This document shows positions 1 to 35,402 of a DNA stretch of 35,402 nt, in pieces. The number at the start of each line of letters is the position of its first letter. Position 1 is the stretch's first letter. The stretch comes from Desulfobacteraceae bacterium (lineage in GTDB: Bacteria; Desulfobacterota; Desulfobacteria; Desulfobacterales; JAABTS01), in contig JAABTS010000052.1 of NCBI GenBank assembly GCA_011389735.1, forward strand, positions 1 through 35,402, read 5' to 3'. The position numbers and the translations under genes were made by a program. The notes below the pieces were generated by a model. That model was not told where the DNA came from, made no database searches, and saw nothing but the letters and a program-made list of their open reading frames with translations.

Positions 1-115
1 GGGCGAAATCGATGTTTTCGAAAGACAGACGCGAAAGGGAGGCGGCGGCCTGCTCAACTGTCGATTCACCTTGCGCCACAGCGTTTAAGACATTCAGTAT
101 AAATTCGGATCGCAT
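1..115 (-). CDS. larB: LarB N-terminus (nickel-pincer cofactor biosynthesis), cut by window edge
   Basis: Only the first 38 codons lie in the window; the gene runs off its left edge. The peptide starts MRSEFILNVLNAVAQGE and continues through STVEQAAASLSRL to FENIDFA. This matches the LarB N-terminal pattern: a helix, then 'G.s.eeA...L..l.fe.l.fA', normally followed by a DHHR segment that is not visible here. LarB is the carboxylase/hydrolase that acts on nicotinic acid adenine dinucleotide to make the precursor of the nickel-pincer cofactor of lactate racemase and relatives. The ATG at 113-115 is preceded by AAAGGA at good spacing. The frame stays open upstream to a stop at 245-247 with a possible TTG at 239-241 lacking a ribosome binding site, so the ATG is preferred. 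The call is inferred from a short N-terminus. Confidence 0.65.
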   Translation of the reverse strand, partial: MRSEFILNVLNAVAQGESTVEQAAASLSRLSFENIDFA

Positions 116-256
116 GAATAATTCCTTTATGTGCAGGTTTTCGATTGTGTCGCCGAGGCGAACCGCGGCAATCAGGGAAGGCTCGATTTCATCTTCGGGC
201 AAGCCGTCGCCGCCGCAAATGCTCAAAGTTACGGGAGTCAAATCCTACAGGTATTA

Positions 257-278
257 AGAAATTCAATTTCCGGAAGGC
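257..278. repeat. 22-bp dispersed repeat, copy a
   Basis: A 22-bp sequence starting AGAAATTC and ending TTTCCGGAAGGC recurs at 9454-9475 with one mismatch (A/T at the ninth base). Here it runs into an inverted repeat, CCGGAAG (270-276) and CTTCCGG (286-292), with a 9-nt loop. It lies in the gap between the amphi-Trp gene and larB. A chance match of this length in 35 kb is unlikely, so it is probably part of a genome-wide interspersed family. Confidence 0.5.
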
Positions 279-320
279 TGTCATTCTTCCGGCCGGGGAT
301 CGCATATGGCGAAAGGGAGC

Positions 321-349
321 GGGCGTCCGGATACAACATCGGGACGCCC
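321..349 (-). terminator. Hairpin downstream of the amphi-Trp gene
   Basis: Perfect 8-bp stem GGGCGTCC (321-328) / GGACGCCC (342-349) with a 13-nt loop, starting 19 bases past the stop codon of the amphi-Trp gene on the minus strand. No clear U-tract follows on that strand, so it may be a weak or factor-assisted terminator or an mRNA-stabilising hairpin. Confidence 0.4.
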
Positions 350-368
350 TTGTATGAAATCCGCGTTA

Positions 369-599
369 TTATTTTCGTGTCCATTTAAGCTGGAACTCTA
401 TTTCTTCCGAGTCCCCTTCCCTCTCGTGTTCAATATTGAAAACAGCGTCCGACGGAACGTATATCCGTTCGCCCGCTATCTGGATATTGAACTTCTTTCC
501 CTCTTCGAGAGAATCGGCAAGCCGCCTCAATTTGGCGACAAACTCTTTTGTGCTGTATGCTTTTTCAATGTCTCTTTCCTCTTTTTCCTTCGCCGCCAT
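369..599 (-). CDS. amphi-Trp domain-containing protein
   Basis: 76 residues, the usual size of the amphi-Trp family, a small family named for an amphipathic C-terminal strand ending around a conserved tryptophan. The seen pattern is an acidic/basic N-terminus, a helix FVAKLRRLADSLEEGKKF, the strand segment IQIAGERIYVPSDAVF, and the ending EIEFQLKWTRK with the signature Trp near the C-terminus. Its molecular function is not established; no catalytic residues are visible. The start ATG (597-599) has AGGAG nine bases upstream. The gene stands alone on the minus strand, divergent from the chemoreceptor, with a hairpin just past its stop. Confidence 0.8.
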   Translation of the reverse strand: MAAKEKEERDIEKAYSTKEFVAKLRRLADSLEEGKKFNIQIAGERIYVPSDAVFNIEHEREGDSEEIEFQLKWTRK

Positions 600-1196
600 G
601 ATTCGTTACTCCTTTCCATTCTTTCAAGGGTTGATAAAAACCGACAATAGCAAATTCCAGAGGGGGTATCGGTTTGGGCCGCCCGATGTTACGGAGGCGG
701 GCGCGGTTCAAAAATCCTTTCTCCCTGAAATCCTCGCCGTCGGGTATTTTTTTGTGGCACGAATTTATTCAAAAGTCAACTTTTCACGGTCGAATCCAAA
801 AGGGCGATTTACAACGGCTGCTGATTGTGATATCTAATGGTGATTCAATTATCAAATGCAGGCCAAGAAATAATGGAGCATTCTTGGAGGCGCTAAAGCT
901 ACTTTTTCAATGCTACAGTTTTTCAGAAATTAATTTCACAAGGATATTTATAGTCCAACTTTGGTTTTTCCTGGTATGAAACTTGCCCTTTTCTAAAAAT
1001 GGCATTTTTCAGTTTATTTCGGCCATTTTATGGTTCAAAATGACCATATTTTTGATTTAAACGAACTTCAGCAAGAAACATGCCCGGAAAAACCTAAATT
1101 GGATTATAATATAACGCCAAAGGTCCGGATTTTTCATGTATCCGGCTGTACATTAACTTATAGGCCGGTATTTCCGGTCTTGAAAGGAGAATTGTC
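600..1196. other. Long AT-rich regulatory gap between divergent genes
   Basis: No credible gene is seen on either strand. Composition shifts to AT-rich from about 740. It holds a sigma-54-like promoter at 972-986 and, at its predicted start site, a perfect inverted repeat AAAAATG-G-CATTTTT (995-1009). An imperfect palindrome (CATTTTA...TCAAAATG, 1024-1042) follows, and a CCGGAT/ATCCGG hairpin lies in the leader (1125-1145). A TATAAT hexamer at 1105-1110 has no good -35 partner. The ribosome binding site AAGGAGA (1184-1190) lies just upstream of the chemoreceptor ATG. Confidence 0.5.
972..986 (+). promoter_or_regulatory. Putative sigma-54 (-24/-12) promoter of the chemoreceptor gene
   Basis: TGGTATGAAACTTGC matches TGGCACG-N4-TTGC with exact GG-to-GC spacing; the -24 GG and -12 GC are both present and two positions of the -24 box differ. 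Transcription would start near 998, leaving a leader of about 200 nt before the ATG at 1197. Sigma-54 control of motility and chemotaxis genes is common. No activator binding site is identified. Confidence 0.45.
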
Positions 1197-3761
1197 ATGA
1201 ATTTTTCAGATTGGCGCGTTGGGAAAAAATTATCGGCCGGCTTTCTGGCTGTGGTTTGCATATTCACACTTTCAGCCTTATATCAGATTCTAAAAATGGA
1301 CACCATGGCGGATCTTCAGGATGAAGGAGCCCGAAGAGCGTTTGACGCCATCGAAATAAAAAATATAGAAAACCGTTTGAATGAAGTATATGAAATCATG
1401 GCGGACGCCATCATAAATCGCAACATCGAAAAAATGAGGCAAGATTTCGAACGAATCAAATCCACCGCCCGTGACGATATTGCAAAAGTCAAGGATCTTT
1501 CGGATACGGAACAGGAAAAAGAGTGGGCGGCCGAATTTGACGGATTATACTTGAACTATCTGGATATATTCGAAAAACGAATCAAACCGATTATTGAAAA
1601 AGGGGATGATTCGGCAAAAAGGTTTCAAGATGTGATGACCATCCACGGCGTTTCAAGTCGAGCCGAATATGTGTATTCAGTCATTGCGGACGCTATCATC
1701 AACAGGAATCTTCAAGCGGCGAAGGAGGAATTTGATTCCATAAAAACGACGGCGCATAAAGACATTGCGCTTCTCAAGGAAATTGTTGATACAGCGGAGG
1801 AAAAAGCGGCGGCGGAACGTTTCGCCGAACACTATCTGAACTATCTCGGCGTATTTGAAAACAAGGTGCTTCCGATTCTCGAAAAAGAAGATTCAGCGGA
1901 AAAACGGTTTCAGGACGTATTGGCCGTTAACGAAATCACCGCGCATGTGGATGATGTGTATTCCGTAGTGGCGGACGCCGTAATCAACCGGGATTTAAAA
2001 AAGACGTATCAGGATTTTTCAAGGGTTCAGGTCAATTTCAAAAAGGATATCGAAACGATCAAAGGCGTCGTTGACACCCCGGAAGAAAAAACCTGGGCTG
2101 AAACGTTCATTATTAAATACACGAACTACCTCGACAAGTTCGAAAAGGATCTTTTACCGTTGCTCCAGGATCAATCGGACGAAAATTGGCGGGATATAAC
2201 CAACGTGGACGCTCAGATCGACGAATTACGAGACGAGACGCTATCCTCTCTCAACAATATCGTATCCTCTTTAAAAGCCGAAAGCGCTGAGGCGAGCAAG
2301 GATAACAGAATCATAAAAAGCCTGGACGAACAAATAGACGATATCCGCAAAACCGTACAAAACATACTGAACCAAATAGTAAGCTCATTGCAGCAGGAAA
2401 GCCGGGAAGCGGCCGAAGATACGCGAAAGATCATGCAAGCGGATCAACGGATCGACGAAACCCGAGCCGCTATAAAGGAGCTGGCGGAAAACTTTAGCGA
2501 ATCCTTGATCGAAGAAAACCACGAAGCGGATCGTGTTTACGACGCCACCCGAGTCCGGGTGATGTGGATAGGTTTCATTGTGATCGTGATAGGCGTCATC
2601 CTCGCGGCGACCATTTCTTATTACACCACCCGTTCCATCTCCATCCCTTTGAACGAGGCCGTAGCGTTGAACAATCGATTATCCGAAGGGGATCTCACGG
2701 TCGAAATTAAAATAGAGCGAAAGGATGAAATCGGCAGCCTTCAGGAGGCCATGCTCAAAATGACGGAAAAGCTAAAAACGATCATTTCCGAAGTCAAGAC
2801 TGCATCGACCAATGTGGCTTCAGGCAGCCAGGAAATCAGTTCCAGCGCATCGGAGCTAAGCGCGGCGTCGGAACGGCTTTCCCAGGGCGCTGCGGAACAG
2901 GCGTCGTCCGCCGAAGAAATTTCATCATCGATGGAACAAATGGTGTCCAATATCCGTCAAAATGCGGATAATGCGCTCAGCACGGAAAAAATCGCCGTTA
3001 AATCCGCGACAAGCGCGAAAGATGGAGGCGACGCCGTATATCAAACGGTGGCGGCCATGAAAGAAATAGCTGAAAAGATATCTATTATCGAAGAAATATC
3101 CCGGCAGACGGATCTTCTGGCCTTGAACGCCGCTATCGAGGCGGCCAGGGCGGGAGAGTACGGAAAAGGCTTTGCGGTGGTTGCGTCGGAAGTCAGAAAG
3201 CTGGCTGAACGGAGCAAGAAGTCAGCGAACGAAATCAGCAAACTATCCATCTCCAGCGTACAAATCGCCGAGAAGGCCAATGAAATGCTGACTGCAATTA
3301 TACCGGATATCCAACGGACATCGGAACTGGTTCAGGAAATCAGCGCAGCGTCCAACGAACAAAATTCCGGAGCGAATCAGATCAACAAAGCCGTTCAGCA
3401 ATTGGACGAAATCATTCAACAAAATGCGTCGGCCTCCGAAGAGATGTCATCATCCACCGAACAAATTGCCTCCACCACAGAAGAACTGGCGAGCCAGGCC
3501 GAGCAGCTTCAGGCTGTTATGGAATTTTTCACCATCGATGACCGGGAAAGACGAACGGCCCGGAAACAGAAACAAAAGCAGAATAATCAAAAATACCTGG
3601 CCGCGTCTTCAAACAAAACGTCTTTTGATTCGGTGAAAAGGGGTAAAAATGCGGATCGCACCTCGAAAACCGGCGGATCCGACGCCAAAGGATACCCTTT
3701 GCAACTGGAGGATCAGGAAATGCAAGATGAGCGCACGGATTCGGATTTCGAGGAATATTAA
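1197..3761 (+). CDS. Methyl-accepting chemotaxis protein with repeat-built sensor region
   Basis: 854-residue transmembrane chemoreceptor. Membrane segments lie at about 12-32 and 456-475. A HAMP linker follows (about 476-530), then the coiled-coil signalling domain with its conserved hairpin tip around 636-675 ([18 protein letters not shown], then [18 protein letters not shown]), which contacts CheA/CheW. The roughly 420-residue extracytoplasmic region is unusually long and repetitive. Motif VYxxxADAxINR(N/D) recurs at residues 64, 159 and 254, an exact 95-residue period, and motif ID(E/D)xR near 341, 380 and 419 recurs with a 39-residue period. The charged C-terminal tail (about 780-854) follows the signalling domain and ends DSDFEEY; no standard NWETF tether is seen. 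The start ATG has AAGGAGA seven bases upstream. The ligand is unknown, and no other che genes are in the window, so it probably feeds a distant array. Confidence 0.93.
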
Positions 3762-4000
3762 TCGCCGCCCGCCGGAAAAGGTGTTGAAAATCGATCCGCT
3801 TTTAATTAAAAGAGGTGTTTGTGTGCTTTCAAGACGATTGAAAAAGAGATATCTGAAAACCTTTAACACCCGTAAGCCTTATTTCAGGGCGATACGCCGA
3901 CACTGTAGTGAAAACGGCCGTCAAAAGGCTTAATGCAAACAGACAGGCGGACTTTCGGAAAAACACCCTCCGAAAACCGGCGCAAAGGGAGCTGAACACC

Positions 4001-4291
4001 ATGATCAGACACGTTGTATTGATGAAATTCAAGGAAGGGGCGTCCGAATCGCGGCTGGTGGATCTTGAAAACGGACTCCTGGCCCTGCCCGAACGGATTC
4101 CAGAAATTAAAAGCTATGAATTCGGCCTGGACGTTGTCCGCAGCGAAAGGTCTTATGATTTCGCACTGGTTTCGAGTTTTAACGATTTAGAGTCGCTCAA
4201 ATATTATCAGACCCATCCCGAGCATCTAAAAATAGTTGAAATCATCAAGGAAATTTGCGACAACATCGTTGCGGTCGATTACACATGTTAA
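4001..4291 (+). CDS. Dabb-family (stress-responsive A/B barrel) protein
   Basis: 96 residues beginning MIRHVVLMKFKEG, the classic opening strand of the Dabb domain. The domain continues through LPERIPEIKSYEFGLDV, the YDFALVSSFNDLESLKYYQ segment, and HPEHLKIVEIIKEICDNIVAVDY, which form the ferredoxin-like alpha/beta barrel. Dabb proteins are small dimeric barrels; some are stress-induced and some act as cyclases or decarboxylases in other pathways, so the exact role here is unknown. The frame is open upstream to 3908, but the ATG at 4001 is preferred: the domain begins exactly there and AAGGGAG lies ten bases upstream. The 239-bp gap before it (3762-4000) shows only a 14-bp AT-rich palindrome at 3799-3812. 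Confidence 0.85.
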   Translation: MIRHVVLMKFKEGASESRLVDLENGLLALPERIPEIKSYEFGLDVVRSERSYDFALVSSFNDLESLKYYQTHPEHLKIVEIIKEICDNIVAVDYTC

Positions 4292-4340
4292 GAACCTCCG
4301 CCGGCCGGGAATTAAATTCCACAGGAGGAGCGGATTCGGA

Positions 4341-4409
4341 ATGAAAACGCTGATTATTCCTCGGACCGGCGGATCAAGAACATTCATTTCCGACAAGCCG
4401 TACAGGTAA
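4341..4409 (+). CDS. Possible 22-codon small ORF with strong ribosome binding site
   Basis: ATG at 4341 is preceded by AGGAGGAG ten bases upstream and opens a 22-codon frame, starting MKTLIIPRTGG and ending DKPYR. It ends 34 bases before the exported-protein gene at 4444, which itself lacks a convincing Shine-Dalgarno. It could be a leader peptide or an uncharacterised small protein. Support is the ribosome binding site alone. Confidence 0.22.
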   Translation: MKTLIIPRTGGSRTFISDKPYR

Positions 4410-4443
4410 TATTCGTTCAACAAGGAAAACCGATCACGACAAT

Positions 4444-5037
4444 ATGATGCATAACCGGATCACAACCACCGTTTTAATCGTCCTTCCTTTATTGTTTATC
4501 GTGTCAGGCGTTTCCGCCGCAGGCGGCCTGCGATTCCCCGTCGGACTCGTTTACATAGGCGGATACAAGAACCTTGTGGACGCCTACGAAGACAATCTGG
4601 AAAATGAAGGCTACGATGTGGACGTAACAATGATTCCGGCGGGCGTATCATTCCATCCGTATTTGCAATTTGATAATGGGATACGGGCCGGCGCGGGGGC
4701 AGGGCCGATTTTATATATCGCCGGAGACGCCAACCATTTCGAACTGCCGGTCAACCTGAACATGGGATATACGTTCCTTCCGAATTCGAACTGGTCTCCG
4801 TACTGCCGCGGCGGCCTGATATACCATATTGCAAGCGGCGATTATGTCGAAGGCGGGGACCCCGGTTTTTTCGGGGCTGTGGGAGCCGAAATAAAAAGGT
4901 TCGACCGGATCGGTTTCGGCTGTGAAATAGGGATCGATACGTCCGAAATCGAGCTGGAAATATCCGATCGCCGGGGACGGAGAACTAAAAAAACGGCTAC
5001 GGTGGATTGGATGGTAAGCGTTTTTGTAATTTTTTAA
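4444..5037 (+). CDS. Predicted exported beta-barrel-like outer membrane protein
   Basis: 197 residues with a clear signal peptide (hydrophobic VLIVLPLLFIVSGVSAAG, cleavage predicted near residue 26). The mature part alternates hydrophobic and polar residues with many Gly, Tyr and Phe: FPVGLVYIGGY, AGVSFHPYLQF, IRAGAGAGPILYIAG, LNMGYTFLP, then GFFGAVGAEIKRF and a final strand TVDWMVSVFVIF ending in Phe. This fits an eight-strand-like barrel of the OmpA/OmpX-like class whose terminal Phe is recognised by BAM. No specific family is recognised. Two in-frame ATGs (4444, 4447) are possible; neither has a strong ribosome binding site at normal spacing. It is followed 40 bp downstream by the REC-DegV regulator on the same strand. 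Confidence 0.65.
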   Translation: MMHNRITTTVLIVLPLLFIVSGVSAAGGLRFPVGLVYIGGYKNLVDAYEDNLENEGYDVDVTMIPAGVSFHPYLQFDNGIRAGAGAGPILYIAGDANHFELPVNLNMGYTFLPNSNWSPYCRGGLIYHIASGDYVEGGDPGFFGAVGAEIKRFDRIGFGCEIGIDTSEIELEISDRRGRRTKKTATVDWMVSVFVIF

Positions 5038-5077
5038 CCCAGGCATTATGTGACTGACGTTCGCTTCAGGAGGAATA

Positions 5078-7495
5078 GTGAAAGGGAAAGTCCTTATCGT
5101 CGATGACGATCCGATTATGGGCGCCGTGCTGGAAACCCGGCTGTCGGAATCCGGGTTTAAAGCCCATTACTTCAGCACCGGTATGGAAGCCCTTGAAAAT
5201 GTTATTGAAATCAATCCGGACATTATCATTTCGGATATCGTCATGCCGGTTATGGACGGTTACGAGCTTCACCGCCGTTTTCGCAAAAACCCTCAAACCG
5301 CCAGCATTCCTTTTGTTTTCCTGTCCGCGCGCAAGGAGGCGGGAGATCAACTGGAAGGTCTCCGGATGGGCGCCGATGACTACATCTGCAAACCGTTTGA
5401 ACTCAACGATCTGCTGATGCGCATGGAAAAAGTGATGATCCGGGCCGCCAAAGCCAGGTCGTTCAACACCCTTGCCGATTTCAGCGGCAACCTGGCTCAG
5501 ATGAGCCTCAACGACATCATCCAGATCGTGGAAATGAACTATAAGAGCGGCGAATTAATTATCCAAAACGTTATTCGAGCCGCTGTCGGGTCCATCTTTT
5601 TTCATGAAGGAATGTTGACCAACGCGAAAAAGGAGTCCCTGGAAGGCGAGGACGCCTTTTTCGACATCATGGATATCGAAGAAGGTTTTTTTGAATTTTA
5701 CGGCAGGGACGTCAGGCAGGCTGAAAAGATAAAGGACGGCAACATGTCCGTGCTTTTAAAAGGGAGCCGTCTTTTAGACGAAAGCAAAAGCTTTTTCAAA
5801 GCGCTGAAAGATACGACCGTCGTTCCTGTTCTGAAATCCCCGGCGATTCCCAGAACAATCGCGGATCAGTTGGAACCCGGGCATCTTGACCGTATCGCCA
5901 CGCTTCTGAACGGCAAACAATCCATCGAGGAAATCCTGGATTCCGGAAAGATCAGCAAGGTGGTTTTTGGATCTATCCTTCACAACCTGAATCAGGCCGG
6001 TCTCATCGACTTCAAAATACGAAAACCGGCGCCCAAAAAGGAGCCGGTCAATCGAATTATCATGAAAGAGGGCGTATACCGGGCGGTTACGGACATAGAT
6101 CGGAGGGGAATAAGCGGCGTTCTGGAAGCTAAAGGGCTGGCCGCAAAAGCGTCCATCGATTTTATCAAAGGCTCGATCGTGAACGCCGTATTCGGTAACA
6201 CCACAGGCAAAAAAGCGCTCTACCGGATATTTGCTCAAAAACCGTTACAACTGGTTTTTTACGCCAGGCCGGTTTCAGTGGAACCGACGATCCGGGACAG
6301 CACCGACCGCCTGATTCAGGAAGGCATGCGAGAGGTTGAAACATACGCAAGCCTGGAAAAGAGTACATTCGACAAACGGCTGTCGGTTCATCCCAGCTTT
6401 GACGAAGATCTTACGGCTTCAAAAAAAGGCGTCGATCAGGACGAGTTCCTTCCCCTTGTAAAAAAACACGGTCGGATCAGAGATATCATCGACGCAAGCC
6501 CCATGACGGATCTTCGAACCTACGAATTGCTGTTCCACCTGGTGAACATGAATATGGTCGAAATCAAGGACAACGAACGAATCGACATACAGCTTGTCAT
6601 CGACAGCGCCGCGGATCTGCCTCCTGAAATCATCGAAAACCGGAATATCACCCTTGTTCCCATTGCCGTTTCATTCGGCCAAAAAACCTATTATGACGGC
6701 ATCAACATCAATCCCGAACGATTTTACCAATTATTGTCCGTGTCGGATCATCGCCCTGAAATCAACACGCCCAGGCCCGGCGAATTTCATTCAATCTTCA
6801 AGGACATCGGAGATGACAACGATATCATCGCCATATTCACATCATCAGGGCTTCATGACATCTATCGGAACGCCCTGGAGGCGAAAGAAAACTATTTTTT
6901 CTCTTATCTGGAGCAAAGAAACCGCAAAACGTTTCGAGGCGAAGAGTTCCGGCTGGCTGTTCTGGACAGCGGCTCCGTATCTTTGGGGGCGGGGCTGATC
7001 ATTATCGAGGCTGCGGATCTCATTGCCGAAGGCCGGGATTTCGAACAGATAAAAGCGCATGTGGAACAATTGACGAACAGCCTGTCGTGTTTCATCATAC
7101 CCGAAAACATGGATTACGCCCGAAAAAGCGGATGGATATCAAAATTGGACGAACCGCCGGGCGGCCCGGGGGGCAAAAAGCCGATTCTGGGTTTTAAAAA
7201 AGGGAAACTGAAGGTTATCGACAGCCTGGACAAAAAAGAGACCGGCGGCCGTCAGATGGTAGCTCTGATTCGAAAACAACTGCCCGATCCCGATATCCCG
7301 CTGAAAGCGGCGGTAATGCACGGCGGCGCTCCGGAATTGGCGGAATCCATGACGGCGCTGATAAAAAAATCCTTTGTTTGCGAAGACATCCTGGTCGCCC
7401 CGTTAGGGCCTTCGGTCGGAACCTGTTTCGGCCCTGGAACGATAGGCGTGGCGTGCTTCCCGGTAAACGCGCCCGCAAAGCCCTCGGATGATTGA
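5078..7495 (+). CDS. Response regulator fused to DUF4388-like modules and a DegV lipid-binding domain
   Basis: 805 residues. An N-terminal receiver domain (about 1-120) has acidic pocket D10/D11, phospho-acceptor D53 in DIIISDIVMPVMDG, S83 and K105. A DUF4388/PATAN-like domain follows at about 129-240 (FSGNLAQMSLNDIIQIVEM, then SGELII and GSIFFHEGMLTNA). A winged-helix-like segment lies at about 255-320, and a second PATAN-like unit at about 325-400 (GVLEAKG, AVFGNTTGKKALYRIF). Another short helical unit precedes a C-terminal DegV/EDD domain (about 502-800: VIDSAADLPPEII, VPIAVSFGQKTYYDG, FTSSGLHDIYRNA, KPILGFKKGKL). DegV proteins bind a fatty acyl chain and can serve fatty-acid kinase. The fusion suggests phosphorylation-controlled lipid sensing or handover; this is inference. 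GTG start with AGGAGG five bases upstream. No sensor kinase is adjacent. Confidence 0.88.
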   Translation: MKGKVLIVDDDPIMGAVLETRLSESGFKAHYFSTGMEALENVIEINPDIIISDIVMPVMDGYELHRRFRKNPQTASIPFVFLSARKEAGDQLEGLRMGADDYICKPFELNDLLMRMEKVMIRAAKARSFNTLADFSGNLAQMSLNDIIQIVEMNYKSGELIIQNVIRAAVGSIFFHEGMLTNAKKESLEGEDAFFDIMDIEEGFFEFYGRDVRQAEKIKDGNMSVLLKGSRLLDESKSFFKALKDTTVVPVLKSPAIPRTIADQLEPGHLDRIATLLNGKQSIEEILDSGKISKVVFGSILHNLNQAGLIDFKIRKPAPKKEPVNRIIMKEGVYRAVTDIDRRGISGVLEAKGLAAKASIDFIKGSIVNAVFGNTTGKKALYRIFAQKPLQLVFYARPVSVEPTIRDSTDRLIQEGMREVETYASLEKSTFDKRLSVHPSFDEDLTASKKGVDQDEFLPLVKKHGRIRDIIDASPMTDLRTYELLFHLVNMNMVEIKDNERIDIQLVIDSAADLPPEIIENRNITLVPIAVSFGQKTYYDGININPERFYQLLSVSDHRPEINTPRPGEFHSIFKDIGDDNDIIAIFTSSGLHDIYRNALEAKENYFFSYLEQRNRKTFRGEEFRLAVLDSGSVSLGAGLIIIEAADLIAEGRDFEQIKAHVEQLTNSLSCFIIPENMDYARKSGWISKLDEPPGGPGGKKPILGFKKGKLKVIDSLDKKETGGRQMVALIRKQLPDPDIPLKAAVMHGGAPELAESMTALIKKSFVCEDILVAPLGPSVGTCFGPGTIGVACFPVNAPAKPSDD

Positions 7496-7726
7496 AATAA
7501 AAAAAATCCCGTGCTTTCATGAAAATAATCCCAATGTCATTGCAAAACAAGTTGAAGTACGGTATTATTAATAATTCTTATGGCCTTGCGGAAATCAAGC
7601 TTAACTGTGCTGTCGGGCCGGAACATACGAATATGGCATGATTCCGGGCCTCCGCATTGTAAATTTGGTCTCTAAAAGATTGTATTTGTCATGCGCCGAT
7701 GCACTATAATTTAAAGAAAGGGTAAA

Positions 7727-8725
7727 ATGAAAAGGGTCGTGATTCACGTCGGTCTTTGTTTGATTTGTTTTTTTCCTGCATGCTCCATTTTTCAGCCCAA
7801 AAAAGAAACGGACGTGGTTCGTCTGGAAATGCGGATCACTGAAACGAACAAAAAGCTTGAACAAATTTATCAGAGCGTGTCGAAGATTCTGACGATGGTT
7901 GGCGGCCATGAAGCTGCGATAAAAAATATCGAGCGGAAGATCGGGATTCAAAGGCCTTCCGTGGCGTCCGTTCAGGACGATCAAAAATCCCGGCCCGCCG
8001 CAACAAAGAGCGCTCCGCGGCCATACGGCGGTCAAGATCCAATAAACCTTTACAATCAGGCGCTGGCGGCTTTCAATACGGGCGACAAATCAAAAGCCAA
8101 ATCCCTGTTCGACCGCTTCGCAAGGACATATCCGGACCATGAAAAATCCCCCTACGCCGTGTCCTGGATAAGGTTCATCGATAAATCCGGTTCACATGAT
8201 CCCGGGGACCAACAAAGACCGGCCTCCCGCCCCTCCCGGCGGGAAACAGTTTCCCCAGGATTTAAAATTGAAAAACCGGGTCGGAAAGAACTTTACAGTG
8301 AAGCTCTCAGCGCCTTCCAGAGAAGGCGTTACACCGACGCCATGCCCATGTTTGAAACCTTTTTGGAAGATTATCCGGATCATTATCTGGCGGATAATTC
8401 CATGTACTGGATCGGCGAATGCCAGTACGCCATGAAAAATTACCATGTGGCGGCAAACACGTTCAAGACCGTGATCGATAAATTTCCCGACGGCAACAAA
8501 ATACCGGACGCCACCCTGAAAACCGGCTTTTGCTACTACTTGCTAAACGACTTTCGAAACGCACGCTTGTATTTTCAAAGAGTCGTGGATTTTTATGCAT
8601 CCTCCTCGGCCGCCCCGGTTGCGCAACGTAAGCTGGCGGAGATAGAAGAAAGAATAAAGAATCAGCCTGATTCCGATAAGCTCGATTCACTTCAAGTGTA
8701 TATTTCCGAATCCGCGGAGGATTAA
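7727..8725 (+). CDS. CpoB/YbgF-like TPR lipoprotein
   Basis: 332 residues. An N-terminal lipoprotein signal (CLICFFPACS, lipobox Cys near residue 19) is followed by a short coiled coil (VVRLEMRITETNKKLEQIY). A first TPR-like block at about 105-145 (YNQALAAFNTGDKSKAKSLF, RTYPDH) and a polar linker come next. The C-terminal TPR array (about 188-300) has LYSEALSAFQRRRYTDAMPMF, FLEDYPDHYLADNSMYWIGE, VIDKFPDGNKIPDATLKTGF and FRNARLYFQRVVDFY. This is the layout of CpoB/YbgF proteins, which coordinate outer-membrane constriction and peptidoglycan synthesis with Tol-Pal, but no tol or pal gene is in the window. ATG with AAAGGG at close spacing; a TATAAT box at 7705-7710 lies just upstream without a clear -35. 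The next gene starts five bases after its stop. Confidence 0.8.
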   Translation: MKRVVIHVGLCLICFFPACSIFQPKKETDVVRLEMRITETNKKLEQIYQSVSKILTMVGGHEAAIKNIERKIGIQRPSVASVQDDQKSRPAATKSAPRPYGGQDPINLYNQALAAFNTGDKSKAKSLFDRFARTYPDHEKSPYAVSWIRFIDKSGSHDPGDQQRPASRPSRRETVSPGFKIEKPGRKELYSEALSAFQRRRYTDAMPMFETFLEDYPDHYLADNSMYWIGECQYAMKNYHVAANTFKTVIDKFPDGNKIPDATLKTGFCYYLLNDFRNARLYFQRVVDFYASSSAAPVAQRKLAEIEERIKNQPDSDKLDSLQVYISESAED

Positions 8726-8730
8726 TCTCT

Positions 8731-9441
8731 TTGTCCGCCTGTTTTAGAGCCATCCGGCCTTGTCGGCTTTTTCTCCGCCTGGTTCGGTTCATTCCGCTGA
8801 TCATGCTGTGCGCCGCTTGCGCGGCGGATCCATGTTCCGAAGAACTCATCAGGCGACTTGAAAACCGGATAGCTCAAGCGGACAAGGAAATCGCCATCCT
8901 CCAAAAATGCATCACGGACAGCCTCGCGCTCATTGAAATCCATGAAAACAAAATCCGCGCCTATGCGCCGCTTTCCTCCGGTAATAACGGCGATATCGTT
9001 CTTTCCAGGCGGTTGGAAACGGCTCCCATTGTAAACAAGAAGGCTTTCACCCCTGAAACCGAATACCAAACGGCCCTAAAAGTATTTTACAGCAAAAGAT
9101 ACGCAACGTCCCGAAAACGATTTGCCGAATTCCTGAACCGTTATCCGGATCATCCGCTTTCCGACAACGCTCTGTACTGGACAGGCGAAAGCTGGTATTC
9201 GGAAAGACAATATTCAAAGGCCGCAGCCGTATTCGAAACCCTTGTGAATCAATACCCGGCGGGGAATAAAGCGCCGCACGCCCTTCTCAAAATCGGGTAC
9301 GCCCATTATTCGATGAACGATGATTCGTCGGCGAAAGCCTATCTGAAACGAGCGGCGTCTTTTGGAGGAAAAACGGAAGAAAAAGCGAACCGGCTGATCC
9401 GCCGTATCGATCTTCGAGCGAAACAGCCGGCCGCTGAATAA
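8731..9441 (+). CDS. Second CpoB/YbgF-like TPR lipoprotein
   Basis: 236 residues, a shorter paralogue of the preceding protein. It has a basic/hydrophobic export signal with a probable lipobox (IPLIMLCAACAAD), a coiled coil (RRLENRIAQADKEIAILQ), and a C-terminal three-repeat TPR block matching its neighbour segment by segment (YQTALKVFYSKRYATSRKRF, FLNRYPDHPLSDNALYWTGE, LVNQYPAGNKAPHALLKIGY, DDSSAKAYLKRAASF). It starts with TTG at 8731, supported by GGAGG ten bases upstream inside the end of the previous gene, so the pair is almost certainly co-transcribed. Proposed role is an envelope scaffold in a Tol-Pal-type or secretion complex, by family only. Confidence 0.75.
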   Translation: MSACFRAIRPCRLFLRLVRFIPLIMLCAACAADPCSEELIRRLENRIAQADKEIAILQKCITDSLALIEIHENKIRAYAPLSSGNNGDIVLSRRLETAPIVNKKAFTPETEYQTALKVFYSKRYATSRKRFAEFLNRYPDHPLSDNALYWTGESWYSERQYSKAAAVFETLVNQYPAGNKAPHALLKIGYAHYSMNDDSSAKAYLKRAASFGGKTEEKANRLIRRIDLRAKQPAAE

Positions 9442-9453
9442 ACACAGGTTTTC

Positions 9454-9475
9454 AGAAATTCTATTTCCGGAAGGC
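9454..9475. repeat. 22-bp dispersed repeat, copy b, abutting a 10-bp palindrome
   Basis: Second copy of the sequence at 257-278 (one mismatch). It is followed by the perfect palindrome CCTTGCAAGG at 9475-9484. It fills the 43-bp gap between the convergent ends of the lipoprotein and caspase genes, where a bidirectional terminator would be expected. Confidence 0.5.
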
Positions 9476-9484
9476 CTTGCAAGG

Positions 9485-11260
9485 TCAATACCGGAGCATC
9501 TTGTTACGGCCGGGCCGCTTATCCTGCATACAGGTAAAATCCCGCGACATCATGACCGGTTCCGGATTCATAACGATTCGAAAGCCCAGATCCCCTGCAA
9601 GACCGGCCAGCCAATGAGATCCCCGGTTGGTGTTTCGCGCCGAGCTTTCGCTGTAAGCATGGCTTCCGCCCCGGATCACTCTGGCGGTGCCCTCCGAAGA
9701 ATTCTCCCGCCTCAAAAGCATCAGCGGGTTAATCCGGGAATGTTTGAGATAAGCGTTGGGCTGATAAATATCGCGGCACCATTCCCAAACATTACCGCTC
9801 ATGTCGTAAATTCCGAAAACGTTCGGGTTTTTCATTCCCACAGGCTGGAGAAAACCGTCGGAAAGCTCGCCGGACGTCACCGCCACAAGTGTCGAGTTAT
9901 TTCCGCCGGAATAGATGATCGGCTTTCCGCCCTCACGGGCGGCGTACTCCCATTGAGCCTCCGTGGGCATGTGAATCTCCTTGCCGGTCTTTTGCGAAAG
10001 CCATTGTGTAAAAGCGTACGCCCCGTACCAGGACACCCCGGTAACCGGCAGATTCAAATCCTCGGGATCCGCAAAGAAGACGCCGTCAGCCTCTTGAATA
10101 CGGCTGACAAGATCTTCGCTTCTAGTGCGGAACCAGTTTTCTCCAACCGGGCCTTTATCATTGGCGTCATTGATAAAAACCAGAAACTGTGCGTTGGTGA
10201 TCTCATATTTGGACATCCAGAAACCGTCGACACACACATCATGTTCAGGCTTTTCGTCCTCCTGGCAGTCGCCGGCCCATGAACCGCATCCCATTTTGTA
10301 ACAACCTCCGGGAACCCAGACCAATTCGACTCCGGTCAACGGTTCGATCCATACGTCGCCTGGTTCGTTCCCCGGGATATCCACCCGGATGGGCTGAGGG
10401 CCCCCCTGGTTCCCGATTTCCGCCATCGTGAAGTCTCCGGAAATTTCGGGAACTTCGACGGCTGCGACATCGGCCGGCGGTAAAAAATAAAACGGGCTTT
10501 CCAGGGACGTCGATTCCCAGGGAACCTGAAGCCCACCGGTTTGTTTGCGCACCATTTTACGAACGCTGTTGAAGATATCCACGATCCGTTCGCCGGGCGT
10601 TTTCATTTTTTCAATCAACGCCGCAGTGTAAACGCCGTTTTCCCCGCCGCCGTCCTCCGCTTTTTTTCCCGGCCCGGTCGAATAAGCGATAATTGTTCCC
10701 ACCGGAGTTTTCATGGTGCTCAATCCCTCGCTGGAAGAACTGAACGAACGGGTAAAAGGATTGCCGCGGCAGGCGTCCAGAATAACGATATTGGTGAGGC
10801 ATTTCGCGTTCTCCATTTCAACCAGAACATACCCGGCGTCAATCGAACGGTAGCGAACTTCTTTTTCATAACGGATATTGGCGTCAACAGGAATCAGATA
10901 GTTATTGCCCGAAATCTGCATACCGTGCCCCGCGTAGTAAAACAGCCCCACTTCCGCTCCGCTGTTCAACCTTTCGCCAAAAATATTCACGGCTTTGTTC
11001 ATCTCCTTATATTTCAGATCCGTGAAAACAATCACTTCAAAACCTAGCGCTTCAAGCGTTTCAGCCATATCCCGGGCGTCATTGACCGGATTACGCAAAG
11101 GAGAAAACGAATAGGCTTCATTCCCGATAACCAGAGCGATCTTGCCTTTTTCCGCGGCGTTCGCCGAAACCGGGACTCCCGCGGTAAACGACTGTAAAAG
11201 TAGAAAACCAAGGGTAATGCATAGTAAACCTTTTAGCCGGCTTTGGTGATTCCCGCTCAT
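9485..11260 (-). CDS. Secreted caspase-like (C14) protease with C-terminal FGE-sulfatase domain
   Basis: 591 residues. A signal peptide (about 1-36) precedes a p20 caspase/metacaspase domain (about 39-265): IALVIGNEAY, then the His motif YYAGHGMQ (H112) and the Cys motif ILDACRGNP (C164), so the catalytic dyad is intact. A short linker leads to an FGE-sulfatase/SUMF1-like domain (about 312-575). It is recognised by VWVPGGCYKMG, MSKYEITNAQF, LPVTGVSWYGAYAFTQWL, MPTEAQWEYAAREG, YDMSGNVWEWCRD, VIRGGSHAY and LGFRIV. The Cys pair of true formylglycine-generating enzymes is not evident near the RGGS motif, so this is probably a binding domain or another member of the fold. ATG with GAGGA six bases upstream. 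Such fusions are known in multicellular and complex bacteria; the substrate is unknown. Confidence 0.9.
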   Translation of the reverse strand: MSGNHQSRLKGLLCITLGFLLLQSFTAGVPVSANAAEKGKIALVIGNEAYSFSPLRNPVNDARDMAETLEALGFEVIVFTDLKYKEMNKAVNIFGERLNSGAEVGLFYYAGHGMQISGNNYLIPVDANIRYEKEVRYRSIDAGYVLVEMENAKCLTNIVILDACRGNPFTRSFSSSSEGLSTMKTPVGTIIAYSTGPGKKAEDGGGENGVYTAALIEKMKTPGERIVDIFNSVRKMVRKQTGGLQVPWESTSLESPFYFLPPADVAAVEVPEISGDFTMAEIGNQGGPQPIRVDIPGNEPGDVWIEPLTGVELVWVPGGCYKMGCGSWAGDCQEDEKPEHDVCVDGFWMSKYEITNAQFLVFINDANDKGPVGENWFRTRSEDLVSRIQEADGVFFADPEDLNLPVTGVSWYGAYAFTQWLSQKTGKEIHMPTEAQWEYAAREGGKPIIYSGGNNSTLVAVTSGELSDGFLQPVGMKNPNVFGIYDMSGNVWEWCRDIYQPNAYLKHSRINPLMLLRRENSSEGTARVIRGGSHAYSESSARNTNRGSHWLAGLAGDLGFRIVMNPEPVMMSRDFTCMQDKRPGRNKMLRY

Positions 11261-11296
11261 AATTGTTCCTCGCCACTATTGGTTGACAAAATTATT

Positions 11297-11364
11297 ATGT
11301 TGAATGCTAAATGTTGAATGCTAAATGGGGGACTCACATCCAACATTCAATATTCAACATTCAA
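11297..11364. repeat. TTGAATGCTAAA hairpin repeat
   Basis: Two direct copies of TGTTGAATGCTAAA (11298-11325) face an inverted arm containing AACATTCAATATTCAACATT (11342-11361), separated by about 14 nt, forming an imperfect long hairpin. The motif GTGAATGCTAAAC recurs near 13739. It lies 37 bp upstream of the caspase-FGE gene. AT-rich hairpins of this type are usually interspersed genome repeats; a regulatory role is not shown. Confidence 0.65.
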
Positions 11365-11455
11365 CCCCCCCACCCCCGTGATGAATATCCTCATATAAAA
11401 CAAAACCTTCTTTTTGTCAAAAGAAAATTCAGACATAAAAACGGGAAGGTAAAAA

Positions 11456-11647
11456 ATGAAGAACGTTCACAATTTCAATGCGGAAACACTTGATTTACCA
11501 CATGCTCCGAGGGGATTTGCAATCCCCGCCGACCGGGACCCGGAATACGCGGGTTACAAACCCGCTTGGAGCAGTACTTTACCTCCGGTTTGGTCCAATT
11601 TTATGGTCAATGATTGGGCATCCTTCATCTGTCAGTTTACACTTTGA
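11456..11647 (+). CDS. Doubtful 63-codon ORF carrying the cloverleaf repeat in frame
   Basis: The ATG at 11456 has GGAAGG six bases upstream and opens a 63-codon frame. Residues 16-42 are the translated repeat (HAPRGFAIPADRDPEYAGYK and onward), in the same reading frame as the copy in the PKS acyltransferase. The remaining residues resemble nothing recognised. Because the repeat is open in all three plus-strand frames, the ORF could be accidental. Confidence 0.15.
   Translation: MKNVHNFNAETLDLPHAPRGFAIPADRDPEYAGYKPAWSSTLPPVWSNFMVNDWASFICQFTL
11503..11573. repeat. Cloverleaf-like three-hairpin element, copy outside known genes
   Basis: 71-nt structured repeat. A closing stem TGCTCCGA (11503-11510) / TTGGAGCA (11566-11573) encloses three arms. 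Arm A is GGGGATT-TGC-AATCCCC (11511-11527), arm B CCGG-GAC-CCGG (11533-11543) and arm C GCGGGTT-ACA-AACCCGC (11549-11565). Homology with the copy at 28224 extends about 10-15 bp further on each side. All three plus-strand frames are free of stops. It is not a tRNA: there are no D/T-loop consensus bases and no CCA. Confidence 0.8.
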
Positions 11648-11772
11648 AATCGGGATCGTTATCGGGATCGCTATCGCTATCGAGAGCGAATTGTTTCGAT
11701 CCCGATAGCGATCCCGATCCCGATCCCGACTTGGAAAGTGTCAACCACTTTCCTGGGTTTATGAAGGATGCC
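11617..11772. repeat. Long imperfect inverted repeat with GATCGG-rich core
   Basis: Outer arms GGCATCCTTCAT (11617-11628) and ATGAAGGATGCC (11761-11772) are perfect inverted repeats. Inside them ACACTTT (11639-11645) pairs with AAAGTGT (11735-11741). The core AATCGGGATCG...GAGAGCGAA (11648-11690) faces TTCGATCCCGATAGCGATCC and onward (11695-11730). The whole forms a 156-bp hairpin-capable unit ending 13 bp from the stop codon of the PLP gene. It is MITE-like in architecture, with no transposase reading frame and no clear target duplication. It could also act as a terminator for the minus-strand gene. Confidence 0.7.
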
Positions 11773-11784
11773 AATTATTGCATA

Positions 11785-13005
11785 TCATACGATTCCAACG
11801 AAACGAACAGCTCGTTTGATCTGTTCTATCCTTTCGGACAGACTACCGGTGTATCCGATGGAAAGCCTTAGAAGGCCGGGAGAAATGCCGATTTTTTCCT
11901 GGTCTTCGGGAGGAATTTCCGATGACGTGGATGATCCGGAACAGGACATTAGCGTGTCCGAATATCCCAGGGAAACGGCAATGAGGCCGAACCGTTCTTT
12001 GTTCTGTAGAACGGACATGAGTTGCTCGGCTTTTTCCCTTGTTTTACAGTCAATCGTGAGCATGCCGCCGTAACCGAATCCTTTGTTGACCATGAATTTT
12101 AACAGTTCATGCCGGGGATGATTCGGAAGACCGGGGTAGGCGACCGGAGCCCCCATACCGTGAAGCTCTTCGGCTATTGCAAGCGCACGTCGGCCGTGTT
12201 CTTTCATCCGTATGCCCAGATGCGGCAGTCTTTGAATCACGTCAAACGCTCCTCGCGGATCCAGAGTCGGCCCGAGCAGCATGACGCGCCCAAAATGGAG
12301 ATCCATTAATTCGAGGATGAATGCTTTGGATGCGCAAATCGCGCCGCCGATCATATCGCTTCCGCCGTTGATGAATTTGGTCAGGGAATGCACTGTAACG
12401 TCCGCTCCCAATAACTCCGGCGTGATTAACATGGGAGAAAAAGTGTTATCCACTACCAGTTTAATTCCGCGTTGATGGGCGATGTCGGCCAGTTTTGGAA
12501 TATCCGCGATTTTAAGGGTGGGATTGCCGATGGTTTCCGTATAAATTACACGAGTGTTTTCCGTTATGGCGGATTCGAAGGCGCTGCTGTTTTGGGGATC
12601 CACAAAAGTTGTTTGAATATTCATCTGAGGCAGCAGTTCGCCGAGGAGCGCATGAGTTCCACCGTAAATCGTATCGCTAGACACAATATGATCGCCTGCC
12701 TTGCATAATTGAAGCAAAGTACAGGCGATAGCGGACATTCCGCTGGCGGTGCAAACCGCGTGCTCGGTTCCTTCCATCGCCGATAAATAGCGGGCCAGCG
12801 TATCCAGAGTGGGGTTGAAATGACGGCTGTAAAGAAAACAGCCGCCTTTATCCGGGCCTCTTAGGCCCGCGAATATTTCCGGCATGGTGTGGGGATCGAT
12901 GACCGTAAATGTCGATGACCTTGAAATGGAAGGCGTTACGCCTCCGTGTTCGCCGAATTCCCGCCTTGCTTTGCACATAGCCTGTTCAGGATTGAATCGC
13001 TGCAT
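11785..13005 (-). CDS. PLP-dependent Cys/Met metabolism enzyme (gamma-synthase/gamma-lyase type)
   Basis: 406 residues, full length for the cystathionine gamma-synthase / methionine gamma-lyase / O-acetylhomoserine sulfhydrylase family. Visible signatures are YSRHFNPT (Y59, R61, phosphate contacts from the partner subunit), ASGMSAI, DTIYGGTHAL (Y114, stacking on PLP), VVDNTF (D186) and SLTKFINGGSD with the Schiff-base lysine K210. The C-terminal motif is RLSIGYTG. The position after Y114-G is Gly, where typical methionine gamma-lyases have Cys, which argues weakly for a synthase, beta-lyase or sulfhydrylase. The exact reaction cannot be decided. Start ATG with GGGAGG six bases upstream. Repeat elements flank it on both sides; no methionine-pathway neighbour is present. 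Confidence 0.88.
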   Translation of the reverse strand: MQRFNPEQAMCKARREFGEHGGVTPSISRSSTFTVIDPHTMPEIFAGLRGPDKGGCFLYSRHFNPTLDTLARYLSAMEGTEHAVCTASGMSAIACTLLQLCKAGDHIVSSDTIYGGTHALLGELLPQMNIQTTFVDPQNSSAFESAITENTRVIYTETIGNPTLKIADIPKLADIAHQRGIKLVVDNTFSPMLITPELLGADVTVHSLTKFINGGSDMIGGAICASKAFILELMDLHFGRVMLLGPTLDPRGAFDVIQRLPHLGIRMKEHGRRALAIAEELHGMGAPVAYPGLPNHPRHELLKFMVNKGFGYGGMLTIDCKTREKAEQLMSVLQNKERFGLIAVSLGYSDTLMSCSGSSTSSEIPPEDQEKIGISPGLLRLSIGYTGSLSERIEQIKRAVRFVGIV

Positions 13006-13065
13006 TCGCCGCCTCCCGTCGATCAGCCGTCAGTAATCAGCAGGGAAAACTTTGTAATTGTTTGC

Positions 13066-13093
13066 CGATAGCTGATAGCTGATAGCCGATAGC
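13066..13093. repeat. Four tandem heptamers (C/T)GATAGC
   Basis: CGATAGC, TGATAGC, TGATAGC and CGATAGC run head to tail in the 100-bp gap between the PLP gene and the slr1658-type gene. This is a short simple repeat, variable-number type, with no evident function. Confidence 0.75.
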
Positions 13094-13105
13094 TGTTAAC
13101 TGTTT

Positions 13106-13711
13106 TCAGACATTCTCGTCCGACATTTCATCTCCTCTGGTCACCGCCAGCCTTACCATTGTGGTCACGCGGTAAGCGTCGCAGGTTTCGTCCGGCTTTT
13201 CAAACTTCCACGCCAGTTCAGCGTTATAATCGTTTAAAATGGTGAGCAATCCAAGCCTGGAAAACTCTTCCCCGCCTTCCGCAGCGTTCCGCTCGATACG
13301 GTCAAGATACAGGCTGGAGATGTCTTCGCAAAGGAGCCGCTCGATATAGGGCCGGAAAGAATCCGCGTCCTTGTCCGATATGCTGTTGGTGATATAAAAA
13401 AACAGATCCGACGAAACCAGATAAATTCCAATACAAATGACGTCACTGCTTGCATTGCAATTGAATTTGAGGGCGTTTTCCAGGAGTTCGTTGGTGATAT
13501 AACTGACCGCGTCCCTGATTTCATTATGGCTTTCAACTTCGGACGGCCGGGTGACCGGGAAAAAGGTTCCCCAGTATTCGGCCAGGAACTCCGCCGACAA
13601 ACTGTTGGTTTTCCATCGCTGCTGAAACGGCCGTTTGGACGCCGAGAAGCTGATGATAAAAAACTCCCTGCCCCTGTCCGGTTCAACAAAATTTCCAAAC
13701 TTTTCTAACAT
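13106..13711 (-). CDS. slr1658-type GHKL-fold ATP-binding regulator
   Basis: 201 residues. The segment YITNELLENALKFN (about 71-84) matches the N-box of GHKL ATPases, with E75 and N79. A later SRLGLLTILNDYNAELAWKFE resembles the G2 region and last strands of anti-sigma-factor-like kinases. The layout resembles the slr1658/DUF6272 superfamily, stand-alone ATP-binding regulators often found near stage-II phosphatases and anti-sigma antagonists. No such partner is in the window. The N-terminal 60 residues carry no recognised domain. ATG with AAGGAA seven bases upstream. Predicted role is a cytosolic serine kinase or switch protein, by family resemblance only. Confidence 0.7.
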   Translation of the reverse strand: MLEKFGNFVEPDRGREFFIISFSASKRPFQQRWKTNSLSAEFLAEYWGTFFPVTRPSEVESHNEIRDAVSYITNELLENALKFNCNASSDVICIGIYLVSSDLFFYITNSISDKDADSFRPYIERLLCEDISSLYLDRIERNAAEGGEEFSRLGLLTILNDYNAELAWKFEKPDETCDAYRVTTMVRLAVTRGDEMSDENV

Positions 13712-13738
13712 GTCGTATTTCCTTGATATTATGAAGAG

Positions 13739-13844
13739 TGAATGCTAAACATCCAAATCGGGATCGGGATCGGGATCGGGATCGGGATCGAAGGATTCAA
13801 TTTCGATCCCGATAGCGATCCCGATCCCGATAGCGATATTCAAC
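13739..13844. repeat. Nested repeat: GATCGG hairpin inside a TGAATGCTAAA/ATATTCAAC inverted repeat
   Basis: Five exact ATCGGG hexamers plus a partial (13757-13790) face an inverted arm starting TTCGATCCCGATAGCGATCC (13802-13837). The right arm shares about 29 bp with the right core arm at 11695-11730. The outer flanks TGAATGCTAAAC (13739-13750) and ATATTCAAC (13836-13844) resemble the two arms of the hairpin at 11297-11364, so one repeat family appears to sit in the loop of another. The element occupies the gap between dinB and the slr1658-type gene. Confidence 0.7.
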
Positions 13845-13869
13845 ACCCTGAAACCTGCCTATCCACCGT

Positions 13870-15036
13870 CTACCGCCCGCCGTCGATCAGCGTGGACGCC
13901 CTTCCCACGGAGGGCTTTCCGAATTTTTTGCAAATCATATCGACCGTATGATCGATCGCCTCCCACTGATCGTTTTTCCGCGTATCGCCGTTGAAAAGAT
14001 CGCCCTGGAACGGCCTGTTTCCGGTTTTGAAATTGGATGCGGAAACGCCGACCAGACGCACCGGTTTTTGAAACGGATATGCGTCGAAAAGGCCCCCCGC
14101 CGTTTTATAAATCGATTCGGATGAAAAGACAGGAACAGGCGGGCTGACGCTTCGCGTGACCGTCTTGAAATCGGAATGCTTGATTTTTAGAGTTATTGTC
14201 CCGGCTTTGACTCCCAGCTTTCGTAAATCCTGGGCCACATGATCCGAATGATCCAGGATATGCCGTTGAATCAATACTCTGTCGGAGGTGTCTTGCGCCA
14301 GGGTGCCTTCGGAACCGGCCGACTTCGCGGTATGTTCCGGAACCACCGGCGTCCGGTCAATCCCCGCCGACAGCTCAAAAAGCCTTTCCCCGTATTTGCC
14401 GAGCTTTCTCGTCAGAACCGTCTTTGAAATGCGCTGAACATCCCCCAGGGTCTGAATATTTAACTGCTTCACAATCTCCAGAGTCGCTCTTCCCACGCCG
14501 GGAACTTTTTCGATAGGAACAGATCGAATAAATCCCGCCATATCCGCCTGCCGGATGACCACAAGGCCGTCCGGCTTTTCCATGTCCGATGCAATCTTGG
14601 CGGCGAACCGAACCGGCGCGGCGCCCACCGAACAGGTCAGCGACACCCTGTCGCGAACCTGTTGCTTGATCGACGCCCCAATAGTCGCCGGATCGCCGAA
14701 CAGGGTTTCACATCCGGAAATATCAATGTACGCCTCGTCGATCGACACCTGTTCCACGATCGGCGAAAATTCTCTGAAAATGGAAAGAATTTGTTTGGAC
14801 ACGGCCAGATAGCGGTCTCGCCTCGGAGCCACAAAGACGCCGTCAGGACACTTTCGTTCGGCCTGAAACATGGGCATGGCCGACCGGACTCCGAACCGCC
14901 GGGCCTCGTAGCTCGCCGCGGACACCACGCCACGCCCTGAAAGACCGCCCACGATCACCGGTTTACCCCGCAAATCCGGTTGATCAAGCTGTTCAACGGA
15001 GGCGTAAAAGGCATCCATATCTATATGCAAAATCAT
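13870..15036 (-). CDS. dinB: DNA polymerase IV (Y-family translesion polymerase)
   Basis: 388 residues, typical length. Catalytic carboxylates are D6 in MILHIDMDAFYASVEQ and D100/E101 in SIDEAYIDIS; Y11 is the likely steric gate. The finger region GVVSAASYEARRFGVRSAMP, thumb helix-hairpin-helix VPGVGRATLEIVKQL, and little finger (HSDFKTVTRS, VRLVGVSASNF) follow. A C-terminal QGDLF is a probable beta-clamp-binding motif. It bypasses lesions with low fidelity and is often SOS-induced, though no LexA box can be pointed to. Its ATG overlaps the stop of the upstream deacetylase gene by four bases (ATGA), indicating translational coupling within a USP-deacetylase-dinB operon. Confidence 0.95.
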   Translation of the reverse strand: MILHIDMDAFYASVEQLDQPDLRGKPVIVGGLSGRGVVSAASYEARRFGVRSAMPMFQAERKCPDGVFVAPRRDRYLAVSKQILSIFREFSPIVEQVSIDEAYIDISGCETLFGDPATIGASIKQQVRDRVSLTCSVGAAPVRFAAKIASDMEKPDGLVVIRQADMAGFIRSVPIEKVPGVGRATLEIVKQLNIQTLGDVQRISKTVLTRKLGKYGERLFELSAGIDRTPVVPEHTAKSAGSEGTLAQDTSDRVLIQRHILDHSDHVAQDLRKLGVKAGTITLKIKHSDFKTVTRSVSPPVPVFSSESIYKTAGGLFDAYPFQKPVRLVGVSASNFKTGNRPFQGDLFNGDTRKNDQWEAIDHTVDMICKKFGKPSVGRASTLIDGGR

Positions 15037-16115
15037 CGGCCGATTCCAAAATCGTTCAAACTTTTCCAGCGCCCCCGATGGACGTGAATACTCCGGCGAA
15101 GCACATATTCGACCTTTTGGGCGCGGGCTTTTTCCGCCGCCCGGCCGGTGTCCGATGTCGTAACCCCGCTAAGTTCATCGAGCACCGCCTTTACCGATCG
15201 GGTCATCGAATCGATATGATACCCCCCTTCGAGCGCCAACACAAGGTTTCCGTTACAACATAAATCCGCAATTTCCATCAAACAACGGGTGAGACAGGCG
15301 AACCCCCCGGAACTCATCTTCATGCCCGACATTCGGTCCTGCCGATGAGCGTCGAATCCGGCCGACACCATAATCAATTCCGGTTCAAACGCCAGCGCCA
15401 CCGGACGCAATAAATTCTGAAAAATCGAAACGTATTCCCCATCCCCGTATCCTTTCGGAATCGGAACATTTATGGAATATCCTTCCCCTTTCCCGATTCC
15501 CGTTTCCGTAAAAACTCCGGTTCCGGGGAAAAGTCCCCGCTGATGGATCGAAAAAAACATGACCGACGAATCCTGTTCAAACGCATGCTGAGTCCCGTTC
15601 CCGTGATGCACGTCCCAATCGACGATCAGGATTCGCTTGTATCCCAGACGATCCCGCGCAAATGCGGCTCCCAAAGCCACATTGTTCAAAATACAATACC
15701 CCATCGCCCGGCTTCTCTCCGCATGATGCCCCGGCGGCCTGACCGCCGCGAATGCGTTTTTGACACGCCCGGAGCAAACCGCCGCCGTCGCCTCGAACAA
15801 TCCGCCCGCCGCCGTAATAGCCGCACGGTACGATAATTTCGACGTATTCGTATCCGGCGTCAATGCACAAAATTCCTTGCCGCCAGTGGCCTCGATCCTC
15901 TCAATGTACTCCGGTGAATGCACCGCGACAAGCTCCTCTTTTTCAGCAGGCCTGGCGGGAATCGAAACAAAAGACCGGCGATAATTCCCGATATTCAGCA
16001 TATCGTATATGGACGCCAGGCGCTCGGGCCGTTCCGGATGTCCCTCGACCGTTCTATGCTCCATATAAATCGGATCGATCACGATCCCTACGTCCGATTC
16101 CATCTCACCTTTCAC
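15033..16115 (-). CDS. Histone deacetylase family protein (AcuC/HDAC-like amidohydrolase)
   Basis: 360 residues with the full arginase/deacetylase fold. Markers are the N-terminal HPERPERLASI, the active-site pair RPPGHHAE (H130, H131), zinc ligands in VDWDVHHGNGTQ (D168, H170), SIHQRGLFPGTG, the third zinc ligand in SAGFDAH, and the transition-state Tyr motif LEGGYH. All catalytic residues are intact. It removes acyl groups from lysines, polyamines or other amides; the substrate is not predictable. GTG start (16113-16115) with AGGGG upstream, overlapping the stop of the USP gene by four bases; an internal ATG at codon 5 has its Shine-Dalgarno too close. The last 60 residues are basic and less conserved. 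Confidence 0.92.
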   Translation of the reverse strand: MKGEMESDVGIVIDPIYMEHRTVEGHPERPERLASIYDMLNIGNYRRSFVSIPARPAEKEELVAVHSPEYIERIEATGGKEFCALTPDTNTSKLSYRAAITAAGGLFEATAAVCSGRVKNAFAAVRPPGHHAERSRAMGYCILNNVALGAAFARDRLGYKRILIVDWDVHHGNGTQHAFEQDSSVMFFSIHQRGLFPGTGVFTETGIGKGEGYSINVPIPKGYGDGEYVSIFQNLLRPVALAFEPELIMVSAGFDAHRQDRMSGMKMSSGGFACLTRCLMEIADLCCNGNLVLALEGGYHIDSMTRSVKAVLDELSGVTTSDTGRAAEKARAQKVEYVLRRSIHVHRGRWKSLNDFGIGR

Positions 16116-17038
16116 TTCCGATCCCCTGTTTCAGACCTCCTGGGAACGATTAAAACAGATCCGGAAGTCCTCCGAAGCACCGCCTCGACCGTGGAACCGA
16201 TAAACAGCCTGGTCAACAATCCCCTCTCACGCACGCCCAGGACAATCAAATCATCGGACTCCCCCAGCCCGCCCCGAACCATTTCATCCCCCGGAAAACC
16301 GGGCCTGACTTCCACGGACACACAGTCCATGTCAACGCCGGCGGCCTCCGCCTTCAACAGAATATCGCTCCTGATCCGTTCCATATACACGCTTTGCATC
16401 TCTCCATAACACCCGGAAACCGTATCCGGCCCCTCGCCGTCGAACGGTCTTTCCACCGCATGAAAAATCGTCAAATGCGCCCCCAACAAGGATGCAAAGC
16501 CCCTCCCGTAAGAAAGAACCCTGCTGAAATCCATATCAGGATCGCATCCTACAATCACCTTCCTGATCCCTGAAAAGCCTTCCTCGACGCCTTTTAACCG
16601 GCCCGTCTTCGGATTCACCACCCAAAACGGGCAGGGCAAAGTCCTGGCCAACCGCTCCACAAGCGTCCCGGCCAGCAGCCTATGAACCCCCGAAAGGCCG
16701 TAACTCGCGGCCATCACCAGATCCGCGGATTCATCATGAACCTGCTTCAATATCTCTTCCACCGGATCACCGAACGACACCGCCGGACGCCAACCATCAG
16801 GACAACCCCCCGCCATCTCCCTTATCCTCGCCACGGCCCTTTCAACCGCCTTCCTCCCTATATCCCCGCCCCTGCTCTCCACCGTCCCGAACAACGGATT
16901 GACCATATCGCAAATCGTATGATAGACAACCATCTCAGCTTCCAACCGCCGGCAGAGTATAGAGCCAAACGATATCACCTCCTTTGAATATTCGGAAAAA
17001 TCGACAGCACAGATAATCTTTCGGATTGGCGGAACCAT
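16112..17038 (-). CDS. Tandem-domain universal stress protein
   Basis: About 308 residues from the ATG at 17036-17038. Two UspA domains are visible. The first (about 4-145) begins IRKIICAVDFSEYS and ends GLSGVHRLLAGTLVERLART, then CPFWVVNP. The second (about 158-300) begins IRKVIVGCDPDMDFS and ends RGLLTRLFIGSTVEAVLRRT, then GSVLIVPRR. Both carry the Gly-rich phosphate-binding loop of ATP-binding UspA proteins, though the spacing in the first is not canonical. The frame can be extended to a TTG at 17081-17083, but that start lacks a ribosome binding site and the domain begins at the ATG. It is first in the USP-deacetylase-dinB unit, suggesting a stress-linked operon. Confidence 0.88.
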   Translation of the reverse strand: MVPPIRKIICAVDFSEYSKEVISFGSILCRRLEAEMVVYHTICDMVNPLFGTVESRGGDIGRKAVERAVARIREMAGGCPDGWRPAVSFGDPVEEILKQVHDESADLVMAASYGLSGVHRLLAGTLVERLARTLPCPFWVVNPKTGRLKGVEEGFSGIRKVIVGCDPDMDFSRVLSYGRGFASLLGAHLTIFHAVERPFDGEGPDTVSGCYGEMQSVYMERIRSDILLKAEAAGVDMDCVSVEVRPGFPGDEMVRGGLGESDDLIVLGVRERGLLTRLFIGSTVEAVLRRTSGSVLIVPRRSETGDRK

Positions 17039-17370
17039 TTGTTCACTCTTTTCGGGGTTATGGGTTTTCACGTTGAACGACAAAAGAATCCGGAAAGCGG
17101 CGATGAATATCTCCCTTTTCTGCTTTTAATTCGATTCGGGCTTGTTGTCAAGGTCGGTCTTTGGGGTCGATTGCGGTATGATAATTGCATATTCTATAGT
17201 ATACCGATCTTATCATTCCGGCTGATTTGTTCTTCCGGCGCCGGGTAATCCCGTCCGAAGCCCGACGGTCTGCATCTTCAACCAGACAAAGGAAAAAATC
17301 ATGAAACCGGATAATTTGGGTTTGAGTGTAAATTCTTTTTTCACTAAAAAAATATTTTGGAACTATAGGG
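17039..17370. other. Divergent promoter region of the NRPS/PKS operon and the USP operon
   Basis: A 332-bp gap between divergent transcription units. It contains a weak sigma-70-like candidate at 17171-17200, an AT-rich palindromic patch around CTATAGTATACC (17194-17205), and a GC-rich stretch 17230-17270 with partial inverted repeats. From 17288 a strong ribosome binding site serves the 30-codon ORF at 17301. No operator or riboswitch is recognised. Confidence 0.5.
17171..17200 (+). promoter_or_regulatory. Weak sigma-70-like promoter candidate for the NRPS operon
   Basis: TTGCGG (17171-17176), an 18-bp spacer and TATAGT (17195-17200, five of six matches to the -10 box). The -35 match is poor. 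If used, the leader before the small ORF at 17301 would be about 95 nt. Confidence 0.25.
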
Positions 17371-17393
17371 GTGAAAGCTTTGACATCTTTTAA
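17301..17393 (+). CDS. 30-codon ORF overlapping the start of the FAAL-NRPS gene
   Basis: The ATG at 17301 has AAAGGA seven bases upstream, the best ribosome binding site in this region. The 30-residue product (MKPDNLGLSVNSFFTKKIFW and onward) ends at TAA 17391-17393, inside the beginning of the synthetase gene and in a different frame. Overlap is 23 bases with the GTG at 17371, or 14 with the TTG at 17380. Translation of this frame could load ribosomes onto the weakly initiated synthetase (coupling) or act as a control leader. No homology is recognised. Confidence 0.35.
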   Translation: MKPDNLGLSVNSFFTKKIFWNYRGESFDIF

Positions 17394-20300
17394 AGAAAAC
17401 GAAAAATTCAACACATTTATTGACATCTTGAGCTACCGGGCGGAACACCGGCCGGATGAAGAAGCATATAAATATCTGAACAGCAAAGGAAATGAAAAAG
17501 AAAGCCTGACATATTCCGAGCTGGACCGAAGGGCCCGCGCGCTGGCGGCTGAAATTCAGTCAATGGGCGTATCCGAGGGGGAGCGGGCCCTTCTGCTGTA
17601 TCCTCCCAGCCTGGAGTACATAACGGCTTTCTTCGCCTGTTTATACGCCGGGGTCGTCGCAGTTCCGGCGTACCCGCCTCATCCTGCCAGGCTCGACCGC
17701 ACCCTTCCGAAACTGATCGGAATCATAGAGGACGCAGATCCGAAAATCGGTCTCACGACTACTGATATCCTAAACGGAATCCAATTTCTGGCGAACCAAT
17801 ACCCTGTATTGAATAAAATGAAATGGATCGCCGCCGATAGCGATGATTCGGATAGCAGTGCGTCCTGGCGATATCCGGCGGTCACTCCGAATTCCATTGC
17901 GTTTCTTCAGTATACATCGGGTTCCACAGGCAGGCCGAAAGGGGTTATGGTCGCTCACGGCAATCTGATTCATAACCAAACAATGATCGCCCATGCATTC
18001 AAAACCCATGACAAATCAGTAGTGGTGGGATGGCTTCCTTTGTATCACGACATGGGACTCATCGGCAATGTACTTCATCCCATGTACATGGGAATCCCGT
18101 GTATTCTGATGTCGCCGATCGCATTTCTTAAAAGTCCGTATCAATGGCTCAAAGCCATAAGCGATTATCGGGGAACCATCAGCGGAGGCCCCAATTTCGC
18201 CTACGATTTATGTGTCCGAAAAATCAACCCGGACATGAGGGCGTCGCTTGATTTAAGCTGTTGGGAACGGGCGTTCAACGGTTCCGAACCGATCCGTAAA
18301 GAAACTCTGGACCGTTTTTCGGACTATTTCCGTTCCTGCGGATTTCGTCGAGAATCCTTTCTTCCCTGCTATGGAATGGCCGAAAGCACATTGATCATTT
18401 CCGGCGGCGGGGAATCCGAAGAGCCTTTGATCGTATCCGCCGATTCGGATAAAATCGGGCAAAACAAGGTGGTTTTTGTACACAAGGATTCTGAAAACCG
18501 CCGCGATTTTGTAGGATCAGGTCAAATATTGCCGGAAGAAAATGTCGCTGTAGTCGATCCGAATACTTTCATGCGTTGTGCGGACAATGAAATTGGAGAA
18601 ATTTGGGTGTCCGGGCCTGGTGTCACCAGGGGATACTGGCGGAAGACAAAGCTGACTGCGGATATTTTTGAAGCCGTGATCGCAGGGGACGGCGAAGGCG
18701 ATGAACTCCGGAAATGGCTCAGAACCGGAGATCTGGGCTTTATATATCAAAACGAACTGTTTATTACAGGACGTCTAAAAGACATGATTCTGATTCGAGG
18801 CGGCAACCATTACCCTCAAGACATCGAATTAACGGTCGAACGGAGCTATTCCAGGCTGCGGCCCGGATGCTCCGCGGCGTTCTCGGTCGATGTGGACGGC
18901 GAAGAAAGGCTGGTCATCGTCGCCGAAGCGGAACGGCGGTATAACCGAATCAGAAGACAGGACGGCAAAAAAGAAATCGAGGAAGACAGAAGATGGCAAA
19001 AACGGCGGCAGTATAAGGTTTTACCGGAATATCCGCCCGAAGACTCGGATTCGTTGAACATCGACGAAGCCGTCATGTTAATCCGGGAAGCCGTCTCCAG
19101 ACACCATGACCTCAATGTTTACGCCGTATTGTTGCTAAAAGTGGGCAGCATCCCGAAAACCACCAGCGGTAAAATTCAGCGCCACGCCTGCCGATCCGGG
19201 TTTCTGGACGGCAGCCTGGAAGTGCTGGCCAAATCGGTGGGAACGCCGGTAAAGCAGAATACCGGGCCGGTCAGCCTGGAACGGTTAAAAACCGCCGGCG
19301 CCGATGAACATCTGAAAATTCTGGAATCATGGTTTAGAGAGGTGATTTCCGGTTTGCTTAAAATCGACCCGTCGGAAGTTACGCCGGATCGGTCTCTAAA
19401 CCAGTTGGGCCTTGATTCTCTGGCGGCCGTTGAACTCCAACATCAAATTGAAATCGATCTCGAAATCGCCTGGCCGCTGACCAAACTTCTCAGAGGACCG
19501 TCAATTCGGGAATTGATCAGCGACGCTGTCAAAATACCGGCGGCCAACGAGGCCGGCGGTCGAATCCCTGTTCATCCGGGAATCCGGACCGGCGAATTTC
19601 CACTATCTCATAATCAGCAATCCCTTTGGTTCATGTACCGCCTGGCCCCGGAAAGCGCCGCGTATAATGTCTGTTTTCCCGTGCGTATAAAGTCCGAGGT
19701 CGATATTCCCGCTCTAAAACGAGCATGGGGAACCATTATCGAACGTCATGCCTCCCTCAGAACCACCTATTCGGAACATGACGGCGAACCGGTTCAAATT
19801 GTTCACGCTCATGGGGAGCCGGACTTCGTGGAGACGGACGTTTCATCCCGGCCTGAAACCGAAGTCAAAGCCGAACTGGAATCAGAAGCCCGCCGCCCGT
19901 TCGACCTGGAAAACGGCCCTGTCATTCGAATGCGCCTGTACAAAAAAACTCGAACGGACTTTGTGTTCCTGCTCGTATTTCATCATATCGCCGTTGACTT
20001 GTGGTCTCTGTCCGTCCTGATGGATGAATTCAGACGCCTTTATCCGGCTGAACTCGCCAATAAGTCAGGTGTTCCGGTAGATCCCGCGGTTCTTGATATG
20101 GCCCCGGTTCCCTATATCTATCCCGACTATGTCGGATGGCAAACCGGCATGCTGGCCGGAAAAGACGGTGAAAATCTTAAACACTACTGGAAACGGCGTT
20201 TAAACAACGATCCGCCTGTACTCGACCTGCCGTTTGATCATCCACGGCCTCCGGTTCAAACGTTTAACGGATCTTCCTGCGCATTCGAACTGTCCGAAGA

Positions 20301-22878
20301 TTTGACCGGACGGATCACAAATCTGGCCAACACGAACCGGGCCACGTTGTACATGACCCTCGCCGCCGCTTTCACGGTTCTCATGCATCGTTACACGCAT
20401 CAGACCGACGTATGGATCGGATCGCCCGCGGCGGGCCGGAGCCGTCCGGAATTCAAGGACATGGTCGGTTACCTGGCCAATCCGGTGGTGATCCGGTCTA
20501 ATTTGTCTCAAAATCCCGAATTCGGCGATTTCCTGAACAGCGTAAAAGAAACGGTACTGGAAGCTCTGACCGGCCAGGACTATCCGTTTTCCCGGCTTGT
20601 GGAAACATTGCAGCCGGAAAGGAACGCCGCGGTTCCGCCTTTGTTCCAGGCCATGTTCGTGCTGGAAAAACCGCACCGGGTCACAGCGGCTGCGCCGTTC
20701 GTCCTTCGGGAAAAAGGAGCGGCCATGGAACTGGGCGGCCTCGCGTTCGAATCCATGCCCCTGGAACAACGATCTTCCCAGTTCGATCTGTCCCTGATGA
20801 TGATCGAATCGGACCGAAAACTGGCGGGAACTATCGAATATAACACCGATCTTTTTGAACACGACACCATAGCCCGTATGGCGGGACACTTTACGGAAAT
20901 TCTTGACCACGCCGCCCGTTTTCCCGATACCCGCGTTTCCGATATGCCTATCCTGACCGAATCCGAACAAAAACAGCTTCTGGAAACATTCAGCGAGGGG
21001 AAACCGGATGAATTGGAATGGAACAGCGTAATAGACATGTTCGAAAACCAGGTTCAATCCAATCCCGACCGGACCGCCGTCGTTTTCGGCCTTACCCGGC
21101 TAACTTTCCGCCGCCTGGATGAACTGGCCGACATCATCGCCGACGCTCTGGTAGTGCAATATGACGTCAGGCCCGGCCGGCCGGTGGGGTCGATGCTCGA
21201 CAGATCCGAATGGGCCGTTGTCGCCATGCTGGGGATTTTAAAGGCCGGCGGCGTTTACACCCCGATCGATCCGGCCTATCCCGAAGACCGAATCCGTTAT
21301 ATGCTCGATGACGCATCGGTCAAAATCGTGCTGTCGGAACCCCGTTTTTTCGATGTATTGCAATCCGCGCCCAATTCGCCGAATATCTTCGATATTACGT
21401 CCATCCCCGCCGATATTCGGTCCATGACGACTAATCGCCCGGTATCGCCGGATCAACCGTCCTATCTGCTTTATACGTCCGGATCGACCGGCGTCCCCAA
21501 AGGCGTACTCCAGACCCATCGCACATTGACCAACCTCATGCGATGGCAAAAGGACGAAATCGGCGGCGACCTGAATATTTTGCAATACGCCGCCCTGGGC
21601 TTCGACGTGTCCATCCAGGAAACGCTTTACAGCCTGACCTCCGGATGTACGCTCCACGTCATCCCCAACGACCTCCGTTACGATATGGCCGGCCTGGCCG
21701 ATTATATCACGGAAAACCGGATCGATCTGATCACCATGCCGTTCACGCCGCTTGGCATGTTGTTTCGTGAAAACGCGGAGGTATTGAACAAATTTGCGAT
21801 GAAACACATAATCACATCCGGAGAGGCGCTCCAGGTCACCCCCGAACTGGCGGACTACCTGAAACGTAGACCGGATGTGAAACTCCATAACCAGTATGGC
21901 CCAACCGAAACTCATGTGGTCACGGCTCACACCATGTCCGCGGCCATGGACAATATCGAGGAATACCCGCCGATCGGCCGACCCGTCAATAATACGGGAA
22001 TTTTTATTCTGGACGAACACCTGTCCCCGGCGCCTGTCGGAGTCAAAGGCGAAATCTATGTAAGCGGCGCCAACCTGGCTGAAGGCTATCTTCATCGCGA
22101 CGACCTCACCATGACCAAATTCGTCACAACCCCCTTGAAAAACGGCGCTCGAATGTACCGAACCGGCGATATAGGACGATGGCGGCCCGACGGAATTATT
22201 GAATTTCTCGGCAGAAACGACGACCAGGTCAAAATCCGGGGGAACCGTGTGGAACCGGGAGAAATCGAAACCCGGCTTCTTCAGACTCCCGAGGTCAGGG
22301 AGGCTGTTGTCGTGGCCCGGCCGTTCAGGGCGAACCGGGTTGAACTGGCGGCGTATATCGTTCCCCGAAACGAATGGAATCCGGAATCGATCCGCCGGGA
22401 ACTTCAAACAGTATTGCCTCATTACATGATCCCCTCCTACTTCGTTCAAATGAAAGGGTTTACGCTGTCTCCCAACGGCAAGGTGAACAAAAAGGATCTC
22501 CCTGATCCGCTCGAATCCGGAATCGAAATCAAAGGCGGGATCAAACCGCCCGGAAACGATACTGAAAAACGATTGGTGGAGATCTGGCGGGATGTGCTCA
22601 AAGTCGATTCCATAGGCGTTACTGACAATTTTTTCGAACTAGGCGGCCACAGCCTTAAAGCTACGCAGATTATGAGCCGCATTCATAAAGAATTCAACGT
22701 CAAGCTTGCGTTAAAGGATATTTTTATGTATCAAACCATCGAGGAACTTTTCGGCGCTGTTCAAAAAGCGAAACAAGATCGATACGCCCCCATCGAGCCG
22801 GTGCAGCCCGTCGCTCCGGCCGATGAAAACGAACTGGCGGCGCTGCGAAATCTGATCGACAAAAACGAGGAACCCTGA
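17371..22878 (+). CDS. Hybrid FAAL-NRPS: FAAL-ACP-C-A-PCP (lipid-loading and first module)
   Basis: 1835 residues. A fatty acyl-AMP ligase (about 10-600) shows YTSGSTGRPKG from 181, NGSEPIRKETLDRF, LPCYGMAESTLIISGG and RTGDLGF. A carrier protein follows with phosphopantetheine serine S683 in LGLDSLAAVEL. The condensation domain (about 740-1190) has motif HHIAVDLWS, H871-D876, with Leu in place of the usual Gly after Asp. The adenylation domain (about 1220-1715) has LLYTSGSTGVPKG. The final PCP has S1761 in LGGHSLKATQI. The FAAL adenylates a fatty acid and loads it on the ACP; C joins it to residue 1. Specificity positions read D-V-Q-T-I-S-Q-V-V-(K), partly proline-like. Alternative start TTG 17380 has AGGGG eight bases upstream and may be preferred to GTG 17371. 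The stop overlaps the next ATG by one base (TGATG). Confidence 0.95.
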   Translation: MKALTSFKENEKFNTFIDILSYRAEHRPDEEAYKYLNSKGNEKESLTYSELDRRARALAAEIQSMGVSEGERALLLYPPSLEYITAFFACLYAGVVAVPAYPPHPARLDRTLPKLIGIIEDADPKIGLTTTDILNGIQFLANQYPVLNKMKWIAADSDDSDSSASWRYPAVTPNSIAFLQYTSGSTGRPKGVMVAHGNLIHNQTMIAHAFKTHDKSVVVGWLPLYHDMGLIGNVLHPMYMGIPCILMSPIAFLKSPYQWLKAISDYRGTISGGPNFAYDLCVRKINPDMRASLDLSCWERAFNGSEPIRKETLDRFSDYFRSCGFRRESFLPCYGMAESTLIISGGGESEEPLIVSADSDKIGQNKVVFVHKDSENRRDFVGSGQILPEENVAVVDPNTFMRCADNEIGEIWVSGPGVTRGYWRKTKLTADIFEAVIAGDGEGDELRKWLRTGDLGFIYQNELFITGRLKDMILIRGGNHYPQDIELTVERSYSRLRPGCSAAFSVDVDGEERLVIVAEAERRYNRIRRQDGKKEIEEDRRWQKRRQYKVLPEYPPEDSDSLNIDEAVMLIREAVSRHHDLNVYAVLLLKVGSIPKTTSGKIQRHACRSGFLDGSLEVLAKSVGTPVKQNTGPVSLERLKTAGADEHLKILESWFREVISGLLKIDPSEVTPDRSLNQLGLDSLAAVELQHQIEIDLEIAWPLTKLLRGPSIRELISDAVKIPAANEAGGRIPVHPGIRTGEFPLSHNQQSLWFMYRLAPESAAYNVCFPVRIKSEVDIPALKRAWGTIIERHASLRTTYSEHDGEPVQIVHAHGEPDFVETDVSSRPETEVKAELESEARRPFDLENGPVIRMRLYKKTRTDFVFLLVFHHIAVDLWSLSVLMDEFRRLYPAELANKSGVPVDPAVLDMAPVPYIYPDYVGWQTGMLAGKDGENLKHYWKRRLNNDPPVLDLPFDHPRPPVQTFNGSSCAFELSEDLTGRITNLANTNRATLYMTLAAAFTVLMHRYTHQTDVWIGSPAAGRSRPEFKDMVGYLANPVVIRSNLSQNPEFGDFLNSVKETVLEALTGQDYPFSRLVETLQPERNAAVPPLFQAMFVLEKPHRVTAAAPFVLREKGAAMELGGLAFESMPLEQRSSQFDLSLMMIESDRKLAGTIEYNTDLFEHDTIARMAGHFTEILDHAARFPDTRVSDMPILTESEQKQLLETFSEGKPDELEWNSVIDMFENQVQSNPDRTAVVFGLTRLTFRRLDELADIIADALVVQYDVRPGRPVGSMLDRSEWAVVAMLGILKAGGVYTPIDPAYPEDRIRYMLDDASVKIVLSEPRFFDVLQSAPNSPNIFDITSIPADIRSMTTNRPVSPDQPSYLLYTSGSTGVPKGVLQTHRTLTNLMRWQKDEIGGDLNILQYAALGFDVSIQETLYSLTSGCTLHVIPNDLRYDMAGLADYITENRIDLITMPFTPLGMLFRENAEVLNKFAMKHIITSGEALQVTPELADYLKRRPDVKLHNQYGPTETHVVTAHTMSAAMDNIEEYPPIGRPVNNTGIFILDEHLSPAPVGVKGEIYVSGANLAEGYLHRDDLTMTKFVTTPLKNGARMYRTGDIGRWRPDGIIEFLGRNDDQVKIRGNRVEPGEIETRLLQTPEVREAVVVARPFRANRVELAAYIVPRNEWNPESIRRELQTVLPHYMIPSYFVQMKGFTLSPNGKVNKKDLPDPLESGIEIKGGIKPPGNDTEKRLVEIWRDVLKVDSIGVTDNFFELGGHSLKATQIMSRIHKEFNVKLALKDIFMYQTIEELFGAVQKAKQDRYAPIEPVQPVAPADENELAALRNLIDKNEEP

Positions 22879-25800
22879 TGACAACCATAGAAGATCTCAC
22901 CCGTCGCGCCCTGGAAGGCGATCCTGACTCGCTTCAGGAATTGAGAAACCGGGGCCTGCTCGATTCTGCTAAAGCCGCAAGCCATGAAAAAACCGCTGTT
23001 TATCCTTTGTCTCACGCTCAGAAGCGGTTATGGTTTCAATGCCGGTTTCAAGGCGCATCCGCAGCCTACAATATGCCCGCGGCCTTTCAGCTCGACGGAA
23101 ATCTCGATGAAAACGCCTTTACCGCCGCTTTCGAAAAAATTGTTCAGAGACATGAATCATTGCGCACGGTGTTTGTCCTGGAAGATACGGAACCGCTTCA
23201 GCATATCCGCGCAAAATCCGATTTCAAGGTGGTTGTTCAGGATCTGACCGGTTCGGAAGATCCGCCGGCCGATGCGCTCGAAACAGCCCGGCGGGCGGCT
23301 CTGGAGCCTTTCGACCTGTCGGCGGGTCCGCTTATCCGAGTATCGCTCCTGCGTATCGCAATTTCAACCGTTGATCCGATGAAAAACCGGTATATGATGC
23401 TGTTTAACATGCATCATATCGTATCGGACGGATGGTCGATCGACGTGTTGATCCGCGAATTCGTGGAATTTTATCATGCGTTTCGAGAGAACCGGGATCC
23501 GTCCCCGGCGCCGCTCCGTATCCATTATAAGGACTATGCGGCCTGGCAGGCGAAACAATCGGCGGGCGAAGGCGTGAACCGGCATCGGGATTACTGGATC
23601 GAAAAACTGTCCGGCGATATCCCGATCCTCGATCTTCCGGCGGATTTTCCAAGACCGCCGGTGCAAACCTTTTCCGGAAACACCATCGGCGCTGAATTCA
23701 ATGAGACGGAAACGGAAAACATCATGCGACTGGCCCGTGATTTTGGAACTACGCTGTTCATTACACTGACGGCCGCCGTCAAAGTGTTATTGCACCGGTA
23801 TACAGGAAAGCAGGATATCATCGTGGGAAGTCCCGTGGCCGGCCGGGAACATCCGGATCTCGAAGACCAGATCGGATTTTATGTCAATACGCTTGCATTG
23901 AGAGACGTTATCGATGCAACGAAACCGTTCGCCGATGTGTTGAATCAGGTGCGCCGGACCGTGACCGAGGCCTATGACCATCAGGCGTATCCGTTCGACC
24001 GTCTGGTCGAAGAACTGAACCTTCGGCGGGATCTGGCGCGGTCCCCGCTGTTCGACGTTGTGACGGCGCTTCACGGCTCGCCGCCGTCCTTCGCGCTCGA
24101 TTCCGTCTCGGTAACTCCGGTGGAAATCGAATTTCCGTCCGCCAAATTCGATATCACCTTTCATTTCAGCCTTCACAACGGCCGCCTGTCGCTCGATACC
24201 GAATATCGCACGGATTTGTTTTGCGAAGAGCGAATACGGAATATGGCCCTCCATCTTCAAACACTGTTTCAAAGCATCGTCGAAGACCCTGAACGTCCGG
24301 TTTACGCACTTTCGATTTTACCGGAACAGGAACGAACCCTTATCCTTGATGTCTTCAATGATACGGCGGCGGCGTATCCCTCGGACAGCACCATTACCGG
24401 CCTGTTCGAAAGCGTTGCGAAACGCTTTCCGGATCGGACGGCCGTTATTTACGAAGACAAAACAACCGATTATCGAAAATTGAACCGGATAGCGGACGCT
24501 ATCGCGGGGGCCGTTCGAAGCGTCTGTAATCCGGCTCCCGACGAACGGATCGCTGTGATCCTCGGCCGAACGGAATACACGCCGGCCGCTCTGATCGGCG
24601 TCCTCAAGTCCGGCGGCGCATACGTTCCGGTCGATCCGGCCTATCCCGAGGAAAGAATCCGGTATATTCTTGAAGACGGCGGATGCCGGGCGGTTGTTAC
24701 GGAAACGGAGTTTGTGGCGCTTGTAAAAGGCCTGAACCCGATCGGCGGAGCGGATTTGCCGATTATCGACGTCCGGGCGCTGAATCCGGCCGAAGATTCC
24801 AAACCGCCGTCGGCTCGTGAACCAGTCCATCCGGACCACGCCGCCTATGTTATCTACACTTCCGGTTCCACGGGCCTTCCCAAAGGTTGCGTGGTGACGC
24901 ACCGGAACGTGGTGCGCCTGATGATGAACGACCGGTTAGATTTTACGTTCAGCCCGGACGATGCCTGGATTGCGGCCCATTCTTTTTGTTTTGATTTTTC
25001 CGTCTGGGAAATGTACGGAGCGCTCCTGTACGGCGGCCGGCTGGTGATCGCCAAAAGCGAAGAAACGCGCGACCCGGAAGCTCTTCTGGATCTGATCCGC
25101 AAACACCGGGCGACAGTGCTCAACCAGACGCCGGCCGCGTTTTACAACCTGATCGACGCGGAATTGAAGCAGCCGGAACATCGGCTCGACAGCCATCTGC
25201 GATATGTCATCTTCGGCGGAGACAAATTAAACCCGGCCTATTTAAAACCGTGGGCGGATCTATATTCCCCGGAACGTATAGAGCTGATCAATATGTACGG
25301 CATAACGGAAACCACGGTTCATGTCAGTTTCGGCCCGCTTAAACGACGCGATATCGACGGCGCGTCCGGCGTAAGCCCGATTGGGAGCCCGCTGCCGGAA
25401 ACGCGGGTTTATGTCTGTGATCGGTGGATGAATTTGCAGCCCGTCGGGATTCCCGGTGAATTGTACGTGGCGGGATCGGGAGTGAGCCGGGGGTACTTGA
25501 ACCGGGAGGAGTTGACGCGTGAAAAATTCCTGGCGGATCCGTTCAGGCCCGGAGAACGAATGTATCGCACCGGGGATGTGGGCCGATGGATGTACGATGG
25601 AACCATGGAATTTTTCGGCAGAAACGACCATCAAATTCAGATCCGGGGGTTTCGCGTGGAACCGGGAGAGATCGAGACATGTCTCGCGTCTCATCCGGAT
25701 GTGGAAAAAGCCGTGGCGACGGTGATCCAGGGAAGACACGAAACCCTGGAACTGGTTGCGTATATCGTTGGCAGGAACGTCGGCGCAGACCCGGTCAACT

Positions 25801-26300
25801 TGAATACGCTTAGGAATCACCTTAAACAAAGGCTTCCCGATTATATGATTCCGAATCACATCATTCAGTTGGATAGATTCCCGCTGACATCCAACAACAA
25901 GATCGACCGGAAAGCGCTTCCGGAACCCGAAGGCGTCCGTCCGGAACTTGAATCTCGATACGCCGCCCCGGCGACGGAAATTGAAACACGGATCACGGAC
26001 ATCTGGCGCGATGTTCTCAAGCTCGATAGAGCGGGAGTGCACGATAATTTTTTCGATTTGGGCGGCCATTCGCTCTCCATGATTCAGGTTCGCAGCCGCC
26101 TGAACGAAACACTCGGCAAAAACCTGACCGTTGTGGAACTTTTTAAATATCCGACGATCCGGTCTCTCGCGGATTACATCTCGGAAAGCGGTTCCGGGGA
26201 TACGCGTTCAAGCGGGCGGGAACGGGCGTTTAAACGGGAATCCCGCAAGGATTCGGTCAAAAATCGAAAGGCGTCCCGATTAAAACGCAGAAACAAATAA
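22878..26300 (+). CDS. NRPS module C-A-PCP predicted to add threonine
   Basis: 1140 residues. A short N-terminal helical segment (IEDLTRRALEGDPDSLQELR) may be a docking element. The condensation domain (about 42-480) has canonical HHIVSDGWS (H179, H180, D184), LCL-like. The adenylation domain (about 510-1010) has VIYTSGSTGLPKG near 658, FDFSVWEMYG, YVIFGGDKL and MYGITETTVHV. The PCP has S1065 in LGGHSLSMIQV. Specificity positions read D-F-W-N-I-G-M-V-H-(K), the canonical threonine code. No epimerase or methyltransferase domain is present. The C-terminus carries a strongly basic 36-residue tail rich in Arg, Lys and Ser. The ATG overlaps the previous stop by one base, with GAGGA upstream. Confidence 0.95.
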   Translation: MTTIEDLTRRALEGDPDSLQELRNRGLLDSAKAASHEKTAVYPLSHAQKRLWFQCRFQGASAAYNMPAAFQLDGNLDENAFTAAFEKIVQRHESLRTVFVLEDTEPLQHIRAKSDFKVVVQDLTGSEDPPADALETARRAALEPFDLSAGPLIRVSLLRIAISTVDPMKNRYMMLFNMHHIVSDGWSIDVLIREFVEFYHAFRENRDPSPAPLRIHYKDYAAWQAKQSAGEGVNRHRDYWIEKLSGDIPILDLPADFPRPPVQTFSGNTIGAEFNETETENIMRLARDFGTTLFITLTAAVKVLLHRYTGKQDIIVGSPVAGREHPDLEDQIGFYVNTLALRDVIDATKPFADVLNQVRRTVTEAYDHQAYPFDRLVEELNLRRDLARSPLFDVVTALHGSPPSFALDSVSVTPVEIEFPSAKFDITFHFSLHNGRLSLDTEYRTDLFCEERIRNMALHLQTLFQSIVEDPERPVYALSILPEQERTLILDVFNDTAAAYPSDSTITGLFESVAKRFPDRTAVIYEDKTTDYRKLNRIADAIAGAVRSVCNPAPDERIAVILGRTEYTPAALIGVLKSGGAYVPVDPAYPEERIRYILEDGGCRAVVTETEFVALVKGLNPIGGADLPIIDVRALNPAEDSKPPSAREPVHPDHAAYVIYTSGSTGLPKGCVVTHRNVVRLMMNDRLDFTFSPDDAWIAAHSFCFDFSVWEMYGALLYGGRLVIAKSEETRDPEALLDLIRKHRATVLNQTPAAFYNLIDAELKQPEHRLDSHLRYVIFGGDKLNPAYLKPWADLYSPERIELINMYGITETTVHVSFGPLKRRDIDGASGVSPIGSPLPETRVYVCDRWMNLQPVGIPGELYVAGSGVSRGYLNREELTREKFLADPFRPGERMYRTGDVGRWMYDGTMEFFGRNDHQIQIRGFRVEPGEIETCLASHPDVEKAVATVIQGRHETLELVAYIVGRNVGADPVNLNTLRNHLKQRLPDYMIPNHIIQLDRFPLTSNNKIDRKALPEPEGVRPELESRYAAPATEIETRITDIWRDVLKLDRAGVHDNFFDLGGHSLSMIQVRSRLNETLGKNLTVVELFKYPTIRSLADYISESGSGDTRSSGRERAFKRESRKDSVKNRKASRLKRRNK

Positions 26301-26316
26301 AGCATGAGAATTTTTT

Positions 26317-29300
26317 ATGATCGATGAACAACTGCTTAACGGCTACGGGGATTCGGCGGTCGCGGTAATCGGGATGGCCGGCCGGTTTCCGGGAGCGCCC
26401 GATATCGAAACGTTCCGGCGTAACCTGAACGCCGGCGTGGAATCCATATCTTTTTTTACGCCGGAAGAACTTCTCGAATCCGGCGTTCCTCCTGAGATCG
26501 CCAATCATCCCAACTATGTCGCCGCCAAAGCCTGCCTGGAAAATATCGAATGGTTCGACGCTGAATTTTTCGGCTTTTCGCCAAAGGAGGCCATGCTCAC
26601 CGATGTTCAACACAGGGTTTTTTTGGAATGCGCGTGGACGGCGATGGAAAACGCGGGGTATGATCCGCGTCGCAACACGGCTCCGGTCGGCGTCTACGCC
26701 GGGATGGACATGAGCACATATTTTCTTCATAACCTGTATCCATACCTTTCCGTAACGCCGTCCGCGAGCGCTTTCGAGATCATGCTGGCCAATGAAAAAG
26801 ATTTCCTGGCCACGCGAACGTCCTACAAGCTGAATCTAAAAGGGCCGGCCGTCAATGTGCAGTCCGCCTGTTCCACATCGCTGACCGCGGCGCATCTGGC
26901 GTGCCAGGCGCTGCTGGCTGGCGAATGCGACATGGCTATGGCCGGCGGCGTATCCATAACCGTGCCCTCCAAAGCGGGCTATATGTACGAAGAAGGCATG
27001 ATTTTCTCAAAGGACGGCCATTGCAGGGCCTTTGACGAAAACGCCTCCGGAACCGTGGGCGGAAACGGATGCGGGATCGTGGTTCTCAAACGCTTTGAGG
27101 ACGCCGTGGCGGACGGAGATCATATTTATGCGGTCATTCGAGGATCCGCGGCCAACAATGACGGTTCCGCCAAGGCCGGTTTCACGGCCCCCGGCGCGGC
27201 CGGACAGGCGGATGTCATCGCGGAGGCCCTTTCTGTTGCGGATGTGGATCCGGAAACCGTCACTTATGTGGAAACCCACGGTACCGGCACGGTGCTTGGA
27301 GATCCCATTGAAATCGCGGCTCTGGCCGAGGCGTTTCAAACCTCCCGAAAAGGATATTGCGCCGTCGGGTCGGTCAAAACCAATATCGGCCACCTGAACT
27401 CGGCCGCCGGCGTCGTTGGCCTGATCAAGACCGTGCTGTCCTTGTATCACGGTGAAATTCCCCCGGTTGTCAATTTTGAACGTCCCAATTCCCGGATTTC
27501 TTTTGAAGACACCCCGTTCCATGTCAACACCCGCCTGGCCGAATGGTCTATGGAAGGCGCTCCCCGCAGAGCCGGCGTAAGTTCATTCGGTATCGGCGGA
27601 ACCAACGTGCATATGGTTCTTGAAGAATTTCGCTCACAGGGGATTTGCAATCCCCGGCGGCGTCGGAAGGACGCGCGGGTTACAAACCCGCTCGGAGCCG
27701 TGGTTGAAATACGAAAACATCCTGAAGAATTCAAAACCGGCGGTCATGAAAATACGAATGATAAACATGCGGATTTGAACGGCCGCGCCCGCCATCTGAT
27801 CGCCCTGTCCGCCCGTTCCAAACACGCGCTGGATATATCCGTATCCAATCTGGCGGAGTGGATAGAGGAAAAGCCGGGCGTCCGGTTACAAGACGTCGCT
27901 TACACTTTGCAGACCGGGCGGACCGCCTTTCCGATTCGCCGTATCCGGGTATGCCGGGAACTCCGGGACGCCGTTTCCAATGTGGAGCATTTGGAATCCG
28001 GGCTTGCATTCGAAGGCCGTGCGCCTGACCATCGGCCGCCGGTCGTGTTCATGTTTTCAGGCCAGGGCTCGCAATACTCCGGCATGGGACGGGGAATTTA
28101 CGACACGGAACCGGTGTTCCGGGCTCAGATCGACCTTTGCGCGGACCTTCTGGCCCCGCATATGGGGCTCGATTTAAGAGAAATTCTCTTTGAGGATTCC
28201 GGATCAGCCGATGCTTTAACCCATGCTCCGAGGGAATTTGCAAACCCCGCCGACCGGGACCCGGAATACGCGGGTTACAAACCCGCTCAGAGCAGTACTT
28301 TATCCTCACGGATAACCCGAACCGATGTGGCTCAGCCCGCATTGTTCGCTATCGAATATGCGCTTGCCCGGTTATGGATGTCCTTGGGCGTGGCGCCGGC
28401 CGCGATGATCGGCCACAGTGTCGGCGAATATACGGCCGCGTGTATTGCAGGCGTATTCCGGCTGGAAGACGCGCTGACTCTGGTGTCGGCGAGGGGGCGG
28501 CTGATGGGAAATCTTCCCGGCGGGGCCATGCTGGCCGTGTCTTTACCTGAACATCGAATCAACCGTTTGATCACCGGAAACGTTTGTATGGCGGCGGTCA
28601 ACAGCCCGTCCTTATGTACGGTTTCCGGACCGGCCCCGGAAATCAGCGCGCTGGAGGCCGAACTGGAACGACAAAACATCCCTTGCAAACGTCTTCATAC
28701 ATCCCACGCCTTCCATTCCGGGATGGTCGAACCGGTTATGAAACCGTTCTCCGAACTGGTTCGATCCGTTCCGCGAAACGCCCCGGCGATTCCTTATATT
28801 TCCAATGTCTCCGGAACCTGGATAAAGCATGAGGAAGCTGTCGATCCGGACTACTGGAGCCGTCATCTCAGAAATCCGGTCAGATTCTCTCAAGGCTTTG
28901 AAGAACTGGCGCGGCGTCCGGGTCAACTGTACCTGGAAATCGGCCCCGGCGGGACACTCTGCACCCTGGCTGCTGCTCATGTCAAAAACCCGTCGAATCC
29001 AACCATATTCTCCTCCCTGCCCCATCCGCTCGATAAAAGCGCGGATTCCGCCCGCCTTCTCAGCACACTCGGCAAATTATGGGTCAAGGGCGTTGAAATC
29101 GATTGGGAAAGCTATTACAGCCATGAACCTCACCGCCGGATTCCGCTCCCCACTTACCCGTTCGAACGAAAACGGTTCTGGATGGAGCCGCCCGCGAAAC
29201 CTTCTGTTCTTTCCGCCGGCCCGATCGACACCGTTTGCCCCGAGAGGGAATACGCGGGTTACAAACCCGCCCGGAGCAGTACCGAACCCGAAACCGTTTC

Positions 29301-32300
29301 CGACGCCGCCGCGCCAAAAACTCCTGTAGAAAAAACAGTGGCGGCTATTTTCATCGATCTGCTGGGAATTGAATCCGCGGGCGTTCACGATGATTTTTTT
29401 GAACTGGGAGGAAATTCGCTTACCGCCGCTCAGATTTTGACGAGACTTAGGGATTCGTTTCAGACGGCGCCGTCCCTTCGCCGATTTTTCCAGGGCCCCA
29501 CCATTGAAGCCGTATCGAATTTTATCGAAAAGGCCGGGGCCGATTCAGCGGCGTCACCGGAAAAAAGCCTGGAAAACGCCCTGCCGCCGATAGAACCAGT
29601 CGCCGCCGCCGAACATTATCCGGCGTCCAACGCCCAGCGGCGGTTATGGCTGTTGAGCCGCATGGGGAGCGGCAATGAAGCCTATAATATGCCCTGGGCC
29701 CTTTTGCTGAAAGGCGAACCGGACATCGCAGCCATGAAACGGTGTTTTTCGGAACTGATCTCCCGTCATGAATCCCTGAGAACAACCTTCAGGCTAGTGG
29801 ACGACGAACCCAGGCAGTACGTCGCGGATGCTATGGAAACGCCGTTCGACTATTGGGATTTGTCGAATGTCCCGGGCGCCGTGGATCGGATTCCGGACAT
29901 CATGGAACGCGAAGCCCTGAAGCCGTTCGACCTGGAAAACGGCCCGCTTATCCGCGTTCGGGTGTTCAAGACCGGGGAAAAACGCTATATCCTGCTGGTG
30001 AACATGCATCACATCATCTCCGACGGATGGTCCATGAGCGTCATCATCCGGGAATTCAGGGAATTGTACGCCGCGTTCCGGAAAGGAGCCGACTGTCCGC
30101 TCCCGCCGCTTCCCATCCAATACAAGGATTACGCCGGATGGCAGCACCGGCTGCTCGAACGTCCGGAGACCGAAAGACATAGGCGATACTGGCGTGACAA
30201 ATTGAGTGGCGATATCGCCGTTTTGAACCTGCCGGCCGATTTCACCCGTCCCGCCTATCAAACCTTTTCAGGGGACGCCGTGAGTTTTCGACTGAACGCC
30301 GAACGTACCCGAAAACTTCGGGATCTGGCCCGGAAACACCGGGTGAGTTCATTTATGACCGTTCTGGCGGTTGTCAAAGCGCTTTTGCACCGGTACACGG
30401 ATCAGGAAGATATTATCGTGGGAGCGCCCACGGCGGGCCGGATTCATCCGGATCTCGAAAACCAGGTCGGTTTTTACCTCAATACGCTGACGCTTCGGGA
30501 CCAGGTATCCGGAGACGCCCCGTTTTCCGATCTTTTGAAACAGGTCGCCCAAACCGCGGCCGAAGCCTTTGACCATCAGTCGTATCCGTTCGACCGGCTC
30601 GTGGACGAACTGCCGCTGCACAGAGACATCAGCCGGTCGCCCCTTTTTGACGTGCTTGTCGTCATGCAGAACATTCAGCCCGTTGACCTGTCGCTCCCGG
30701 ATCTCCAAATTTCCGTCATGGAAAACGTGGCGGCGGTCAGCAAATACGATCTGACGTTTGAATTTTTCGATCATGAGGATGAAATCCCGGTCAACCTGAA
30801 ATACAACACCGATATTTTTCTCCGGGAACGAATCCGGCGAATGGCGGGGCATCTGGAAACGCTGATTGACAGCATCGCCGATGATGATTCCCGGCCGGTC
30901 GGAGGTTTGAATATTTTGACGGCGGACGAACGGGTTCAATTGACGGCTGAGTTCAACGACACGCGCCGGAATTTTCCTGAATCTGAAACCGTGGCGGCGA
31001 TGGTCGAAAAACAGGCCGCCCGCACTCCGGATCGAACCGCCCTGATTTTTGAAGACCGTCGTGTGGCCTATAGCGATTTCAACGCCGCCGCCAACAGCAT
31101 CGCCCGCCGGTTGATCGATGCAGGCTCCGGCCCCGGAATGAGGATCGCTGTTCTGGCGGACCGGTCTCCTGAAACCGCGGCGGCCGTGTTCGCCGTTCTC
31201 AAAACCGGCGCCGCGGTTTTGGGCGTCGATCCCGAATATCCGCCGGAACGAATCGCTTTCATGGCCGACGACGCGTCAATCGAGATCATGCTGGTCATGA
31301 AAACATACGAATCACTGGTCGATCCCGAAAAACAGAGGCTTATCGTGTTCGATTCAATCGATACGACGATGGGGGAACCGAATCCGGGCCGAATGATCGA
31401 TCCGAACAGCCCGGCGTATATCGTTTACACATCCGGTTCCACCGGCTTGCCCAAAGGCGTACTCAACACGCACCTCGGGTTGGGCAACCAGTTGCAATGG
31501 CGAAACAGTTTTTTCAATCCGCAACCGGATGATAAAATACTCCATAAGACCCAGCCGTCCTTCGATAATTCCGTGTGGGAGATTTTTCATCCCTTGAGTT
31601 GCGGAGCGGCCGTTGTCATCGCGAAACCCGGCGGCCATAAGGATGCGGCCTATATCCGGGATTTGATTCAGGAACACCGGATCACCACGGCGCATTTCGT
31701 CCCGTCCATGCTTCGGATTTTTTTGGATACGCCGGGCGTGGAACATTGCACGTCTCTGAAACGAATCTTATCCGGAGGCGAACCGCTCCCCGCCGATTTG
31801 CTGAATGAATGCAAAAAACGCCTGCCCGCCGATGTTTACAATCTTTACGGCCAGTCGGAAACGGCCATGAACGTCACGGTGTATCCTTGCAAACATCATG
31901 ACGGGCAATCCGAAGTTCCTATAGGGCGGCCCCTCGCCAACACCCGGATTTATATCACCGACAGGCGGATGAATTTGCAGCCGATCGGCGTACCCGGCGA
32001 ATTGCTCGTGGCCGGCCGGGGCCTGGCGAAGGAATATATCAACCGCCCTGAATTGAACCTATCCCGATTCATTTCCAACCCCTTTGAACCGGAATCCGGC
32101 GGCCGGCTGTTCAAGACCGGCGATGTGGGCCGATGGCTGTCCGGCGGCGATATCCTTTTATCCGGCCGGAACGACGATCAGATCAAAATTCGCGGATACC
32201 GAATCGAACCAGGGGAAATCGAACGGCGGCTGACGGCTCACCCCGCAGTACACCGGGCCGCGGTCAAATCGACGGAAGTCGACGGAATTCAGGAACTTAC

Positions 32301-33630
32301 GGCCTACCTGACACCCGCGGACGGCGGGCCGCCGGATGCGCAAACATTACGGGATCATGTCAAAAAAGCCCTTCCTTATTATATGGTCCCTTCCCGATTC
32401 GTATTTCTGGACACCCTGCCTCTGACGGCCGGCGGAAAACTGGATCGAAAAAAATTGACCCCGGATACGGGAATGGCCGAAATGGAACGAAAAACGGAAA
32501 AGCCTGGGAACGAAACGGAAATCAGGCTGGCCGCGATCTGGTCGGAACTGCTCAACGTAAATAGTGTTGGAATAAGAGACAATTTTTTCGATCTGGGGGG
32601 CCACAGCCTGAGAGCGGCCCGGATGGTGGGAAAAATACACAAAACCTTCGGCATGGAAATCCCGCTGGGCGATATTTTCCTCCACCCGACCATTGCGGAA
32701 CTGGCGGATAGAATCCGAAGGGGACAGTCTCCAGCTCCGGACGCCGCAGAATCCTTTTCGCCGCTGGCCTGCATTCAGGCCCACGGCCGCAAACCGCCGA
32801 TGTTTTTTGTCCATATCGCACGCGGCGATGTGTTTTGTTATGCGGAACTGTCCAGAGCGCTCGGGCCGGACTACCCGTTCTATGGGCTTCGGGCCTTCGG
32901 GCTAGATCCGGGAACATCGCCGCTGACCCGTGTCGAAGACATGGCGGCCGCCTATATCGACGCCATTCAATCGGTTTACCCGCATGGACCGTATATTATC
33001 GGCGGCCATTCCCGAGGCGGGGTCGTCGCTTATGAAATGGCGCAACAATTCAAAGCGCGAGGCGAAGACATTCCGGCGATCATTTTTATCGACGCATTCG
33101 CCCCCGATTTTCTTGAAAGGCCTGAAAATTTATGGGATTACTTCATGCAATTCAAGCATGTCGTCGCCGTCGATGATATACCGGATTTTTACAGCCGGAT
33201 CCGGGGAATCGATATCCGAAACGGTATGGACGGCGTAAAGGCGGATTTTCTGTCGCTTTCCAGGAACGAGCAATTGGATGTCATGCTGGAAGGCGCTAAA
33301 CGGTCTAACGTGTTCGACGAGGATATTTCGGACGTGGATACGGCCTTGCAGCGCAGGATCGTCCGAGTCGCCGTGGAAAGCGGGCTTTCGGTGGCGCGAT
33401 ATCAAAGCATGAAGCCCTATGAGGGCAGGATCATACTGTTTCGAGCCACGGACAACCTGTTCGTCAAACATTTCGCCGTGCGAATGGACGACGACCCGGC
33501 CCTTGGATGGGGACGACATGCAAACCATATCGAAACCCACGATATCGACGGCGCGGATCATGCGTCGATTGTTCAACATCCTTATGTCGCGCGGCTGGCC
33601 CAAAAACTGGCGGACCGTCTGCAGAGATGA
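26317..33630 (+). CDS. Hybrid PKS-NRPS: KS-AT-ACP-C-A-PCP-TE
   Basis: 2437 residues. The KS (about 12-435) has an intact triad: Cys in VQSACSTSL, His in ETHGTGT and in KTNIGHLNSAAG. The AT (about 574-900) has GHSVGEY and HAFHS, the malonyl-CoA type. The ACP has S1034 (LGGNSL). The C domain (about 1100-1540) has HHIISDGWS (H1231). The A domain (about 1560-2055) has YTSGSTGLPKG near 1704. The PCP has S2097 (LGGHSLRAARM). The TE (about 2150-2437) has nucleophile S2232 in GGHSRGG and a late His in ADHASIVQHP. No KR, DH, ER or MT is present, so the malonate unit should stay a beta-ketone. Specificity positions read D-N-W-H-L-G-L-M-N-(K), unassigned, partly serine-like. Three structured repeats are inserted in frame at residues about 440-462, 635-661 and 974-990. 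Starts 16 bp after the previous gene; ribosome binding site weak. Confidence 0.95.
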   Translation: MIDEQLLNGYGDSAVAVIGMAGRFPGAPDIETFRRNLNAGVESISFFTPEELLESGVPPEIANHPNYVAAKACLENIEWFDAEFFGFSPKEAMLTDVQHRVFLECAWTAMENAGYDPRRNTAPVGVYAGMDMSTYFLHNLYPYLSVTPSASAFEIMLANEKDFLATRTSYKLNLKGPAVNVQSACSTSLTAAHLACQALLAGECDMAMAGGVSITVPSKAGYMYEEGMIFSKDGHCRAFDENASGTVGGNGCGIVVLKRFEDAVADGDHIYAVIRGSAANNDGSAKAGFTAPGAAGQADVIAEALSVADVDPETVTYVETHGTGTVLGDPIEIAALAEAFQTSRKGYCAVGSVKTNIGHLNSAAGVVGLIKTVLSLYHGEIPPVVNFERPNSRISFEDTPFHVNTRLAEWSMEGAPRRAGVSSFGIGGTNVHMVLEEFRSQGICNPRRRRKDARVTNPLGAVVEIRKHPEEFKTGGHENTNDKHADLNGRARHLIALSARSKHALDISVSNLAEWIEEKPGVRLQDVAYTLQTGRTAFPIRRIRVCRELRDAVSNVEHLESGLAFEGRAPDHRPPVVFMFSGQGSQYSGMGRGIYDTEPVFRAQIDLCADLLAPHMGLDLREILFEDSGSADALTHAPREFANPADRDPEYAGYKPAQSSTLSSRITRTDVAQPALFAIEYALARLWMSLGVAPAAMIGHSVGEYTAACIAGVFRLEDALTLVSARGRLMGNLPGGAMLAVSLPEHRINRLITGNVCMAAVNSPSLCTVSGPAPEISALEAELERQNIPCKRLHTSHAFHSGMVEPVMKPFSELVRSVPRNAPAIPYISNVSGTWIKHEEAVDPDYWSRHLRNPVRFSQGFEELARRPGQLYLEIGPGGTLCTLAAAHVKNPSNPTIFSSLPHPLDKSADSARLLSTLGKLWVKGVEIDWESYYSHEPHRRIPLPTYPFERKRFWMEPPAKPSVLSAGPIDTVCPEREYAGYKPARSSTEPETVSDAAAPKTPVEKTVAAIFIDLLGIESAGVHDDFFELGGNSLTAAQILTRLRDSFQTAPSLRRFFQGPTIEAVSNFIEKAGADSAASPEKSLENALPPIEPVAAAEHYPASNAQRRLWLLSRMGSGNEAYNMPWALLLKGEPDIAAMKRCFSELISRHESLRTTFRLVDDEPRQYVADAMETPFDYWDLSNVPGAVDRIPDIMEREALKPFDLENGPLIRVRVFKTGEKRYILLVNMHHIISDGWSMSVIIREFRELYAAFRKGADCPLPPLPIQYKDYAGWQHRLLERPETERHRRYWRDKLSGDIAVLNLPADFTRPAYQTFSGDAVSFRLNAERTRKLRDLARKHRVSSFMTVLAVVKALLHRYTDQEDIIVGAPTAGRIHPDLENQVGFYLNTLTLRDQVSGDAPFSDLLKQVAQTAAEAFDHQSYPFDRLVDELPLHRDISRSPLFDVLVVMQNIQPVDLSLPDLQISVMENVAAVSKYDLTFEFFDHEDEIPVNLKYNTDIFLRERIRRMAGHLETLIDSIADDDSRPVGGLNILTADERVQLTAEFNDTRRNFPESETVAAMVEKQAARTPDRTALIFEDRRVAYSDFNAAANSIARRLIDAGSGPGMRIAVLADRSPETAAAVFAVLKTGAAVLGVDPEYPPERIAFMADDASIEIMLVMKTYESLVDPEKQRLIVFDSIDTTMGEPNPGRMIDPNSPAYIVYTSGSTGLPKGVLNTHLGLGNQLQWRNSFFNPQPDDKILHKTQPSFDNSVWEIFHPLSCGAAVVIAKPGGHKDAAYIRDLIQEHRITTAHFVPSMLRIFLDTPGVEHCTSLKRILSGGEPLPADLLNECKKRLPADVYNLYGQSETAMNVTVYPCKHHDGQSEVPIGRPLANTRIYITDRRMNLQPIGVPGELLVAGRGLAKEYINRPELNLSRFISNPFEPESGGRLFKTGDVGRWLSGGDILLSGRNDDQIKIRGYRIEPGEIERRLTAHPAVHRAAVKSTEVDGIQELTAYLTPADGGPPDAQTLRDHVKKALPYYMVPSRFVFLDTLPLTAGGKLDRKKLTPDTGMAEMERKTEKPGNETEIRLAAIWSELLNVNSVGIRDNFFDLGGHSLRAARMVGKIHKTFGMEIPLGDIFLHPTIAELADRIRRGQSPAPDAAESFSPLACIQAHGRKPPMFFVHIARGDVFCYAELSRALGPDYPFYGLRAFGLDPGTSPLTRVEDMAAAYIDAIQSVYPHGPYIIGGHSRGGVVAYEMAQQFKARGEDIPAIIFIDAFAPDFLERPENLWDYFMQFKHVVAVDDIPDFYSRIRGIDIRNGMDGVKADFLSLSRNEQLDVMLEGAKRSNVFDEDISDVDTALQRRIVRVAVESGLSVARYQSMKPYEGRIILFRATDNLFVKHFAVRMDDDPALGWGRHANHIETHDIDGADHASIVQHPYVARLAQKLADRLQR
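27632..27698. repeat. Cloverleaf-like element in the KS-AT linker, variant middle arm
   Basis: Arm A GGGGATT-TGC-AATCCCC (27639-27655) and arm C GCGGGTT-ACA-AACCCGC (27675-27691) are identical to the intergenic copy. The middle arm is an unrelated hairpin, GCGTC-GGAAG-GACGC (27660-27674). The closing stem is only GCTC/GAGC. It is read in a different frame from the other PKS copies (giving GICNPRRRRKD, then ARVTNPLGA). It lies just after the KS C-terminal VHMVLEE. Confidence 0.8.
28224..28294. repeat. Cloverleaf-like element inside the acyltransferase domain
   Basis: A near-identical 71-nt copy of the intergenic element, with closing stem TGCTCCGAG (28224-28232) / CTCAGAGCA (28286-28294) carrying one mismatch. 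Arm A has two stem mismatches; the GGACCCGG middle arm and GCGGGTTACAAACCCGC arm are intact. It encodes HAPREFANPADRDPEYAGYK and onward, in frame between LREILFEDSGSADALT and TDVAQPALFAIEYAL, at a variable-looking loop of the AT fold. Confidence 0.85.
29236..29278. repeat. Shortened cloverleaf-like element in the AT-ACP linker
   Basis: A 43-nt derivative. The left flank TGCCCCGAG and right flank CCCGGAGCA enclose only arm C (GCGGGTTACAAACCCGC, 29254-29270); arms A and B are missing. It encodes EYAGYKPARSST in the same frame as the AT copy and lies between the post-AT motif PFERKRFWMEPP and the ACP. Confidence 0.75.
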
Positions 33631-33631
33631 C

Positions 33632-34927
33632 ATGAGAACGTTTATCGCCATCTGGTTCGGCCAGCTTGTCTCCCTGACGGGATCGAGCATCACGGCTTTC
33701 GCGCTGGGCGTTTGGGTGTACCAGACAAGGGGGTCGGTCACCGATTATTCCCTCATCTCCCTGAGTGCAATCGTTCCGTTCGTGGTGGTTTCGCCGCTCG
33801 CCGGCGCCGTCGCGGATCGATGGAACCGCCGGACCGTGATGATCGTTGCGGATTTTTTCGCCGGATTATGCACCCTGGCGATCGCGGTGTTTTTCTATCA
33901 CGGAAGCCTCGGCGTGATTCATATCTGCGTGCTGAACGCGCTAAATTCCACTTTCAGCGCTTTTCAATATCCCGCGTTCACGGCGGCGATCACCCTGCTG
34001 GTTCCCAGGCGCCATCTGGCTAAAGCGAGCGGCTTGACTCAGGCGGGCCGGGCCGTGACCCGGCTGATGCTGGCCCCGATCATGGCCGGAGCCCTGCTGG
34101 TGACCATCGGGCTTTGGGGCATACTGGTCATCGATTTCCTGACGTTCATGATCGCCTTCGTCATTCTACTGTTCGTCAAAATTCCCCACCATAGCTCGCT
34201 CACACGCTCCGGCGTGGGAACGCATCCCGGGACTTCTGAAAAACCCGTCAAAAAAACCCTCGCCGGGGACGCTGTTCAAGGCTGGTCGTATATCATCCAC
34301 CGGCCGGGCCTGCTCGGACTACTGATGTTTTTCGCGGCCGGCAATTTTTTTCTGGGACTCGCCTACGTGTTGTTTACGCCGCTGATTTTGACTTTCGCCT
34401 CCGCGGCGGCGCTAGGGGCCGTCGTTTCCATCGGCGGGGCCGGGATGCTGACCGGAGGAGTTTCCATGGGCGTATGGGGAGATAAAGCCAACCTGATGCA
34501 GGTCATGTTCGCCTTTTCTTTTCTGATCGGGATCTGCGTGCTGAGCGCAGGACTGCACGACAATCTATGGATGCTCGGCGCGGCCGTTTTTTTCTATTTC
34601 TTCGGAAAAACAATCATTGGCGGATGCGTTCAGGTGTTGATCCAGAAAACCGTGGAAAAGGATCTTCAGGGCAGAGTCTTTTCCATGATCGGCGCCATCG
34701 CGGCCGCGGCCCTTCCCCTGGCCTACGCCGCCGCCGGCCCGCTGGCGGATCATGTGTTTACGCCTTCGGCGATATCCGAAAGCTTAATTTTACAGCCCCT
34801 CTCCGGATTCATCGGAACCGGCGAAGGCGCCGGAATCCGGCTAATGTTTCTAATCATCGGCATATCCGTAATCCTGGTCACAATTGCGGCAATGGCGGCT
34901 CCGTCACTACGGCGGCTTGAAACCTAA
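33632..34927 (+). CDS. MFS exporter, probable efflux pump of the operon product
   Basis: 431 residues with about 10-12 hydrophobic segments. Signature A is visible after TM2 as GAVADRWNRRTVMI. The sequence resembles the drug/siderophore-exporting MFS_3 type (EntS-like) in overall pattern: short N-terminus MRTFIAIWFGQLVSLTGSSI and central cytosolic loop near 190-220. It follows the TE-encoding gene after one base, so translation is probably coupled. An upstream in-frame extension to 33419 overlaps the TE sequence and is rejected; the domain begins at the ATG 33632. It is expected to export the lipopeptide across the inner membrane by proton antiport; this is inferred from position. Confidence 0.9.
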   Translation: MRTFIAIWFGQLVSLTGSSITAFALGVWVYQTRGSVTDYSLISLSAIVPFVVVSPLAGAVADRWNRRTVMIVADFFAGLCTLAIAVFFYHGSLGVIHICVLNALNSTFSAFQYPAFTAAITLLVPRRHLAKASGLTQAGRAVTRLMLAPIMAGALLVTIGLWGILVIDFLTFMIAFVILLFVKIPHHSSLTRSGVGTHPGTSEKPVKKTLAGDAVQGWSYIIHRPGLLGLLMFFAAGNFFLGLAYVLFTPLILTFASAAALGAVVSIGGAGMLTGGVSMGVWGDKANLMQVMFAFSFLIGICVLSAGLHDNLWMLGAAVFFYFFGKTIIGGCVQVLIQKTVEKDLQGRVFSMIGAIAAAALPLAYAAAGPLADHVFTPSAISESLILQPLSGFIGTGEGAGIRLMFLIIGISVILVTIAAMAAPSLRRLET

Positions 34928-35041
34928 ACCCGGCCTTCTTGCTCCGGTTCCAACTTCCTTTTGCTGCTAATGCTGTTAAAAAAACACCCAACCCCTTCCA
35001 CATCATCGTCCGGGGCCTCAAAATGAAAACCTGAACGTAAA

Positions 35042-35058
35042 GCGAATTTGCAATTCGC
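35042..35058. repeat. Orphan arm-A-like hairpin
   Basis: GCGAATT-TGC-AATTCGC: 7-bp stem and TGC loop, the same design as arm A of the cloverleaf-like element but with different stem bases. Confidence 0.6.
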
Positions 35059-35105
35059 TGCGGCCGACGATTAAAAACCTGCCGAACTTTTAAACCCCAC
35101 CCGTA

Positions 35106-35127
35106 AAACAGGCGTCCTCGCCTGTTT
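35106..35127. repeat. 9-bp-stem hairpin
   Basis: AAACAGGCG (35106-35114) and CGCCTGTTT (35119-35127) with a TCCT loop. No T-tract follows, so it is more likely a repeat unit than an intrinsic terminator. Confidence 0.6.
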
Positions 35128-35160
35128 CAACCCCCGAAGAAGATTTGAAATACGCTCTAA

Positions 35161-35177
35161 GGGGGTTTGCAACCCCC
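35161..35177. repeat. Orphan arm-A-like hairpin, second
   Basis: GGGGGTT-TGC-AACCCCC: 7-bp stem with the same TGC loop and TT/AA closing pairs as the other arm-A hairpins. Confidence 0.6.
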
Positions 35178-35231
35178 GACGCCTTGACGGGCATTTTTTA
35201 CATATACCCGAAAAAAGAAGCAATTTGCTTT

Positions 35232-35402
35232 CTGACGGCGTTTTAATACCCCGTTCATAAACACGTACATTCTGTAGGTCGGGTTAGCGTTCCCACAATC
35301 TGTAACAACCACAAGCATTTGGTGTTTGCCATGCTTTCATATAAAGCCCATGCCTACCTCGCGTAACTCGACGTTCAGTCTGCTGACGGCGTTTTAACAC
35401 CC
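35232..35402. repeat. Direct repeat CTGACGGCGTTTTAA, two copies 151 bp apart
   Basis: Copies at 35232-35246 and 35383-35397, each followed by (T/C)ACCC. Between them lies a GTAGGTCGGGTTAGCG arm (35274-35289) with a degenerate inverted partner CGCGTAACTCGAC (35360-35372), a type of interspersed repeat seen in many bacterial genomes. The direct copies may bound a repeat unit; the second runs into the window edge. Confidence 0.5.

Follow-up and report, generated by a model that had tools for sequence, protein, structure and literature searches.

A PKS-NRPS hybrid gene in the window (the whole 35,402-nt stretch of DNA analysed here, from a Desulfobacteraceae bacterium) carries three in-frame copies of a palindromic element within its KS-AT-ACP part. 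The element belongs to a palindromic family that is scattered through the genome and bears the hallmarks of mobile DNA. We assign a probability of roughly 0.72 to the reading that its members are non-autonomous mobile palindromes, occurring both as the core of a MITE and in a bare form, and that insertions of them into the PKS survived in tolerant linkers and a tolerant loop.

The host gene (26317..33630, forward strand) encodes a protein of 2437 aa with the order KS-AT-ACP-C-A-PCP-TE, as recognised from the open frame and from Pfam matches to ketoacyl-synt, Acyl_transf_1, PP-binding (two stretches), Condensation, AMP-binding and Thioesterase. The frame is open over 7.3 kb with positive codon scores on either side of each element copy, and the KS Cys185 is invariant across the homologue alignment. 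The synthase domains are still recognisable despite the inserts, and we infer that the synthase is probably a working one. The three in-frame copies that a first-pass annotation of this DNA had placed in the gene were all present in an nhmmer search, and their positions in the KS-AT linker, an AT-domain loop and the AT-ACP linker agree with the Pfam matches. Copy 1 (27632..27698, RSQGICNPRRRRKDARVTNPLGA) and copy 2 (28225..28293, APREFANPADRDPEYAGYKPAQS) are full cores on the forward strand, each aligned over all 69 profile positions. Copy 3 (29231..29277, forward strand, EREYAGYKPARS) is partial, with 47 profile positions matched; its right hairpin is kept and its left hairpin mostly lost, so the three annotated copies amount to two full elements and a truncated one. 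Copy 1 begins near residue 439, where the PF16197 match (390-448) tails off, upstream of a CurL-like linker match (493-554), copy 2 lies within the AT match (residues 577-882), and copy 3 sits between the AT and the following ACP. The sub-family of copy 1 is not that of copy 2. The second and third copies use one reading frame, have the sequence GAATACGCGGGTTACAAACCCGC in common and encode the peptide core EYAGYKPA named in the annotation, whereas copy 1 is read in another frame, as RSQGICNP...ARVTNPL.

Elsewhere in the window, a full copy of the sub-family of copy 2 is found outside long ORFs (11504..11572, forward strand; core 94% identical to copy 2), and a half element of the left-hairpin type lies close to the window end (35154..35177, forward strand). 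No known Rfam family matched within the window above its gathering score. The intergenic copy is contained in a short open frame of 64 codons (11456-11644), which reads MKNVHNFNAETLDLP ahead of the element, after GGGAAGG, and then reads the element in the frame used by PKS copies 2 and 3; this open frame is possibly a remnant gene. Simple-repeat palindromes of GATCCC/GGGATC at 11649-11741 and 13743-13845 flank the ORFs at 11785-13711, and like runs occur elsewhere in the genome.

A few hundred copies of the element are present in its own genome. The right hairpin (at most 3 mismatches) was found at 488 genome places (242 + 246), a figure to which a second, longer repeat family carrying this hairpin also contributes, compared with 17 (8 + 9) for a reversed control; the left half (at most 2 mismatches) was found at 273 places (146 + 127) compared with 0 in the control. 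These counts set the PKS copies apart from chance matches and bear out the earlier suggestion of a spreading palindromic family with further copies in the genome. The second family contains GGGCTTGATTCTAAGATCGGCCGGAGCGCCAGGGTAAGCC and the same two hairpin types, and it occupies many loci of this genome, for example L013:4176-4240 and L021:16497-16560. Among 389 genomes of the order, which are a draw from a larger group and include no other genome of the host's own family or genus, the left-half pattern was confined to its own genome (1 of 389). A looser pattern with 3 mismatches matched 2 of 58 genomes of the order, the element's own and G006; the latter match was rejected as a member of the family, its palindrome GCCGGACGGGRTTTGCAAYCCCGTCCGGC being a different one with the loop TTTGCAA in common. 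That palindrome with the same loop is itself repeated in G006 (L164:8070-8230). A profile search of a sample of 101 genome stretches (1,903,443 bases, window included, mostly picked for having matches) gave 171 copies, of which 126 are full and 45 partial; tandem arrays of the element were seen at loci L019 and L077.

The core of the element measures about 69 nt and is built of two hairpins in the order GCTC tag, hairpin GGGGATTTGCAATCCCC, a spacer of about 20 nt, hairpin GCGGGTTACAAACCCGC and GAGC. Its majority sequence, taken from 56 distinct 69-nt copies, starts with GCTCCAAGGGGATTTGCAATCCCC and ends with GCGGGTTACAAACCCGCTCAGAGC. The predicted fold of the intergenic copy, an outer stem with three hairpins at -36.6 kcal/mol, has the cloverleaf-like form that had been described for the element; copy 2 has mismatches in the left hairpin and a poorer predicted fold (-28.7 kcal/mol). 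The hairpin pairs are conserved with zero double changes in both hairpins, so covariation gives no evidence either way. The core is GC-rich and stop-poor. The intergenic copy is free of stops in the three forward frames, as had been noted, and 42% of 118 sampled cores have all three open, compared with 15% of dinucleotide shuffles, an excess that is the property of one family because the cores are related. Cores are open more often than shuffles in five of the six frames, and the sixth is closed in 93% of them.

The element occurs in two forms. Flanks were readable for 123 cores, of which 68 have both TIRs, 16 the left only, 7 the right only and 32 neither (bare cores). The first form is a MITE of about 125 bp with the TIRs GTGGCTGAACGAAAA and TTTTCGTTCAGGCAC and the element as its core, and the 68 cores with both TIRs have these without coding capacity, as in a MITE. 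The right-TIR pattern was found at 111 + 115 genome places compared with 0 in the control. Short target-site duplications, a further MITE feature, are also present: an exact 6-nt duplication lies outside the TIRs in 32 of 66 measurable MITE copies compared with 5.5% of mismatched pairs, and at least 5 of the 6 nt are duplicated in 51 of the 66 compared with 27.5%. PKS copies 1 and 2 are bare cores, the intergenic copy of the window has neither TIR, and copy 3 is too short for TIR classing.

Some bare cores are flanked by longer duplications. Perfect duplications of 18 nt and 11 nt, both 96 nt start-to-start, flank the bare cores in L011 and in L096 (a kinase gene), and the intergenic bare cores in L089 and L023 have duplications with 16/17 and 10/10 nt identical; a clear flanking duplication is absent at most other bare cores. 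Among mismatched flank pairs, a score of at least 9 is reached by 2.4% and of at least 11 by 0.8%. For copy 1, the flank-pair scan gave a probable 12-nt duplication with TCTTGAAGAATT as the left member (27618..27629, forward strand) and TCCTGAAGAATT as the right (27720..27731, forward strand); the two are 11/12 identical and 102 nt apart start-to-start, a multiple of three, with a score reached by 2.4% of mismatched pairs. At copies 2 and 3 the candidate pairs, chosen by eye, are weak. That of copy 2 (28216..28318, forward strand) consists of the 7-nt TTAACCC and ATAACCC at 28216 and 28312, 6/7 identical and 96 nt start-to-start; the best-scoring pair there, 10/12 identical and 109 nt apart, is out of frame. 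That of copy 3 (29227..29299, forward strand) consists of the 10-nt GACACCGTTT and GAAACCGTTT at 29227 and 29290, 9/10 identical and 63 nt start-to-start, and differs from the choice of the automatic scan. The distances at the five gene copies (L011, L096 and PKS copies 1-3) all divide by three, as genuine insertions would need to, the in-frame pairs having been deliberately selected at copies 2 and 3.

It is conceivable, if distinctly improbable, that the bare cores make up a third kind of REP dimer, with a GCTC tag, and that a non-RAYT enzyme which makes 10-18-nt duplications moves them, element and duplication together measuring about 96 nt (32 codons); insertion of such a unit would tend to preserve reading frames. 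The 96-nt distances at L011, at L096 and in the weak pair of copy 2 fit such a unit, as do the 95-97 nt between neighbouring copies in the arrays of L019, L072 and L077, while the 63, 88, 99 and 102 nt of other copies and the 90 and 88 nt of the L026 and L085 arrays speak against it.

Coding-like ORFs make up about 76% of the sample; 159 of the 171 copies lie wholly outside them, 6 partly and 6 wholly inside. Five of the 171 are in frame inside genes: the three of the PKS, one in a histidine kinase gene with a weak dCache match (L096:12674-12741) and one in a signal peptide (L011:5769-5835), the element being on the reverse strand in the last two. The L011 protein is without a Pfam match, and its status as a gene comes from the downstream codon score and the signal-peptide-like start. 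One copy of the MITE form (L069:17819-17887, C46:37819) lies in a frame that stops just past the element, and it appears, from the protein as read by eye, to truncate a substrate-binding-protein-like gene. Every full copy in frame in a gene is a bare core (4/32 bare cores vs 0/68 MITE copies; one-sided Fisher about 0.009, hand calculation); the value becomes about 0.035, also by hand, once the truncating L069 copy is added as a fifth gene copy. By a further hand calculation, three of five in-gene copies would fall in one gene by chance about 3 times in 10,000, in a window that was picked for that clustering. Peptide searches of the whole genome in five frames, with candidates taken only among the matches listed (about 150 scored per frame), brought up further long open frames. 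Those in C176, C407, C436 and C194 were read as upstream of a start codon, those in C467, C206, C434 and C465:8237 had a poor codon score on one or both sides, and those in C2 and C465:17332 had stops within the element; all were rejected as in-gene copies.

The PKS was aligned with 15 homologous reading frames from 14 loci. The closest are 36-49% identical, too distant for base-exact empty sites; one homologue, at 47% identity, comes from a Desulfobacterales record (L103). The site 1 peptide is absent in 15/15 of these frames and the site 2 peptide in 14/14 of those that cover the site; at site 3 the variability of the linker precludes a judgement on the insert. The finding that had been named as speaking against insertion, homologues with the same peptides at the same positions, was thus not encountered at sites 1 and 2. 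In the alignment with 8xju, the closest PDB match by sequence, there is a gap at site 2. A Methylococcaceae PKS (L101) has an unrelated insertion in the AT loop that holds copy 2, hinting that this loop may tolerate inserts generally. In AlphaFold2 predictions from the 15-row alignment, the best of five models had a mean pLDDT of 79.8 (the others 58.1 to 72.0) and fell below 50 at residues 1-5, 145-149, 442-489, 628-660 and 961-996, the last three being insertion sites 1, 2 and 3. Low pLDDT at these sites is partly expected because no other alignment row has residues there. Since homologues are without inserts 1 and 2 and the low-pLDDT stretches coincide with the insertion sites, the PKS peptides are most likely insertions in tolerant loops.

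We therefore favour a reading in which non-autonomous palindromes of REP-dimer build exist either as the core of a MITE of about 125 bp, with 6-nt AT-rich target duplications, or as a bare core. Where a bare core with its duplication added a multiple of three to an open frame, the gene would survive with about 20-35 extra residues, and other gene hits would be lost through selection. At least two, and probably three, separate PKS insertions would have survived, because their sites are linkers and a loop that look disordered; the two sub-families and the different frames argue for separate events. Local gene conversion or duplication might instead have spread a single PKS insertion to the other two sites, which we regard as unlikely. 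Such copying would account for the frame and sequence that copies 2 and 3 have in common, and it is consistent with the likeness of copy 2 to the intergenic copy 16.7 kb away and with the tandem arrays elsewhere; but copy 1 differs in sub-family and frame, the core of copy 2 is slightly closer to a copy on another contig (L078, 96%) than to the intergenic one (94%), and the flanking sequences are unlike among the three sites.

The notion of the first-pass annotation that the element is adapted to survive inside proteins found no support, since genes are avoided and the reading frame varies from copy to copy. An RPE-like module selected for its encoded peptide, a very improbable account to begin with, was rejected on the same grounds: the openness of the cores in five of six frames and the in-frame copies in three genes would suit it, yet the differing frames within the PKS and the reverse-strand reading of the L096 and L011 copies leave no common peptide, and in-frame gene copies are few among those sampled. 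A role of the structured repeats in the mRNA, such as translation pauses at domain boundaries for which they were kept, has in its favour the strength of the hairpins and the location of sites 1 and 3; we give it very low odds, as site 2 falls within a domain, the two adjoining NRPS genes have similar domain boundaries without an element copy, and the left hairpin of copy 2 is impaired. Just as improbable is an error of assembly or a gene in decay. The genome is a draft of 477 contigs, several of which have repeats close to an end, but the sequence differences among the three copies and the long open frame with its positive codon scores and expected domains speak against this account.

The insertions of the preferred reading would require enzymes that move the element, and we infer that such enzymes have acted. 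The strict version of a TIR-pair scan returned 15 pairs, the loose version having given too many chance matches. With about one third of the genome scanned, Pfam found no transposase among ten ORFs between TIR pairs, which encode a zinc/iron-chelating-domain protein, a sigma factor, a lactamase-fold protein, an rRNA methylase, a GTP cyclohydrolase, a chemotaxis protein and GrpE or are without a Pfam match. Y1_Tnp has six matches in the genome, with related hairpins in two of the six loci (about 1.7-3.3 kb each). One of these Y1 transposases, on C60, was considered as a RAYT origin of the element and rejected, its gene being flanked by palindromes of its own, GTTCCCACGCTCTGCGTGGGAAC; the gene is near the Pfam cut-off of 23, with 23.5 bits in one search and 21.8 in another. 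At this locus (L096:4857-5800), a tyrosine transposase of the REP-associated type has these palindromes on both sides, followed by a partial tandem duplication of the gene, and the locus adjoins the disrupted left end of a MITE of the present element family.

Three in-frame insertions in one KS-AT-ACP module mark sites, including one within the AT domain, at which a PKS may accept foreign peptides; this is useful for megasynthase engineering. They amount to a natural test of peptide tolerance in large enzymes and not to a new principle, similar in-frame hits being known in other bacteria, and they extend intragenic palindromes to another tag (GCTC) and host lineage. The contrast between bare cores and MITE-borne copies in their presence within genes is testable. 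At the level of titles and abstracts, no such element inside a PKS was found in the open-access papers searched.

In a REPIN, two inverted REPs and a spacer form one mobile unit that is moved by a RAYT. The present element is similarly made of two inverted units with a spacer, but it differs in the duplications at some bare cores, and a link to a RAYT was not found. Enzymes of the IS200/IS605 type are not known to make target duplications. In Di Nocera et al. (2013; PMC3733652), REP singles and dimers are mostly intergenic, those inside ORFs encode 20-30 aa, some ORFs are hit twice, linkers or loops are suggested as the tolerant sites, and in A. variabilis REP dimers of one family are nested in longer palindromes. 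Set against the GTAG/CGTC super-families of that source, the element is alike in its inverted hairpin pairs, its many copies and its mainly intergenic location, and unlike in its consensus hairpin foot, which is GCTC, so the tag that defines them is missing. Compared with the REP dimers as described there, it stands out by three copies in one gene, by 10-18-nt duplications at a few bare cores and by the lack of a linked RAYT in our searches.

RPEs are reported in PMC10969869 and PMC3733652 to be about 150 bp long, to encode a conserved peptide and to lie in ORFs in nearly half of cases. In-frame insertion into genes is common to both; the present element is about 69 nt long, has 5 of 171 sampled copies in frame in genes and encodes no conserved peptide in one frame, since the frames differ in the PKS and the copies in L096 and L011 are read from the reverse strand. 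The likeness to RPEs is an apt analogy, not membership. An architecture unlike that of RPEs had been claimed for the element, and its tag is indeed neither GTAG nor CGTC, but hairpin dimers inside genes had already been described in 2013 (PMC3733652). QMITE2 of Coxiella, as presented in PMC5896051, is a MITE of 150-190 bp with a GTAG REP inside and variable 7-11-nt direct repeats, and two hypothetical ORFs are named there as holding in-frame copies. It resembles the present family in the REP-type core within a MITE, the direct repeats and the in-frame copies, and differs in its size and its GTAG tag. The PKS case belongs to the intragenic REP-dimer kind, ordinary in principle and unusual in number and host gene.
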